This document shows positions 1 to 64,000 of a DNA stretch of 64,000 nucleotides, piece after piece; positions within the stretch are counted from its first letter, which is position 1; each line of letters opens with the position of its first letter. The translations under genes were made by a program, and so were the position numbers. The notes below the pieces were generated by a model. The model did not search any database. It was given only the letters and a program-made list of their open reading frames with translations, and had not been told where the DNA came from. Origin of the DNA: Prevotella sp. (lineage in GTDB: Bacteria; Bacteroidota; Bacteroidia; Bacteroidales; Bacteroidaceae); NCBI GenBank assembly GCA_017443345.1, contig JAFSNR010000029.1, positions 1 to 64,000 on the forward strand, given 5' to 3'.

Positions 1-1
1 C

Positions 2-292
2 TCTTCGACGGGCTCAGAGACCGAGAACGTGATGGCTCCTGAGATCTCGGGAACGTCTCCGTTCACTGACTCCACTCAGGTGACCATCCAGGGTCCTCAG
101 GGCGCAGAGGTTCGTTACACCACTGACGGCAGTGAGCCTTCAGCAGAGAGCCAGCTCTACTCTGAGGCCATCACTCTGAGCGCAACCACGACCATCAAGG
201 CCATTGCCATCCTCGACGGTGAGACTTCTGCTGTAGCCAGCAAGACCTTCACTAAGAGTGGCGAAAGCGGTGGCTTCGATCTCGGCAACTAA
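2..292 (+). CDS. C-terminal part of a probable HU-like DNA-binding protein with chitobiase C-terminal domain (5' end outside window)
   Basis: The frame is open from base 2 and ends at TAA 290-292. The visible 96 residues hold one chitobiase/beta-hexosaminidase C-terminal type domain (an FN3-like fold), recognised by the run VTIQGPQGAEVRYTTDGSEP, the YSEAITLSATTTIKAIAI strand pattern and the conserved YTTDGSxP turn. The end is Gly/Ser rich. In Bacteroidales this domain often forms the tail of HU-like DNA-binding proteins encoded directly before a smalltalk gene, and a smalltalk gene follows here 18 bases later. The HU assignment rests on that context, because the DNA-binding part lies outside the window. 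Confidence 0.6.
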   Translation, partial: SSTGSETENVMAPEISGTSPFTDSTQVTIQGPQGAEVRYTTDGSEPSAESQLYSEAITLSATTTIKAIAILDGETSAVASKTFTKSGESGGFDLGN

Positions 293-310
293 TCAGGAAG
301 GAGGTAGCGT

Positions 311-412
311 ATGACGAAGAAGGAAACGCTTAAGTGGTCGCTGCAGATTCTCGCCTCGATTATCTCAGCAGTGCTGACAGCCCTCGGTGCTACGAGTTGT
401 ATGGGCTACTAG
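311..412 (+). CDS. smalltalk protein (33 aa)
   Basis: A 33-residue gene that ends in GATSCMGY, preceded by a good ribosome-binding site (GGAGG, 8 bases before the ATG). The sequence has a Lys-rich N-terminus, a Trp at residue 9 and one hydrophobic segment (about residues 11-28). This is the pattern of the smalltalk family: tiny single-helix proteins found in Bacteroidetes next to HU-like DNA-binding genes and often a cell-wall hydrolase. Its function is unknown. Here it follows the HU-like tail by 18 bases and is followed by a strong terminator. The usual downstream M15 peptidase or amidase is absent; decayed pieces of such a module lie at 13461-13762. Confidence 0.8.
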   Translation: MTKKETLKWSLQILASIISAVLTALGATSCMGY

Positions 413-429
413 AGCCCTGAATCTAAAAA

Positions 430-467
430 GAATCTCTCGCTCAAATCGAGCGGGAGATTCTTCTTTT
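430..467 (+). terminator. Rho-independent terminator after the smalltalk gene
   Basis: The arms 430-442 and 448-460 pair over 13 bases around a short loop and are followed by TTCTTTT. The same hairpin and the following TTTGCG(A)CAGATTT word recur at 13779-13830 after the smalltalk remnant, so the terminator belongs to the module. Confidence 0.85.
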
Positions 468-477
468 GCGCAGATTT

Positions 478-657
478 GGTGTGGCCATCGGCATCCTGTT
501 AGCAGCGCATGTCGCGGGGTACGTCCTCCTGCTGCTCCTCGACGGTCTTCATGTCGGCAGGCATCTGCATGGACAGAAGGGCTGAGGGTTCGTCCTTACC
601 GCTGATGATGTCGAGCAGGGCCTGATGCTGTACCTTAAAGGAGATGAGGATGGCATC
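478..657 (-). pseudogene. 180-bp fragment copied from the GH3 gene at 2604-4853
   Basis: Bases 478-657 match 2673-2852 over 180 bp without gaps, with about six substitutions. The matched part encodes the last region of the GH3 enzyme, including the words corresponding to DMRCYQDADGHT. In the fragment the TAC codon of CYQDADG is TAA, so it no longer reads through. It joins abruptly to the smalltalk terminator at one end and to unrelated sequence at the other. It is a dead partial copy, probably left by a rearrangement that put 0.7-2.6 kb between the terminator and the GH3 gene. Confidence 0.9.
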
Positions 658-694
658 TAATCGGGTGCCTCTCTTTTCCTATTTGTATATGTCC

Positions 695-790
695 TTATTC
701 GGGTTTCAGCCCATTCGAACGTCTGTAGTCATACAGGTAGTAGATAACTCCTGCAATACCAACAATTGCGATAAAAATTGTAGCTCCCAT
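695..790 (-). CDS. 31-residue membrane peptide, second gene of a pair
   Basis: ATG at 790 and TAA at 695 give 31 residues: one hydrophobic helix (about residues 3-20, starting GATIFIAIVGIAGVIYYLY) and a charged C-terminal tail (DYRRSNGLKPE). It begins 2 bases after the stop of the 95-aa membrane gene on the same strand, so the two are almost surely co-transcribed and probably translationally coupled. Function is unknown. Pairs of a short two-helix protein and a one-helix peptide like this are familiar in Bacteroidales. Confidence 0.6.
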   Translation of the reverse strand: MGATIFIAIVGIAGVIYYLYDYRRSNGLKPE

Positions 791-792
791 TT

Positions 793-1080
793 TTAAATGC
801 TATTATTACCTTGATTATAATATCTATTACCTATCCATAAAAGCACAAAGAACATGATTGTCCCTATTACCAGAAGGTAGATCCAATTCTCTTTTGCGTC
901 TAGCAGGCTTCCTATAACCACACCTCCAAATATCAGTTTGGACATATCGAAATAGATATCTGCTGTATGCAAATCCTTTCTACTGCGAATGGCAAGTAAT
1001 CTTTTTGCTTCATCCATCTCTGCCAGCTGCTTGTTAAGCAGATTGGTCTGGGCTTTAGCCCGTTCACGTCTCGTACTCAT
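793..1080 (-). CDS. Small membrane protein, DUF6722-like
   Basis: Ninety-five residues from the ATG at 1080; a longer frame would need a TTG start. The N-terminal 40 residues are charged and probably coiled coil (RRERAKAQTNLLNKQLAEMD). Two hydrophobic segments follow: FDMSKLIFGGVVIGSLL and YLLVIGTIMFFVLLWIG. The FDxSKLIFGGVV start of the first helix resembles the DUF6722 family of Bacteroidetes membrane proteins. That is a motif impression, not a search result. It is co-transcribed with the 31-residue peptide at 695-790. A Bacteroidetes -7 box lies at 1201-1208, giving a leader of about 110 bases. Confidence 0.6.
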   Translation of the reverse strand: MSTRRERAKAQTNLLNKQLAEMDEAKRLLAIRSRKDLHTADIYFDMSKLIFGGVVIGSLLDAKENWIYLLVIGTIMFFVLLWIGNRYYNQGNNSI

Positions 1081-1200
1081 CGGCAAAAGTAGTTAAAAAG
1101 TTCCATACTCGCAACATTTTTGCCCAAATTCTTACATTTTTTTAGGGTTTTGTTCCTCATACGCTATAAGTTTTAAAGTTTAACATTAAGATTTCGCTTG

Positions 1201-1208
1201 CAAAGATA
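1201..1208 (-). promoter_or_regulatory. -7 promoter box for the small membrane operon
   Basis: CAAAGATA on the plus strand reads TATCTTTG on the minus strand, the Bacteroidetes TAnnTTTG -7 element. Transcription would start about 7 bases downstream and run into the gene at 1080. Confidence 0.55.
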
Positions 1209-1234
1209 ACGATTAAAATTGAATCACCAAAGAA

Positions 1235-1257
1235 AAATGAAGGAATTTTCTTCATTT
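1235..1257. other. Hairpin followed by the smalltalk-terminator tail word
   Basis: AAATGAAG (1235-1242) and CTTCATTT (1250-1257) form an 8-bp stem with a 7-base loop. The next bases, GCGACAGATTT, repeat the word that follows both smalltalk terminators (463-476 and 13815-13826). This suggests the 3' edge of a third lost module copy. It is the only structure I see in the 324-base gap 1087-1410 apart from the two promoter boxes. Confidence 0.35.
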
Positions 1258-1361
1258 GCGACAGATTTGGGGGGCTTGGAGCGGGTTTGTCGCACATTGT
1301 ACAACCACCGTAAAGAAACAACTTTTTTATCAGAACTATTGTTTAATCCAAAAATTATATG

Positions 1362-1369
1362 TAAGTTTG
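1362..1369 (+). promoter_or_regulatory. -7 promoter box for the DUF4421 gene
   Basis: TAAGTTTG fits TAnnTTTG, with a TTG at 1339-1341 at the correct distance for the -33 element. It places transcription start near 1376 and supports the ATG at 1411 over the upstream in-frame ATG at 1219. Confidence 0.5.
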
Positions 1370-1410
1370 CAGCGGCTAAACAACTTAAGCAGGATCAAAA
1401 TGTATTTGAT

Positions 1411-2595
1411 ATGAGAGGGAAAAAGCTGTTATTATTGGTTTTGTCACTGGGTATGGTACTTCCCAGCTTGGCTGCTGGCGACGATGTTGTACCGGTCGTA
1501 GCCGGCTTTCTGGGCAAGGTGGGAACTTTCCTCGATTCGATGGCGGTGAATGGCTTGGACCGTCGCTATGTTGACGCACCTAAAAGACCTTGGCAGGTGA
1601 TTCTCAGAGGCAATATCAACCAGTCGATCCTGTCGATAAATACCCAGACATCTCATGCTGAGGATATCCTGCCTTTCATGTCGGGGGATATGACTTGGGA
1701 GCCGCGTATCAAGACCGTTCCTGCAACATACCTCGGTATCTGGGCTGGTTACAGAGGCTACGGCTTTGGCTATTCCTGGAATGTGGGAGGCGACAAGGGA
1801 CGTATCCTCACCTTGGGAGCTACTGGCGGCAGCTATGGCGTGAACCTGCGTATCCACTGGTTCGACAACGACGAGCCACATGTATATATGAAAGGAACCG
1901 TCTTGATGAGCATCGACCAAACAGGGACTCCCGTTTATAAGCCTATTGAATACAACGACGTCGTTGAGATGGGCAGTCCTATCCAGACGAGGGCGCTCTT
2001 CCTCGACGGCTATTATCTGTTCAATAAACGATGTTCGTATGCAGCCGCCTACGATCAGAGTGTGATCCAGAAGCGCTCATCGGGTTCGTTGATGGCAGGA
2101 GCCATGTATGTCCATTCCGCCACCGAGTATGACAATGATGTCAATGCCGACCTGATCATGTTGATGGACGATATTGGTATCATCAAGTCGGATCAGATCA
2201 GTGCCGGCGTGGGATATATCTATAACTGGGTGCCTGCCAAAGGTCTGCTCATCAGCGCCATGGCCATCCCCATGCTGACTTTTTACAACCACCACAAGAT
2301 GTGGCGTTTCGATTCTAACCTGAAGGACCTGGTGAATCAAGATGGTTGGGATGAGTTCATGGAAATGGAGGAGAAAGATTACCGAATCAGGGATGCAAAA
2401 AATAATCACATCGTCAGTAAGAACTCGAACATCAAACTGAGTTATGATGCCCGACTGTCGATTACTTACGAATGGAACAGCCGCGTGTTTATCAATGCCT
2501 ACGGGCAACTGAACAGTTTCGGATACAAACTGGATCAGGTCAGCGGACGCCTGCGCGACTGGTATATCAATGCATCGATCGGAGTGAGACTATAA
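1411..2595 (+). CDS. DUF4421 family outer-membrane protein
   Basis: From ATG 1411 the product is 394 residues with a clear signal peptide (MRGKKLLLLVLSLGMVLPSL...AGD). The frame stays open upstream to 1219, but that part precedes the -7 box and would bury the signal peptide. The mature part shows the RRYVDAPKRPWQVILRGN opening and alternating aromatic beta strands (YLGIWAGYRGYGFGYSW, LRIHWFDNDE) and ends with a strand closing IGVRL, typical of the DUF4421 family of predicted outer-membrane barrels in Bacteroidetes. Its job is unknown. It stands alone and converges on the GH3 gene at 2604. Confidence 0.75.
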   Translation: MRGKKLLLLVLSLGMVLPSLAAGDDVVPVVAGFLGKVGTFLDSMAVNGLDRRYVDAPKRPWQVILRGNINQSILSINTQTSHAEDILPFMSGDMTWEPRIKTVPATYLGIWAGYRGYGFGYSWNVGGDKGRILTLGATGGSYGVNLRIHWFDNDEPHVYMKGTVLMSIDQTGTPVYKPIEYNDVVEMGSPIQTRALFLDGYYLFNKRCSYAAAYDQSVIQKRSSGSLMAGAMYVHSATEYDNDVNADLIMLMDDIGIIKSDQISAGVGYIYNWVPAKGLLISAMAIPMLTFYNHHKMWRFDSNLKDLVNQDGWDEFMEMEEKDYRIRDAKNNHIVSKNSNIKLSYDARLSITYEWNSRVFINAYGQLNSFGYKLDQVSGRLRDWYINASIGVRL

Positions 2596-2603
2596 ATTCA
2601 ATT

Positions 2604-4853
2604 TTACTTGTATTTCCCGACACGTTCGTCAGCGATGGGGCCGCTCCAGTTCAGGCCGAAGGCGAAGTCGTAGGTGTGGCCGTCGGCATCCTGGTAGCAG
2701 CGCATGTCGCGGGGTACGTCCTCCTGCTGCTCCTCGACGGTCTTCATGTCGGCAGGCATCTGCATGGGCAGAAGGGCTGAGGGCTCGTTCTTACCGCTGA
2801 TGATGTCGAGCAGGGCCTGATGCTGTACCTTGAAGGAGATGAGGATGGCATCGGCAGAGGGCTCGATCTCTGTGAGTACGACGGGGCGGCCTGTCTCGAT
2901 GATGACGATGACAGGGCGATCGCCCATCTGCTTCTTCGTCTGCTGAACCAGCAGCATATCGTCGCGGTTATAGGCCTTGACGGTCTTGCCTCGGAAACTG
3001 CGGTTGGTGAACTTCTCCATCGGATCGCCACCGGCAATGCTGACAGCACGGGCATCGCGGGCGGTGTAGTCGTCGTACTGCAGACTGAAGGGCATATAGC
3101 CATTACCACCTCGTTTCACATCAGCCGTGCTATAGCCGATACCCGTGTTGGGCTCCTGAATGAGGCAGATGGCGAAATCGGCTTGCTCGGGCTGTTCCAC
3201 CACATCGAAGTACTTCTTCACCAGAGCGAGGTCGATGGGCTCGACGGTCTTCTCCTCGGAGATGCCACCCCAGATGCCTGGGATGGCGGGGAAGTGGCGC
3301 TTGGGCACAAAGACCTTTTTACGATCCTTGACGGGGAGCACCTGGTTATCGCGGTTCTTCAGCATGACGACGGACTTGAGCTGGGCCTCGTAGCCCTCCT
3401 GCATGAACTCGGGCTTACCCACCGTCTTCTCCGTCTCTGCAGGGTCGAGGTAAGGATTCTCGAAGAGTCCCACGCGGAAGACATTGAGCAGCAGGCGACG
3501 GGCGGAGAGCTCGAAGCGCTGGCGGGCACTCTCCTCGCCCTGCTCCTTGCTCCACATCTGATAGGCCTCCACCACAGGGCCTATCTCGTTGTTGCCACCA
3601 AACTGATCGACGCCAGCCTGAAGGATCTTGTAATGACGCTCGGCCTCGTTGAAGGCTTCCATGCCCCAAGGCTTACCACCAATGGGACTGTCGAGCACCT
3701 TGATATCCTTCGTGATGCCCCAGTCGGTACAGGCGACACCCTGGAAGCCAGCCTCATCGCGCAGCTGTTGTTGGATAAGCCAACGGCTATAGCTGCCACC
3801 TACGTTCTGACCTGAGGGATCCTGATTCCACAGGATGCTGTAGATGGGCATGACGGCAGAGGCCATCTCTGTGCCGCCTTCGAGACGGAAGGCTCCCTCG
3901 ACGAACGAACGCTTGTGCATGGCGAGGTTGTTACCCGGATAGACGGCATACTTGCCCGAGGCGAAATGGGAGTCGCGCCCACCCTCCTGGGCTCCATAGC
4001 CATACCAGTGCTTCACCATCGCATTGACACTCTTCATGCCCCAGCCCTTGGCCTCAGGGGTGGTCTGGAAGGCATCGCAATAGGCACGGGCCATATCCGT
4101 AGCCAACTGCGGATCCTCACCAAACGTGCCGTCGAAACGGAACCAGCGGGGATCGGTGGCAATATCGACCTGTGGCGAGAGGGCTGTGGCGATGCCCAGG
4201 GCACGATACTCCTCGGAGGCTATCTCGCCAAAGCGGTGCATCAGCTGGGGATCGAAGGTGGCTGCCAGTCCGAGGGACGTGGGCCAGAGCGAGATCTTGC
4301 CGCCTGCGCCTGCATTGAACTCAGCGGTGCCTGTGGCGTCATGACGGGGGTCGGAACTGGTGTTGGAGGGGATGCCATGGTCGAGGCCCTCGACGAAGGC
4401 CTGCATGTTGTTGTTCCACTTGGCAGCCGTAACAGGGCTCTCCACAACGGTGATCAATACAGCGCGCAAATGGTCATCGGCGAGGAACTTCTTCTGATCG
4501 GCAGTCAGACTATCGGCAGGCACGGGCTGATGGCTGCTGTAGAGCATCAGTCCGGCTATCTCCTCGATGGAGAGCTGTGAGGCGAGGTCGGCAGCACGCT
4601 CCTCGGCAGGAAGACGCCAGTCCTCATAGGCATCGAGCGAGTCGTTGCGGTTCAGGTCCTTGAAGGCGAAGCCATCGACCGTCAGCAGCTTTACGCCTGA
4701 TTGTGGCGAATAGCCCAGAGAGGGGCCACCCTTCTGAGTGACCAACATGAACGAGTCAACCTGTTGCTCGGACCACTTCTGGCCACTGCAACCTGCTGTC
4801 AACCATCCCGCCAAGGCGAGAAGCGCTGTCATCGAGAGTGATAGTTTCTTCAT
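2604..4853 (-). CDS. Glycoside hydrolase family 3 lipoprotein (beta-glucosidase/xylosidase type)
   Basis: A 749-residue GH3 enzyme that would release beta-linked glucose or xylose from oligosaccharides outside the cytoplasm. A lipoprotein signal ends in LTAGCS. Next comes an EF-hand-like stretch (DLNRNDSLDAYEDW). The GH3 barrel carries the KHWYGYGAQEGGRDSH catalytic-region motif and the nucleophile Asp near residue 376 in GVACTDWGI. The alpha/beta C-terminal domain follows. Unlike the other three GH3 enzymes here, it has no obvious FN3-like domain after that and ends early (ADERVGKYK). It is divergent from the esterase at 5047. A 180-bp piece of its 3' part is duplicated at 478-657. Confidence 0.9.
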   Translation of the reverse strand: MKKLSLSMTALLALAGWLTAGCSGQKWSEQQVDSFMLVTQKGGPSLGYSPQSGVKLLTVDGFAFKDLNRNDSLDAYEDWRLPAEERAADLASQLSIEEIAGLMLYSSHQPVPADSLTADQKKFLADDHLRAVLITVVESPVTAAKWNNNMQAFVEGLDHGIPSNTSSDPRHDATGTAEFNAGAGGKISLWPTSLGLAATFDPQLMHRFGEIASEEYRALGIATALSPQVDIATDPRWFRFDGTFGEDPQLATDMARAYCDAFQTTPEAKGWGMKSVNAMVKHWYGYGAQEGGRDSHFASGKYAVYPGNNLAMHKRSFVEGAFRLEGGTEMASAVMPIYSILWNQDPSGQNVGGSYSRWLIQQQLRDEAGFQGVACTDWGITKDIKVLDSPIGGKPWGMEAFNEAERHYKILQAGVDQFGGNNEIGPVVEAYQMWSKEQGEESARQRFELSARRLLLNVFRVGLFENPYLDPAETEKTVGKPEFMQEGYEAQLKSVVMLKNRDNQVLPVKDRKKVFVPKRHFPAIPGIWGGISEEKTVEPIDLALVKKYFDVVEQPEQADFAICLIQEPNTGIGYSTADVKRGGNGYMPFSLQYDDYTARDARAVSIAGGDPMEKFTNRSFRGKTVKAYNRDDMLLVQQTKKQMGDRPVIVIIETGRPVVLTEIEPSADAILISFKVQHQALLDIISGKNEPSALLPMQMPADMKTVEEQQEDVPRDMRCYQDADGHTYDFAFGLNWSGPIADERVGKYK

Positions 4854-4913
4854 ACGATATTTGATTTTAGTGAATTAGCAATTCCTTTGAGACATCGTTC
4901 TAGCTTTTGGGTG

Positions 4914-4921
4914 CAAAGATA
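4914..4921 (-). promoter_or_regulatory. -7 promoter box for the GH3 gene at 2604-4853
   Basis: CAAAGATA reads TATCTTTG on the minus strand, 60 bases before the ATG at 4853. Confidence 0.6.
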
Positions 4922-4930
4922 CAAAAAAAG

Positions 4931-4965
4931 TAAAAAGTAAAAAAGTAAAATGGTAAAAAAGTGAG
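4931..4965. repeat. Probable heptad-type 35-bp element (GTAAAAA variant)
   Basis: The tract reads as roughly five 7-base units of the type taaaaag/taaaaaa/gtaaaat/ggtaaaa/aagtgag. Registration is looser than in the other members of the family (see 14976, 21297, 22993, 41875, 42105, 49001, 59316). It sits in the divergent intergenic region. Confidence 0.4.
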
Positions 4966-4986
4966 TTGGTAATTAAATAAGGTTAA

Positions 4987-6264
<1,278 letters not shown>

Positions 6265-6295
6265 TTAAGAATTTTGAATAAATAATTAAGAGTTT

Positions 6296-8656
6296 ATGAA
6301 GAAGACTATGTTTCTCGCCTTCGGCATGGCTGCCCTCGTGATGGGTTGTACAAGTGCCGACAAAGTGACAAAGAACACCATCAATCAGGAAGAAGTAATG
6401 AGCAAGATGTCGCTCGAGGACAAGGCTCACTTCGTCATTGGTGTAGGTATGGCAGGATTCTCTGGCGACGACGCTGTAATCGGCGCTACCAAGAGTCTGG
6501 TACCTGGTGCCGCAGGTACCACCTACCCTCTCGACTCACTGGGCATCCCTGCTGTTGTATTGGCAGATGGCCCTGCAGGACTCCGTATCGATGCTACTCG
6601 TGAGGGTGATTCCGCCACCTATTATTGCACCCACTTCCCCATAGGAACGCTGCTGGCTTCTACCTGGAACACCCAGTTGGTTGAGGAGGTAGGACTCGCT
6701 ATGGGTCAGGAGGTGAAGGAGTATGGTGCCGACGTGCTGTTGGCTCCTGCTGTGAACATCATGCGTAACCCACTCTGTGGCCGTAACTTCGAGTACTACT
6801 CTGAGGATCCCGTTATCGCTGGTAAGATTGCTGCTGCCTATATCAATGGTATCCAGAAGAACGATGTGGGTACAAGCATCAAGCACTTTGCTGCCAACAA
6901 TCAGGAGACCAACCGTATGAATACGGATGCGCACATCTCTCAGCGTGCCCTGCGTGAGATCTATCTGAAGGGCTTCGAGATTGCCATCAAGGAAGCTAAG
7001 CCCTGGACGGTGATGACGTCATATAACTACATCAATGGTGTCTATACCTCTGAGAGCAAGGACCTCGTACAGACCATCCTTCGCGATGAGTGGGGCTACG
7101 AGGGAACCGTGATGACTGACTGGTTCGGAGGCAAGGACGGTGCCAAGCAGATGTGGGCTGGTAACGACATGTTGCAGCCTGGTAAGAAGGAGCAGTTCGA
7201 CAGCATCGTGGCTGGTGTGAAGAGTGGCAAACTCGCTGAGGCCGACCTCGATCGCAACGTTCAGCGCGTGTTGAACCTTGTAGAGCGCAGTCCTCGTTTC
7301 CAGGGTTATCAGTACTCTAACAAACCCGACCTCAAGGCTCACGCTGCCGTGACTCGTCAGTCTGCTGCTGAGGGTATGGTTCTGATGGAGAACAAAGATG
7401 CCCTGCCCTTCAAGGAGAACGTGAAGAAGGTGGCCCTCTATGGTTGCCCCTCTTACGACTTCATCGCTGGTGGTACAGGTTCGGGTAATGTGAACCATGC
7501 TTATGTCGTATCACTGCTCGATGGACTGAAGAATGGCGGCTACACCGTATCTGACGAACTGAAGACCTCTTACGAGAAGTATATCGCTGATGCCAAGGAG
7601 GCTCAGAAGAAGGCGCTCGACGAGATGGCTAAGAAGGATCCTAAGAACGCTATGCTCGTTAGCTTCCTGCCAGGTACCCTGCCCGCAGAGAAACAGTTCA
7701 CTGCCGAGGAACTGACAGCACAGGCTGAGGCTTCTGACATCGCTCTGATTACCATCGGACGCATCTCTGGCGAGTTCCTTGATCGTAAGGTGGCCGACTT
7801 CAACCTCAACGACTCTGAAATGAAACTGATCCAGCAGGTGTGTGAGGTTTACCACAAGGCAGGCAAGCAGGTGGTAGTACTGCTGAACATTGGTGGTGTC
7901 ATCGAGACAGCCACTTGGAAGGATCTGCCCGATGCCATCCTCTGCGCTTGGCAGGCAGGACAGGAAGGCGGTAACAGCGTCGTCGACGTACTCAGTGGCA
8001 AACAGTCTCCTTCAGGAAAGTTCACCATGACATGGCCCGTGAAGTTCACGGATGCCTACTCTTCAAAGAACTTCCCCATCGACCAGGATCCACGCATCGA
8101 TATGCTGAACCAGGGTCAGAAGGGTAATGTGAAGAATGTAGACTATACCGACTACGAGGAGGATATCTATGTAGGCTATCGTTACTTCGACTCGTTTGAG
8201 GTACCCGTTGCCTATCCATTCGGCTTCGGCCTCAGCTACACCACCTTCGAATACAGCGATGCTAAGATTGCTGAGAAGGGTGATGCCTACGAGGTTAGCG
8301 TAACCGTTAAGAATACAGGCGCTCGCGAGGGTAAGGAGGTTGTTGAGCTCTATGTCTCTGCACCTGACAACAAAGCCGCCAACAAGCCCGCCAAGGAACT
8401 GAAGGCCTTTGCCAAGACCAAGGCTCTGAAGGCAGGCGAGAGCGAGACGGTTACCATGACTGTCAAGGCTGCCGATCTCGCATCGTTCGACGAGGCTGCC
8501 TCCGCATGGGTGGTTGCCGAGGGCGAATACCAGTTCCTCGTTGGTGCCTCTGCCCAGGACATCAAGGCGACCCTCCCTGCAACTGTCAAGGCCAGCTCGG
8601 AGAAAGTCAACGACGTCATGAAGCCCGAGGTTCAGATGAACCTCCTGAAACGCTAA
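6296..8656 (+). CDS. Glycoside hydrolase family 3 lipoprotein with FN3-like C-terminal domain
   Basis: 786 residues with a lipoprotein signal (AALVMGCTS). The GH3 N-terminal barrel has the LADGPAGLR and IKHFAANNQETNR substrate-site motifs and the nucleophile Asp near 275 in GTVMTDWFGG. The alpha/beta sandwich domain and a C-terminal FN3-like domain (YPFGFGLSYTTFEYS...VTVKNTGAREGKEVVELYV) follow. This is the full three-domain beta-glucosidase/beta-xylosidase build. It follows the esterase by 31 bases. A terminator after it may separate it from the closely similar GH3 at 8731. Confidence 0.92.
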   Translation: MKKTMFLAFGMAALVMGCTSADKVTKNTINQEEVMSKMSLEDKAHFVIGVGMAGFSGDDAVIGATKSLVPGAAGTTYPLDSLGIPAVVLADGPAGLRIDATREGDSATYYCTHFPIGTLLASTWNTQLVEEVGLAMGQEVKEYGADVLLAPAVNIMRNPLCGRNFEYYSEDPVIAGKIAAAYINGIQKNDVGTSIKHFAANNQETNRMNTDAHISQRALREIYLKGFEIAIKEAKPWTVMTSYNYINGVYTSESKDLVQTILRDEWGYEGTVMTDWFGGKDGAKQMWAGNDMLQPGKKEQFDSIVAGVKSGKLAEADLDRNVQRVLNLVERSPRFQGYQYSNKPDLKAHAAVTRQSAAEGMVLMENKDALPFKENVKKVALYGCPSYDFIAGGTGSGNVNHAYVVSLLDGLKNGGYTVSDELKTSYEKYIADAKEAQKKALDEMAKKDPKNAMLVSFLPGTLPAEKQFTAEELTAQAEASDIALITIGRISGEFLDRKVADFNLNDSEMKLIQQVCEVYHKAGKQVVVLLNIGGVIETATWKDLPDAILCAWQAGQEGGNSVVDVLSGKQSPSGKFTMTWPVKFTDAYSSKNFPIDQDPRIDMLNQGQKGNVKNVDYTDYEEDIYVGYRYFDSFEVPVAYPFGFGLSYTTFEYSDAKIAEKGDAYEVSVTVKNTGAREGKEVVELYVSAPDNKAANKPAKELKAFAKTKALKAGESETVTMTVKAADLASFDEAASAWVVAEGEYQFLVGASAQDIKATLPATVKASSEKVNDVMKPEVQMNLLKR

Positions 8657-8661
8657 TTATC

Positions 8662-8692
8662 AGCACGGCCCATAAGGGTCGTGCTTGTTTTT
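8662..8692 (+). terminator. Rho-independent terminator between two GH3 genes
   Basis: AGCACGGCCC and GGGTCGTGCT pair around a short loop and are followed by a T-rich run (TGTTTTT). Confidence 0.75.
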
Positions 8693-8730
8693 GCCGACGA
8701 TGAGAACTAAATAACATAAATGACATAGTG

Positions 8731-11069
8731 ATGAAAAAGATTCGTAAGTTCAATTTGGTTTGTATGGCTATGGTCATCATGTGTGGCTATAGCCTTCGTG
8801 TGTCTGCCCAACAACTGAAGGCAGAAAATATCGACGAGGTGGTGAAGGCCATGACGCTCGAAGAGAAATGCCACATGGTGCTGGGACGTGGTATGCATTA
8901 CAATGACGATGACAAGTTCCCTGGGACCGCAGGAAGTACTTTCGCCGTAGATCGTCTGGGGGTTCCCGAGACCTACTGTGCTGACTCTCAGCAGGGACTC
9001 CGTATGAACGCAAAACGTGCGTGGGATCATCATGATTATTATCCTACCGACTTTGTGGCTTCTATGACGCTCGCTTCCACATGGGATCGTGAGGCAGCCT
9101 TCAAGATTGGTCAGGGCATTGGTAACGAGGTGCGTGAGTTCGGACTCGACTGGATTCTCTCGCCAGCCATGAACCTCATCCGCAACCCGCTGTGTGGACG
9201 TAACCACGAGTATTACTCTGAGGATCCCTACCTCTCTGGTACCATTGGTGCGGGCTATGTGAAAGGTGTGCAGAGCGAAGGTACAGCTGCTTGCCCTAAG
9301 CATTTTGTAGCCAACAATCAGGAGACAAACCGAAATAACAATATCTCGCCGGTTTCTCAGCGTGCTCTGCGTGAGATTTATCTGAAGGCTTTCGAGATTA
9401 TGGTAAAGGAGAGTGATCCTTGGACCATCATGACATCTTACAACAAGTTGAATGGTCCGTATGCCGTACAGAACTACGAACTTCTTACTACCATCGTTCG
9501 CGATGAGTGGGGCTGGAAAGGTATGTATGTTTCCGACTGGAATGCAGGCGATGATGCCGTTGCTGCTATGTTGGCAGGTAACGATATGCTTCAGCCTGGT
9601 CAGGATAAGCAGTATCAGGCGATTCTCGAGGCTGCCAAGAGTGGCAAGTTGCCTATGGAGGTGCTCGATGCCAACGTGAAGCGTATATTAGAATATGTAG
9701 TAAAGACTCACAACTTCAAGGCTTACAAATATAATAATGAGCCTGATCTGAAAGCTCATGCTCAGGTAGTTCGTGAGGTTGGTGCCGATGGCATCGTACT
9801 CCTTAAGAATAGCGGTATCCTGCCATTGACAGGCAAGCGAGTGGCTCTCTTTGGATGCACCTCTTACGACTGGATCTCTGGTGGCTCCGGCTTTGGTGGC
9901 ACTAGCGTTGGCCACTATACCGTATCACTCATCGAGGGCTTGCGCTCAGCTGGTTACGAGGTCTACAAGCCACTGATTGCCACCTACACCCAGCACCTCG
10001 CTGCTGAGGAGAAGCGTCTCTTCCCCAATGGTCGCCCACCATTCTCACTGATGCCTCCCGCACGTGCTGATGAGAAGCAGTTTACTGCCGATGAGCTCAA
10101 TGCTGCTATCGAAGGTAGCGACGTAGCTATCATTTCTCTTGGTCGTAAGAGTGGTGAGGCTGCTGATCGCAGCGAGAGCGATTTCTATCTGAAGGAAGGT
10201 GAGAAACAGCTCATCAAGGCAGTCAGCGAGGCTTATCACGCTAAGGGCAAGCAGGTGATCGTACTGCTCGATATCTGCAGTCCTATCGATGTTGCTTCAT
10301 GGCAGGATCAGATTGATGCTCTGGTATGCACCTGGCAGGGTGGTCAGGAGAGTGGCTTCAGCGTCGCTGATGTACTCTCAGGAAAGGTTAACCCAAGCGG
10401 AAAGCTTCCTATGACATTCCAGATTAACTATGGTGATGCTTATGCCGACAAGAACTTCCCTGCAAATGTAGACGATAAGACTCTTGGAGCAATGTTCATG
10501 TGGGGCTATAATAAGGATAAGGCTCCAAAGGAGCGTAAGATTCAGAAGGATATCGATTACACGAACTACGAGGAGGATATTTACGTTGGTTACCGCTATT
10601 TCGATAGCTTCGGCAAGCCTGTAGCTTATCCATTCGGATTCGGACTTAGCTACACCACTTTTGCTTACGAGAATCTGAGCGTTAACGAGAGAGATGGCGT
10701 ATATACCATCAAGGTTGATGTAAAGAATACAGGCAAAAAGGCTGGTCGCAATGTGGTTGAGCTCTTTGTTGCTGCTCCAAACAGCAAGAAGGCAAATAAG
10801 CCTGAGAAGGAACTGCGCAATTATGCAAAGACCAAATGTCTGAAGCCAGGCCAGACAGAGACCGTCGCCATGCAGGTGAAGACTGAAGACTTGGCCTCGT
10901 TCAACGAGAAGGCCTCTGCCTGGAAGACTGACGCTGGGGTCTATACCTTCATGATCTGCTCATCAGCCAACGATGTCGAGGCCAAGACCACTGCCAAGGT
11001 GAAGGCCTGGACGAAGAAAGTACACAACGTGATGAAACCCAATGTGAAACTGAACTTACTTAAGAGATA

Positions 11070-11070
<1 letters not shown>
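8731..11070 (+). CDS. Glycoside hydrolase family 3 enzyme with FN3-like C-terminal domain
   Basis: 779 residues from ATG 8731; the frame could begin 3 bases earlier at GTG. The signal peptide ends RVSAQQ. The organisation is as in the preceding GH3: CADSQQGLRMN, CPKHFVANNQETNRNN, nucleophile Asp near 269 in GMYVSDWNAGDD, then YPFGFGLSYTTFAYE and the FN3-like tail ending MKPNVKLNLLKR, nearly the same ending as the upstream gene (MKPEVQMNLLKR). The two are therefore probable diverged tandem duplicates. The TAA overlaps the ATG of the next esterase by one base, which indicates translational coupling. Confidence 0.92.
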
Positions 11071-13426
<2,356 letters not shown>

Positions 13427-13430
13427 ACAA

Positions 13431-13462
13431 AAACCGGGGGGCACACGCCCCCCAGTTTTTTT
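13431..13462 (+). terminator. Rho-independent terminator of the esterase/GH3 run
   Basis: Six G (13436-13441) and six C (13448-13453) form the stem, flanked by A-rich and T-rich runs (AAAACC before, AGTTTTTTT after). Confidence 0.88.
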
Positions 13463-13571
13463 AAGCCTTTAAGAACGCGATCCGCCTGCGATTATCGAGT
13501 CCCTTCACACTGGTCTTTGTCAGTTCTCCGAGTGTGAAATGCTCAGAGAGTCGTGCGTTCTTATTTATCAT
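13461..13571 (-). pseudogene. N-terminal remnant of an M15-type peptidase (cell-wall hydrolase)
   Basis: A 36-codon frame whose product has LSEHFTLGELTKTSVKG, the characteristic beginning of Peptidase M15 family (D-Ala-D-Ala carboxypeptidase-like) proteins that accompany HU-like and smalltalk genes in Bacteroidales. It stops after RRRIAFLKA at the terminator hairpin, where a full protein would continue for another 100 or so residues including the metal-binding His/Asp. It is therefore a broken gene end. A remnant of smalltalk lies 144 bases away in the opposite orientation. Confidence 0.6.
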
Positions 13572-13714
13572 GACTATTTCCATCATCCAAAATACTAAAT
13601 GAAGCAGTGTAATAGCGTCATAGTGTCATAGCGTGAAGGGCGGAATTGGGGGCAAGGGGCGAGCAATTGTAGAGATTACGGCAATCTCGTGGATTAAATT
13701 ATTGAATCGGACAG

Positions 13715-13762
13715 ATTAAAGTAATGTCGGCGCGTGGAGCAACGAGTTGCATGGGGTATTGA
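13715..13762 (+). pseudogene. 3' remnant of a second smalltalk gene
   Basis: The frame ends in GATSCMGY and a stop, identical to the last eight residues of the smalltalk protein at 311-412. Before that VMSAR aligns with VLTAL. Upstream the frame is broken by stops, so only the tail survives. It is followed by the same terminator. Together with 13461-13571 it accounts for most of the 455-base gap between 13427 and 13881. Confidence 0.7.
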
Positions 13763-13778
13763 TCCCAGAATCAAAAAA

Positions 13779-13811
13779 GGAATCTCCCGCTCGATTTGAG
13801 CGGGAGATTCC
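13779..13811 (+). terminator. Terminator of the smalltalk remnant
   Basis: GGAATCTCCCGCTC pairs with GAGCGGGAGATTCC. The hairpin and the following TTTGCGACAGATTT are homologous to 430-476. Confidence 0.75.
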
Positions 13812-13881
13812 TTATTTGCGACAGATTTTAAGGGTGTTTTAGAGATTTTCAAGTGCTTCCCGGAATCTGTGATGGTTCATA

Positions 13882-16800
13882 TCAGAAGCTGATATTCAGT
13901 TCTGAGCCGGTGTAGTCGACGGTCTTGGTGGTGCCGTCGGGGAGGACGATGGTGAACTGGCGCGATGTCAGCATGCCTGGGTACTGGCCTTGGCGGGTAC
14001 CGATGGTGAGGGTACGGGTCTTATCGTTCCATCGCATCTGGATGGTGGTGTAGACGCCTTTCTCGTAATTATAGCTGTCGCCTTCGTCTTCGTAGAGGGT
14101 GAAACTGCCATCGGCTCCAGGATAGAGTCGGAGCTCGAGGTTGTCCCACGCCTTCTCGCCTACGTACTGCATCTCGGGTCCCAGGGGCAGGATGCTGCCT
14201 GCACGGAGGAACATGGGGACGCGGTTGAGGGCGGTCTCGAGAGTGACGTTCTGACCTCCCTTGTACTGCTTGTTAGTCCAGAAGTCGTACCACAAAGCGC
14301 CCTTCGGCAAATACTTCACAACAGATTTGCTGGTGGCAAAATCTGCCTGAACGGCAGATTTTGCCACAGCTTCTTTACGATCCCAGCCTGTCATGGCATC
14401 TTCCTTGATAATCTGCTCCTCGGTATACTGCGGGTCGAGGATGGGGGCTGCGAGGATGCTGGAACCACAGAGGAACTCATCGGCCATGTCCCAGACCTTC
14501 TTATCGGCAGCGAAGTCACTGAACAGCGGACGGAGATAGCTGGCGCTAGCAGAGGTGACCTGCCAGGCGGTGCTGTAGAGATAAGGAAGGAGGCGATAAC
14601 GCAGACGGATCATCTGTTCGATGGCGTCGTAGACGGGTTCGCCCTTCTTGCCAAACTGCCAGATCTCGCGAGGGGCATCGGCTCCGTGACTGCGGAAGAC
14701 GGGGCAGAACAGGCCGTACTGCATCCAGCGCACGTAGAGCTCCTGGAACTGCGGATTCTGAGGTGCAGAGCCACTGCCCTTGGTGTTATAGGAACCGCAG
14801 AAGAAACCACCGATATCGGTGTTGAAGTTGGGATTACCCGTCAGCGAGAAACTCAGACCTGCGGGCACCTGTTTGCGGAGCATATCCCAAGAGGAGGCTA
14901 CATCGCCACTCCACATGTTGGAGCCGTAATGTTGCTGGCCAGCGAAGGATGAGCGGGTCATGATGAAGACTCGTTTAGTGGTTAGGGGTGAGGGGTGAGG
15001 GGTTAGAGAATACTCGGCACGTTGTTTTTGGTAGACACCGCGGACGGTTTCGAGGGGGAAGGCGTTGCGCAGGGAGCGCCAGGTGCCGCCAGTGACCTTG
15101 TGCTGATAGTCGCTCTCTCGGGGATTGAAGAAGTCGGGATCGGTAGAGTCCATCCACCATGCGTCGGTGCCATAGTCGAAGAGCTTCTTCAGATATTTCC
15201 AATAGATACCGCGGGCCACGGGACTGAAGGCGTCGTAGACCTTCACGCCTGAGGGATAGTCCATGCGAGGGGGCCAGACGTGGGAGATGCCACTCTGAGG
15301 CCAGGTCTCGATGGGCAGGAGCAGTCCCATGCGCTTCAGCTCGTTGTACTGCTTCGTCTGCGGTCCGAAGCTCGCCCAGATGGAAATCATGAAGTGGGCA
15401 TGCTTCTTGTGGACATTCTCAATCATCTGGGGGCCCTTGGTGAAGTCCTCAGCGAGGAAGTCCATCGCGTTCCACTGATAGTTGGAGCCCCAGTACTGCC
15501 AGTCCTGGATGATACCATCGAGGGGCACCTGCAACTCACGATGCTTGTCGACGATGCTCTCCGTCTCTGCAGCACTCTTATAGCGCTCCTTGGACTGCCA
15601 GAAACCGTAGGTCCACAAGGGGAACATGGGTACATCGCCTGAGAGGTGGCGCATCTGGGCAATCACACCATCGGCAGAGCCGCCATACATGAAGTAGTAG
15701 TCGATGCCCTCGCCTGCCTCAGAGGTGAACGACATGCCGTTGGCATCGTCATCGAACTGGGTGGGCGAGTAGTTCTCCCAATAGAGTCCCCAGCCCTTGA
15801 TGGACTGGAGCACACTCTGGAAGTCCTCGAGGTTGGACTGCTCCATGCGCTTGTGCTCGCCACGACGGTTCATCTTGCCGTTCTGGATAGTTCCAAGACC
15901 GTAGATGGCCTCATCCTTATCGAGGGTAAAGGTCTGACTGACCTTCGCCACGTCGCAGGCTTTCTCGCGCAGCAGCACCTTGCCCTTGGCATCGAGGAAG
16001 GTCAGGTTGCCCTGGGCATCCTTCTTCACCGTGAGCACACTGCTCGAGAGGGTGTTACCCTTCTTCGTGACAGCGACCTCGTCGGGCTGGGCGATGACGA
16101 CGAGACTCTTCGTGGGCTTGCCTTTCACCACGTGGACGATGGAGGGGGTGACGAACTCGACGGTCAGCTCCTGCGACTGTTCAGGGGCGAGGATGTTCTG
16201 GATGCGGGCGGTGTAGAAGTCGTAGAAGTCGCTCCACTTATAATAAGGTGCCTGTGTGGTTGGTACGGGCAGCGTGGCCTCTTCGCCATTCAGCAGCGGC
16301 TTGACGAGGATATCCTCAGCATTGTCGCCACGATAGAACACCAACTGGATGTTGGAGGCCATACAGGTCTCCCAGTTCTGATAGATATACTTCACCTCAT
16401 TGGGATCCTCTGGGTCGAGGTCGGCACCGTTGATACCCATCAGGACGGTGAGGGGGCCGATACAGGTGTCGTGACCAAAACGGAGGTCGGCGATGCGGTC
16501 GCTCGTGCCATCGATGACAGCCTCAGCCTTGCGGAGGAAGTCCTGCAGGATGGGAATCATGTCGTAACGGGGACCAAACACCCAGGAATAAGAGCCGAGG
16601 TTGGAGGCCTCCCACTGACTGGCAATCTCCTCGTCGGTGACGATACCCTCCATCATGCCCTCATGACTGATGCTGGGCAGGGTGGTATAGAGGTTGGTGA
16701 GCACATAGCTGAGACGGTTTATATCTGCAAGTCCCTCTGTAGAGGTGAACACGCGCTTGACGATGGTCTCAGACAGCGAAGGGGCAGCCTTGAACTTGGC

Positions 16801-17442
16801 ACGATTCTGCTCATAGCGGGGCGTGCTCTTGGGGAACTCGCGACGCAGGGGATTCTGACGATCGGTAGGTACTACCCCGTCGAGGGTGTGGCGCGAAGAC
16901 TCCTCACGGATCTCGATCTGCGGATTGCACTGCACGAGTTCCTGACAGAAGGCGGACATGCTCAGTACGCAGCGTCCTGAGAGCGAGGAGATGGCCATCA
17001 CGTTACCACCCTTGCTGAACACTTCGGGGAAGTTGTTGTACATCGTGCGGGCAATGCCCTGATGCTGGTCCCAGCCCACCTGAGTCAGTTCGCTCCAACC
17101 ATTCATCAGCTCGTCCTTGACAGCCATGAACTTGTCGTGCAGGGCCTCACCCACGGGTGTCAGTTGGTGGTTGGCATGAGCCTTCGTCAACAGGGAGTCG
17201 AGGTCCTTATAGAGGAAGTCGCTCCAGAAGTAACGCGAGCCGTGACGGCTGTAGTGACTGATGTAGAAGGGCTTGTAACCCTCAGGCGACTTCGACAGCT
17301 GCTTGTCTGAGAAGTGATAAGGGTAGTCATTACCGTAAGCTCTACGCGGATCGGCCTTGAGCTGATTGAGTACATTCAGGTTCTGTGCACCAGCCACGAT
17401 GGCCAGCAGCACCACAAATAAGGTTGTGAACGTTTTCTTCAT
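13882..17442 (-). CDS. Histidine acid phosphatase fused to a GH31 glycosidase
   Basis: 1186 residues in one frame with a signal peptide (IVAGAQN). Residues about 20-425 are a histidine acid phosphatase/MINPP-type domain: RHG motif in YISHYSRHGSRY near 66 and the proton-donor HD motif in LRFGHDTC near 323. It closes with APYYKWSDFYDFYTARI, which looks like a natural C-terminus of that family. Residues about 430-1186 are GH31 (alpha-xylosidase/alpha-glucosidase type): nucleophile region AWWMDSTDPDF near 763, acid/base in NMWSGDV near 845, and FCPVFRSHGADAPRE. There is no second signal peptide between the halves. A heptad-repeat tract adds TPHPSPLT near residue 816. The fusion is odd; a lost stop between two adjacent genes is possible. 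Confidence 0.85.
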   Translation of the reverse strand: MKKTFTTLFVVLLAIVAGAQNLNVLNQLKADPRRAYGNDYPYHFSDKQLSKSPEGYKPFYISHYSRHGSRYFWSDFLYKDLDSLLTKAHANHQLTPVGEALHDKFMAVKDELMNGWSELTQVGWDQHQGIARTMYNNFPEVFSKGGNVMAISSLSGRCVLSMSAFCQELVQCNPQIEIREESSRHTLDGVVPTDRQNPLRREFPKSTPRYEQNRAKFKAAPSLSETIVKRVFTSTEGLADINRLSYVLTNLYTTLPSISHEGMMEGIVTDEEIASQWEASNLGSYSWVFGPRYDMIPILQDFLRKAEAVIDGTSDRIADLRFGHDTCIGPLTVLMGINGADLDPEDPNEVKYIYQNWETCMASNIQLVFYRGDNAEDILVKPLLNGEEATLPVPTTQAPYYKWSDFYDFYTARIQNILAPEQSQELTVEFVTPSIVHVVKGKPTKSLVVIAQPDEVAVTKKGNTLSSSVLTVKKDAQGNLTFLDAKGKVLLREKACDVAKVSQTFTLDKDEAIYGLGTIQNGKMNRRGEHKRMEQSNLEDFQSVLQSIKGWGLYWENYSPTQFDDDANGMSFTSEAGEGIDYYFMYGGSADGVIAQMRHLSGDVPMFPLWTYGFWQSKERYKSAAETESIVDKHRELQVPLDGIIQDWQYWGSNYQWNAMDFLAEDFTKGPQMIENVHKKHAHFMISIWASFGPQTKQYNELKRMGLLLPIETWPQSGISHVWPPRMDYPSGVKVYDAFSPVARGIYWKYLKKLFDYGTDAWWMDSTDPDFFNPRESDYQHKVTGGTWRSLRNAFPLETVRGVYQKQRAEYSLTPHPSPLTTKRVFIMTRSSFAGQQHYGSNMWSGDVASSWDMLRKQVPAGLSFSLTGNPNFNTDIGGFFCGSYNTKGSGSAPQNPQFQELYVRWMQYGLFCPVFRSHGADAPREIWQFGKKGEPVYDAIEQMIRLRYRLLPYLYSTAWQVTSASASYLRPLFSDFAADKKVWDMADEFLCGSSILAAPILDPQYTEEQIIKEDAMTGWDRKEAVAKSAVQADFATSKSVVKYLPKGALWYDFWTNKQYKGGQNVTLETALNRVPMFLRAGSILPLGPEMQYVGEKAWDNLELRLYPGADGSFTLYEDEGDSYNYEKGVYTTIQMRWNDKTRTLTIGTRQGQYPGMLTSRQFTIVLPDGTTKTVDYTGSELNISF
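14976..15010 (-). repeat. 35-bp heptad element inside the GH31 coding region
   Basis: Five 7-base units: tagtggt taggggt then gaggggt twice then tagagaa. Read in frame on the minus strand it encodes the Pro-rich SLTPHPSPLTT between RAEY and KRVFIMTRSSF, a place where related GH31 enzymes have a short loop. Confidence 0.75.
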
Positions 17443-17465
17443 AGATTCTTCTTGTTTTTTGGCTA

Positions 17466-17473
17466 CAAATATA
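17466..17473 (-). promoter_or_regulatory. -7 promoter box for the phosphatase-GH31 gene
   Basis: CAAATATA reads TATATTTG on the minus strand, 24 bases before the ATG at 17442. Confidence 0.55.
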
Positions 17474-17547
17474 CAAAAAGTTTAGAGTTTTTTGGGGATT
17501 TTGGTGTATTTTTTTAGATAAAAGGAGGAAATTTAGTGAAAATGTTG

Positions 17548-17555
17548 TACCTTTG
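17548..17555 (+). promoter_or_regulatory. -7 promoter box for the barrel protein/GH43/GH3 unit
   Basis: TACCTTTG matches TAnnTTTG, with TTG just upstream and the ATG at 17601. Confidence 0.6.
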
Positions 17556-17600
17556 TCACCAACTCATTAATGTTATTAACAATTTTAATTATTTCGACCT

Positions 17601-18218
17601 ATGAAAAAGTTTATGATGATGGTATTAGCCGCCATGATGGCTACAGTAAGTGTGAACGCTCAGACTGAGGCTGGTCAGTTCTATTTGAAGCCCATGGTGG
17701 GTGGAACACTGGCGAAGCTGACAGGTACTGATGCCGCGAAGTTTAAACTGGGACTCGTAGGCGGTGCTGAGGTAGGCTATCAGATAGCTGACCCGTTTGC
17801 CATTACAGCCGGTGTGCTCGCGAGCATGCAAGGAGCGAAGTATAAGGACGACAAGTACTCAAGGGACGGCAAGGCTACCTTGACCTATCTGAACATCCCC
17901 ATTCTGGCCAACCTCTATGTCGTGAAGGGCCTGGCCATCAAGGCTGGTGTGCAGCCTGGCTTCCTGCTCTCGGCAAAGTCAAAGGGAGAGGAGCTCGTTG
18001 ACGGGCAGTGGTATAAGTTCGACGAGTCGGGCACCGAAGATATGGAGAAGTTCGACTTTAGCATCCCCATCGGCCTGTCGTATGAGTTCTCTAACTTCAT
18101 CATCGACGCCCGCTACAACATCGGCCTGACCAATGTTTCCAAGACTGCCAAGGCTCTCGACACAAGCATCAAGAACAGCGTCTTCATGCTGACCGTTGGT
18201 TACAAGATTCATCTGTAA
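17601..18218 (+). CDS. Small outer-membrane beta-barrel protein (PorT/OmpW-like)
   Basis: 205 residues with a signal peptide ending VNAQTE. The rest alternates as membrane beta strands and turns (FKLGLVGGAEVGYQIADPFAI, LKAGVQPGFLLSAKSKGEE written with AIKAGVQPGF in the sequence) and ends in YKIHL. The pattern is that of the outer-membrane barrel domain common in Bacteroidetes (PorT-family-like). The role is unknown. It ends one base before the GH43 start and has the promoter of the unit. Confidence 0.75.
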   Translation: MKKFMMMVLAAMMATVSVNAQTEAGQFYLKPMVGGTLAKLTGTDAAKFKLGLVGGAEVGYQIADPFAITAGVLASMQGAKYKDDKYSRDGKATLTYLNIPILANLYVVKGLAIKAGVQPGFLLSAKSKGEELVDGQWYKFDESGTEDMEKFDFSIPIGLSYEFSNFIIDARYNIGLTNVSKTAKALDTSIKNSVFMLTVGYKIHL

Positions 18219-18219
18219 T

Positions 18220-19863
18220 ATGAGAACTGCTGGTATTGCTCTTGCAGCCTCACTACTACTACCAGGGCTCCTGCCTACAGGAGCCCTGGCTGGTGATTAC
18301 ACCACGCTCCAGACGGAGAAGATACAGAACCCCATGCTGTGGGCTGACGTGCCCGATCCCGACGTGATTCGCGTGGGTGACACCTTCTATCTGGTGTCCA
18401 CGACGATGCACCTGATGCCTGGTGCACCTATCATGAAGTCGAAGGACCTAAAGAACTGGGAGACGGTGGGTTATATCTTCGACCGTCTGACGGATTCACC
18501 CAAGTACGACCTGCTGGAGGGTACGGCCTATGGTCGTGGCCAGTGGGCTACGTCTTTGAAGTATCATAACGGGAAGTTCTATGCTCTCCTGGCGCCCAAC
18601 GAGCAAGGGGCGATGGGAGATACCTATATCTTCACGGCTGACAAGGCTGAGGGGCCTTGGAAGATCCTCTCGCGCATGCGCCACTTCCATGACTGTTCGC
18701 TGTTCTTCGACGACGATAACCGCGTTTACGTCATCTATGGCACTGGTGAGATGATGGAGCTGAAGCCCGATCTCTCAGACGTCATAGAAGGTACCCACCA
18801 GCAGATCTTCCAGCGCGAAGAGGACGAGAAGGGACTGCTGGAAGGCTCACGCGTCATCAAGCACAACGGCAAATACTATCTGCTGATGATCTCGCACGTC
18901 TATGCCCCTGGTCGTCATCGCCGTGAGGTGTGCTATCGTGCTGACGATATCCATGGTCCTTGGGAGAAGCAGGTCATCCTCGAAAGTGAGTTCGGAGGCT
19001 TCTCTTACGAAGCTCAGGGTACCATCGTCGACACGGAGGAGGGCGACTGGTATGGCATCATCTTCCAGGATCGTGGTGGTGTGGGCCGTGTGCTCACCGT
19101 GATGCCTTGTCGCTGGATCAACGGCTGGCCCATGCTGGGCGATGAGAATGGCAAGGTGCCTGACGAGGTGCGCCCTCTGAAGAGTGGTGAGCCTGAGACT
19201 GCCATCGTGAAGGCTGATGACTTCGCTGATCCGAAGCTTGGTCTGCATTGGCAGTGGAACCATAATCCCATCGACAACGCCTGGAGTCTCGCGGAGCGTC
19301 CTGGCTTCCTGCGTCTGAAGACCAATCGCGTGGTGAAGAATCTCTATCTTGCCCCCAATACCCTCACCCAGCGCATGGAGGGTCCGACGTGCAGTGGTAG
19401 CGTCTGCATTGACCTCGCCAAACTGAAGGATGGTGACTGTGCTGGCTTAGGTGCCTTCAATAGTGATTCAGGGCTCCTGACAGTAAAGAAGAAGGGCAAG
19501 CGACTGGTGCTCGAGATGAGCGAGCAGAAAGTGGAGCTGACAGAGCGCGAGAAAGCCGTGACGAACGTGGAGGAAAACGTCATCGAGTCAGTAGAGCTGA
19601 AACAGTCGAAGATCTGGTTGCGCATCGATGCCGACTTCCGTCCTATGAAGGAGCACAAAGGCATGATGCCAGGTACGGATCTCGCCAAGTTCTACTATAG
19701 TCTCGATGGTGAGCAGTGGACGAAGATAGGCAGCGACTATAAGATGGGCTTCGACTGGCGCCGTTTCTTCATGGGACAGAAGTTCGCCCTCTTCTGCTAC
19801 GCCACGAAGAAGGCTGGTGGCTATGCGGATTTCGACATGTTCGATTACGAAAAAGGAAAATAA
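18220..19863 (+). CDS. Glycoside hydrolase family 43 (xylosidase/arabinofuranosidase type)
   Basis: 547 residues from ATG 18220, one base after the previous stop; the upstream extension inside the barrel gene is not used. A signal peptide ends GALAGDY. The five-blade propeller begins with the GH43 motif ADVPDPDVIRVGD (catalytic base Asp near 46). It continues through HDCSLFFDDDNRVYVIYG (residue that tunes the site) and the acid Glu in LLEGSRVIKHNGKYYL. From about residue 330 there is a beta-sandwich C-terminal domain (FADPKLGLHWQWNHNP, GEQWTKIGSDYKMG) as in GH43 subfamilies acting on xylan oligosaccharides. A GH3 follows 21 bases later. Confidence 0.9.
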   Translation: MRTAGIALAASLLLPGLLPTGALAGDYTTLQTEKIQNPMLWADVPDPDVIRVGDTFYLVSTTMHLMPGAPIMKSKDLKNWETVGYIFDRLTDSPKYDLLEGTAYGRGQWATSLKYHNGKFYALLAPNEQGAMGDTYIFTADKAEGPWKILSRMRHFHDCSLFFDDDNRVYVIYGTGEMMELKPDLSDVIEGTHQQIFQREEDEKGLLEGSRVIKHNGKYYLLMISHVYAPGRHRREVCYRADDIHGPWEKQVILESEFGGFSYEAQGTIVDTEEGDWYGIIFQDRGGVGRVLTVMPCRWINGWPMLGDENGKVPDEVRPLKSGEPETAIVKADDFADPKLGLHWQWNHNPIDNAWSLAERPGFLRLKTNRVVKNLYLAPNTLTQRMEGPTCSGSVCIDLAKLKDGDCAGLGAFNSDSGLLTVKKKGKRLVLEMSEQKVELTEREKAVTNVEENVIESVELKQSKIWLRIDADFRPMKEHKGMMPGTDLAKFYYSLDGEQWTKIGSDYKMGFDWRRFFMGQKFALFCYATKKAGGYADFDMFDYEKGK

Positions 19864-19884
19864 CATACGAATACAGTTTTAACG

Positions 19885-22365
19885 ATGAGAAAAAGAGTAT
19901 TGACAATGATGCTGGTCTGCGCAGCGATAGGTGCACAGGCCCAGAAACCCGCCATCCCTCGTGACGCAGCGCTGGAGGCAAAGGTAGAGAAGACCCTCAA
20001 GAAGATGACCCTCGACGAGAAGATCGGGCAGATGCTCGAGCTGAATCTCGACGTGATGGGTAAGATGATGGTTGAGAATGCCCAGGTGGATCGTGAGAAA
20101 GTTCGCTCTGTGCTCCAGCAGTATGGACGTCCTGCATCTGAGACGGAGGCCATGCTGAAAATGACGGATCAGGAGATTATCGACAAGTTGGGCAACTTCC
20201 CTGTGGATATCTATAAAGGTGAGACCAAGAGAGTATGGAAGCTTAACGAGACGATGCTCGACACCCTGATCTCGAAGTGGAAGGTGGGTTCTATCCTCAA
20301 TGCTCCTGGCACCCGTGCCCCCAGCGTAGAGCAGTGGCAGAAGTGGATCACACTGATTCAGGAAAAGTCGATGAAATATCTCGGCATCCCTGATATCTAC
20401 GGTCTCGACCACAACCACGGTGTCACCTATACGCAGGGCGGAACACTCTTCCCACAGCCCATCAACCTGGGTGCATCGTTCAATACTGAACTGGCTCGTA
20501 TAGGTGCTGAGATTACAGCCTATGAGAGTCGTGCAGCCAACTGTCCTTGGGTATATAACCCTGTGGTAGACTTGAGTCGCGACCCCCGTTGGCCTCGCGT
20601 CTATGAGAGCTTTGGTGAGGATGCTATCCTGAATTCGAAGATGGTAGTGGCTGAAGTCAAGGGTTATCAGGGTGACGATCCCAACCACATCGACCAGTTC
20701 CACGTAGGTACCAGCACGAAGCACTATTTTGCTTATGGTGCCCCCTGGACAGGTAAGGACCGTACTCCTGCATACCTCGCTCCACAGATCATTCGTGAGA
20801 AATATTTCGAACCCTTCAAGGCTGCTGCCCTCGCTGGTACACTGACGATGATGGTGAACTCTGCCTCTGTCAACGGTGTGCCCGTTCATGCCAGCTATGA
20901 GTATCTGACGAAATGGCTCAAGGAAGACCTTCAGTGGGACGGTTTCCTCGTAACAGACTGGGCCGATATCAACAACCTCTTCACCCGCGAGAAGGTGGCT
21001 AAGGACAAGAAAGATGCCATCCGCATCGCCATCAACGCAGGTATCGACATGTCGATGGATCCCTATAGCGTGGAGTTCTGCGTGTTGCTGAAGGAACTGG
21101 TTCAGGAGGGTAAGGTATCGATGGATCGCATCGACGACGCCGTTCGTCGTATCCTCCGTGCGAAGTACCGTCTCGGACTCTTTGAGAAACCAAATACTGG
21201 TGGCAAGGGCTTCGAGAAGTTCGGCTGCGACGAGTTCGCCAAGGCTTCTCTGAAGGCTGCAGAAGAATCCATGGTTCTTCTCAAGAACGAAAGTAATCTC
21301 TTACCTCTAACCCCTAACCCCTCATCTCTTAAAATTCTCCTCACAGGTCCTAATGCCAACCAGATGCGCTGTCTGCATGGTGGCTGGAGCTATACCTGGC
21401 AGGGCTCTAAGGCCGAGGATCTCTCAGAGAAATACAACACCATCTACGAGGCGCTCTGCAATAAGTATGGTAAGGAGAACATCATCCTGGAGCAGGGTGT
21501 GACCTATAACGAGAATGGCGCCTATTACGATGAGAACGAGCCTCAGATCGACAAGGCCGTAGCAGCTGCTGCACAGGCAGACGTCATCATCGCTGCCATC
21601 GGTGAGAACTCGTATACAGAGACACCTGGTAACCTCACAGACCTCTGGCTCTCTGAGAACCAGCGTAATCTCGTGAAGGCACTTGCCAAGACGGGTAAGC
21701 CCATCATCCTCGTACTCAATGAGGGTCGTCCTCGTCTGATAGCTGATATCGAGCCTCTGGCCAATGCCGTCGTGGATATCCTGATTCCAGGTAACTACGG
21801 TGGTGATGCTCTCGCCAACCTCCTCGCTGGCGATGCCAACTTCTCAGCTAAGATGCCTTACACCTATCCTCGTGAGATCAACTCGCTGAACACCTATGAC
21901 TATAAGGTTTCTGAGGAGGTGGGTACGATGGCTGGCGCCTATAATTACGATGCCAAGGTATCACTGCAGTGGCCCTTCGGCTATGGCCTCAGCTATACCA
22001 CTTATGAATACTCGAACCTGAAGGTTGACAAATCCTCGTTTACTGCTGATGACGTCCTCACCGTCAGTGTCGATGTGAAGAATACGGGTAGTCGTGCTGG
22101 TAAAGAGGCTGTGCTGCTCTATTCGAGCGACCTCGTGGCCAGTATCGTGCCTGACAACAAGCGTCTGCGCGACTTCACGAAGATTGAGTTGCAGCCTGGT
22201 GAGGTAAAGACCGTTACCTTCCAATTGCCTGCCAAGAACCTCGCTTTCGTAGGTGCTGATGGCAAGTGGACCCTCGAAGAGGGTGACTTCATCCTGAAGA
22301 TTGGTAACCAGAGCGTTCCAACTGCTTGCAAGCAGACCAAGATCTGGGAAGAGCCCAATATCTGA
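19885..22365 (+). CDS. Glycoside hydrolase family 3 enzyme
   Basis: 826 residues with a signal peptide ending GAQAQK. The N-terminus has the [15 protein letters not shown] motif, [34 protein letters not shown] and the nucleophile Asp near 358 in [14 protein letters not shown] sandwich domain and FN3-like tail ([15 protein letters not shown]) follow. It belongs to a different GH3 branch from the three at 2.6-11 kb, closer to the long BglX-like beta-glucosidases. A heptad tract at 21297-21331 inserts TPNPSSL between NLLPL and KILLTGPNA. It is expected to act with the GH43. Confidence 0.9.
21297..21331 (+). repeat. 35-bp heptad element inside the GH3 coding region
   Basis: Five 7-base units: tctctta cctctaa cccctaa cccctca tctctta. 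It encodes part of [13 protein letters not shown], where close GH3 relatives run directly from NLLPL to KI. Confidence 0.75.
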
Positions 22366-22367
22366 TT

Positions 22368-24104
22368 TCAGGCTTGGTAAACCTTTCCTTCGTCAGTAAT
22401 GAGAAGGATGGTGAGTGAACCGTCTGGAAGAAGCGGGCAACAATGGCCTTCGCAATGTGTGATAATCACCTTTGCGAAGGTCTTTGCTTTTTCTTCAGGT
22501 AGCAAGGCCCAGAGCTCACGGGCCAGGGTGATGGGGGTGATATCAACATCGCAGGAGGCCTCATCAAGGAGCTGCTTGACAAACGCTTTATCCATCGTGG
22601 CACGACGGCTATGGGTGTCGAGATGGCCTGCAGCCAACTTCACGGCCTTTCCAAGCATGACACCAAGGGTTACATTCTGAATGCCCAACTCATGGGCCAT
22701 CTTCAGTGTCTCTCCAATATAATTACCATACTCCACGAAAGCCTGTGCAGGCAGATCAGGATAGAGAGCCTTGACAAAACGCTCGCTCTTGCCACCGCTA
22801 TTGATAACCACACGATCAGAGCCTGAGGCCTTGGCGATGGTCATACACTTACGGATGGAGTCGATGAAAGCCTCTTCGGAGAAAGGTTTGACGATGCCTG
22901 AGACACCAATGATAGAAATGCCCCCCTCGATACCCAGACGGGGATTGAAAGTGCGCTTAGCAATCTCTGCACCCTGAGGAACGGAAATCGTGATGCTCAA
23001 TGGTGAATGGTCAATGGTCAATCGCTCTAAGTTCTGGCGGATCATCTCGCGAGGCGCCTTGTTGATGGCTGGCGATCCTGGAGGATAGTCAAAACCAGGA
23101 AGGGTGATGATACCAACCCCCTCGCCTCCTCGAATCTCGAAGGCATCAGCCTCTTCTACACAGACTCGCACCTCGATACCATTCGTGACATCAGGGTCGT
23201 CGCCTGATTCCTTTATACAATAGGCATAGTCGTCGCCATATCCAACAGGTACTTGAATCGTCTCGCCATCAGGCAGAACGACGGGGACCTCGCTCGGTTT
23301 CTCTTTCCTCAGCAGTCTCATCGTCGCAGCGATGGCTGCAGCTGTCGCACAAGTACCAGTCGTCAAGCCACTATGAAGGGGATAGAACTCAGGTAACAGC
23401 TTTTCGACAGCCCGTCGCAAACCATAAGGACCATTGATGCTTATAAATATAAGAGGTGTCGCAGGCCGTTTCAAGGCAATGATCCTCATCCCTCGTGCTT
23501 TGGCAGCTTCCACTTTCTCTGGGAATCCACCAGAGACACCACTCTCCTTCAACAGGATGGCATCAGCCTCGATGGGGATGTCATTGGGATCTTCGAAATA
23601 GCAGAGTTGTTCTGGACTAACCCCTTGTTTCTGGGCTAAGGCTATCGACGATTCCCTGTTGAGGATGCGATAATAGACCTTGATGCCCTCAGCCTCCAAA
23701 GGCTTCAGCTTAGCGATGCTCTGAACGCCCGTTGTGGCCAGTAAGGAGTGGATATCGCGAGGTATCTGGCTGTAGTCGTCGATCCATGTGATCTTTGGAT
23801 CACGCTCAGGATAGATGCGCTCATAACGGATAGTAGGGATATGCAAGGATTCTGAAACCTGAGCGATGGTCTGGTGGAGTTGCGAGGCGAAAGGATGGGC
23901 TGCATCGACGATAAGCTGGATATCGTGTTCACGACAGAACGCCAGCATCCCCTCTGCATCGAGCGCTCCGTCTATCCGTTGCCCATGATGCAGGGTGATA
24001 TCCTGCTCACCTGTCTTCGTGCTGTAATAATAGGTGTTACCCCCCTTTTCCAGCACTTCCACAGCCTTGCGACCTTCCGTCGTTCCTCCGAATACCAGTA
24101 TCAT
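22368..24104 (-). CDS. cbiJD: Precorrin-6A reductase (CbiJ/CobK) fused to cobalt-precorrin-5B C1-methyltransferase (CbiD)
   Basis: 578 residues. Residues 1-245 are the CbiJ/CobK reductase: Rossmann start MILVFGGTTEGRKAV and IVDAAHPFASQLHQ. From about 246 comes CbiD, with LHSGLTTGTCATAAAIAA and TFNPRLGIEGGISIIG. Both are cytoplasmic enzymes of the anaerobic corrin-ring pathway: C1 methylation of cobalt-precorrin-5B and reduction of cobalt-precorrin-6A. The combination is known in Bacteroidetes. A heptad tract encodes LTIDHSPLSI between NLER and TISVPQG. The gene converges on the GH3 gene and follows the glycerate kinase by 6 bases. The other corrin genes lie 15 kb away. Confidence 0.9.
   Translation of the reverse strand: MILVFGGTTEGRKAVEVLEKGGNTYYYSTKTGEQDITLHHGQRIDGALDAEGMLAFCREHDIQLIVDAAHPFASQLHQTIAQVSESLHIPTIRYERIYPERDPKITWIDDYSQIPRDIHSLLATTGVQSIAKLKPLEAEGIKVYYRILNRESSIALAQKQGVSPEQLCYFEDPNDIPIEADAILLKESGVSGGFPEKVEAAKARGMRIIALKRPATPLIFISINGPYGLRRAVEKLLPEFYPLHSGLTTGTCATAAAIAATMRLLRKEKPSEVPVVLPDGETIQVPVGYGDDYAYCIKESGDDPDVTNGIEVRVCVEEADAFEIRGGEGVGIITLPGFDYPPGSPAINKAPREMIRQNLERLTIDHSPLSITISVPQGAEIAKRTFNPRLGIEGGISIIGVSGIVKPFSEEAFIDSIRKCMTIAKASGSDRVVINSGGKSERFVKALYPDLPAQAFVEYGNYIGETLKMAHELGIQNVTLGVMLGKAVKLAAGHLDTHSRRATMDKAFVKQLLDEASCDVDITPITLARELWALLPEEKAKTFAKVIITHCEGHCCPLLPDGSLTILLITDEGKVYQA
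22993..23027 (-). repeat. 35-bp heptad element inside the CbiD part
   Basis: Five 7-base units: atgctca atggtga atggtca atggtca atcgctc. In frame on the minus strand it supplies the residues RLTIDHSPLSI before TISVPQG. Confidence 0.75.
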
Positions 24105-24110
24105 AGTCTG

Positions 24111-25151
24111 TCAGATGACGCTTTGACGGATGTTTTGTTGGGCCACCTCCTTGCGCATGGCTTCTTCGAGGGAGAGGCCTGGTGGATTAATACATTCCAC
24201 ACGGGCAAAGCCTGCATTCAGCAGTTCTTCGCGATCGCTAATCTTGCCAGCAATCAGAGTAACGGGGACGGATCCTGCTTGTTCAAGTATTCCCACAGGC
24301 AATTTCCCCATCAGCGTCTGACGATCAGCAGAGCCCTCGCCTGTGATGATAAGGTCGGCATCTTTCACCAGCTCTTTGAAGCGGATGGTATCGAGCAGCA
24401 ACTGGATGCCAGACATGCTTTTCGCATCGAGGTATTGCAAGAAGGCATAACCAAGTCCGCCAGCAGCACCAGCACCAGGCATCTGTGAACGATCATAGCC
24501 GAAATGTTTGGCTGACAGCTCTGCGAATTTCCTGGCTTGCTCGTCTAAGCGAAGTACCATCTCTGGTGTAGCACCCTTCTGAGGGGCAAAGACATGGGCT
24601 GCACCCTTTTCGCCATAAAGCGGATTCTTGACATCTGAGGCGATGGTGAACTCGACATCCTTGAAGGCAGTGATGTCATCCCACTGACCATGTTTGGCCC
24701 AAGCGTCGATAAGAGCCTTGAGCATGCCTTTGCCAGCATCGCTGGTAGCACTGCCACCCAGACCAACGATGATGTGCTTTGCCCCTTTGCGCACAGCGTC
24801 AGCCACCAGTTGGCCTGTACCATAACTTGTCGCCACCATCGGGTTGCGCTCTTCCTTTGTCAGCAGGGGCAGACCACTGGCCTGAGCTATCTCAATCACA
24901 GCCATCTCGCCTTGCAGCAGATATTTCGCTGAAACGGGTCGCATCAGCGGATCCCTTACTACTATTTCCTCCAACTTACCCCCAATGGCTGCGTGGAAGG
25001 CTTCCATATAGCCCTCACCACCATCACTGACAGGCACTTTGATAATCTCTGCATCAGGATAAGCCCTCCTGATACCCTCTGCCGCTGCCTCGTTGGCTTC
25101 CTTCGAACTGAGGCATCCCTTGAATGAATCTATTGCGATAACTACCTTCAT
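24111..25151 (-). CDS. glxK: Glycerate kinase (GlxK/GarK family)
   Basis: 346 residues, cytoplasmic, of the glycerate 2-kinase family (PF02595 type), phosphorylating D-glycerate to 2-phosphoglycerate. Recognised by MKVVIAIDSFKGCLSSKEA at the start, KVPVSDGGEGYMEAF, GLGGSATSDAGKGML and ITGEGSADRQTLMGKLP. Length is slightly below the usual 370-380 residues. It sits 6 bases before the CbiJD gene and 13 bases after the arylsulfotransferase-like gene, probably in one minus-strand transcript. A functional link to corrin synthesis is not evident. Confidence 0.88.
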   Translation of the reverse strand: MKVVIAIDSFKGCLSSKEANEAAAEGIRRAYPDAEIIKVPVSDGGEGYMEAFHAAIGGKLEEIVVRDPLMRPVSAKYLLQGEMAVIEIAQASGLPLLTKEERNPMVATSYGTGQLVADAVRKGAKHIIVGLGGSATSDAGKGMLKALIDAWAKHGQWDDITAFKDVEFTIASDVKNPLYGEKGAAHVFAPQKGATPEMVLRLDEQARKFAELSAKHFGYDRSQMPGAGAAGGLGYAFLQYLDAKSMSGIQLLLDTIRFKELVKDADLIITGEGSADRQTLMGKLPVGILEQAGSVPVTLIAGKISDREELLNAGFARVECINPPGLSLEEAMRKEVAQQNIRQSVI

Positions 25152-25164
25152 GCTGCAAAAAATC

Positions 25165-26628
25165 CTATTTATATTTTACACAACGGTAGGAAGAATTGAT
25201 GGAGTTGATGCGATAACGGAGGCGATGGCGATAGAGTCCGAAGATCTCGCGGCCCTCAGCATTGTGCTCTGTGACGATACGGTCGTTTTGACCAAACTCC
25301 ACACCCCAGCCCCAGCCTACGACGAAGCGATCGCCAAAGAACTGCACGGCACCACAGGCATGAGTGAAGTAGTCGCCGCCTGGGTTGAGCATGTCGCCAC
25401 CACCTGTGACTTTTCCCGTAGTGGGATCGACCTTGAGACGCAGTATCCGTGTGCATTGCGGATCATGACCATTGCCGTTGTCAAAGATCGTCAGTGTGCT
25501 GTCCTCGTAGAGGGTGGCATAATGCTGGCCATAGAAACTCTGCTCTTCAGCCTGCTCATTGCCAGTGATTCGCCAGATAATATCACCCGTGCCATTCATA
25601 CGATCGATCTTCAGAAGTGTGTTGAGGATACGGAACGAACAGAGCCAGTTACCGTCTGGCAGCACCTGTATAGAGTTGAAATGCACGTAGTCGTAGCTGC
25701 TATCAAACAGTGGACTGCACCAGTCGGCCATCTCTGGATGGGAGGTGCTCCACCAGTCGAACACCACCTTCCCATTGTCTACCTCCTGAAGATAAGCCAC
25801 AGCCAGAGGCTTGCCATTCACCTCGCGCTCGATATAGGAGGCAGAAGCGATGTAGTGGGTGGGCGAGAAGAAATAGAAATCATGTCCATCGAGCGGATCG
25901 CCATCCTTCAGGAATCCATCGAGACTGGCTTTGCAATGGATGGTATCCACAGGACAGTAATGGTCGTCTACCAGCACACGCATACCAGGATCGTAGCCAG
26001 TGAAGGCACGATCGGCGAAAGCAGGATCAGGTGCATGGTAACTATAATAGGTCTTGCCGTCGAACGTATGCTTCTTGAAGTCCCAGTAGCCGCATTCGCT
26101 GAACGTACCAGCCAGAGGGGTTGGGTCGTAGCGATAGTAGACGATGTTACCCTCGTTATCGTATTTCATGATGAGACGCTGATAGATAAACGACAGGTAG
26201 AAGTCGCCTGGTATCAGCGCACGTCCTCTGGCCTCAATCTCCGGAATATCGCTGTTAAGCGTGTTCAGACGCACCGTACCTGATGTTTTGCCACTGGTAT
26301 AGGCAATCTCAATCTGTTTATCCTGAGAGATTCCAGCGATGGGAAGTGAGCACTTGCCTTCGTCCAAAGTCTGTCCGCCAACGGTGATCGTCTGGAAAGC
26401 TTCTGCATTTCCGACCTGGATGTCTGCATCAAACTCTGTGCAGAGTGTCTTCAGATTGACGGCCTCACTTGCTGGCAAGGCGATGTCGTAATGCTCACCA
26501 TTGATAGTGATACACAGTTCTGCAGCCTCAGCCACAGGTTTGTCTTCATCCTCATTACAGGAAATCAGGACTGCCACCCCACTAAGAGCAGCAATGACCA
26601 AAATTGGTTTTAGGTTTATAAGTCTCAT
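25165..26628 (-). CDS. Arylsulfotransferase-like lipoprotein
   Basis: 487 residues with a lipoprotein signal (AVLISCNED). Residues about 35-130 look like a small N-terminal beta domain (ELCITINGEHYDIALP). The remainder fits the arylsulfotransferase (ASST-like) beta-propeller family: HDFYFFSPTHYIASASYIE, DYVHFNSIQVLPDGNWLCSFR (His-bearing blade), GDIIWRITG and GQHYATLYEDSTLTIFDNGNG. ASST enzymes move sulfate between phenolic compounds in the periplasm; the activity here is inferred from the fold family only. The first codons and promoter region of this gene were copied to 30591-30754. Confidence 0.75.
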   Translation of the reverse strand: MRLINLKPILVIAALSGVAVLISCNEDEDKPVAEAAELCITINGEHYDIALPASEAVNLKTLCTEFDADIQVGNAEAFQTITVGGQTLDEGKCSLPIAGISQDKQIEIAYTSGKTSGTVRLNTLNSDIPEIEARGRALIPGDFYLSFIYQRLIMKYDNEGNIVYYRYDPTPLAGTFSECGYWDFKKHTFDGKTYYSYHAPDPAFADRAFTGYDPGMRVLVDDHYCPVDTIHCKASLDGFLKDGDPLDGHDFYFFSPTHYIASASYIEREVNGKPLAVAYLQEVDNGKVVFDWWSTSHPEMADWCSPLFDSSYDYVHFNSIQVLPDGNWLCSFRILNTLLKIDRMNGTGDIIWRITGNEQAEEQSFYGQHYATLYEDSTLTIFDNGNGHDPQCTRILRLKVDPTTGKVTGGGDMLNPGGDYFTHACGAVQFFGDRFVVGWGWGVEFGQNDRIVTEHNAEGREIFGLYRHRLRYRINSINSSYRCVKYK

Positions 26629-26769
26629 CGTTTATGTAAATTGATATAATTACACCTTTCGTTTGCAAAGATACAAATAATTATCGAAATGCATAAGAAT
26701 TCCAAGCAATTCGTTTCGATTTTTGGAATTTTTTCGTATCTTTGCACCAAGAGAAGCTATATCGCATAA
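26606..26769. repeat. Direct repeat DR1, copy 1 (164 bp)
   Basis: Matches 30591-30754 over 164 bp without gaps (offset 3985 bp) and only a handful of substitutions. It contains the first codons of the arylsulfotransferase-like gene and two divergent promoters: CAAAGATA at 26665-26672 for the minus strand and TATCTTTG at 26737-26744 for the plus strand. Confidence 0.92.
26737..26744 (+). promoter_or_regulatory. -7 promoter box for gltS
   Basis: TATCTTTG matches TAnnTTTG, 43 bases before the ATG at 26788. The identical box occurs in the second repeat copy at 30722-30729. Confidence 0.6.
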
Positions 26770-26787
26770 ATACATTTATTTGCCAAA

Positions 26788-28056
26788 ATGACAAGTATTC
26801 AACTGGATATGATACAGACTGCCGGCATTGGTGCCTTAGCCCTCATCGTCGGTATGGTTTTAACGCGAAAGGTCGCTTTCCTGCAGAAATTCTGTGTGCC
26901 CTCGCCTGTAAGCGGTGGTATCATCTTCTCATTGATTACCTTGATGCTATATGGCTGGTGCGACGTTGAGGTATCGTTCGATGGTACATTGAAGGATGTC
27001 TTTATGCTGGCATTCTTTACCAGTGTGGGGTTCCAGAGTGACCTGAAGGTATTAAAGCAAGGTGGCAAACTTCTGGTAATCATGCTTACCCTGTTGGTGG
27101 TCATGATTGCCCTGCAGAACTTAATGCCAATGGGAATCACCAAGTTGATGGGTGTTGATCCACTGATTGGTATGGCTGCTGGTAGTATATCCATGACAGG
27201 CGGACACGGTACGGCAGGTGGATTTGCAAGTGTGCTCGAAAGCATGGGACTGCATGGCGCAGGAACGATTGGTATGGCTGCTGCAACCTTTGGTCTGATT
27301 GCAGGTTCGATGATAGGCGGTCCATTGGCAGAGCGGATTATCCGCACGAAACTGACACATGAACAGATGCAACCTCAAGACGAAGAGATCGACCCTGCAA
27401 TGGCAGGTATCGAGAGTGACGAGGCTTCGCTATCAGGTCGTAAGAAGCGTATCAGCACAAACGAGCTGGAGTTCCAGCAGTATGCGAAGGCTTCTTATTG
27501 CATTATCCTCGTTATGGGTGCTGGCACTTTGTTAAGTTGGCTTCTGGCAAAGACAGGCATTACGTTCCCCACCTATTTCGGAGCCCTGATTTTAGCCGCC
27601 ATCGTTCGCAACACGATAGGATTCGTCAGTTACAAGGAAGGTGATAAGTGGGAGAAGGCTGAAAAGCTGCTTGATATGGAGCGAATAATCAGTGTAGGTA
27701 ACATCTGCCTTTCTTTGTTCCTTGGAATGGCCATGATATCCCTAAGGCTCTGGGAACTTCAAAGTCTGGCCCTTCCATTGATCATCATCTTGGCGTCTCA
27801 GGTACTGATGATGGCACTATTTTCATATATGGTGGCATTCCCCCTATTAGGGCGCGATTATGATGCTGCCGTTCTCTGTGCAGGAATGTGCGGTTTCGGT
27901 CTTGGCGCAACCCCCAATGCGATGGCCAACATGAGTGCCGTATGCTATAAATACCGCTACACCGTCAAGCCCTTCCTCATCGTCCCCATCATTGGCGCCA
28001 TGTTCGCCGATCTGATCAATACAGGCATGATCACCCTCTTCCTGAATATTTTCTAA
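26788..28056 (+). CDS. gltS: Sodium/glutamate symporter
   Basis: 422 residues, an inner-membrane carrier of the GltS family that imports glutamate with Na+. About ten hydrophobic segments are visible in two halves. The family signatures SPVSGGIIFSLITLMLYGW, FTSVGFQSDLKVLKQGG, SMTGGHGTAGGFAS, GLIAGSMIGGPLAERII and GLGATPNAMANM are present. A hydrophilic central loop (about 190-225) carries acidic and basic residues. It stands alone behind its own promoter inside the first 164-bp repeat. Confidence 0.93.
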   Translation: MTSIQLDMIQTAGIGALALIVGMVLTRKVAFLQKFCVPSPVSGGIIFSLITLMLYGWCDVEVSFDGTLKDVFMLAFFTSVGFQSDLKVLKQGGKLLVIMLTLLVVMIALQNLMPMGITKLMGVDPLIGMAAGSISMTGGHGTAGGFASVLESMGLHGAGTIGMAAATFGLIAGSMIGGPLAERIIRTKLTHEQMQPQDEEIDPAMAGIESDEASLSGRKKRISTNELEFQQYAKASYCIILVMGAGTLLSWLLAKTGITFPTYFGALILAAIVRNTIGFVSYKEGDKWEKAEKLLDMERIISVGNICLSLFLGMAMISLRLWELQSLALPLIIILASQVLMMALFSYMVAFPLLGRDYDAAVLCAGMCGFGLGATPNAMANMSAVCYKYRYTVKPFLIVPIIGAMFADLINTGMITLFLNIF

Positions 28057-28210
28057 TAAAAGAAATTATGCCGACCATTGATGCCCTGCGCAATCACTGT
28101 CCGCTGTAAAGAGAGCTAAAAATCATGAGATAATCCACAATAATCATTGTATTTTTGCCTAAGAATGTATAAAATGTGAGTAAATAAGTGCTATTATCGG
28201 ATTATTTTCG

Positions 28211-28218
28211 TACCTTTG
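28211..28218 (+). promoter_or_regulatory. -7 promoter box for the DUF6169 pair
   Basis: TACCTTTG matches TAnnTTTG, 23 bases before ATG 28241. Nothing else is recognisable in 28057-28240. Confidence 0.6.
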
Positions 28219-28240
28219 CCATCAGAATAAAAAAGCAGAT

Positions 28241-28378
28241 ATGAATATGACAACACAAGACAATTTCAAACGTTATGACAGCCCTGAGCAGTATGCTGAG
28301 GCTTTCCAACAGATGATTGATGCCCGCGAGAGATGGCGTGAGCAGGTACGTGAGCAGGAAGCAAAGTCTGCAAGATGA
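28241..28378 (+). CDS. 45-residue small protein, first gene of the DUF6169 pair
   Basis: ATG 28241 to TGA 28376-28378 encodes 45 residues. The protein is highly charged and probably helical (YAEAFQQMIDARERWREQV, EQEAKSAR). Its stop overlaps the start of the next gene in ATGA, so the two are translationally coupled. No family is recognised with certainty. The small size, charge, position and tight coupling recall antitoxin or partner peptides, but that is only inference. Confidence 0.65.
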   Translation: MNMTTQDNFKRYDSPEQYAEAFQQMIDARERWREQVREQEAKSAR

Positions 28379-28881
28379 TTCTTTCTGCCGATATACTTAA
28401 CCTGCGCTCGCCCTACAAATTGACACCACTTGGCGAGCTCACATTCCGCTTTGTAACTGACCAACAGATACACTACACGGTTGGATTCTACAAAGACACT
28501 ATCTTCATGGATAATGGTGCCTATCATTTTTTCATCGATAATAGCGAGAACGAACACGGCTCATATGACCCTAAGATACTCGAAGTTGTGACTGTCATCC
28601 TTGAAGAGTTTTTCAGTCAGGAGCCAACCGTTATGCTATATATCTGCGACTCCACTGACAAACGCCAGGCAGCACGTGACCGTCTTTATCACCTATGGTT
28701 CTACGACTATGCACGTAGTCATGAGATGACGCTCTACAGTGACTCTGTTACTTTCAAACAGGTCAGTTACTACGCTGGTATCCTTATGCGTCATGATCAT
28801 CCATTGCATGATATGATTCTCTCATACTATCAGGACTTCTTGAAGCATGTTCCTCAATTTTACACACCTAGGGATAAGTAA
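28375..28881 (+). CDS. DUF6169 family protein
   Basis: 168 residues, soluble, without a signal peptide. It fits the Bacteroidetes DUF6169 family: SPYKLTPLGELTFRFVTD at the start, a GAYHFFID strand, VILEEFFSQEP, the conserved MLYICDSTDKRQAARDRL segment and a Tyr-rich C-terminal half (FKQVSYYAGILMRHDHP). Function is unknown. It is co-transcribed with the 45-residue protein through a 4-base overlap and ends near a 7-bp stem at 28905-28928. Confidence 0.75.
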   Translation: MILSADILNLRSPYKLTPLGELTFRFVTDQQIHYTVGFYKDTIFMDNGAYHFFIDNSENEHGSYDPKILEVVTVILEEFFSQEPTVMLYICDSTDKRQAARDRLYHLWFYDYARSHEMTLYSDSVTFKQVSYYAGILMRHDHPLHDMILSYYQDFLKHVPQFYTPRDK

Positions 28882-28904
28882 ATTTGAGTAACGAATAAAG
28901 GTCA

Positions 28905-28928
28905 CAGGGGCTTCACGTCGTGCCCCTG
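28905..28928 (+). terminator. Possible terminator hairpin after the DUF6169 gene
   Basis: CAGGGGC and GCCCCTG pair around a 10-base loop. There is no strong T run afterwards, so termination is uncertain. Confidence 0.4.
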
Positions 28929-29018
28929 ATTCGGAAGCCTCCGTCTATTGGTGCAAAGTTCACTTTTTGTGGTTCGCCAGCAGTCTGAACTGTATGTTGT
29001 TTTAAATGTTATCCTCTA

Positions 29019-30111
29019 CTATGTAAACTCATCTATTGAGAACCATTTGTCAACTATCTCTCTTTTAAATTGTTTGAGCAGTGAGGGCTTTGATTGTATT
29101 TGAGAGATTGCGTCAATAGTAATCAGATAGAGTTCCTCTGGCATAGAAGGCTCACCTCCAACACCTAATATGATGATAACTTTCTGCGCTTTTTCTACTG
29201 CATATTCTTGATAATGAGTGATTTGCTCTGGCTCAAATAAGGGCTGAGTAAATCGTTTTGGTATGCTGGCTCGCCATTTACATTCAACAGCGAACTTCTT
29301 TTTCCGTCTTCCTTCTTTATATTCGAGTACAAAGTCAGGATAAGTATTACTTACAGGTCTAATCTCACCTAAAGATTTGTCACCTCGCCACTCCAATAGA
29401 GAATAGGTTTTTGTTTCATTTAAGTCGAAGAGCTCTAATACGAAGTCCTCAAACTCTCGTCCCTTCAAAACTTCTTCTGGTAGTGTGATGGCTCTGATTC
29501 GTGTCCTCACAGAAATATATGTCCTAAGGAGTCGCTTCTTGATGGCATGAAGGCCCATATCTTCATAGAACATTCGCAAGAGAATCTTGTCCTCCCATAC
29601 TTTCCAACGTTGGTGAGAGGGTGCTATTAATGGCTCTGCTGCTATAATCATATTTTCCTGATCCAGATAAAGTACATCTTTGGCACCTGCCAAGATTGAG
29701 AATATGCTACCATTCTTGTTGACATAGCCACAGACAATATGTTGAGCCATTTGCATGATAAATTGATTTCTCAGTCTTGGTGTCTGACCTGCCCCACGAG
29801 GCTCATCACGTTGAAGTTCAAGAATCAGCATTCGCTCTTCATTTATAGCCTTTTTATCTGAACGTTGTACTTATCTGTAAAACGATTCATCACAACAAGT
29901 ATTGTAGGAACCTGATTAACAAGCAAAGCCCTCATAACTTCATCTTCCAACTCTGATGAATTGAAGCAAATGACACAATCGTCAGTAGTAAGAGAATCTA
30001 CCCAACCAAACACCCTATCATATATAGAATAAGGTGCATGCTTTGAACAGAGAAAGAGCGATTTCTCTCTATTCAGTAAAGTCTCGTTACCTATTTTTTA
30101 ATAACTTTCAT
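29019..30111 (-). pseudogene. DprA-like / HTH / PD-(D/E)xK nuclease gene with two frameshifts
   Basis: The intact 3' frame (29019-29831, 270 aa) continues an upstream frame that reads from ATG 30111. Joining them needs one base at the T-run near 30094-30099 and one at the T5 run 29851-29855. The joined product of about 365 residues has three parts. The first is a Rossmann-like segment (KSLFLCSKHAPYSIYDRVF, VPTILVVMN, TPRLRNQFIMQMAQHIVCGY, NKNGSIF) resembling the DprA/LOG fold around its RNR and SGS motifs. The second is a short HTH-like part (WEDKILLRMFYEDMGLHAIK). The third is a PD-(D/E)xK-type domain (REFEDFVLELF, YPDFVLEY, FAVECKWR). Truncated copies lie at 31593-31769 and 32879-32978. The frameshifts may be real decay or homopolymer errors. 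Confidence 0.7.
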
Positions 30112-30151
30112 ATGTCGCATTACATCGTGCCTGCCCCCATGTTACTTATAA

Positions 30152-30590
30152 TTAATAGAATTCAAATGGGGTATGCTTTGAGTTCATGATGTTGTCAAAT
30201 AATACGGAGAGTTTTTCTTTTAAGAACTTACACGATCTATCCAATTCATAAATTCCCGCTTCATTATTAAACATACTATCGTTTTCTTCGAAATTGTCAA
30301 TACTTAATCCAATAGGTATCTTTGTCTCTGAATAATACAATCTCTTTAGTTCGGTCTCTGTTTCTTGGGAAAAATTTGGAATAGGGACTCGATCAAAATA
30401 AGAAGGAGACAAATGCCCGCCAGATCCCCCTACAGTCATATAATCGGTATAACCGATTTCTTTATAGTATTGCAATATACAACGTATGGAAATAGCCTTT
30501 TGCTTTGGGCAATTATTTGGCCGCAAGATATTCTCACGCTCTTTGGTTGTGAACAGCAAGAGCCTTATATTTGCCGAAGCTTGGCAGAGT
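30152..30590 (-). pseudogene. hsdS: C-terminal fragment of a type I restriction specificity subunit (HsdS)
   Basis: The frame runs from 30613 to 30152, but its first eight codons (MRLVNLKP) come from the copied start of the arylsulfotransferase-like gene, joined at about 30591. The rest, with ILQYYKEIGYTDY, GGSGGHLSPSYFDRVPIPNF and ELKRLYY, is the end of an HsdS target-recognition domain and the following conserved helix. HsdS proteins give type I restriction-modification systems their sequence specificity. No hsdM or hsdR is present in the window. This is a chimeric relic. Confidence 0.75.
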
Positions 30591-30754
30591 GGTTTTAGGT
30601 TTACAAGTCTCATCGTTTATGTAAATTGATATAATTACACCTTTCGTTTGCAAAGATACAAATAATTATCGAAATGCATAAGAATTCCAAGTAATTCATT
30701 TCGATTTTCGGATTTTTTTCTTATCTTTGCACCACGAGAAGCTATATCGCATAA
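30591..30754. repeat. Direct repeat DR1, copy 2 (164 bp)
   Basis: Gap-free match to 26606-26769. On the left it ends exactly where the HsdS fragment begins. On the right it carries the promoter box TATCTTTG (30722-30729) into the phytase-esterase-like pseudogene. Confidence 0.92.
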
Positions 30755-31382
30755 TGCTTAGAATCATTTGCATATTAATGTTGTGCAGCTTGTCTGCAAT
30801 GGGACAGAAGCCCCAGAAGTTTCACAAGGTATTGCCACCAGGTAACTATAGCGGAATAACAGCCTTAGGCGATAACCGCTATGCGATAGTGAGCGACAAA
30901 TCAGAAGAGGATGGATTCTTCGTTCTCAAAATAGTCATCGACAGCATTAAGGGACGCATCACTTCCTTCGAGAACGAAGGGTTCCGTTCAAGTGGACTGC
31001 CTAATCGCGACATGGAGGGCATCTGCTATCGCCCTTCTACGAATACCGTTTTCATCTCAGGAGAAAAGGACAATGAGGTATACGAATACACCCTCGATGG
31101 CCATGACTCCTAGTACTTGAACGCCAGATTCGTGTCCCACGATTAAAGATTGGAGCCTCCACAACCATACGTATCTATGAAGTTTTCCCATCAGACGACC
31201 CATTCCTTGAGAAGAAGCTCCTGACAGAATTTCGCACTCGCGTAAACCTGATAAAACGTAAATTCGCCAACTACGAAGGTCTCTGTCAGCCCGCTCCCAA
31301 CCTACTCCTACTGATTGCCGACTCCCAGAATCGCTATAAAGGCTTCCTCCGCGACTGGTTCCTGGTACTTAAGATGGAATGA
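30754..31382 (+). pseudogene. Broken exported protein, esterase-like activity of phytase / SdiA-regulated type
   Basis: Starts at ATG 30754 with a signal peptide (MLCSLSAMGQKP). It then shows a beta-propeller opening (LPPGNYSGITALGDNRYAIVSD, NRDMEGICYRPSTNTVFISGE) like the esterase-like-phytase family (PF13449 type). The frame stops at 31111-31113. A second frame from 31107 to 31382 continues with a matching propeller end (VPRLKIGASTTIRIYEVFPS, LIADSQNRYKGFLRDWFLVL). The two parts together are far shorter than the family norm, so the middle has been deleted and the frame lost. Confidence 0.7.
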
Positions 31383-31592
31383 GTCAAGGATATCACCTAT
31401 TCTCAATAGAGGTTGGATATGCCTCTTCCTGTTTGTTGATTGATTTGAGATACCAATTCTATTCATTTTTTCTTGAGCACTATTCCTTGGTTACTTTCTT
31501 GGTTACTTTCTTGATTATTTACTTGCTTTCGCTCTACCGTCACCACAAACTCATTGAGCGTTTCATCATTCACAAACTGATTTCTCAGTCTT

Positions 31593-31769
31593 GACTTCAT
31601 CTTCCAATTCTGAAGAATTAAAGCAGATAGCACAATCGTCAGCAGTAAGAGAATCCACCCAACCAAACACCTTGTCGTATATAGAATAAAGTGCATGTTT
31701 TGAACAAAGAAAGAGCGATTTCTCTCTGTTCAAAAGCGATTCGTTTCCTATTTTGTAAATAATCCTCAT
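31593..31769 (-). pseudogene. Truncated copy B of the DprA-like gene at 29019-30111
   Basis: Reads from ATG 31769 as a close relative of the 30111 gene start (KSLFLCSKHALYSIYDKVF, SLTADDCAICFNSSELEDEV). It then jumps out of frame to the RLRNQF region, showing an internal deletion, and ends in unrelated sequence. Its first codons preserve the reading frame that copy A has lost, which confirms the one-base deletion in copy A. Confidence 0.7.
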
Positions 31770-31805
31770 ACATTACAAGTTGTTATTATAATAAGAGGTG
31801 AAATT

Positions 31806-31851
31806 CTAGTCCTTCTCGAAGGTGATTGCTTCGTAGAGGGTGTATCTTTCG
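31806..31851 (-). repeat. C-terminal tag repeat, copy 1
   Basis: Minus-strand frame RYTLYEAITFEKD then stop. The same tail (YEGITFEKDKN type) recurs at about 32588-32640, 35687-35797 and 36318-36373. It appears to be the 3' end of a lost gene family. Confidence 0.5.
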
Positions 31852-31882
31852 TGTATAATATAAATAGGAAGAGAGATGATGA

Positions 31883-32287
31883 TTACATCTGGGCTAAAAA
31901 AACTTTTATATTGAGTACTATCAGCTTAGGCCAATCAATAGTTCTCAGCACATTGAAATGTTTGTCATTAGTTACAATGAGTTCTGCGCCTGCAGCAATA
32001 GCACAATCAACAAACTTATTATCGTCAGCATCTTCTGTAATCAGGCCAAAATGATAATAAGCATCTTGATAATACGTTGTACTTAACCTGGCAATTGCCT
32101 CAACGACGTTACGGGCTATATCCTTTGTGGTCTTACTTGATAATATCTCCTCATATTCGTTCAATATCTCAGTATTCACACACAACTGAATTTGGCCATT
32201 TAGAATGTTTGTCCATATCTTATGATACGGGCTATTTGAAGGAAGTGACTGCAAAAGGCAGTTTGTATCAAGGACGATTCGCCTCAT
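31883..32287 (-). CDS. PIN-domain ribonuclease toxin
   Basis: 134 residues from ATG 32287; a longer frame to 32461 overlaps the antitoxin and is not used. The PIN fold of the COG1569 toxin type is shown by RRIVLDTNCLLQSL (first Asp), EILNEYEEIL (Glu), DADDNKFVDCAIAAGAELIVTNDKHF (Asp cluster) and VLNIKVFL. Such proteins are Mg-dependent RNases neutralised by a co-encoded antitoxin. The start lies 20 bases inside the preceding 76-aa gene. All acidic site residues appear to be present, so the toxin may be active. Confidence 0.85.
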   Translation of the reverse strand: MRRIVLDTNCLLQSLPSNSPYHKIWTNILNGQIQLCVNTEILNEYEEILSSKTTKDIARNVVEAIARLSTTYYQDAYYHFGLITEDADDNKFVDCAIAAGAELIVTNDKHFNVLRTIDWPKLIVLNIKVFLAQM

Positions 32288-32498
32288 ATTGATAAGGAGT
32301 ACGCATGTGTTCTTCACCCCATTCCTCAATGGTGTCACTATTGATGACACCTTGATCCCACAAGGCATCGATGGACTTTTGGGCTTTCTGTGCAAAATAA
32401 CGTGCCAGCATATCCCTGAAATCGTTGAGTTCTGATTCAGAGTTAATGCTATTGATGGCATTCATAAACTCCAACTGTGCTAATTGACTGTACGACAT
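32268..32498 (-). CDS. Putative antitoxin of the PIN toxin
   Basis: 76 residues from ATG 32498. It is acidic and helical (LEFMNAINSINSESELNDF, MLARYFAQKAQKSID) and ends in EEHMRTPYQYEANRP. The -7 box CAAAGATA at 32520-32527 (TATCTTTG on the minus strand) lies just upstream. The 3' end overlaps the toxin start by 20 bases, the usual antitoxin-first organisation. No DNA-binding fold is recognised. Its promoter lies in a 79-bp stretch that is repeated exactly before another small operon at 36214. Confidence 0.7.
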   Translation of the reverse strand: MSYSQLAQLEFMNAINSINSESELNDFRDMLARYFAQKAQKSIDALWDQGVINSDTIEEWGEEHMRTPYQYEANRP

Positions 32499-32518
32499 GT
32501 TAATTCCTTTTTTTGTTG

Positions 32519-32630
32519 GCAAAGATAAGAATTATTTGGCAATGCTCCAAATAATTAAAGGGATTTATTGTATTTTCCCGTTCATTTATTCTTCCACGGA
32601 GTTTTTGTCCTTCTCGAGGGTGGTACCTTC
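32519..32630. repeat. Direct repeat DR2, copy 1
   Basis: The first 79 bp (32519-32597) are identical to 36233-36311. Similarity continues to about 32630. It holds a minus-strand promoter (TATCTTTG) and the C-terminal tag repeat EKDKNSVEE-stop. Confidence 0.92.
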
Positions 32631-32656
32631 ATAACTTACGTCAGCTCAAAATTGCT

Positions 32657-32844
32657 TATGTAATAGTACTTAATGGTTTCCCGGAATTTGCTTCTATAAT
32701 ATCCTTGCATGTAAAATCATCCTGGGGATACTCTGGTATTGACAAATCAGCAAACCTTGCCTCTAATTCTGCATCAGAGGGAACAGCATTAGCTCTTCAT
32801 CTAACTTTTGCCTTGCGATAAGGTTTTTTATCGATTATTTCCAT
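32657..32844 (-). pseudogene. Broken small gene, antitoxin-like
   Basis: ATG 32844, preceded by an AGGAGG ribosome-binding site that is unusually strong for this phylum, opens a frame MEIIDKKPYRKAKVR interrupted by TGA. After that it continues RANAVPSDAELEARFADLSI and IPEYPQDDFTCKDII to a TAA at 32657-32659. The composition resembles small antitoxin partners of Bacteroidetes. The in-frame stop marks it as inactive unless it is a sequence error. Confidence 0.5.
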
Positions 32845-32878
32845 TCCTCCTATTTTATATTATGTCTTTGCGATGATT

Positions 32879-32978
32879 AGATAGCACAATCGTCAGCAGT
32901 AAGAGAATCCACCCAGCCAAATACTTTGTCCTATATAGAATAAGATGCATGCTTTGAACAAAGAAAGAGCGATTTCTC
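32879..32978 (-). pseudogene. Truncated copy C of the DprA-like gene
   Basis: About 100 bases nearly identical to 31634-31735 and similar to 29973-30075, covering the region that encodes REKSLFLCSKHA to DDCAI. No start or continuation survives. Confidence 0.65.
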
Positions 32979-32982
32979 TAAA

Positions 32983-33015
32983 GGCGTCCCCGGAGCCTGG
33001 GTTAGGCCTCGGGGA
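32983..33015. other. Strong imperfect hairpin
   Basis: CGTCCCCGGAGCC and GGCCTCGGGGACG pair over 13 positions with two mismatches around a 7-base loop. It lies after the BspA-like gene on the minus strand and may serve as its terminator, although no T run follows. Confidence 0.5.
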
Positions 33016-33069
33016 CGACGGTATGGACAAGAGGATTCTCGCCTGTTTGTTGTGCGTAGACCGTTGTGT

Positions 33070-34482
33070 TTATTCTGTGTAATCTTTCGTAGTCCATCCT
33101 GACGGGATGCCGTTGGAGCCAGTGGTCCACGAAGTCATGGAAGCAGTCTTCGTAAATGTTCCTGTTGAGGCTACACCCCTTAGCCAGTTCGTAGTGCAAT
33201 CTTCTGCACTGATGTCAGTGGCGAGACATGTGACAGAATTCAGACTGGTGCAATCACGGAACATATAACTGTAGCAACGTTTAGCCAAGATTGTAGCGGG
33301 AAGTGCTGGCGCAGAAGTTAAGCTGCTACAGCCATCGAACATTCTGGTGTAACAAAAATCAGCCATCGTCGTTGCGGGAAGTGCTGGGGCCGCAGCCAAA
33401 CTGGTGCAACCACGGAACATGTTTTGGTAGCAATATTCTGCCAATACCGTGGCGGGCAGATCTGAAGCTGTAGTTAATCCTGTGCATCGCATAAACATAC
33501 CGTTGTAGCAGCTGTTTGCTAGTGTCGTAGCGGGGAGTGTGGGGGCAGAGGTCAGACCAGTGCAATCACTAAACATGCTACTGTAGCAATTTTCTGCCAA
33601 TGTCGTGGCGGGCAGTTCGGGAGCTTTAGTCAGACTTGTACAACCACTGAACATAAGGCCATAGCAATCTTTTGCCATTGTTGTGGACGGCAATTCTGGT
33701 ACCACTGTTAGACTAACGCAATTTCTGAACATATTAAAGTAGCAAGATTCAGCCATCATTGTGGCCGACAGTACGGGGGTAGATGTTAATTTGTCGCAGC
33801 CACTGAACATACTATTGTAGCAACCTTTTGTCAATGTAGCAGCTGGCAGTACAAGTTCTTTTTCTGTATGGTTTTTAATATGTGAGTTGTTCTTAAATAG
33901 TCCATAGAATGCATATTCACCCTTTGTTGCATCGAATGCCGTTAATGTTTTAAAGTCTGTGGCATTGATCAAGCTCATTACGTTTCCATAAACATAGCAG
34001 TCATCACTAGCACTTATAGAACAATGACGTATAACTTCACTAGAAGAAATATTCCAATCAGACTCTCCATACGTGGCGTTGGTGGCCCTGACCATAATCT
34101 TTTCAGCATCGGTAGTATTCAGCGTGCCGGGAACTTCCTCATGCGATTCGCCATCATAATATTCAGGTGTGCCACTAGGTACTGAAACGGTATTCCAGCT
34201 GATGCCGCCGTCAGTGCTGTATTCGAGAGCCACAGCATCCTTGAGAGTGCTCTTGAAAGTAAGATTGATCGTACCTGTTACGGCCTCGAAGGTAAGCGGT
34301 GTTTCAATCATTGGCAAATTTTCAGACGTGGGTGCCACAGGTGTCGAAGGTGTGACAGTTGTGGGCTTGTCTACATCGCCAATGACTGCATCGATGAGCC
34401 CCTGACACGAAGTCGCAGCCGATGCTCCTGCCAACAACATCACAGCTGCCAGCACATTTTTAATTAAATCATTCTTTTGCAT
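33070..34482 (-). CDS. BspA-like leucine-rich-repeat surface lipoprotein
   Basis: 470 residues with a lipoprotein signal (GASAATSCQG). An N-terminal linker and a beta-rich domain follow (about 60-200, TSTDGGISWN-type FN3-like). Eight or so tandem 26-residue repeats run from about 205 to 420, of the pattern LPATTLAENCYSSMFSDCTG plus LTSAPT. This is the BspA-type leucine-rich repeat with conserved Cys-Tyr and Met-Phe pairs. A conserved tail ends in GNGIPSGWT-like residues (SNGIPSGWTTKDYTE). Such proteins bind host or microbial surface partners in oral and gut Bacteroidales. It has a long structured leader (34483-34830). Confidence 0.85.
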   Translation of the reverse strand: MQKNDLIKNVLAAVMLLAGASAATSCQGLIDAVIGDVDKPTTVTPSTPVAPTSENLPMIETPLTFEAVTGTINLTFKSTLKDAVALEYSTDGGISWNTVSVPSGTPEYYDGESHEEVPGTLNTTDAEKIMVRATNATYGESDWNISSSEVIRHCSISASDDCYVYGNVMSLINATDFKTLTAFDATKGEYAFYGLFKNNSHIKNHTEKELVLPAATLTKGCYNSMFSGCDKLTSTPVLSATMMAESCYFNMFRNCVSLTVVPELPSTTMAKDCYGLMFSGCTSLTKAPELPATTLAENCYSSMFSDCTGLTSAPTLPATTLANSCYNGMFMRCTGLTTASDLPATVLAEYCYQNMFRGCTSLAAAPALPATTMADFCYTRMFDGCSSLTSAPALPATILAKRCYSYMFRDCTSLNSVTCLATDISAEDCTTNWLRGVASTGTFTKTASMTSWTTGSNGIPSGWTTKDYTE

Positions 34483-34601
34483 AATCGTTTTATTAATTGA
34501 TGAATTGAATTATCAAAGATTAGCGCAATGGTTCTGGACATAAAGAAATCAGCTTGACGCCTGCTACCGTATAGATGCAAAAATGGCGTGGCCATCCTTA
34601 T

Positions 34602-34786
34602 GCACTTGACCTAAGGGGTAGACCTAGGAAATTTGGAACCCCTCACCACGATATAAGAATACTACCACGCCAAAGCGTGGTGCATAGCTGATGCTCGTAG
34701 TGAGGAGCAGCCTCCATTGGCTTCCCTTTTGCTTTCTTAAATCGAACTATTCCTAAACAGATTTCCTAGGTCTTTCAGTCAAGTGC
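34602..34786 (-). promoter_or_regulatory. Long structured leader before the BspA-like gene
   Basis: Two arm pairs are perfect: 34602-34610 with 34778-34786 (9 bp) and 34621-34632 with 34761-34772 (12 bp). They enclose about 130 bases with an inner hairpin, ACCACGC/GCGTGGT at 34663-34681. The region lies between a minus-strand -7 box (34837-34844) and the ATG at 34482, so it would be transcribed as a leader of about 350 bases. It does not match a riboswitch class I know. An inverted-repeat remnant of a mobile element is an alternative. It accounts for the gap 34483-34982. Confidence 0.5.
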
Positions 34787-34836
34787 GAAATAAGCTTATG
34801 CATCATGAATCCGGAATTTCTCCCCCGAATCCGATG

Positions 34837-34844
34837 CAAATATA
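34837..34844 (-). promoter_or_regulatory. -7 promoter box for the BspA-like gene
   Basis: CAAATATA reads TATATTTG on the minus strand, about 355 bases before the ATG. Confidence 0.45.
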
Positions 34845-34982
34845 TAACATAATAATGAAATAAACAAATTTTTAGCTAACAAAATTAAAGATAGCGGCTG
34901 TTTTTCTGGCTGTGCGCGAAAACAAATAAAAGACATAGGTACTTGGGTATGAGCTAATCCATGGATTTCTGTCACAGGAGAG

Positions 34983-35189
34983 TCACAGGAGGGTCAGGAG
35001 AATCTGTGACATGGTCTTAGGATCCTTTTGTATGGTCTCTGCAGTTTCTGGTTCATGTACAATGACACTAAATGCAGTGACCAGATTGACATTGAACTCT
35101 GCCGCTGGGCTTTGGTTCTCCTTCAGCAAGTCCTGCACCTCACTCACACCATGATTAAACTTGTTGAAATAGTTCAGGTTTTTCATCAT
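34983..35189 (-). CDS. 68-residue protein of unknown function, partner of the DUF2442-HTH gene
   Basis: Begins MMKNLNYFNKFNHGVSEVQD; the second Met may be the start. No family is recognised. The middle is mixed polar and hydrophobic (NLVTAFSVIVHEPETAET) and the end overlaps short direct repeats (tcacaggag twice). It follows the DUF2442-HTH gene by 14 bases on the same strand and is likely co-transcribed. Confidence 0.55.
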   Translation of the reverse strand: MMKNLNYFNKFNHGVSEVQDLLKENQSPAAEFNVNLVTAFSVIVHEPETAETIQKDPKTMSQILLTLL

Positions 35190-35203
35190 ATCTTTTGATA
35201 TAT

Positions 35204-35620
35204 TTAAACTGCTATCAACTCCTGCCCAATATCATGCAGAGCTTTTTTAATCTGATAGGTCCTGTCTTTACTAGGTTTCTTGATTCCATAGATATACTTT
35301 GCCAACAGGCTCTTGTTAATTCCTATGTATCGTGCCATCTCGGAAACATTCAGTTGTGGAAAATTCCTGAAGATTCTACCTATCTCATTGTCTGGATCTG
35401 GCTCAACTGTTTCATAGAAACTGGAAATATGCACATCTTCGTCAAGTTTCTCCCAACGGATATCATCGCCAAAACGACCAATTCTGAAATTCATACGCTC
35501 TTCAGCTGTTGCTTCCTTTAGGCATGGGAATGCCTCTAAAGGACGGCTCAATGTCTCACCGCCATCAGTCAACAGATAAATTCGTTCGTTCTCAAACCAT
35601 ACTTTCTCAATCGTTGGCAT
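35204..35620 (-). CDS. DUF2442 domain protein with C-terminal helix-turn-helix
   Basis: 138 residues from ATG 35620. The upstream frame to 35668 overlaps the -7 box and is rejected. Residues 1-65 form a DUF2442 domain (MPTIEKVWFENERIYLLTDG, RMNFRIGRFGDDIRWEKLDE). Residues 85-138 form a Xre-like helix-turn-helix (LNVSEMARYIGINKSLLAKY, IYGIKKPSKDRTYQIKKAL). The architecture is that of small DNA-binding regulators often coupled with a toxin-like or unknown partner. The partner here would be the 68-residue gene at 34983. Confidence 0.75.
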   Translation of the reverse strand: MPTIEKVWFENERIYLLTDGGETLSRPLEAFPCLKEATAEERMNFRIGRFGDDIRWEKLDEDVHISSFYETVEPDPDNEIGRIFRNFPQLNVSEMARYIGINKSLLAKYIYGIKKPSKDRTYQIKKALHDIGQELIAV

Positions 35621-35637
35621 ATCAAGTAAATTTTTTG

Positions 35638-35645
35638 CAAATATA
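35638..35645 (-). promoter_or_regulatory. -7 promoter box for the DUF2442-HTH pair
   Basis: CAAATATA reads TATATTTG on the minus strand. The predicted transcription start is about 10 bases before ATG 35620, which decides the start codon. Confidence 0.6.
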
Positions 35646-35686
35646 GGGATAATTTTTTGTCCCTCCAAATGTTTTAAGAAAAAAAG

Positions 35687-35797
35687 CTAAGAATCCGTGA
35701 TTTTTTCAGAAGTGTAATTTTTATCCTTCTCGAAGGTGATGCCTTCGTAGAGGGCTTGGGTGCATTCGTAACTCATGGGACCCGTCCACGTGAGTCA
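35687..35797 (-). repeat. C-terminal tag repeat, longest copy
   Basis: Minus-strand frame TWTGPMSYECTQALYEGITF then EKDKNYTSEKITDS and stop. It shares YEGITFEKDKN with the three other copies. No start codon or upstream gene is attached, so it is a relic of a gene 3' end. Confidence 0.5.
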
Positions 35798-35808
35798 TGA
35801 AAGGGACA

Positions 35809-36062
35809 CTATTTGCCGCTAACTTCTCTGATATCTTCTTTCAGCATCTCAACAATGTCATTATGTGTCTCTCTTGCAATAAAATGGAAAAATAAACTGT
35901 AGCCTACGCCATTCTCGTAATTGTCGAGTTGTATTGGGGTGTTAATTACTCCAGATACCAGATGACTAGCCATATAGGAATCAAAGACACTTCTACATTT
36001 ACAGAAGTCAGCAAAATACGATATTCATTATCCTTTTGAATGATTGAATAAGATGCTTCCAT
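35809..36062 (-). pseudogene. Frameshifted small protein, second gene of a pair
   Basis: ATG 36062 overlaps the stop of the 50-aa gene by one base and reads MEASYSIIQKDNEYRILLTS before losing frame. In the next frame the sequence continues FCKCRSVFDSYMASHLVSGV, then YENGVGYSLFFHFIARETHN and DIREVSGK to a TAG at 35809-35811. The whole would be about 83 residues. No family is recognised. The pair organisation is like a toxin-antitoxin operon. Confidence 0.55.
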
Positions 36063-36214
36063 TATGCCAAAATCACACGACGTGAAAATTCTTCTGGCTT
36101 CATATTACGAAGTTTCTCCAACTTAGAAATCTTTTGCTCTCTAAGTTTTTTGATAGTCTCCAGTAATTTCTCTGAAGGATTCTCTATTACTATTGGTTCT
36201 TTTGTGTATGACAT
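36062..36214 (-). CDS. 50-residue helical protein, first gene of a pair
   Basis: ATG 36214 to TAA 36062-36064. It is basic and helical (ENPSEKLLETIKKLREQKIS, KLEKLRNMKPEEFSRRVILA). The -7 box CAAAGATA at 36234-36241 (minus-strand TATCTTTG) is in a 79-bp stretch identical to the promoter of the PIN antitoxin gene. The next gene overlaps its stop by one base but is frameshifted. It is possibly an orphaned antitoxin; this is inference from organisation. Confidence 0.55.
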   Translation of the reverse strand: MSYTKEPIVIENPSEKLLETIKKLREQKISKLEKLRNMKPEEFSRRVILA

Positions 36215-36232
36215 AATTCACATTTTAACGCT

Positions 36233-36344
36233 GCAAAGATAAGAATTATTTGGCAATGCTCCAAATAATTAAAGGGATTTATTGTATTTTCCCGTTCATT
36301 TATTCTTCCACAGCGTTTTTATCTTTGTCGAAGGTGATGCCTTC
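36233..36344. repeat. Direct repeat DR2, copy 2
   Basis: 79 bp identical to 32519-32597, then a diverging stretch with the C-terminal tag repeat (YEGITFDKDKNAVEE-stop). The distance between copies is 3714 bp, same orientation. Confidence 0.92.
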
Positions 36345-36401
36345 GTAGAGAGCTTGGGTGTCTTCGTAAATCATAGAATTGCAAGATGGATTATTATAAT
36401 A

Positions 36402-36904
36402 GCCTACATGCCTACATAAATACTATGGATTTTACTTATAACAAGCGGCTTATATCAATATTATACCTACATAGAGCCTACATAAAGCCTACATGATACC
36501 TACATGTTTTTTACGCAATTAGTGGCTTTTAGGGGCTGATAGGGGAGGTCGCAAGTTGAGAAAAGTAGGATTGAAAGGCTTGAAGTGGGATTTAGTTATT
36601 GAATTCTCTAGAGAATTGAAGAGCTTACTAGGGGGTTAGCAATTGCCAGAAGGCTTCTTATCGTTGATTTCTCTAGAGAATTGAATAACGAGAGTTAATA
36701 TAAAAAGGTGCAAGATGGAAGTTTCGATTCTTTGAGATAGGCTATCAGGGGTTATCATGTAGGGAATTTTGCTAAAAAAGGGTCGAATTAGGTCGAAATC
36801 ATGTAGGCTTTATGTAGGCATAGTGTAGGCTTTATGTAGGTTAAGGATTAAAATATTTATAGTAAATATAGCCATTTCGAGCATTTTTATGTAGGCATGT
36901 AGGC
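36402..36904. repeat. Mirror-symmetrical array of 8-bp iteron-like repeats (GCCTACAT / ATGTAGGC)
   Basis: Left arm: six GCCTACAT-type units starting at 36402, 36410, 36465, 36476, 36487 and 36498. Right arm: six ATGTAGGC-type units starting at 36801, 36812, 36823, 36834, 36889 and 36897. The spacings are 8, 55, 11, 11, 11 on the left and 11, 11, 11, 55, 8 on the right, an exact mirror. The sequences between the units in the two arms are not the same. One further unit (ATGTAGGG) lies at 36757. The array ends 65 bases before the VirE-like gene start. It looks like protein-binding iterons of an origin or a complex operator. Confidence 0.85.
36602..36682. other. Two copies of a TTCTCTAGAGAA palindrome near the centre of the array
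   Basis: AATTCTCTAGAGAATT (36602-36617) is a perfect 16-bp palindrome. A second copy (core TTCTCTAGAGAA, 36669-36680) follows 65 bases later and is also followed by TTGAA. The midpoint between them lies within about 11 bases of the centre of the mirror array (36653). Confidence 0.75.
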
Positions 36905-36924
36905 AGTATATGAAATAATTTTTG

Positions 36925-36932
36925 TAATTTTG
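36925..36932 (+). promoter_or_regulatory. -7 promoter box for the VirE-like gene
   Basis: TAATTTTG matches TAnnTTTG, 37 bases before ATG 36969. It makes the frame extension to 36930 impossible. Confidence 0.6.
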
Positions 36933-36968
36933 CAAAATCAAACGTGCAACAATCAAAAAAATAACGAT

Positions 36969-39083
36969 ATGAATATCACATTACTCAAAAAATCTGGATC
37001 AAAAGAGGTTATTAACCGTGTAGAACTAGCTAAGATGGCAGCTGCGATCAAGGACGGGATGATCAAGAGGACTGTTACGCATACCCGCGAGGTATATCAT
37101 CTGATGAATCCGCATCGACTGGACGATGGTCAGATCTCTACACAATGGGAAGGGGGTATCAAACTTCCAAGGATCTGCTTTGCGGCTGACTACAGGAATC
37201 ACAAGGGGCTGTGGCAGATGATGGCGTATAACGGGCTGACAGTGCTCGAGGTGAACGATCTGCCCAGTTATGAGAAGGCGGTGGAAATCAGGGAGTTGGC
37301 CAAGAAACTACCTGAGACGATGCTCTGCTTCCTTGGAGGCTCGGGCAAAAGTGTGAAGATTGTGTGTCGTGGTGAATTGTACAAGGGCGGTTTGCCCATT
37401 GAGCAAAAGGACATCCAGCAGTTCCACCTTAATCTATATAACACGGCGCGAAGGGCCTATCAGAACCAGTTTGGCTTCGACATCAAGTTCCTGGAGCCTC
37501 GATTAGACCGTATAGTGTATATGAGTGCTGATCCTGAGATGGGCTACAACCCAGAGGCTCGTCCTTTCTATGCCGATACTGACAGCCACGAACAGCCTCA
37601 GCCAGTAGTGATCAGCCGCGAGGAGGATCATCTGATGCCTGGACGAACGGTTACCAGGACTTATCATCTGAACTGGACCTTCATCGTGGAGACGGTGATG
37701 GGCCACTATTTCGACCTGCCTGACGAGGACAAGGAGGCGACGCTGCTGATGCAGATTGCCTCGATGTGCCTGGATCAGGGCATTCCCAAGGCGCATGCCC
37801 AAGGACTGACGATGCTCCACCCTGTGCTAAATCGCGACCGCCTGCTGGTAGAGAAGATCTTCCAGACGGTCTATAGCGTGGCTGAGCAGGCGGACTATCG
37901 CGAGAAGCACAAGATAAAGCCCCTGAAGAGCGTGCCTGAGGATACCATCCAGGCGATGAAGACAGAAATCTTCCTCAATTCGAACTTCGATATGCGCAAG
38001 AACCTGTTGACGGGTGTGGCTGAGTATCGCGAGAAGTTCAGCGACGACCAGCGATTCAAGCCGCTGACTGAGGAGGTTCGCAACGATATGACGCTGAGGG
38101 CCACCGAGTTAGGTCTGAAAGCATGGGATCGGAACGTGAACCGCTTTATCGACTCGACGCGCATTGAGCAGTACGACCCCATCAATACCTGGCTCGACAA
38201 GTTGCCCAAATGGGATGGACATGATTATATCGCAGATCTCGCAGCCCGTGTACCTACCTCCCAGCCCCATTGGCAGAAGTACTTGAAATTCTGGCTGATT
38301 GGTATGGTGGCTCAATGGCGCGAGAGCGATAAGCAATTGACTGGCAATGCGTTAACACCGCTATTGATTGGTCGTCAAGGTTGTGGCAAGACGCGATTCT
38401 GTAAGATTATCCTGCCTCCGGAACTGCGCGATTACTACAACGACAAGCTGAACTTCAAGAACGAGTTCGACCTGAATATCGCACTCACGAGCTTTGCGCT
38501 GATCAATATCGACGAGTTTGACAAGACCACGAACTCTCAGCAGATTGTGCTGAAATACCTGTTGTCGTCGAGCGATGTGAAATTCCGTCCGCCATACGGC
38601 AAGACCATCAAGTTCTATCGTCGCTATACCTCTTTTATCGGTACCACGAACCAGATGAAGCCACTCGTGGATCCAACGGGAAGCCGCCGATTCGTCTGCG
38701 TTGGTGTGAATGGGAACATCGACTTCGAGGATAACCTCTACCACCATCAGCTCTTCGCCCAAGCCCTGCACCTGTTCAATGCAGGCGAACGATTCTGGCT
38801 GAACGATGATGAGATCCAGACGCTCATCCAGGAGAACGAGCCTTTCCAGAAGCTGAACGATCTGGTGGAGATGATTGGCGAGAGCTTCCGCAGACCCAAG
38901 GAAACAGAGCAGGCCAAGTGGTGGAGTCTGGGCGACATCAGTCAGTTGCTCGCTGCCCGCTATCAGAGCTTCGACCCCGAGACGCCCTTCCAGAAGATCG
39001 GTAATGCCCTGAACGACGTGCAGTTCAACTTCAAGAGCAAGCGCAAGACCAACCACATGGAATACTGGCTGATAGAAAAATAG
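36969..39083 (+). CDS. BT4734-like / VirE-type primase-helicase protein
   Basis: 704 residues from ATG 36969. The N-terminal half (about 30-230) resembles the BT4734-like domain, related to primase-polymerase folds (RICFAADYRNHKGLWQMMAY, TMLCFLGGSGKSVKIV, HLNLYNTARRAYQNQFG). A middle helical part follows. The C-terminal VirE/D5-like P-loop ATPase has Walker A IGRQGCGKTRF near 467, Walker B ALINIDEFDK near 513, and the sensor region TSFIGTTNQMKPLVDPTGSR with an Arg-rich end. The architecture suggests replication initiation of a mobile or formerly mobile element. No integrase or relaxase is in the window. The mirror iteron array lies directly upstream. Confidence 0.8.
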   Translation: MNITLLKKSGSKEVINRVELAKMAAAIKDGMIKRTVTHTREVYHLMNPHRLDDGQISTQWEGGIKLPRICFAADYRNHKGLWQMMAYNGLTVLEVNDLPSYEKAVEIRELAKKLPETMLCFLGGSGKSVKIVCRGELYKGGLPIEQKDIQQFHLNLYNTARRAYQNQFGFDIKFLEPRLDRIVYMSADPEMGYNPEARPFYADTDSHEQPQPVVISREEDHLMPGRTVTRTYHLNWTFIVETVMGHYFDLPDEDKEATLLMQIASMCLDQGIPKAHAQGLTMLHPVLNRDRLLVEKIFQTVYSVAEQADYREKHKIKPLKSVPEDTIQAMKTEIFLNSNFDMRKNLLTGVAEYREKFSDDQRFKPLTEEVRNDMTLRATELGLKAWDRNVNRFIDSTRIEQYDPINTWLDKLPKWDGHDYIADLAARVPTSQPHWQKYLKFWLIGMVAQWRESDKQLTGNALTPLLIGRQGCGKTRFCKIILPPELRDYYNDKLNFKNEFDLNIALTSFALINIDEFDKTTNSQQIVLKYLLSSSDVKFRPPYGKTIKFYRRYTSFIGTTNQMKPLVDPTGSRRFVCVGVNGNIDFEDNLYHHQLFAQALHLFNAGERFWLNDDEIQTLIQENEPFQKLNDLVEMIGESFRRPKETEQAKWWSLGDISQLLAARYQSFDPETPFQKIGNALNDVQFNFKSKRKTNHMEYWLIEK

Positions 39084-39108
39084 CTGGTAACGACGAGAAG
39101 AACCGACT

Positions 39109-40893
39109 CTAAGACGCTACATCGTCGCCTTGACGGAACAGGTGGGTGAAGTGTTTGGAGTAGAGTTCTGAGAGGCCTTGGCGATTGTCGATGGCCTCGC
39201 CCACGACGAGCATCGTGGTAAGGGTGAGATGATTGTCGTGGACGATCTTAGCCAGGTCTTTGAGTTTACCTCGATAAATCTTCTGATCAGGCCAGGTGAG
39301 ATGATAGCAGGCTGCGACGGGGGTATCCTCTGGATACTCCTGAAGCAGTTCTCGCTGGACATCATCAACGATAGAGGCAGAGAGGAAGATGCACATCGTG
39401 GATTGTGAGCGAGCGAGCAGATGGAGTTGTTCTTTCTCTGGCATGGGGGTTCGCCCTTCGCCACGAGTCAAGATGATGGTCTGACAACGCTCAGGAATCG
39501 TGAACTGGCTCTGCAACTCAGCAGCAGCAGCGAGGAAAGAGGAGATGCCTGGGGTGATGTGATAGTCCATCCCGTTCTGATCGAAGAAGGCCATCTGCTC
39601 CTGAATGGCACCAAAGATACAAGGATCGCCCGTATGCAGGCGAACGATGTATTTTCCTTCGTCATAGAACTGCTTCATCAGTTCGCATTGTTCTTCAAGC
39701 GCCATATCAGCTGAAGAGCGCACAACGGCTCCTGGCTTATGGCATTCTGTGAGAGCCTTGGGTACCAGCGAACCAGCATAGAGGATCAAGTCTGCCCTTT
39801 CGAGCATCTTGCGACCTCGAACGCTGACCAGATCAGGATCGCCAGGACCAGCACCCACAATCTCGATATGACCCTTCTTTTCGCGAAGGTATTTGTAGTC
39901 GATGGCAAGGGCTGCTGTCCAGTTTCTGCCTTTCACCTTGGGAACAATCAGTTTGCCATTATTCGCACCAAGGATGGCTGCTGCCTCACAGACAGAAGGC
40001 GTACCCACATGTTTCTGAACGGTCTTGCTGGGATTAGGTACCTCGACCTTAGCCAGTTCCTCAGCTGTATAAAACACTAACTCCTCGCCCAAATCATCGA
40101 CAAGCATCGCACAAAACTCCTCGTCCTGCTTCACATCGATGGTGCAATAGCGCTTGTAGCAAGGCAACACGCCAATCTGACTCATCGTCTCGTCGATCTC
40201 GTCATAAATCTCCTCATAGTCATTCGGATGATGGGCGAGTCCGAAGCCCAAAGAGGCTATCATGGGCACAAAATGCAGTTCGAGCATACCACCAGGCGCA
40301 CAGAGATTATAGGGCGTCACCAAGATAACAAGTTTGAATTTTTTAGGATCTACCTCCTCGAGGCTCTTGACGACTGTCACGTGATCTGGCAATGTTTTCT
40401 CCAGATAGTCAGTACCCTCGTCGCAGATTTCCATCAACAGGGCCGTTGGCTGGCGATTGACGAAGGCGAAGATGCATTTGTTCATATCGTCATCGCTGGC
40501 GATAGCCCAGTTGAATCGCTCTGCAAACGTATCGAGTGCCCAGAGTCCGGCATTGTCACTTTGGGTGGTAATCACCTCACGGGCACCTAACAAGGCAGCT
40601 ACCTCACTAGCTAGGTTGTTGGCACCTCCGATATGTCCTGAGAGGACGGAGATGGCGTTCAGTCCCATACTGTCGACACAAACCACTGCAGGGTCTTCGT
40701 GTTTGTCGTTGATGTAAGGGGCAATGGTTCGTACACAGATGCCCATCGCACCAATGAAGATAAAGGCATCGAAACGCTTCCACTCTTTGCCAACCATCGC
40801 ACGACTGATGATTTTGGCACCTAACTCACGCTGAAGCGAAAGGGCAATCTCCTTGCCTGCCTCGCTGATCTGAATAACTGCTACTTTTTGCAT
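39109..40893 (-). CDS. cbiG-cobM: CbiG fused to precorrin-4 C11-methyltransferase (CobM/CbiF)
   Basis: 594 residues, cytoplasmic. Residues 1-335 are CbiG, which opens the delta-lactone of cobalt-precorrin-5A: FIFIGAMGICVRTIAPYIND, LSGHIGGANNLASEVAALLG, GTPSVCEAAAILGANNGKLI. Residues from about 345 are a tetrapyrrole methylase of the CobM/CbiF type: IEIVGAGPGDPDLVSVRGRK, LHTGDPCIFGAIQEQM, TPGISSFLAAAAEL, TRGEGRTPMPEKEQL. Both act at successive steps. The gene overlaps the preceding cbiET by 13 bases and is the last gene of the riboswitch operon. The VirE-like gene converges on it. Confidence 0.92.
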   Translation of the reverse strand: MQKVAVIQISEAGKEIALSLQRELGAKIISRAMVGKEWKRFDAFIFIGAMGICVRTIAPYINDKHEDPAVVCVDSMGLNAISVLSGHIGGANNLASEVAALLGAREVITTQSDNAGLWALDTFAERFNWAIASDDDMNKCIFAFVNRQPTALLMEICDEGTDYLEKTLPDHVTVVKSLEEVDPKKFKLVILVTPYNLCAPGGMLELHFVPMIASLGFGLAHHPNDYEEIYDEIDETMSQIGVLPCYKRYCTIDVKQDEEFCAMLVDDLGEELVFYTAEELAKVEVPNPSKTVQKHVGTPSVCEAAAILGANNGKLIVPKVKGRNWTAALAIDYKYLREKKGHIEIVGAGPGDPDLVSVRGRKMLERADLILYAGSLVPKALTECHKPGAVVRSSADMALEEQCELMKQFYDEGKYIVRLHTGDPCIFGAIQEQMAFFDQNGMDYHITPGISSFLAAAAELQSQFTIPERCQTIILTRGEGRTPMPEKEQLHLLARSQSTMCIFLSASIVDDVQRELLQEYPEDTPVAACYHLTWPDQKIYRGKLKDLAKIVHDNHLTLTTMLVVGEAIDNRQGLSELYSKHFTHLFRQGDDVAS

Positions 40894-42101
40894 TTGAGGA
40901 TTTCTATGGGGTGATGTTCATCTATGACTATTCTCATGGGGGGCTCTTGGATGAGGCCCAGTTCCTGACAGGCTTCGTCCCAGAGTTGATGGCTGTCTGT
41001 GAGGACTTTAGGCGCTTTCACGCTGTTCATGACGATGCAGCCATCGTCAGCAAGAACGGTCAGCACCTTTGCCATAATTTCTTTCAGTTTTCCTCCATGT
41101 CCGCCAATAAAAACGGCATCAGGGCATGGTAAGTTCTCGATATCTGTTTCGAGGAAATCGCCAATATGAATATGGATGCCTGGGGCACCAAAGTGATGGG
41201 TATTCTCCTGGATAATCGCCTCGCACTCAGGACGAATCTCGAAGGCCTCGATCTGCAAATGGGGGAACTGGAGGCGAGCCTCAATAGAGATGCTGCCTGT
41301 ACAGAAGCCGATGTCCCAGAATACCTTTTTCTTAGGTAGGTCGAGTGCCTGGAGCGTCAGCAGACGGATAGGCATCTTCGTAATCATCTTCTCGCGCCCA
41401 TCCAATAAGGTAAATTCGCTGTCTGGAATGCCAAAGAGAGCACAATCATAGTCCTTACCATCCTGCTCGAGAATGAGACAGTTGGGCATTGAAAATTCTG
41501 TCTTTGCTGCCTCTTCGAGGGTAAGGGTTGTCACCTTTTCGAGTGAGGGATTTCCCAAGTGTTCACCAACGTGCATCGTATAATTGGTAAAGCCATATTC
41601 GAGCATTCGTTGGGCGATGGCAGCAGGTGTGTGTTCCTTATCCGTCAATACACCTATCTTACCAACTCTCTCAATCAATGCCTTATCGAACTCAGGCCAA
41701 GGACGCCCCGTCAGAGATACGATGTGCATATCGTGATAAGGCATCACCAGTCGATGGGCCAGCATCTGAAGGGAATTGAAGGTCGGATAGACAACGATTT
41801 CAGCTTCAGGCATCTTGCGCTTGATCGTATTGGCGAAACCAAAGAAGAGTGGGTCGCCACTGGCGAAAACGATGATTAATTGACAATTGAGAATTGACAA
41901 TTGAGAATTATACTGTTCAAAGACGGCATCGAGGGGTACGGTGATGTCTATCCACTTAGCATCCTGAGGCAGCAATGGCACTACGATCTCATGGTGGCGC
42001 TTGCCTCCTGAGAAGACCTTCCCCTTGGAAATTATCTCCATCACTTCAGGTGGAAACCAAGGATTGGGATTGTCCGTAATTCCTATAACAATGAACTTCA
42101 T
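40881..42101 (-). CDS. cobL: Precorrin-6Y C5,15-methyltransferase (decarboxylating), CbiE-CbiT fusion (CobL)
   Basis: 406 residues from ATG 42101. The N-terminal half is CbiE: MKFIVIGITDNPNPWFPPEV, IIVFASGDPLFFGFANTI, HIVSLTGRPWPEFD, GVLTDKEHTPAAIA. The C-terminal half is the CbiT Rossmann methyltransferase: VFWDIGFCTGSISIEARLQF, FIGGHGGKLKEIM. It catalyses C5 and C15 methylation with decarboxylation. A heptad tract encodes QYNSQLSILNCQL just before IIVFASGDP. It overlaps the downstream gene by 13 bases; a second heptad tract lies in its upstream spacer. Confidence 0.92.
   Translation of the reverse strand: MKFIVIGITDNPNPWFPPEVMEIISKGKVFSGGKRHHEIVVPLLPQDAKWIDITVPLDAVFEQYNSQLSILNCQLIIVFASGDPLFFGFANTIKRKMPEAEIVVYPTFNSLQMLAHRLVMPYHDMHIVSLTGRPWPEFDKALIERVGKIGVLTDKEHTPAAIAQRMLEYGFTNYTMHVGEHLGNPSLEKVTTLTLEEAAKTEFSMPNCLILEQDGKDYDCALFGIPDSEFTLLDGREKMITKMPIRLLTLQALDLPKKKVFWDIGFCTGSISIEARLQFPHLQIEAFEIRPECEAIIQENTHHFGAPGIHIHIGDFLETDIENLPCPDAVFIGGHGGKLKEIMAKVLTVLADDGCIVMNSVKAPKVLTDSHQLWDEACQELGLIQEPPMRIVIDEHHPIEILKCKK
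41875..41909 (-). repeat. 35-bp heptad element inside the CbiE part
   Basis: Five 7-base units: attaatt gacaatt gagaatt gacaatt gagaatt. On the minus strand it encodes NSQLSILNCQLI, placed before the conserved glycine-rich loop ASGDPLFFG. Confidence 0.8.
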
Positions 42102-42104
42102 CAC

Positions 42105-42139
42105 CTTCTACTTTTCACTTCTCACTTTTCACTTCTAAA
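42105..42139. repeat. 35-bp heptad element between cobJ-cbiC and cobL
   Basis: Five 7-base units: cttctac ttttcac ttctcac ttttcac ttctaaa. It fills the whole spacer and includes the stop codon of the upstream gene and the bases where a ribosome site for cobL would lie. Confidence 0.75.
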
Positions 42140-43553
42140 GGTCTCTTCCTGGCTTGAGTTGGGCAGCATCATCGAAACAGAGGATCGCGTTGCAGAGAGT
42201 TGCAGCGAGGTTGGAGCCTCCCTTGCGTCCCTCAACGATAATCTTGGGAATATCCTTGAATGGCTTGACCATGTGCTTAGACTCGCGAACATGGACGAAA
42301 CCCACTGGAGCAGCGATGATGCCAGCAGGATGGGCCTTACCCTTACGAATCAGATCGCAGAGTTCCATCAAGGCCGTAGGTGCATTGCCAAAGGCAAAGA
42401 GGGCATCAGGATGTTCCTCAACAGCCAGACGGATACCTGCCTGAGTACGAGTGATACCCTGTTGCTCAGCCATCTCAGCGACGCGAGGGTCTGAAAGATA
42501 GCACCTGGCCTCAACATCCAGACGCTGGAGAGCTCCCTTCCGGATGCCACTCGTAACCATCGTTACATCGCTGATGATAGTCTTCAACGAACCATCTTTT
42601 ACCTTATTATAAAGTTTCTCTACAGCACCTTCGTCAGTATGAAGAATATGCTCCATCTCGAAATCGGCTGTGGTGTGGATGGCATGCAACAAGGCCCATT
42701 GATGATCGAGTGGCCAGTCTTTCCTCTTGAGTTCGCTGGCAATGGTACGGAAAGACTCAATCATGATGTTCTGTCCAATCTTATTGCCTTCAGCCGCTTC
42801 CTCTCGATAATAGCCTCGAGGGGTAATGATGTGGCCATCAGCGATGTAAGACTGAGAGTTGCCTATCAGGACAACAGTGAACATATCGATATCCTCAGGG
42901 TCGAAGGTCCCAAGGGTTGTGATCTTGATCTCCTCATCGTCGCGCCCTGCCTGACGCACATAGCCTATGGGAGTATCAGCAGAACGCACTTCAAGGAAAA
43001 GCTCCTGCAGACGATAGAGTTGCCAATAGCGTCCATGCGACTTAGGATTATAGATGGCCGTTACGAAATCACCAATAGCAGCAGCCTTGATACGACGCTC
43101 GATGACCTCCCAAGGTGTCATAAGATCACTCAGGGAGATGATACAGAGGTCGTGACCAATGGGGGCTCCCAAAAGTGAGGCCGCCTTCTGGAAAGCAGAG
43201 ATTCCTGGCAGACTGACAATTTCGCACAATGGGGACTGTCCCCGTTGTGAGATTCGTTCACGCTGCATCTCATAGATCAGAGGAGTCATGCCATAGATAC
43301 CAGCATCGCCTGAGGAGATGACCACAACGGTCTTCCCCTGTTCTGCCAGTTCGAAGGCTTGTTCAGCACGTTGGCGCTCCTTCTTCATGCCTGTATCAAC
43401 ACACTCACAGTCCTCGCGCACAAATGGCTTGATGAACTGAAAATAATACTGATAGCCCACCACCACATCAGCACTCTGTAGCGCCTCACGGACGGCGAGC
43501 GTCATATCGCTCTCGTTGCCAGGTCCCAAGCCTGCTATAATGATTTTTCCCAT
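42135..43553 (-). CDS. cobJ-cbiC: Precorrin-3B C17-methyltransferase (CobJ/CbiH) fused to precorrin-8X methylmutase (CobH/CbiC)
   Basis: 472 residues, cytoplasmic. Residues 1-245 are CobJ/CbiH: KIIIAGLGPGNESDMTLAVR, ISSGDAGIYGMTPLIYEM, PGISAFQKAASLLGAPIGHD, AIYNPKSHGRYWQL. Residues about 260-472 are CbiC: LHAIHTTADFEMEHIL, TIISDVTMVTSGIRK, RTQAGIRLAVEEHPDALFAF, GNAPTALMELCDL. The enzymes act early (ring contraction) and late (methyl migration) in the pathway. The gene is followed by the heptad spacer and cobL and lies 111 bases after the second TonB receptor gene. Confidence 0.92.
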   Translation of the reverse strand: MGKIIIAGLGPGNESDMTLAVREALQSADVVVGYQYYFQFIKPFVREDCECVDTGMKKERQRAEQAFELAEQGKTVVVISSGDAGIYGMTPLIYEMQRERISQRGQSPLCEIVSLPGISAFQKAASLLGAPIGHDLCIISLSDLMTPWEVIERRIKAAAIGDFVTAIYNPKSHGRYWQLYRLQELFLEVRSADTPIGYVRQAGRDDEEIKITTLGTFDPEDIDMFTVVLIGNSQSYIADGHIITPRGYYREEAAEGNKIGQNIMIESFRTIASELKRKDWPLDHQWALLHAIHTTADFEMEHILHTDEGAVEKLYNKVKDGSLKTIISDVTMVTSGIRKGALQRLDVEARCYLSDPRVAEMAEQQGITRTQAGIRLAVEEHPDALFAFGNAPTALMELCDLIRKGKAHPAGIIAAPVGFVHVRESKHMVKPFKDIPKIIVEGRKGGSNLAATLCNAILCFDDAAQLKPGRDL

Positions 43554-43664
43554 ATTGGTGACAAAGATACAAAAAATAAATGAAAGAAGAAAAAAAAGGA
43601 GGCATTATCTCACGACAGACCTCCTAATTCAAACCTATATAATAATACACGTATGTAAATGTGT

Positions 43665-45731
43665 CTACTTGAATCTCACTTTCAGTCCTACTACCAACAT
43701 TCTGCCTGGCGAGTAAAGGGCGTATTTACGCTGTGAGGAATCGATACGATCATCCACCTTGTTGAAGATGTTATCGACACCAATGGCAGGTTCCAAGAAC
43801 ATCCACTTTGCCACATCGAAGGAGTGTGTGGTATGGAGGTTCCAGATGCCATAGCCAGGCGCATCCTCATAGCCAGGATAGTAGGTCTTAGACTGAAGAC
43901 GGCCATTGAGGTTCACATTCAGTCCATAACGTCCCCATGTATGGTGATAATTGGCAGCGATGGTGGCAGCATGACGAATGCTACGCTCCAGGGGCGTCCA
44001 CTCCTCACCACTCTTCGTGCGAGCATAGGTATAGACGTAGTTCGTGGAGAGGTTGAAACCTTGGAAGATATTCGCTGAGACGTTCACCTGCACGCCTTTC
44101 ACATCACCCTTGTCACTATTCTGATAAAGGGCATATTGCTCGAGTTTCGCAGCCTGGTCATCTGTCATTTCAGGAAATTCCTTTCGGAGCATGGCCAGAG
44201 AGGTATCATCGACCTTGACGTTCTGCTTTACCACCATGTCATTGATACGATTCAGATAGCCTGTCACACTCACGGCAATCACCTCGTCGCGATATTCAGC
44301 GTTCAGTGAGAAGTAGTTGCTCTTCTCAGGGCTCAGATCCTTATTGCCAAAGCTGATCTGCGCCTTACCACGATTCACGGAGAAATAGTGGTAATAAAGC
44401 TCGTCGAGTCCTGGAGCACGGAAACCAGCAGAGTAAGTGGCACGGAAGCGGAAATTGCCTGGTGCATACATCAACGCCACCTTTGGTGTCAGATGGTTGT
44501 TGAAGGTCTCATGATGCGTCAGTCGCAAGCCAAGGGTGGCAGTGAAGTCCTTGAACAGTTTGTGCTCATGCTGGGCATAGGCAGCGATAGAATACACATT
44601 CTCATCGATATCGCCAGAAGTTGCCGTCAGGTAGTCCTTGCGCCAGTCTGCTCCGAAGATGGTGGTGGAGTTCTTCGTCAGTCCGAGGATGGCCTTCAAC
44701 TCTCCGTCCATCATCAGCTGCTTCTTCGACTGCACATAGTCGCCCACGGCATAGCTTTTTGTCTCTACATCATACTCCTTACCATAGCGGAAACGGTCGA
44801 CGGTGAAGTTTGCCTGTAACGAGTTCTTGGCTGTGAACTTGTAGATTCCGCCAACGTTCCAACGGAATCCCTTATATCTCATTTCGTAGTCTGTTCCACC
44901 CGTGATGTCCTGTCGCGTATCAGGACGATCAGTGATCTTATATGAATAGTCCAGTCCCGCATTCAGGGCAAGCTGCTCTATGGGGGAATAAGTAAATTTC
45001 TGTCCGATGATGTTCGAACGATAGCCTGTGAATAAAGGTGCTATCGTCTGCTGGGTCTCTGTGTCTGAGCCCTTCACATATTCCAAGTCATTATTACGGT
45101 AGCTGTCAGCACGATCGTGCGAGAACGAGGTGTACGAGCCAAAGCCGTTCTTATAGATATCGAGCGTCACGTTCTCTGTCAATTGGCCATGGCCTGAAAC
45201 CCGAGTGTCACTAGTAACGCTGATAAGATTCTGTGTTGGTTGGTCTGTAATGATATTGATGACGCCAGCGATGGCATCCGAACCATAGAGCGATGAGGCT
45301 GCTCCGTCGAGTACCTCAATACGTTTTACCCTCGACATGTTGATACGGTTCAAGTCGACATTGTTCGATATGTCGCCTGTTAACTTCTGTCCGTTGATAA
45401 GGATGAGGATATATTTGTTGCCAAGACCATTGAGACGCAAGAAGGTTCCCATGGAGTTGGGCGACATCGATACCTGCGGCATCATACGCGTCAAAGCACC
45501 GTCGAAAGTACTGATGCCCTGTTCACGGATCTCCTGACTGGAAAGCACATGTACAGGTGTCGCTGTACTCTTCAGACGCTGATGATGGCCTGAGCCAGTC
45601 ACAACCACTGGGTTCAGGTTATACGTACGGCTGATCGCAGAAGAGTCTTTCCGCTCCATCTTGTGGACTTGCGGGAAAGCGGCACTCCCCGAAAGGAGTG
45701 CCACCAAGAGAATTATATACTTCTTAGTCAT
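43665..45731 (-). CDS. TonB-dependent outer-membrane receptor, corrinoid-type (BtuB-like)
   Basis: 688 residues with a signal peptide (LSGSAAFPQV). The plug domain begins NLNPVVVTGSGHHQRLK, a TonB-box-like and plug start, and has ALTRMMPQVSMSPN and KRIEVLDGAASSLYGSDAIAG. A 22-strand barrel follows and ends in VGLKVRFK. There is no carboxypeptidase-like N-terminal extension, so it is a BtuB/ferric-siderophore type receptor rather than SusC type. It lies 21 bases after the CbiK-like gene in the riboswitch operon. The substrate is inferred: corrinoid, cobalt complex or tetrapyrrole. Confidence 0.88.
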   Translation of the reverse strand: MTKKYIILLVALLSGSAAFPQVHKMERKDSSAISRTYNLNPVVVTGSGHHQRLKSTATPVHVLSSQEIREQGISTFDGALTRMMPQVSMSPNSMGTFLRLNGLGNKYILILINGQKLTGDISNNVDLNRINMSRVKRIEVLDGAASSLYGSDAIAGVINIITDQPTQNLISVTSDTRVSGHGQLTENVTLDIYKNGFGSYTSFSHDRADSYRNNDLEYVKGSDTETQQTIAPLFTGYRSNIIGQKFTYSPIEQLALNAGLDYSYKITDRPDTRQDITGGTDYEMRYKGFRWNVGGIYKFTAKNSLQANFTVDRFRYGKEYDVETKSYAVGDYVQSKKQLMMDGELKAILGLTKNSTTIFGADWRKDYLTATSGDIDENVYSIAAYAQHEHKLFKDFTATLGLRLTHHETFNNHLTPKVALMYAPGNFRFRATYSAGFRAPGLDELYYHYFSVNRGKAQISFGNKDLSPEKSNYFSLNAEYRDEVIAVSVTGYLNRINDMVVKQNVKVDDTSLAMLRKEFPEMTDDQAAKLEQYALYQNSDKGDVKGVQVNVSANIFQGFNLSTNYVYTYARTKSGEEWTPLERSIRHAATIAANYHHTWGRYGLNVNLNGRLQSKTYYPGYEDAPGYGIWNLHTTHSFDVAKWMFLEPAIGVDNIFNKVDDRIDSSQRKYALYSPGRMLVVGLKVRFK

Positions 45732-45752
45732 TAATAAAAGAGAGTCTACGTT

Positions 45753-46916
45753 TTACTCAGGGTTCTTTGAGTGATAGTATTCGAGCGGATCGCCCTCGAT
45801 AGCTGCCTGCGTATGGTTCATCCAGATCTGACGGATAGCAGGCAACTCCAGCAAACCTTTCTCAATCATGGTCTCATTGTTGCACTCATAGCCCAGATGG
45901 CCGAAATACTTCTTCCAAGAGGTATCCTCTACTTCACCCTCCTCGTTTGGAGTGAAGCCCTTGCCCTCTTCCCAGTTCTCGTCATCATCACCAGCCATAT
46001 CATTGTGACCATGGTCACCGTCGATAGACATCAGAGGAGCACAGAATACAGTACCGTTCTTGTAGCCGGCCTTCTGCATACGGGCATAAACATGGGTCTT
46101 GAAGTTTTCCTTCATGTCAACCGTTCCAACAAAGTATTTCTTGCTGTACTTCTGAAGAGCTTTCTCCAACTCTGTATAACGTACGTTTGCCTTGTAAGTA
46201 TCGTACTCATCAGGATTACCATGTCCCATAAAGGCAACTACACCTTTGGAAACATTCTCCTTGAAGAGTTCGTTGAGCTCCTTGGCAACAGCAGGAACAT
46301 CCTCCTCAGAACTCTGCAGCAGGGGCACACCAAGTTTCAACTTGACACTAGCCAAATAGTCATCATCGAGGTCACCATTGGCATTGTTGGCAAAGTCCTT
46401 GATGTAGTTGATTACACGGGTGTACTCCTCACCAGGAATGACTTGCAGAGACTGAACGACGACCTCACTATACTTCACATCCTTGTCGGCAAATGCGTTG
46501 AGCCAGAAGGGAGGTGCGTAATAGTTGCGCGAAACACCATTCTCACCAGCAGCAGCACGGTTGATACAGATGGCTGATGAATAGCTCAGGAACACGTCAT
46601 AACCAGAGAAAGCTTTCTGATAGGCCTTGATAGTCTCGTCGAAAGCATTGAAACCCTGTTCCCAGGTACAGCCGAAAGCCACAAGCAGAATGACCTTGTC
46701 GTTTTTCTTACTGACTTTTACATTCTCTGTAACTGCTTTCTGATACTGCGACCAGTTGTTGTCCTGTACTACGGGAACCTCTACTGGAACTTCCACGATC
46801 TTCTCTACTGGAACTTCCACAATTTTCTCTACTTCCTTCTCCTTTTCACAGGATGTGAGACCTACGGTGAAGCATACAGCTGCGAATGCCATCACCAAGT
46901 ACTTAATCTTCTTCAT
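45753..46916 (-). CDS. cbiK: Exported CbiK-like chelatase lipoprotein
   Basis: 387 residues with a lipoprotein signal (TVGLTSCEKE). A short repetitive spacer follows (VEKIVEVPVE repeated, about residues 28-50), then a CbiK-type chelatase domain (PF06180 type): DKVILLVAFGCTWEQGFNAF, FMGHGNPDEYDTYKANVRY, APLMSIDGDHGHNDMAGDDD, with His residues near 229 and 300 placed as metal ligands. CbiK inserts cobalt into sirohydrochlorin. Exported forms are known from Desulfovibrio. In this location, between two TonB receptors and outside the cytoplasm, it may handle metal-tetrapyrroles during uptake rather than synthesis. It overlaps the upstream receptor gene by 14 bases. Confidence 0.85.
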   Translation of the reverse strand: MKKIKYLVMAFAAVCFTVGLTSCEKEKEVEKIVEVPVEKIVEVPVEVPVVQDNNWSQYQKAVTENVKVSKKNDKVILLVAFGCTWEQGFNAFDETIKAYQKAFSGYDVFLSYSSAICINRAAAGENGVSRNYYAPPFWLNAFADKDVKYSEVVVQSLQVIPGEEYTRVINYIKDFANNANGDLDDDYLASVKLKLGVPLLQSSEEDVPAVAKELNELFKENVSKGVVAFMGHGNPDEYDTYKANVRYTELEKALQKYSKKYFVGTVDMKENFKTHVYARMQKAGYKNGTVFCAPLMSIDGDHGHNDMAGDDDENWEEGKGFTPNEEGEVEDTSWKKYFGHLGYECNNETMIEKGLLELPAIRQIWMNHTQAAIEGDPLEYYHSKNPE

Positions 46917-49044
46917 TGTTACTTGTTTTAAAATTAGACTTATTGTTAGTAAACTTTATTTTCTTTCCTTGTGCAAAACGGATGGTCAGGGTGCCATAGA
47001 TGGTACGTCCTGGAGTCGTGGTTCCGAGATGAAGACCATGATAGGTACGGTCTACGTAGTTAAAGATATTGTCAATACCTGCTTCCAAACGGAACAGCCA
47101 CTTCTTGCTGACTGGGAACTCATGGTTTGTGGACAGTCGCCAGATCTGATAACCTTTACCATCACCGTTAATCTGATAATAACGTTTGCTCGACATTCGT
47201 CCATAGAGTCCTATACCCATGTGATAGACTGACGAGAAATCATGGTTCCAGGTGGCAAACCAACTGCCCTTATGATGGGCCATACCATCGATAACCACAT
47301 CCACGAGTCTGTCGTGGTTGGTATCATACTTCTTGGCATCCGTATCCAAATAACTATAGCTTCCACCCAACATCCAATCACGATTGAGGCGATAGCGCAC
47401 GCTGACATCGATACCCTTGGTCTCTGCCGTTTCCAGATTCTGATACTGGCGCGTCTTCCTGGGGTCGTATTTCACGATATACTCAGCTGGTGCCTGACTG
47501 TTGGGGATGGTCACCAGCGTAATCATGTCCTTCACCGTATTAATATATCCCGTCACCGTCACGTTCAGCCCCTGCCAGTTGTACTCTCCGCTTACTGCGT
47601 AGTAATTAGATGTCTGAGGCTGCAGGCCCTCGTTACCCAAATAGAGATAGGTACCATTCATGTACTTCACGTAACGATAGTACATCTCTTTAGGAGTAGG
47701 AGTCTTGAAACCCTGGCTCCAAGTGGCGCGTAAACGGATATCATCACCCAACGAGAGCATGCCAGAAATCTTTGGTGAAAGGTTCAAACCAAACTGTCCA
47801 TTATTGTTCAATCGCAGACCTCCCGTGATGTTCATCGCCACCTTCGGACTGAAAGCATAGCGGAACTCATCCTGTACATAAGCAGCCTCTGTATTATCTC
47901 TGGCCACTCCACCAGCTACACGCATCGGAGCCTCCAGATAGTCGTAGCGCCACTCCAGTCCTGCACTTAGACGATTATCGTAAGGCAGGGTGAAGATACC
48001 CTTCAGGTGGGCCATGATCCGTCGCTGGTCACTCTGCAGTTCTTCATCACCAGGGAAGTAGGGATAATATGGCGTGAAATTGCCACGCGGGTCGTAGCCA
48101 TCCGTCAGAGTGGTATCCGTATAATGATAATAGTACGCGTGACGATCCCAATTCAGGTCGAGTGTCACCTGGTCTGTCTTTTTCAGTTTCCAGATACCCC
48201 CGGCTGCTAAGCTCTGATTACGATAGGCCATATCGTAGGTCTTCACGTCGACGGCTGCATACTTGCCGCTGGGGCGATAAATACGTTTCCAATAGGTGCT
48301 ACCCTCAGCATACAGCTCCAGATTCTTCAGAGGCTCGTAGGTGAGACGCTCAGACACCTGCCAACTGGTATGACGATTGACGGTCATGTTGCGCGAGTCC
48401 TCAATCAGGAACTCCGTCTGCTTGGGATCCTCTGTGGCCGTATTCTGCCAACCATCACTATGCTGCAAGTGGAAGTTCGTATAGCTCTTGAACTTGCCAA
48501 TGGCAATACCCAAGCCATTATGCTGACGCAGATCGCCATAGCTGCCACCACGGGTACTGTTCTCCACCATAAAACCTTCATTATGTTTCTTCGTGATGAC
48601 ATTGATGACACCTGCGATGGCATCTGAACCATAAAGCGCACTCGAAGCACCCTTGACGATCTCAATCTTCTCGATGTTCTGGGGGTCAATCAGTGAAAGG
48701 TCGTTCTGCCCGCCTACATCTCCATGAATACGCTTGCCATCAATAAGAACCAGGATATAGTCATTGCCAAGACCATTGAGTTGCATCTGTGAGCCCATAT
48801 CATCCTGATTGAAGGCAAACGAGGCCGTGAGTCCTGCAAGGATATCTTCGAGACTACGCCCACCGTAATCCTTCAGCATACGATGGGTTATCACCTCCGT
48901 CTGCACAGGCGCATTCTTGAGGAGATGCTGGGTTCCAGTACCTGTCACCACCACCTCTTGCAAACTGTCTTGACGCCAGATATCATTTTGGGCAGACACG
49001 CAAACAGCCAAGAGCCAACAGCTAATAGCTAATCTTATTCTCAT
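46903..49044 (-). CDS. btuB: TonB-dependent outer-membrane receptor, BtuB-like, first gene after the cobalamin riboswitch
   Basis: 713 residues with a signal peptide (CWLLAVCVSAQN) whose DNA is a heptad tract. The TonB-box/plug start is LQEVVVTGTGTQHLLKNAPV. The plug has GRSLEDILAGLTASF and EKIEIVKGASSALYGSDAIA. The barrel extends to LTIRFAQGKK, after which there is an unusual basic tail (IKFTNNKSNFKTSNNEED) overlapping the next gene. A cobalamin riboswitch immediately upstream argues that vitamin B12 or another corrinoid is the substrate. Confidence 0.9.
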   Translation of the reverse strand: MRIRLAISCWLLAVCVSAQNDIWRQDSLQEVVVTGTGTQHLLKNAPVQTEVITHRMLKDYGGRSLEDILAGLTASFAFNQDDMGSQMQLNGLGNDYILVLIDGKRIHGDVGGQNDLSLIDPQNIEKIEIVKGASSALYGSDAIAGVINVITKKHNEGFMVENSTRGGSYGDLRQHNGLGIAIGKFKSYTNFHLQHSDGWQNTATEDPKQTEFLIEDSRNMTVNRHTSWQVSERLTYEPLKNLELYAEGSTYWKRIYRPSGKYAAVDVKTYDMAYRNQSLAAGGIWKLKKTDQVTLDLNWDRHAYYYHYTDTTLTDGYDPRGNFTPYYPYFPGDEELQSDQRRIMAHLKGIFTLPYDNRLSAGLEWRYDYLEAPMRVAGGVARDNTEAAYVQDEFRYAFSPKVAMNITGGLRLNNNGQFGLNLSPKISGMLSLGDDIRLRATWSQGFKTPTPKEMYYRYVKYMNGTYLYLGNEGLQPQTSNYYAVSGEYNWQGLNVTVTGYINTVKDMITLVTIPNSQAPAEYIVKYDPRKTRQYQNLETAETKGIDVSVRYRLNRDWMLGGSYSYLDTDAKKYDTNHDRLVDVVIDGMAHHKGSWFATWNHDFSSVYHMGIGLYGRMSSKRYYQINGDGKGYQIWRLSTNHEFPVSKKWLFRLEAGIDNIFNYVDRTYHGLHLGTTTPGRTIYGTLTIRFAQGKKIKFTNNKSNFKTSNNEED
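49001..49035 (-). repeat. 35-bp heptad element inside a signal-peptide coding region
   Basis: Five 7-base units on the plus strand: caaacag ccaagag ccaacag ctaatag ctaatct. On the minus strand it encodes RLAISCWLLAVC, the hydrophobic core of the receptor's signal peptide. Confidence 0.75.
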
Positions 49045-49140
49045 AATTCCTCTTTTCCGAACCGCTAACTCCTGAGCGGACGACTTTTAATATTTTTTGC
49101 GCTCGGCATAGCTCAAGCACGCTTGGCTCTGCTCTCGCTT

Positions 49141-49305
49141 TGGCAGGTCTTCTGACTTTCCCCAGTCTGCTTTACCTTCCCGAGTTGTCTCAGTGGCGTT
49201 ATACAAGCAGGCCTTTCTAAAGGGGGATTACAGCTGCAGGAACAGTTCCGGACTCTCACCGGATTCCCTTTCATCGTGGTGACATCGGCCACCAGATTGC
49301 CTATT
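49141..49305 (-). promoter_or_regulatory. Cobalamin riboswitch
   Basis: Read on the minus strand the region contains the conserved cores of the class: GATGAAAGGGAATCCGGTGA followed by GAGTCCGG, then CTGTTCCTGCAGCTGTAA, and near the 3' end AAAGTCAGAAGACCTGCC. It lies between the -7 box at 49313-49320 and the first TonB receptor gene. Binding of adenosylcobalamin should switch off the operon of receptors, CbiK-like lipoprotein and corrin enzymes. A GC-rich inverted segment follows at 49097-49137 (AGC-AAGC/GCTT-GCT) that may be part of the expression platform. Confidence 0.93.
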
Positions 49306-49312
49306 TTGGGGA

Positions 49313-49320
49313 CAAAGATA
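49313..49320 (-). promoter_or_regulatory. -7 promoter box for the cobalamin operon
   Basis: CAAAGATA reads TATCTTTG on the minus strand, just upstream of the riboswitch. Confidence 0.65.
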
Positions 49321-49379
49321 GAAAAAAAGTGAGGAAAAAACAAATTTTTCCCCACTTATTATCATCTTGACAGCGAAAT

Positions 49380-50708
49380 TTATCGTCTGAGGATGAGATA
49401 CTCGTATGGATTGAGGGTGATTTCCTTCTCCAAATCCACATCTCTATTGTTCAATTCGTCGAGGCCTTCACGCTTCACCCAGTTCTCTGGCAGAGCGATG
49501 GTGACAGACCGATTCCTCACGTTAACCATCACCAGGAAACGCTCAGCTGCATCCGTTTTTTCAAACACCAATACATCTTTATCTGGATAAGTTGATAGCG
49601 AGCCCTTCCTCAGCGCAGGATGATTGTTGTAGAGCCTGATCAATGCCTGATACTCCTGATAGATCTGAGGCTTTGCCATCCAATCCACAGGCACATACTT
49701 GAAGAAATTGATGGGCTCGGGATAACCCACCTCCTGAGAACTATAAATCAGTGCACCACCATGCAGGAAGACAGAGGCCACGTAAGCTGCCATAGCACCA
49801 CGGTCGCTACCAAACTCCACACAAGGCGTTGCATCCGTCGAGTGATCGTGGTTTGTGGTAAAACGCAGTTTCACCTTTCCCTCTGGCAGACTGTCATATT
49901 CTGCCTTATCAGCTTTGATAAGTTCCTCTGCAGAGGCACCCTTCCACACTTTCACCAACTCGTCCTTATAATCCCAACCATAGTTCATGTCAAAGCCGCC
50001 TATCGTGAAGTTGTCAGAACGCTTACCCTCAGCCAGCATCACAATCTTGCGATCGCCTGCTGCCTGACGAAGCTCATCGATAGCAGTCTTCCAGAAATCT
50101 GCAGGAACACCGTCAGCCACATCACAGCGGAAACCGTCGATACCCACCTCGACAATCCAGAACTTCATCGCGTCGATCATCGCAGCCCGCATCTCTTGGT
50201 TGTCATAATTCAGATCAGCCACATCTTCCCAATTCCATGGTTGGGGACAAATAATCGTATCGGCCTTTTCGTCACGCGTATACCAATCCGGATGTTCCTT
50301 TACCCAAGGATGATCCCATGCCGTATGGTTTGCCACCCAGTCGAGGATGATGCCCATACCATGCTCGTGGCACACCTGAGTCAGATGCTTAAAATCATCG
50401 ATGGTTCCGAACTCTGGTGCAATGGCCTTGTAGTCACTGATACAATAAGGCGAGTTCTTACCCTTTTCAATACCAATCGGATAAATCGGCATCACCCACA
50501 TCACGTTCACACCCAAATCACGAATCGAGTCGATACGAGCAGCAACGGCATTAAGCGACTTCTCGGGAGCAAATACACGGGGATTCACCTGATACATGGC
50601 AATGTCCTCTACAGCGGGCAGTTCGAATACGACGTCCTTAGTCTCTGGTGTTGGCTTGCAGGAAATGACTGCGGCCAGAATACTGATGGATAAAAGTAAT
50701 TTCTTCAT
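49380..50708 (-). CDS. GH13 alpha-amylase-type lipoprotein
   Basis: 442 residues from ATG 50708; the frame extends to 50807, but the -7 box at 50741-50748 lies within that extension. A lipoprotein signal (AAVISCKPT) is followed by the GH13 barrel: MYQVNPRVFAPEKSL, ILDWVANHTAWDHPW, nucleophile in VGIDGFRCDVADGVP, acid Glu in VMLAEGKRSDN, and FTTNHDHSTDATP. A short C-terminal sandwich domain follows. It lacks the extra starch-binding modules of SusG. It would cut maltodextrins bound by the neighbouring Sus proteins. It lies downstream of the SusF-like gene, behind a hairpin. Confidence 0.9.
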   Translation of the reverse strand: MKKLLLSISILAAVISCKPTPETKDVVFELPAVEDIAMYQVNPRVFAPEKSLNAVAARIDSIRDLGVNVMWVMPIYPIGIEKGKNSPYCISDYKAIAPEFGTIDDFKHLTQVCHEHGMGIILDWVANHTAWDHPWVKEHPDWYTRDEKADTIICPQPWNWEDVADLNYDNQEMRAAMIDAMKFWIVEVGIDGFRCDVADGVPADFWKTAIDELRQAAGDRKIVMLAEGKRSDNFTIGGFDMNYGWDYKDELVKVWKGASAEELIKADKAEYDSLPEGKVKLRFTTNHDHSTDATPCVEFGSDRGAMAAYVASVFLHGGALIYSSQEVGYPEPINFFKYVPVDWMAKPQIYQEYQALIRLYNNHPALRKGSLSTYPDKDVLVFEKTDAAERFLVMVNVRNRSVTIALPENWVKREGLDELNNRDVDLEKEITLNPYEYLILRR

Positions 50709-50740
50709 AAATCGTTGTCTGATGAATTTCAATTCTGATG

Positions 50741-50748
50741 CAAATGTA
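50741..50748 (-). promoter_or_regulatory. -7 promoter box for the GH13 gene
   Basis: CAAATGTA reads TACATTTG on the minus strand, 33 bases before ATG 50708. The amylase may therefore be expressed separately from the susCDEF-like genes. Confidence 0.5.
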
Positions 50749-50750
50749 CG

Positions 50751-50786
50751 AAAAAAGCCGCTTGGTTGATTCCCAAGCGACTTTTT
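50751..50786. terminator. Bidirectional hairpin terminator after the SusF-like gene
   Basis: CGCTTGG (50759-50765) and CCAAGCG (50773-50779) form the stem, flanked by AAAAAAG on one side and CTTTTTT on the other. Confidence 0.8.
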
Positions 50787-50819
50787 TATGTGGGTTGCAT
50801 TGTGCAACCGTTTGCTCGA

Positions 50820-52166
50820 TTACTCGATGGTCAGCTTGTGCGCACCATTGTAAGAGAGATAGAGCTTGAAGGTGTGCGTGCCAGCGCCGATAGAAAGGTT
50901 AGAACCATCCTGTGTCAGACCTTTGACGTCACCACCCCAGTTAATACCCCAATCATGGTTTGCACGGAACTTGTACTCACCAGAAACCTGGTCGGTAGTT
51001 ACCTCCCAACAGCCAGCCTCAGCATTGTAAGTCATCTCGACATCACCACTCCAATCATTGAAGCCACCAATGATGCTGACGCTTTCAATCTTGGTAAGGG
51101 TGTAGTTGAGGGCTCCTGCATCGAGGTCGATCTTGTAGAAGCCTGCACCTGGATCAGGACAGTTAGGACCGCCTGCATCTGTCAAGGTTCCACTGGTAGT
51201 GGTACCGCTGACGTACTCAAGGTCGTTGTCCCAGTTGTCGGCATTGGGCTTGTACTTAAACTCACCATCGAGGTAATAGAAACCTGTGTACTTACCATCG
51301 TTGGCAGGGCCGTAAAGAGCGTGTGAGGTTCCCCAGCCACTCTCGTTACCAATCTCGTAGAAGAAGTCACCAAAACTGAGGCCAGCAGCACTCCAAGTCT
51401 GGTTCATCATATCGAACTGGATGCGATAGAACTTGGCACCCTCCACATACTTCACAGCAAGGTTGCCGCCAGCATTGTTCGTTGCGAACACGCCCTCAGT
51501 ATCAGAAGCAGTGAGACACTTGCTCCAATCACCGCCCAGACCAGACTTAGGTGTTACCTTGAATTCAAAGTCGCCTGTTACATCAGCCCCAGGAATCATA
51601 ACGGTGAAAATAGGATTATCGTAAGGATCATCACCACCGTTGGTCAACTCATACTTGGTATTGGTGTTGTCCCAACCGTTGATGCTACCTGTGATATAAT
51701 AAGCATCCTCAATGACAGGTGCATTAGGCGTAGCTGTCAGCGTGGTGTTGGCTGTTGTAGCTACAGCAGCACCATTGATGCTGACATAAGCTGTCACCTT
51801 TACTGGGATGGTGCGTGCCACAGGACGGCGACCCCACAGGGAGTTGACAGCACTCTCAAGCTCACTGGTCTTCGCATAGCAGTTCTCATCGATATTGATA
51901 GCTTGCTCCTTGCTGCCATCCTCGTTGGTGATGACGGCCTGATACTTCGCATCTGCACCCTCAGGGTTAGAAACGGAGGCGCTGAACAGTTTCACAGTCT
52001 CGTCAGTAACAGTGGCGAAGTCGATGGCTGCAGCAGGCGATACGCTGATGCTGACGCTGACGGACTCCTCAGGACCATTCTGGAAGGGCTGTGCCCAATC
52101 TTTATAATCTTCGGTACAGCCTGCCATCAGCAGTGCCATACTCATTATGGATAATATCTTCTTCAT
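50820..52166 (-). CDS. SusF/SusE-like outer-membrane starch-binding lipoprotein
   Basis: 448 residues with a lipoprotein signal (LLMAGCTED). An N-terminal Ig-like/SusE-type domain (about 35-145) is followed by three repeated beta-sandwich starch-binding modules. Each has a GxFNxW-type motif: YYITGSINGWDNTNTKYELT, HALYGPANDGKYTGFYYLDG and SIIGGFNDWSGDVEMTYNAE, the last followed by EYKFRANHDWGINWGG. It is surface-exposed and holds starch near the SusCD complex. It is fourth in the operon, 15 bases after the SusE-like gene. Confidence 0.87.
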   Translation of the reverse strand: MKKILSIMSMALLMAGCTEDYKDWAQPFQNGPEESVSVSISVSPAAAIDFATVTDETVKLFSASVSNPEGADAKYQAVITNEDGSKEQAINIDENCYAKTSELESAVNSLWGRRPVARTIPVKVTAYVSINGAAVATTANTTLTATPNAPVIEDAYYITGSINGWDNTNTKYELTNGGDDPYDNPIFTVMIPGADVTGDFEFKVTPKSGLGGDWSKCLTASDTEGVFATNNAGGNLAVKYVEGAKFYRIQFDMMNQTWSAAGLSFGDFFYEIGNESGWGTSHALYGPANDGKYTGFYYLDGEFKYKPNADNWDNDLEYVSGTTTSGTLTDAGGPNCPDPGAGFYKIDLDAGALNYTLTKIESVSIIGGFNDWSGDVEMTYNAEAGCWEVTTDQVSGEYKFRANHDWGINWGGDVKGLTQDGSNLSIGAGTHTFKLYLSYNGAHKLTIE

Positions 52167-52181
52167 AATGCAAAGATGTTT

Positions 52182-53363
52182 TTAGTTTTCAATAAACATG
52201 TATTGACCTGTGATATCATTCAAGAATACCTTATAAGAGCCAGCCTTGTAAGGAATATTAGGACCGTTCTGAGTACCCTGTCCGTATGGGAAGTCGGCAG
52301 CACCCCAGTTGAAATCCCAGCCTCCGTCGGCAGCAAACTTCATTTCGCCATCATCACCAGCCTGGAAGGTTGCTGTCCATGCATGGTTCTCGCCACCATA
52401 GGTGTCGAAGCCTGTCATGAGGTTGGCATTGACATCCCAATCGTTGTATCCACCAGGCATACCCATAGCGGTAAATGCACGTGGTGTACCATCGTAAGGC
52501 TCAACGGTGAGTACGTTGTTCTTCGTATCGAGTTTCACGGTGTAGTAACCATCAGAAGCGACGGTGATGTTGCCAGAGCCGCCATCGTTCATGACGTAGC
52601 CTGCATCGCCTGCACCCCACTGGTCATCCCACTTTCCAGGAATCTTAATGAGCTTAAAGCCCTTACCGGCTGGGAAGAAGCCTGTATAGCTGATGACACC
52701 CTTGCCTGTTACCTTGTCGTAAGTCTCTCCACCAATAGTCATCAATGGGAAGATGGCGGTACCGATACCATCCACAGAGTTGTTCCATGAACCATCGCCA
52801 ATGCACTCTCCAACGAGATACCAGAGCTCAGGAGCTGCATCGGACAACAGGATGAAGTAAGGGTTAACCGTTACAGTCACCATATTAGAGTAAATGGTAG
52901 AAGCACCAGGGATAGAAGCCGCAGCACGTACATAGATGGACTGTGAGGCTGGCACTTTTCCCTCCTCCCATCTTGCTATCTGTACAAGATTGCGATCAAG
53001 CGCTGTTGCATCCATAGCACCCTTACCTCCCACAAGACCTGATGCGATAACAGCATAGTCGGGGATGGTGGCCCCACTCTCATCGGCATTGGCCTGATCG
53101 GTAGAGACCGTAAAGTTACCAGAGATTGACACCTGGAGATCGTAGCTGGCCTCAACAGGGAAACCATAGTCGGGCTGTGACCAGGTGAAAGGCAGCTCAG
53201 TGGAGTTCGCCAGATTAATGGTCTGAGCGGCATATCCGGGTTCGTTGAGCACGAACGTCGAAGGCTGCTGTAGCGTTGGGTTGGAGTCATTGTCGTCTGC
53301 ACAAGCAGCAAACAGCCCCACGCTACACATCAGCAGCAATGTTGATTTCAAAATATTCTTCAT
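52182..53363 (-). CDS. SusE-like outer-membrane starch-binding lipoprotein
   Basis: 393 residues with a lipoprotein signal (GLFAACADD). The SusE N-terminal domain (about 30-140: FVLNEPGYAAQTINLANS, LPFTWSQPDYGFPVEASYDL) is followed by two starch-binding type modules (WYLVGECIGDGSWNNS, TAMGMPGGYNDWDVNANLMT) ending in GQYMFIEN. It is co-transcribed with the SusD gene 48 bases upstream and the SusF-like gene downstream. Confidence 0.87.
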   Translation of the reverse strand: MKNILKSTLLLMCSVGLFAACADDNDSNPTLQQPSTFVLNEPGYAAQTINLANSTELPFTWSQPDYGFPVEASYDLQVSISGNFTVSTDQANADESGATIPDYAVIASGLVGGKGAMDATALDRNLVQIARWEEGKVPASQSIYVRAAASIPGASTIYSNMVTVTVNPYFILLSDAAPELWYLVGECIGDGSWNNSVDGIGTAIFPLMTIGGETYDKVTGKGVISYTGFFPAGKGFKLIKIPGKWDDQWGAGDAGYVMNDGGSGNITVASDGYYTVKLDTKNNVLTVEPYDGTPRAFTAMGMPGGYNDWDVNANLMTGFDTYGGENHAWTATFQAGDDGEMKFAADGGWDFNWGAADFPYGQGTQNGPNIPYKAGSYKVFLNDITGQYMFIEN

Positions 53364-53411
53364 TGTCGTATACTTTTTTACCTTTATACTTGTTTACCTT
53401 TTTCACTGCCA

Positions 53412-55007
53412 TTAGTTAGCATAGCCAGGATTCTGAACCAAATTGGGGTTGGCATTCAGATCGGTGCTTGGAATAGCGAAGAGATTCTTGTAAGCTTCGA
53501 AATTGCGGCCTGCAAAAGAACCACCCTTCCACTGCCATGTGTAGTCGGAACTGCCTCCGAACTTGCCGAAACGGATAAGGTCCATTCGGCGACGACCCTC
53601 ATAGTAGAATTCACGACACCACTCGTCGCAGATGTCGTCGAGCGTATAGCTATCTTTCGTTGAAGCGTTGGCACGTGTACGGAGAGCATTGATGGCACTG
53701 GCAGCATCACCTGTGGCACTTCCACCATTCTGGCGAGCCTGAGCCTCTGCATAAGTCAGATAAGCCTCTGCTACGCGGAGCATGAAGAAGTCGGCATCAG
53801 GGAACTGTGCACTGCTAGTAGAGGCTCCTGTTGTGGTGAAGTTATTGAACTTAGCCACTGCAAAGCCATTCTTGAATGCGCTGACATCAGTATTGTCGAT
53901 GGTACGTCCACGAGAATCGATGATGGCACGGTCGTCACCAGCAGCCTTGGCGAAATCCTTAGGACCAGCCTCAGGAGCATTTCCCTTGGGGAACCATTTA
54001 GCAATCAGTTCAGGACGTGCGCGGTTACCACCCCAGGTCTCTGTTGTACCATTCGAGTCAGTCATGTCTGCATCATGAGTAGATGCGATCAGGAAGAGGG
54101 ATGTACCCCAAGAAGTAGTACGAACACCATCCTGCAGGATAGGGAAGATAGCCTCATAAGCGGCAGAGGTCTCACCATTGTCACCCATGAACAGCATCTG
54201 GTAAGCACTCCATGAGCCTGCGCCAGAGGTGTTGAGCTTGTAGCTTGAGTTGATCACCTGCTGGGCATACTGAGCAGCCTTACCATACTGGGCTGAACCC
54301 GTATAGACTTCAGCGTTCAGATAGAGGCGAGCCAGCAACATCCAGGCAGCAGCCTTGTCTACACGACCATAGCCGGCATCAGATGATTTCTTGGCAACAG
54401 CAGCACTCAGCTGAGGCTCAATCTCGAGGAGCTCACTTTCAACAAAGTTGAACATCTCCGAACGAGAGTACTGTGCAGGTTTCTCTGAAGTGATGCCTGT
54501 AACGAAGGGCACATTGCCCCAGCCGTCCAGCAGCAGGAAATAATCCAAAGCGCGGAGGAAGCGAATCTCAGCCGTCATTGTAGCATTATAGTCACCAAAC
54601 TCCTGCAGATACTGGTTGCAGAAAGAGATACCTGTATAGAGACGATAGTAGTAACCACGAAGCATCGGGTGAGATGCATCGTATGTGTTGTAACAGAAGT
54701 TGGCAATACCTTCGTCACCCCATCCACAGATAGACTCATCAGTGGTAAGCTCATTAGCGTTCCACATCTGACGTACGAATCCTGATGTACCACCGTCGAT
54801 ACCGTCGACATCGCAGTCACCGTTGGCACCGCCATTACCTGCCACGGCAATATTGGCATAGCACTTGTTGAAGAGTGCCTCAGGCTGAATATTCGTTTCC
54901 AGGTTAGGATCGATAGGCGTTACATCCAGATCCTTCGTGCAGGAATTCAGTCCTACTGCCAGAAAGAGGGCAGCTGCCGGAATGATATTTTTGATATATG
55001 TTTTCAT
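53412..55007 (-). CDS. susD: SusD/RagB family glycan-binding lipoprotein
   Basis: 531 residues with a lipoprotein signal (AVGLNSCTKDLDV). TPR-like helices (ALDYFLLLDGWGNVPFVTG, RVDKAAAWMLLARLYLNAEV), FMLRVAEAYLTYAEAQARQN, and the C-terminal signature EWCREFYYEGRRRMDLIRFG of the RagB/SusD family are present. It forms the lid of the SusC transporter and binds malto-oligosaccharides or related glycans. Spacing to the SusC gene is 19 bases. Confidence 0.93.
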   Translation of the reverse strand: MKTYIKNIIPAAALFLAVGLNSCTKDLDVTPIDPNLETNIQPEALFNKCYANIAVAGNGGANGDCDVDGIDGGTSGFVRQMWNANELTTDESICGWGDEGIANFCYNTYDASHPMLRGYYYRLYTGISFCNQYLQEFGDYNATMTAEIRFLRALDYFLLLDGWGNVPFVTGITSEKPAQYSRSEMFNFVESELLEIEPQLSAAVAKKSSDAGYGRVDKAAAWMLLARLYLNAEVYTGSAQYGKAAQYAQQVINSSYKLNTSGAGSWSAYQMLFMGDNGETSAAYEAIFPILQDGVRTTSWGTSLFLIASTHDADMTDSNGTTETWGGNRARPELIAKWFPKGNAPEAGPKDFAKAAGDDRAIIDSRGRTIDNTDVSAFKNGFAVAKFNNFTTTGASTSSAQFPDADFFMLRVAEAYLTYAEAQARQNGGSATGDAASAINALRTRANASTKDSYTLDDICDEWCREFYYEGRRRMDLIRFGKFGGSSDYTWQWKGGSFAGRNFEAYKNLFAIPSTDLNANPNLVQNPGYAN

Positions 55008-55026
55008 TTTACCTTTGTTTTATTAT

Positions 55027-58000
55027 TTAGAAGTTCAGATTCAAACCGAGGATGAATGAGATAGGACGGGGATAGAGATTGTTGTCAATACCGCCGAACA
55101 CTTCTGGATCGATACCCTTATACTTGGTGATGCAGAATACATTGGAAGCCGAGGCGTAGATACGACCTGCAATTCCTTTGTAACTTCCACCCTTGAAGAG
55201 CTTATCGAAGCTGTAACCCAGTGTGATGTTATCGCACTTCAGGAACGAACCATTCTGTACCCAGTGGTCAGAAAGCTTAGCCTCCAGATCATAGGTCTGC
55301 CAGTTGTAGTCAAGTGCTGCAACAGGACGGTTGCCATAGAAGTTGTTACCACCAGAGTAAAGCTCGGCAGCACTCATGTTGACATTACCCGACATCAGGT
55401 TGTTGAATACATAATTGCCGAGGCTGGCACGGAGCGTGAAACCGAAGTCCCATGTCTTGTACTCCAGACGTGAGCTCAGACCCATCGTCACAGGAGCCAT
55501 CGGGCTCTTATAGAAGTACTTGTCTGACTCTGTGATGACACCATCACCGTTACGATCGACTACCAAACCCTCGATGGGCTTGCCTGCCTGGTCGTAAACC
55601 TGCTGATATACATAGTAAGAGTTTGCAGGATGATCTACAGCGTGAGCCTGTGCGTAAACACCAGTACCACCACCAATTCCTCCAGTAGCAACAGGCTGTC
55701 CATCACCTGTCAACTCCGTAATCTTGTTCTTATTATAGGTGAAGTTATAGTCGAGAGTCCAGTACCAGTTGTCTGTCTGGATGGGCTTCAGGCCAATAGT
55801 AACCTCGACACCCTTGTTCTCCATTGAACCGATATTGGTCATCACACGGTTCTTGAAGTTAGTTCCAGCAGCCATATCCGACTCATTGAGCAGATCGGTA
55901 GTCTTACGATAATAAACATCAACACCTACTGTGAAACGCTGGTTCCATGCACCGAAGTCGAAACCTACGTTATAGGTATCAGTGGTCTCCCACTTCAGGT
56001 TTGGATCGTAAGCCACAGGGCGTGCCAGTGAGCCATTACCTAACAAGTCATAGTAACTTCCTACACCTGTGTTCATGCTATAGATAGCGAAGTAGTTGTA
56101 GTCGCCGATACCATCCTGCTGACCTGTCTTACCATAGCTCAGACGAATCTTCAGGTCTGAGAGCCAATTAACGTTCTTAAGGAACTTCTCCTCGCTCATC
56201 TTATAAGCCAAGGCTGCTGAGGGGAAGAGTGCCCAGTGATCCTTGAAGCGTGAAGAACCGTCGTCACGAAGTGTAGCTGTCAGATAGTAACGATCCATGA
56301 GGATATAGTTCATACGTCCGAAGAAAGATACAAGGTAGTTCTCTGTCTTGTAGTTGTAAATCGACCAGTCATGATACTTGCCTGGATTTTCAAGGTTGGT
56401 ATCAGGATAAGCGCCCCAATAGCTGTTCTGCTGCTTACGCCAGAAGTGCTGCCACTCATAACCAGCCATGATATCGAAATGGTGAATCTTGGAGAAATCC
56501 TTATAGTACTGAGCATAACCAGAGAGTGTCAGATTGCGCTTGTTGATCTTGTCCCATCCGTGTGAGCCGTAATAGATGGCTGCAGGAGATGAACGGTCAA
56601 CGTCAGTCCACTGCTTACCTTCAGAGATGTCAGCACCCAAAGTCAGGTGGAGGCGCAGATCCTCGAAACCGTGAATCTTATAGTCGATGTCGGCATTGCC
56701 AATGAATGAGCGACTGATGGCTCGGTCATCATTCAGGTTGAGCAGTGCCACGGGGTTTGCTGTAGCATTACGGTTGTAAGTGTTAGGCCATGCAGGGTCG
56801 TTGAGTGACTCACCAGGAACCTTCCACTCCGTATAGCCACCGAAGTTAGCAGCATCAGATGATGTGGTGTCATAGATGGGCTTTGTAGGATCGTATGCCA
56901 AGGCTGCACCGATGGCACCTGTGTTGGCATACTCGGTCCTGGCCCACATACCCTTGGCATTGAGGTTCAGAACCAGATGGTCGTTGAGCAATGAGGGGTT
57001 CAGATTGATGGCTCCAGTGAAACGTTTAAAGTCAGAAGTCTTCAGGATACCCTGCTGATCTGTATAACCAACAGAGAAGCGATAAGGAACAAGGCCTGCA
57101 GCACCTGCCAACGTTACGTTGTGGTCGTGGCTCCATGCGGTGCGGTAGATCTCATTCTGCCAATCGGTGTTGGCATCACCTAATGCTGCCATCGCAGCCT
57201 CCTCGCGGGCATTACCTTTATAAAGCTGTGTGGCAAAAGCACGATACTGGTCACCATCCATCACTTCGATCAGCTTCTTCTTCTTACTCATCGTTACGCT
57301 TCCTGAGTAAGATACCTGAGGAGCAGAACCCTTGCGGCCTTTCTTCGTGGTGATGATGATAACACCATTAGAACCACGGCTACCGTAGATAGCGGTGGCA
57401 GACGCATCCTTCAGTACGTTGAACGACTCGATATCCTGCGGGTTAACCATTGAGAGGGGGTTAGCAAGACCCTTCACACCGTTGTTGTCCATAGGCACAC
57501 CGTCAATCACAACCAGTGGACTGTTAGAGGCGTTCAATGATGATCCACCACGAATACGAATGGTAGAACCACCACCAGGGGTACCACCATCACTCGTCAC
57601 GTTCACACCAGCGATCTTACCCTGCATCATGTCCTGGGCGTTTACCACGAGACCCTTGTTCTTCGTATCCGGCTTCAAGGCCGTTACAGATCCCGTCAAA
57701 TCGCTTTTCTTTACTGCACCATAACCGATGACCACCACTTCGTTCAGAACAGCGGCATCATCCTGCAGTGTAACTTCTACTGTAGGAGCAGCTTTTACCT
57801 TCTGCGGCTGGTAGCCGATGTAGGTAATGGTAATGTCTGCACCCTGATTAGCTTTCAAGACGAAATTACCGTCGAAATCAGTCACTGTCGCGGTTTGTGT
57901 ACCGTCCACGCGAACTGTTGCGCCGATAATGGGTTCGCCTGTAGCATCTTTCACATGTCCTTTGACATCAATCTGAGCAAAGGCACTTACCGATAAGAGC

Positions 58001-58059
58001 AGCCCGAATATAAGGCCAAGCATCCTAAGCGGAAATTGAATGTTTACCTGCTTCATCAT
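55027..58059 (-). CDS. susC: SusC/RagA family TonB-linked outer-membrane transporter
   Basis: 1010 residues; the start is one of two adjacent ATGs (58059 or 58056). The signal peptide (VSAFAQIDV) is followed by a carboxypeptidase-D-like regulatory domain (GHVKDATGEPIIGATVRVDG), a TonB box region and plug (EVVVIGYGAVKKSDLTGSV, IRGGSSLNASNSPLVVIDG, GSRGSNGVIIITTKKGRKG) and a 22-strand barrel closing ISFILGLNLNF. It imports oligosaccharides captured by SusD. A promoter (CAAAGATA, 58129-58136) lies 70 bases upstream and a LacI-type operator 55 bases beyond that. Confidence 0.94.
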   Translation of the reverse strand: MMKQVNIQFPLRMLGLIFGLLLSVSAFAQIDVKGHVKDATGEPIIGATVRVDGTQTATVTDFDGNFVLKANQGADITITYIGYQPQKVKAAPTVEVTLQDDAAVLNEVVVIGYGAVKKSDLTGSVTALKPDTKNKGLVVNAQDMMQGKIAGVNVTSDGGTPGGGSTIRIRGGSSLNASNSPLVVIDGVPMDNNGVKGLANPLSMVNPQDIESFNVLKDASATAIYGSRGSNGVIIITTKKGRKGSAPQVSYSGSVTMSKKKKLIEVMDGDQYRAFATQLYKGNAREEAAMAALGDANTDWQNEIYRTAWSHDHNVTLAGAAGLVPYRFSVGYTDQQGILKTSDFKRFTGAINLNPSLLNDHLVLNLNAKGMWARTEYANTGAIGAALAYDPTKPIYDTTSSDAANFGGYTEWKVPGESLNDPAWPNTYNRNATANPVALLNLNDDRAISRSFIGNADIDYKIHGFEDLRLHLTLGADISEGKQWTDVDRSSPAAIYYGSHGWDKINKRNLTLSGYAQYYKDFSKIHHFDIMAGYEWQHFWRKQQNSYWGAYPDTNLENPGKYHDWSIYNYKTENYLVSFFGRMNYILMDRYYLTATLRDDGSSRFKDHWALFPSAALAYKMSEEKFLKNVNWLSDLKIRLSYGKTGQQDGIGDYNYFAIYSMNTGVGSYYDLLGNGSLARPVAYDPNLKWETTDTYNVGFDFGAWNQRFTVGVDVYYRKTTDLLNESDMAAGTNFKNRVMTNIGSMENKGVEVTIGLKPIQTDNWYWTLDYNFTYNKNKITELTGDGQPVATGGIGGGTGVYAQAHAVDHPANSYYVYQQVYDQAGKPIEGLVVDRNGDGVITESDKYFYKSPMAPVTMGLSSRLEYKTWDFGFTLRASLGNYVFNNLMSGNVNMSAAELYSGGNNFYGNRPVAALDYNWQTYDLEAKLSDHWVQNGSFLKCDNITLGYSFDKLFKGGSYKGIAGRIYASASNVFCITKYKGIDPEVFGGIDNNLYPRPISFILGLNLNF

Positions 58060-58128
58060 TACTTTTAATTAGAGTTAATTTGTTATTGTTATATCGTTTG
58101 AAATTCTTAGGCACAGCTTTCTACGGTG

Positions 58129-58136
58129 CAAAGATA
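58129..58136 (-). promoter_or_regulatory. -7 promoter box for the susC operon
   Basis: CAAAGATA reads TATCTTTG on the minus strand. Confidence 0.65.
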
Positions 58137-58190
58137 AATTTCTTTTCAATAGATTGTACTTTTTTTTGCTAAAAAATTAATAATTGTGCA

Positions 58191-58206
58191 ATGCAAACGT
58201 TTGCAT
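58191..58206. promoter_or_regulatory. LacI-family operator between susC and the lacI-type gene
   Basis: ATGCAAACGTTTGCAT is a perfect 16-bp palindrome with the central CG and half-sites typical of LacI/GalR family operators (GCAAACGTTTGC). It lies upstream of both -7 boxes (58129-58136 and 58262-58269), so the regulator could control both directions. Confidence 0.85.
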
Positions 58207-58261
58207 GCGTGCGTACTTATATTAAAAGTTAAAGAAAATACACATTATTAGTTTTTTTTAG

Positions 58262-58269
58262 TACCTTTG
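58262..58269 (+). promoter_or_regulatory. -7 promoter box for the lacI-type gene
   Basis: TACCTTTG matches TAnnTTTG, 23 bases before ATG 58293. Confidence 0.6.
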
Positions 58270-58292
58270 CATCGTGAATAATTCAAAAACCG

Positions 58293-59318
58293 ATGGACGA
58301 TAAAGCCCCCATGACGATGAAAGACATTGCAAAGGAGTTCGGAATCTCCGTTGCAACTGTGTCGCGAGCCCTGAAGGATTCGCCTCGTATCAGCGAGGAA
58401 CGACGTAAGGCCATTCAACAGTATGCCCGTGAGCACAACTTTTATCCCAATATCATCGGAGCGGTCCTGCGCCACAGCCGCGTGATGCCCCAGCGCATCA
58501 TTGGAGTCATCGTGCCTGAGTTTACACATTATTATTTCTCTTCTATTCTGACAGGTATCGAGGAGACGGCAGCAGCCCGTGGCTATCGCATCATGGTGGC
58601 ACTCAGCGGAGAACGTTATGAGCACGAGGTGCGCATCTGCGAGAATTTCCATCGTTATAAGGTCTGTGGGGTCATCGTCTCACAGGCGAAGGACACGAAG
58701 AACTACGACCATTATCAGAGACTGCTCGATGCAGGCATACCCTTGGTTTTCTACGACCGTATCTGTACGGGAGTGAACGCCAGTCGCGTGGTGGTCGATG
58801 ACTATATGGGTGCCTATAATGCTGTGTCTCACCTGATTGAGACTGGTTGCAAGCGCATCGCCTTCTATGGCTCCCCCATGCAACTCGAGATTTCAAAGAA
58901 CCGCTTCAATGGTTATAAGGATGCCCTACTCAAGCATGGCCTTCCTTTCGACGAAAGCATTACCCGTGTGTGTGACAATCGGGCTGATGCAGAGAGGATA
59001 ACCCCCGAGATGCTGGCTCTTGACGAAAGGCCAGATGCTTTCTTTGCCGTCAACGATGATACAGCCATCGGCATTCTCTATACGGTGAAGCGCGCAGGAC
59101 TCAGCGTACCTGAAGACATCTCGATCTGTGGCTTTACCAACGGACAGCGCGCCGTGGCCTGCGATCCCATGCTGACAACAGTGGAACAACGAGGTCACAG
59201 AGTGGGCGAAGAGGCTGCCCAGATCCTGATGGATAAAGTAGAGGGGCTTAGTCCGCTCGAAAAAGTGGAAAAGCGCATTGTGCGCACCCGTCTGGTCATC
59301 AGAGGAACATCAAAGTAG
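58293..59318 (+). CDS. LacI family transcriptional regulator of the Sus operon
   Basis: 341 residues. The N-terminal helix-turn-helix is MTMKDIAKEFGISVATVSRA with hinge helix NIIGAVLRHSR. The periplasmic-binding-protein-like effector domain has IIGVIVPEFTHYYFSSIL, GVIVSQAKDTKNYDHYQRLL, IPLVFYDRICTGVNASRVVV and DAFFAVNDDTAIGILYTVKR. It probably binds the palindrome at 58191-58206 and responds to a maltodextrin-derived sugar. The classical SusR regulator is absent. The MFS gene follows after a heptad tract. Confidence 0.92.
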   Translation: MDDKAPMTMKDIAKEFGISVATVSRALKDSPRISEERRKAIQQYAREHNFYPNIIGAVLRHSRVMPQRIIGVIVPEFTHYYFSSILTGIEETAAARGYRIMVALSGERYEHEVRICENFHRYKVCGVIVSQAKDTKNYDHYQRLLDAGIPLVFYDRICTGVNASRVVVDDYMGAYNAVSHLIETGCKRIAFYGSPMQLEISKNRFNGYKDALLKHGLPFDESITRVCDNRADAERITPEMLALDERPDAFFAVNDDTAIGILYTVKRAGLSVPEDISICGFTNGQRAVACDPMLTTVEQRGHRVGEEAAQILMDKVEGLSPLEKVEKRIVRTRLVIRGTSK

Positions 59319-59350
59319 TGAAAAGTGAAAAGTTTAAAGTATAAAGTTTA
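59316..59350. repeat. 35-bp heptad element between the lacI-type and MFS genes
   Basis: Five 7-base units: tagtgaa aagtgaa aagttta aagtata aagttta. It covers the whole spacer, from the stop codon of the regulator to just before the MFS ATG at 59356. Confidence 0.8.
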
Positions 59351-59355
59351 TAGAG

Positions 59356-60657
59356 ATGAAACAAAAACCTGATCTTTCCTTTTGGAATCTGTGGAATCTG
59401 AGCTTCGGATTCTTTGGTGTGCAAATTGCATACGCGCTGCAGAGTGCAAACATCTCGCGCATCTTCGCAACATTGGGCGCTGACCCTCACAACCTCAGTT
59501 ATTTCTGGATCCTGCCGCCACTGATGGGTATCCTTGTGCAACCGATTGTCGGAACTCTGAGCGACAAGACGTGGACGCGCTTCGGACGTCGTATACCTTA
59601 TTTATTTATAGGTGCGGCTGTAGCCGTTCTGGTGATGTGCCTGCTGCCCAACTCTGGATCCCTCGGACTGACCATCAGCGCTGCCATGATCTTCGGACTG
59701 GTTGCACTGATGTTCCTCGATACAAGTATCAACATGGCCATGCAGCCGTTTAAGATGCTGGTGGGCGACATGGTGAACGAGAAGCAGAAGGCCAAGGCCT
59801 ACTCCATCCAGTCGTTCCTCTGCAATGCTGGCAGCGTCATGGGCTATGTGTTCCCCTTTGTCTTCACGTTTATCGGCATCAGCAATGTGGCTGAAAAGGG
59901 TGTAGTGCCCGATTCTGTCATCTGGTCGTTCTATATCGGAGCCGCCATCCTGATCCTCTGCGTCATCTATACTACGATGAAAGTGAAAGAGTGGAATCCA
60001 CAGGACTATGCAGAGTACAACCCCGTTTCAGAGGAGAAGGAGGAGAGTGCCAACTGGATTACCTTGTTGAAGAATGCGCCGTCGACCTTCTGGAAGGTGG
60101 GACTCGTGCAGTTCTTCTCATGGGCAGCCATGCTCTACATGTGGAACTATACAACGGGCGCCATCGCCGAAGTGGTGTGGAATACCACTGACGCCTCGAG
60201 TGAGGCCTTTCAGGAGGCAGGCAACTGGACGGGTATCCTCTTTGCTGTTCAGGCTGTGGGCTCCGTAATATGGGCTGCCTTGCTGCCACAGTTCAAGAAC
60301 ACGAAACTGGCCTATTCCGTCAGTCTGATTATTGGTGCCATTGGTTTCTGCATGGTACCTTATATCCACGATCAGTATCTGCAGTTCGTACCCTTCCTCA
60401 TGATTGGCTGTGCGTGGGCTGCCATGCTGGCGATGCCATTTACGTTCGTCACCAATGCCCTGCAGGGTTACGGCCACATGGGTGCCTATCTGGGACTCTT
60501 TAACGGCACCATCTGTATCCCGCAGATTATTGCTGCACTCTGTGGTGGAACCATCCTTTCAGTAGTGGGTCACCACCAGTCTACCATGATGGTTGTGGCT
60601 GGCGTCAGCTTCCTGATAGCCTCCGTCTGCGTGTTTGTGATTAAGGACAGGAAATAG
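59356..60657 (+). CDS. MFS sugar transporter (maltose/sucrose:cation symporter type)
   Basis: 433 residues with about 12 membrane segments. It is of the SLC45/GPH-like MFS group used for maltose in Bacteroidetes: LWNLSFGFFGVQIAYALQSA, GILVQPIVGTLSDKTWTRFG plus RRIPYLFIGAA (the conserved DxTWTRxGRR loop), LDTSINMAMQPFKMLVGDMV, and FFSWAAMLYMWNYTTGAIAE. It would carry the disaccharides made in the periplasm across the inner membrane. It is in the same transcript as the LacI-type regulator. Confidence 0.9.
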   Translation: MKQKPDLSFWNLWNLSFGFFGVQIAYALQSANISRIFATLGADPHNLSYFWILPPLMGILVQPIVGTLSDKTWTRFGRRIPYLFIGAAVAVLVMCLLPNSGSLGLTISAAMIFGLVALMFLDTSINMAMQPFKMLVGDMVNEKQKAKAYSIQSFLCNAGSVMGYVFPFVFTFIGISNVAEKGVVPDSVIWSFYIGAAILILCVIYTTMKVKEWNPQDYAEYNPVSEEKEESANWITLLKNAPSTFWKVGLVQFFSWAAMLYMWNYTTGAIAEVVWNTTDASSEAFQEAGNWTGILFAVQAVGSVIWAALLPQFKNTKLAYSVSLIIGAIGFCMVPYIHDQYLQFVPFLMIGCAWAAMLAMPFTFVTNALQGYGHMGAYLGLFNGTICIPQIIAALCGGTILSVVGHHQSTMMVVAGVSFLIASVCVFVIKDRK

Positions 60658-60663
60658 CAGAGA

Positions 60664-61686
60664 TTATTTCTCCATCAGCTTTCGGAAGATGAGGAGATAG
60701 TCCTGAGCAGCCAGCTTGTCGCTGTAGCCGTAATCAATCTCTTCGGCGTTGCTTTTCACCTCGAAGCAACGCCCTTTTTCGTTGTAGTAGTAGCGCCACT
60801 CACGCGTCTCATTCTCTTCCTGACCTCGTGAGTACGAGAAGACGAGCTTCGTGGTCTTCGGCTCAAAGAGGAACTCTCCGTAATGATCGAAGCCCATGGC
60901 ATAACGATGCTGCGAGATGAAGTAGGGAGTTGTGTTTGAATCGAAGTAGATGTGGTGCTCAACGGTTCTGGGTGGCCTCTCTTCGCCACCATCACGCACA
61001 GTAATGTGGATGCTGCGCTTACCCTCGTCCTTGGCATCGTCTTTGGCTACCTTGTCCTTCGCCTGAGCATAGAGGCTGCGGATATGCTTCAGACGTGCAG
61101 GGTTACCTACCACGAGACTGCTCTGGTCGTGATCGATCGAAGAGAGGTATTCCTTCGCGTTCACCATACGGAACACGTCTTTGAAGCGCCTGGCCTCCTC
61201 CTGCTCACTGTCAGCGTCACTCCAGCTGTTGGGCGTGTTGTGCTTCTGTTCGATGAGTTTGCCTGACTGATCATAGTAGTAACGCGACTCCACGACGAAG
61301 CCTGCATCCGTCTCGCCACGACGATAGCTGAACATGAGTGTACTGTCCTCTGGGTTCAGGAGCATCTCGTGGTACAATACGTGCTGGTGCGAGGTCCACT
61401 TCTCAATGATGAAATAGGGGCGCTTCACAGGCGTGTAGTCATGCTCGCTCTCATCGAAGTAGTAAGTGATTTCCGTCCAGTCGTAGATCTCACCGTCCTC
61501 GTCAGTCACATCGTTGACGACCACCTGCATATCCTTGGGCGAGCGACCGTTCTTTCCGTTCTGCTCCACCTTCTCCTTAGCCTTGGCATAGGCACTGCGG
61601 ATCTGTTTAATACGGGTATCCTTGTCCTGCGCCTGGACCGTAGCCAGCGACAGTATACACAAGAGTGAAATCAGGATTGTTCTCAT
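60664..61686 (-). CDS. Secreted protein of unknown function with two repeats
   Basis: 340 residues with a signal peptide (LATVQAQDK). Residues about 22-175 and 195-338 are related to each other: IKQIRSAYAKAKEKVEQNGK versus LKHIRSLYAQAKDKVAKDDA; TEITYYFDE and RPYFIIEKW versus EHHIYFDSN and TPYFISQHR; TLMFSYRRGET versus KLVFSYSRGQE; SRYYYDQSGKLIEQK versus WRYYYNEKGRCFEVK. It is therefore an internal duplication of one domain. No family is known to me. It converges on the MFS gene 6 bases away and lies 35 bases after the BtuC-like gene. Confidence 0.7.
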   Translation of the reverse strand: MRTILISLLCILSLATVQAQDKDTRIKQIRSAYAKAKEKVEQNGKNGRSPKDMQVVVNDVTDEDGEIYDWTEITYYFDESEHDYTPVKRPYFIIEKWTSHQHVLYHEMLLNPEDSTLMFSYRRGETDAGFVVESRYYYDQSGKLIEQKHNTPNSWSDADSEQEEARRFKDVFRMVNAKEYLSSIDHDQSSLVVGNPARLKHIRSLYAQAKDKVAKDDAKDEGKRSIHITVRDGGEERPPRTVEHHIYFDSNTTPYFISQHRYAMGFDHYGEFLFEPKTTKLVFSYSRGQEENETREWRYYYNEKGRCFEVKSNAEEIDYGYSDKLAAQDYLLIFRKLMEK

Positions 61687-61721
61687 AATGGTTTCAGTTT
61701 GATGGAATGATAGTTCGATTC

Positions 61722-62750
61722 TTATTCGCTGGCGTCATCTTTCCTACGGCGGAAGAGCACAGCGGCAATGACAGGGGCACCCACGAGGGCCGTGACACTG
61801 TTCACGGGGAGGGCGCCCTCGAAGCCTGGCATACGTGCGATGAGGTTACACACCAGTGCCAAAGCTGCTCCACAGAGCATCGTGGCAGGGATAAGCACAC
61901 GATGATCAGAGGTGCGGAAGAGGGCACGGGCCAGATGAGGCACGGCAAGGCCGATAAACATGATAGGACCGCAATAGGCTGTGACAATGGCCACGAGCAC
62001 GCCTGAGCAGAGGATGACCAACAGGCGCGCCCTACGGATATTCAGACCAAGATTAGCCGCATAACGGTCACCCAACAGCAGCAGGTTCATCGATTTCACG
62101 AGCAGGAAACTCAGCGGCAGGAGGATGGCCATCAGCACGACAAACAGCACCATCTCATCGCCTGAGACACGCGAGAACGAGCCCAGTCCCCAAACAACGA
62201 AGGCCTTCACATCCTCTTCAGGCGAGAGGAACTTCAACACACCTATGATTGCAGTGGCCAGATAGCCAATCATCACACCTATTATTAATAAAGTGACATT
62301 GCCACGCACCCTTTGTGAGATCCACACGATGAGCATCATCACAGCCAGCGCACCCACGATGGCAGCTATCGACATGGCTGCATCGCCCAGATATCCCAGT
62401 CGCGAGAGGGCCACGCCACCGAGTCTGCCTGAGAGCAGCACGACAAAGGCCACGCCCAGTGCCGAACCGTTGCTGATACCAAGCACAGAAGGACCTGCGA
62501 GCGGATTACGGAACACCGTCTGCATCTGAAGACCACAGACAGCCAGTCCTGCTCCTGCAACGATGGCCGTAAGAGCCTGTGGCAGGCGCGACTTCCAGAT
62601 GATGTTCTCCCATATCTCGTTGCTCTCAGCACCAATGAGTATGCCGCAGACATCAGCCACAGGGATGCGCACTGAGCCAATGAGGAGGTTGACTACCATC
62701 AGAACGACGATGGCCACCAGGAGCAATATGATATAAACAGGTCGCTTCAC
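61722..62750 (-). CDS. btuC: FecCD/BtuC-type ABC transporter permease
   Basis: 342 residues with about 10 membrane helices. Typical motifs are LPQALTAIVAGAGLAVCGLQ with MQTVFRNPLAGPSVLGISNG, LGDRYAANLGLNIRRARLL and GPIMFIGLAVPHLARALFR. The family imports vitamin B12 or ferric chelates. It pairs with the binding lipoprotein 4 bases upstream. No ATPase gene (btuD) follows; the next gene is unrelated, so the ATPase must be elsewhere. Confidence 0.88.
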   Translation of the reverse strand: MKRPVYIILLLVAIVVLMVVNLLIGSVRIPVADVCGILIGAESNEIWENIIWKSRLPQALTAIVAGAGLAVCGLQMQTVFRNPLAGPSVLGISNGSALGVAFVVLLSGRLGGVALSRLGYLGDAAMSIAAIVGALAVMMLIVWISQRVRGNVTLLIIGVMIGYLATAIIGVLKFLSPEEDVKAFVVWGLGSFSRVSGDEMVLFVVLMAILLPLSFLLVKSMNLLLLGDRYAANLGLNIRRARLLVILCSGVLVAIVTAYCGPIMFIGLAVPHLARALFRTSDHRVLIPATMLCGAALALVCNLIARMPGFEGALPVNSVTALVGAPVIAAVLFRRRKDDASE

Positions 62751-62754
62751 GACT

Positions 62755-63888
62755 TTATTCCAATAATCGATAGAACGTAGGCTGATAATCCGCCTCTACG
62801 AGCTCAGGATGGAAGATGGCCACGAAGTCCTTCAGCAACACATCGGGCTTCACGGGCGAGATCTCGTAATAGGCCGTCTGCTTCATGTTACAGTAGATCA
62901 CCTTCTTCTCCTGCCAAGCCTTGAAGAGCTCGTTGCGAGGCTCCGAGGCCTTCAGCGCTTCGTAGCTGAAGGCGTCAGGATAGCTGTTGAGGATGCGCCA
63001 GTAGTCAGCCTTTGCCGCCAAGGCATACATCTTCTCAAACTCCAGGTTCTCACCGCTCGTCTCCTCGTCGTTGATCACATAGTCGGCACCAGCGTCACGG
63101 AAGATCTGCGCCAGGTAGTTCTTGCCACCCACGGCGTGCCAGGTGCCATAATGCATCTCACCTGAGAAGACGGTGGGGCGCTCTTCTGGTTTGAATTCGG
63201 AGGTCTGCGACTTGAGAGCGTTATACCGCTGCTCGATACCCGCGAAGACTTCACTGGCCTCGCGCTCCTTACCAATAAGCATACCCACGAACTTGATCCA
63301 CTCAGCCTGTCCCAGCGGGTGAAGCTCCTGATAGCCGAGGTGGGGCACGAGGGTGATACCCGTCTCCTTGATCGCCTCATAGCCACCCCGCTTCGAGGGT
63401 GAGATAAGGATCACCTGCGGATTGGCAGCAAGTACCATCTCCGTATCGAAGTTGCCCTCCATACCGATTTTCACGATGCGCCCGTCCTTGGCGCGCTCCA
63501 GGATATCAGTGTTGAAGAGGTTCTTCGTACCCGTCAGTCCTTTCACCACGTCGTGAGCATCGAGGATGGTGAAGTTCGAGAGCTGCAACGACGTCATACA
63601 GATGGTACGCGTCACGGGCACCTCGATGCGCGTATAGCCCTGGGGCACGTCACCCCCACCCTGCACAAGGGCAAGGTGGTAGTGCTCTCCTACATCGACG
63701 AGTCTGACGCCAGCTGAGTCTCTGACGGTGTAGCCCGTGGCATAACGGGGCTTCACGAGCTCAAGGGCCGTCAGCGAGTCGGCTGCGCCCTCTGCCTCCT
63801 GACCACCACGCCCACAGCGACCTCCACAGCTGCAGAGGAGCAACAAGCCCGCGAAGGCCGTCATGAGTGGAAACAGTTGCTTCTGCAT
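62755..63888 (-). CDS. btuF: BtuF-like ABC transporter substrate-binding lipoprotein
   Basis: 377 residues with a lipoprotein signal (LLLLCSCGGR). It is a type III periplasmic-binding fold (PF01497-like): TRTICMTSLQLSNFTILDAH, AANPQVILISPSKRGGYEAI, LGYQELHPLGQAEWIKFVGM with LIGKEREASEVFAGIEQRYN, FSGEMHYGTWHAVGGKNYLA. In Bacteroidetes such proteins deliver corrinoids or iron complexes to the BtuC-type permease that follows. The link to B12 is suggested by the nearby cobalamin operon but not proven. Confidence 0.85.
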   Translation of the reverse strand: MQKQLFPLMTAFAGLLLLCSCGGRCGRGGQEAEGAADSLTALELVKPRYATGYTVRDSAGVRLVDVGEHYHLALVQGGGDVPQGYTRIEVPVTRTICMTSLQLSNFTILDAHDVVKGLTGTKNLFNTDILERAKDGRIVKIGMEGNFDTEMVLAANPQVILISPSKRGGYEAIKETGITLVPHLGYQELHPLGQAEWIKFVGMLIGKEREASEVFAGIEQRYNALKSQTSEFKPEERPTVFSGEMHYGTWHAVGGKNYLAQIFRDAGADYVINDEETSGENLEFEKMYALAAKADYWRILNSYPDAFSYEALKASEPRNELFKAWQEKKVIYCNMKQTAYYEISPVKPDVLLKDFVAIFHPELVEADYQPTFYRLLE

Positions 63889-63894
63889 AGGTCG

Positions 63895-64000
63895 TTATTT
63901 AACCAGATCAGAGTATTTGGCCACCTTATAGGTGAAAGCGATGTCCACAGGACAAATGCCCACAGGATAATTCTTTTCAAACGCACCATTCAGCGTATAG
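63895..64000 (-). CDS. C-terminal end of an unidentified protein (continues beyond the window)
   Basis: The minus-strand frame is open from the window edge and ends at TAA 63895-63897; 34 residues are visible (YTLNGAFEKNYPVGICPVDI, AFTYKVAKYSDLVK). Its stop is 6 bases before the BtuF-like ATG, so it is probably the preceding gene of the same operon. The fragment is too short to name a family. Confidence 0.5.
   Translation of the reverse strand, partial: YTLNGAFEKNYPVGICPVDIAFTYKVAKYSDLVK

Follow-up and report, generated by a model that had tools for sequence, protein, structure and literature searches.

A mirror-symmetrical array of short repeated units lies upstream of a BT4734/VirE primase-helicase gene in the 64,000-nucleotide stretch of Prevotella sp. 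DNA analysed here (the window). The architecture is conserved upstream of homologous genes, the sequence of the units co-varies with the protein encoded beside them, and copies of the array are dispersed within genomes. On balance we take the array to be the landing platform of the neighbouring primase-helicase, most likely working as an origin, and the best reading of the data is a putative initiator-binding, origin-like site which also overlaps the VirE promoter. The order of the units, not their abundance, is the special feature of the array; taken singly, the 8-mer shows no enrichment in the window, with 51 matches at up to one mismatch against 47 expected.

Architecture of the array and its palindrome pair

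The features of the locus, in window coordinates, are as follows.

36402, 36410, 36465, 36476, 36487 and 36498, plus strand: left units, at steps of 8/55/11/11/11
36402..36417, plus strand: left outer pair, GCCTACAT twice at an 8-bp step
36465..36505, plus strand: left inner array, four units at 11-bp steps
36604..36615, unstranded: first palindrome TTCTCTAGAGAA, with its partner 65 bp on
36669..36680, unstranded: second palindrome TTCTCTAGAGAA, 65 bp after the first
36757..36764, minus strand: 13th unit, CCCTACAT, placed 44 bp inward of the right arm and without a left partner
36801, 36812, 36823, 36834, 36889 and 36897, minus strand: right units, at steps of 11/11/11/55/8
36801..36841, minus strand: right inner array, four units
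36889..36904, minus strand: right outer pair, roughly at the expected -33 region of the VirE promoter
36925..36932, plus strand: TAATTTTG, likely -7 promoter element (TAnnTTTG) of VirE
36969..39083, plus strand: BT4734/VirE gene, 704 aa from the ATG
about 37161-37541, plus strand: BT4734-like_N domain (PF08800, E=8e-38)
about 38193-38840, plus strand: VapE-like AAA+ domain (PF05272, E=4e-34)
38919..39080, plus strand: residues 651-704 at the C-terminus, the stretch that diverges most closely in step with the unit sequence, overlapping a sub-threshold DUF3874 match

All 12 units described in the earlier note were found where it had put them, and eight of them are exact; those at 36465, 36498 and 36834 read ACCTACAT and the one at 36823 reads GCCTACAC. 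Its statement that the spacers have diverged while the units are kept was also borne out, as the left and right arms are 98% identical in the units and 45% in the spacers. The units and spacings of that description therefore stand; what it had overlooked are the 13th unit, the palindrome pair, a divergent HU-like gene, copies without VirE and a unit code specific to each locus. Between the array and the ATG at 36969 lie 64 bp, and the element has a G+C content of 36% against 50% for the window. The array folds strongly as a single strand (z=-8.7) because its units are inverted. An RNA family was rejected, as Rfam gave no match at 36300-37000, and so was tRNA-linked integration, as no tRNA is found within the 64-kb window.

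The midpoint of the palindrome pair (36642) is 11 bp off the centre of the array (36653). The 12-mer TTCTCTAGAGAA occurs ten times in this 4.16-Mb genome, always as one of five 65-bp-type pairs. Pairs of two TCTCTAGAGA separated by a gap of 48-62 bp were detected in 39 of 299 genomes of the genus, the listed places having a spacing of 65 or 66 bp; the reversed TCTCTAGAGA pair pattern had no match in any of the 299. A simpler pattern, CCTACATNNNNCCTACAT, was present in 6/60 relatives, none of them among the 24 that belong to other families. Among the best 80 of 136 VirE relatives, a near-copy of the pair lies upstream of VirE at 49 loci, spaced by 65 bp in 46 and by 66 bp in three; some of the remaining loci have no upstream sequence and others carry one palindrome or none. 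The near-invariant pair at the centre might be bound by another factor, one that stays the same as VirE varies. A 65-bp palindrome pair without units was also observed in this genome, at about 5669-5750 of locus L092 (G000:C67:35669-35745), flanked by a translation-factor gene and a kinase-like gene.

Homologous loci, the VirE gene and its promoter

The best 80 of 136 VirE relatives were kept from a scan of public genomes; their record titles are Prevotella, Xylanibacter, Prevotellaceae, Bacteroidaceae or Bacteroidales, and many come from ruminants. The 77 of these loci with at least 500 bp upstream were searched de novo for 7-mers of any sequence that recur every 11 bp in both arms, and the mirrored-array score was at least 9 in 68 of them; the same score stayed at or below 6 in 154 shuffles and in 61 real control windows (0/61 arrays). 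A chance origin of the array is ruled out by these shuffles and control windows together with the palindrome-pair counts. Among the nine low scorers, L098, L100 and L139 keep units with shifted steps, and no units were seen in L132, L141 (which contains an N run) and L172.

The earlier note had named persistence upstream of homologous genes as the test of its own reading, and the 68/77 loci supply it, upholding both the helix-phased 11-bp spacing tied to a primase/helicase gene and the array as a putative protein-binding site. A further unit lies 54-56 bp beyond the end of the 11-bp run in at least one arm at 53/77 loci and in both arms at 30/77, with other distances found at one to nine loci each, except 66 bp with 26, so the fixed 55-bp step that it reported is kept in at least one arm of 53 loci.

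Most of the distant VirE relatives examined (28-44% identity, from Bacteroides and gut-phage records) lack the mirrored 11-bp architecture. Other short upstream repeats, some near a 22-bp period, were seen at the distant VirE/VapE genes L187, L192, L026, L306 and L307. Plasmid and phage collections yielded only remote relatives of VirE and a scan of viral contigs yielded none; all plasmid matches fall below 60% identity, and the near-full-length ones among the matches listed are at 26-34%. The VirE loci sit among chromosomal genes, which does not fit an autonomous plasmid. Three PLSDB plasmid records (L305-L307) carry gltX, priA, argC and similar genes and may thus be pieces of chromosome; two of them, L305 and L307, hold a divergent HU / BT4734 pair in Bacteroides.

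The only convincing solved relative of VirE is PDB 7pds, which is matched by the VapE domain of VirE (E=6.4e-13) and is named as similar to D. nodosus vapE. The P-loop GxxGxGK and the DE are invariant in 52 sequences. The AEP metal-binding motif I (hhhDhD/E) is not evident by eye, and E94 and N96 are invariant at the candidate place. BT4734 is counted among the AEP primase families in the accessible part of PMC5862659, where, as here, a BT4734-like_N domain is fused to a VirE/VapE AAA+ domain; unlike here, arrays, HU partners and dispersed copies are not mentioned in that part.

TAnnTTTG lies within 130 bp of the VirE start at 73 of 78 loci against 1/61 control windows, which were taken at a distance of 3 kb and are perhaps mostly coding sequence. 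With the motif at 36925, the right outer pair (36889-36904) sits about at the -33 box, as expected from the spacing of Bacteroidetes promoters. Binding there could thus repress VirE, and the protein would in that case shut off its own gene. An operator is probably a second role of the array, and a joint origin and operator role, with the -7 motif so regularly close upstream of VirE, is plausible.

It is unlikely that the array is an operator and nothing else, with VirE or an HU-like protein repressing divergent VirE and HU promoters through mirrored operator sets and no origin involved. The frequency of TAnnTTTG in front of VirE would suit such an arrangement, as would the HU-like gene (PF18291) which stands divergently on the far side of the array at 34 of the 80 loci (best 80 of 136; at four it directly follows VirE); 42/80, some of them without flank sequence, have no HU-like gene in either place. 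The inner arrays and the palindromes are moreover far from the promoter, and 19 of 31 array-only copies keep the architecture with no outward TAnnTTTG near either end (it is present in the other 12; a random window has it in 6.7%).

The genes neighbouring the VirE loci vary, and no conserved right end after the VirE stop was recognised by eye in 60 of the 80 loci. In the window, an 18-codon match (83%) to an HU-like protein at 30543-30596 on the minus strand is possibly a remnant, and a PIN-domain gene and a BspA-type leucine-rich-repeat gene lie to the left of the array at 31883-34482. Several left flanks look defence-like to us, judging from gene starts and N-termini; at L145 the array side left of VirE (1449-5189) holds a 1246-aa gene whose start seems to resemble Cas12a.

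Co-variation of the units with the VirE C-terminus

Arrays and VirE tend to occur together: a VirE of at least 59% identity was found in 31/39 genomes with the palindrome pair and in 2/40 without it, the latter having been hand-picked for completeness above 90%. Within a locus the units are fairly alike, and from one locus to another their sequence changes (CCTACAT, CCGACAT, CTCTACT and others). Unit profiles were built by script extraction for 63 of the 77 analysed loci, and the distance between units is correlated with that between VirE proteins (r=0.71, permutation p=0.0005). The loci share ancestry, so this co-variation is partly descent. Among 28 sliding windows, residues 651-700 give the highest correlation (r=0.77, with a partial correlation of 0.40 after removing whole-protein distance), and the C-terminus outperforms residues 1-640 in 500/500 bootstraps. 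The coefficients of a multiple regression are 0.62 for the C-terminus, 0.38 for residues 1-72 and -0.31 for the primase region. Two loci of one genome, L136 and L137, differ by 3% in the body of the protein and by 25% in the C-terminus, and their units differ; L115 has a similar pattern.

The repeat word thus changes together with the tail of the protein, and the array therefore looks like the landing site of that protein. As the units track VirE, and best its last 50 or so residues, the C-terminus probably reads them; judged by these comparisons of sequence, the best-fitting reading is that the VirE C-terminus binds the units, and we put high confidence in it. This region, probably a winged helix, would read each 7-8-bp unit, and the 11-bp steps would place the copies of the protein on one helix face. 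The two mirrored arms could then seat two facing helicase rings for two-way unwinding.

In iteron plasmids the initiator and its iterons change together, as VirE and its units do here. The Rep initiators of SaPIs come closer, having a VapE-type AAA+ domain related to 7pds and several short iterons in two clusters beside the gene. According to the accessible part of PMC7581432, their iterons are read by the C-terminus, and the SCCmec initiator Cch2 likewise binds direct repeats through its C-terminal domain; for VirE the corresponding reading is indicated by co-variation alone. In the same part of that source the SaPI origin lies downstream of the gene, whereas the array described here is upstream. 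Also unlike SaPIs are the strict mirror with 11-bp and 55-bp steps, the 65-bp palindrome pair and the chromosomal array-only copies, and, unlike Cch2 and the iteron plasmids, these loci are chromosomal, and a single genome can carry several unit codes (here CCTACAT, CCGACAT and a third).

From the homology and architecture shared with SaPI Rep, we consider it somewhat probable that the site starts replication. Counting against the overall reading, landing platform and origin together, are ten of 21 array copies whose units misfit the VirE-linked array of their genome, the genomes G122 and G024 with no close VirE, the contribution of residues 1-72 together with the negative primase coefficient, the shared ancestry of the loci, the inconspicuous AEP motif I and the position of the array upstream of the gene. 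An initiator with an iteron origin is a known kind of system, and the mirrored-array form appears to be a new variant of it; no earlier description of these arrays was found in the literature searched, in which subscription papers were thinly covered.

BT4734/VirE genes are usually named by domain only, and the fixed architecture together with a code that follows the C-terminus would turn them into initiators with a predicted site, making dozens of natural protein-site pairs available for a binding test. Should replication indeed start at the arrays, such chromosomes would hold several scattered origins, each with its own address and spread as non-coding elements. This would have consequences for genome amplification, for the ways in which origins gain mobility and for replicon tools in rumen Prevotella.

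Dispersed copies of the array

This genome carries two further full CCTACAT arrays, at C1 and C69, with no adjoining VirE, so that a unique locus or a feature of VirE genes only is ruled out. The two nearest VirE paralogues in this genome (73% and 64% identity) have arrays of their own, of the CCGACAT type at C195 and of a third, weaker type at C140. Across both arms of the three CCTACAT arrays the units are 96% identical and the spacers 51%, and the array-only copies are dispersed relatives, probably under selection at the units. Among 51 palindrome pairs, in regions chosen from match lists, 34 have no VirE within 1.5 kb. No VirE reaching 59% identity is present in eight of the 39 genomes with the pair; G122 (99% complete) has two intact arrays and no VirE candidate, and G024 (99% complete) has 17 copies and no VirE above 37% identity.

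The array-only copies lie between ordinary genes, and copies within a genome mostly share about 450-900 bp in unrelated flanks. In size and form (50-1000 bp, non-coding, repeated, with inverted ends) they match MITEs, although one pair shares 1.4 kb. They resemble BrickBuilt of Porphyromonas gingivalis (PMC4596501, accessible part) in being short, non-coding and intergenic, with many copies, inverted ends and internal repeats; BrickBuilt is described there with 23-nt head-to-tail repeats, whereas the 11-bp mirrored units here follow a helicase gene and no IS-like ends were recognised. One copy in G123 occupies a 977-bp gap between xre and pyrK. Sixteen relatives have both genes; the gap measures 52-230 bp in 13 of them and 454-737 bp in the other three, where reading revealed no array. 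The G123 element has its own unit type, and its sibling L285 adjoins a VirE of 29% identity. An empty site was also sought at cbiG, where the gene order after the gene is too variable to be read.

Such lengths, the xre-pyrK gap and the persistence of copies in G122 and G024 would all be expected if the mirrored arrays were the terminal inverted repeats of a small recombinase-bound transposon, with VirE as a passenger or replication helper. We regard this as improbable, since the units follow the VirE C-terminus, the borders shared between copies vary from pair to pair, and 13 elements yielded no consistent direct duplication of the target (L280 has a nominal P=0.03). At four of these 13 (L094, L278, L280 and L275), inverted matches of 5-7 bp, differing per element, lie just outside the outer units; random places have them in 0.1%.

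Unit profiles were obtained for 37 of 43 arrays, and 21 copies were compared with an array linked to VirE in their own genome. Eleven fit it at 0.76 or above, a cut chosen post hoc, and ten do not, further VirE arrays being present in some genomes; for three of the 11 an array from another genome fits at least as well. As a whole, the set of 21 fits better than under label permutation (p=0.0015). This fit, the copies kept without VirE in G122 and the defence-looking genes left of several arrays (named by their N-termini) would agree with decoy or incompatibility sites, which would titrate or handcuff VirE-type initiators and thereby restrict the entry of elements that share their iterons. That role is very unlikely, given that no close VirE was seen in phage, plasmid and viral-contig collections and that two mirrored arms with palindromes exceed what a decoy needs.

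Returning to the origin-like reading, we tentatively suggest that the copies could be satellites of it, in which VirE initiators with private codes would fire cognate arrays spread genome-wide as tiny non-coding elements. Several pairs that do not cross-react would then share a cell, and the array would itself be the unit that is copied and spread. The 17 intergenic copies of G024 (L056-L072) are a 660-bp relative of the element; they have CCTACAT arrays, their palindrome pair is a different one centred on GGCC, and one of the copies is shortened.
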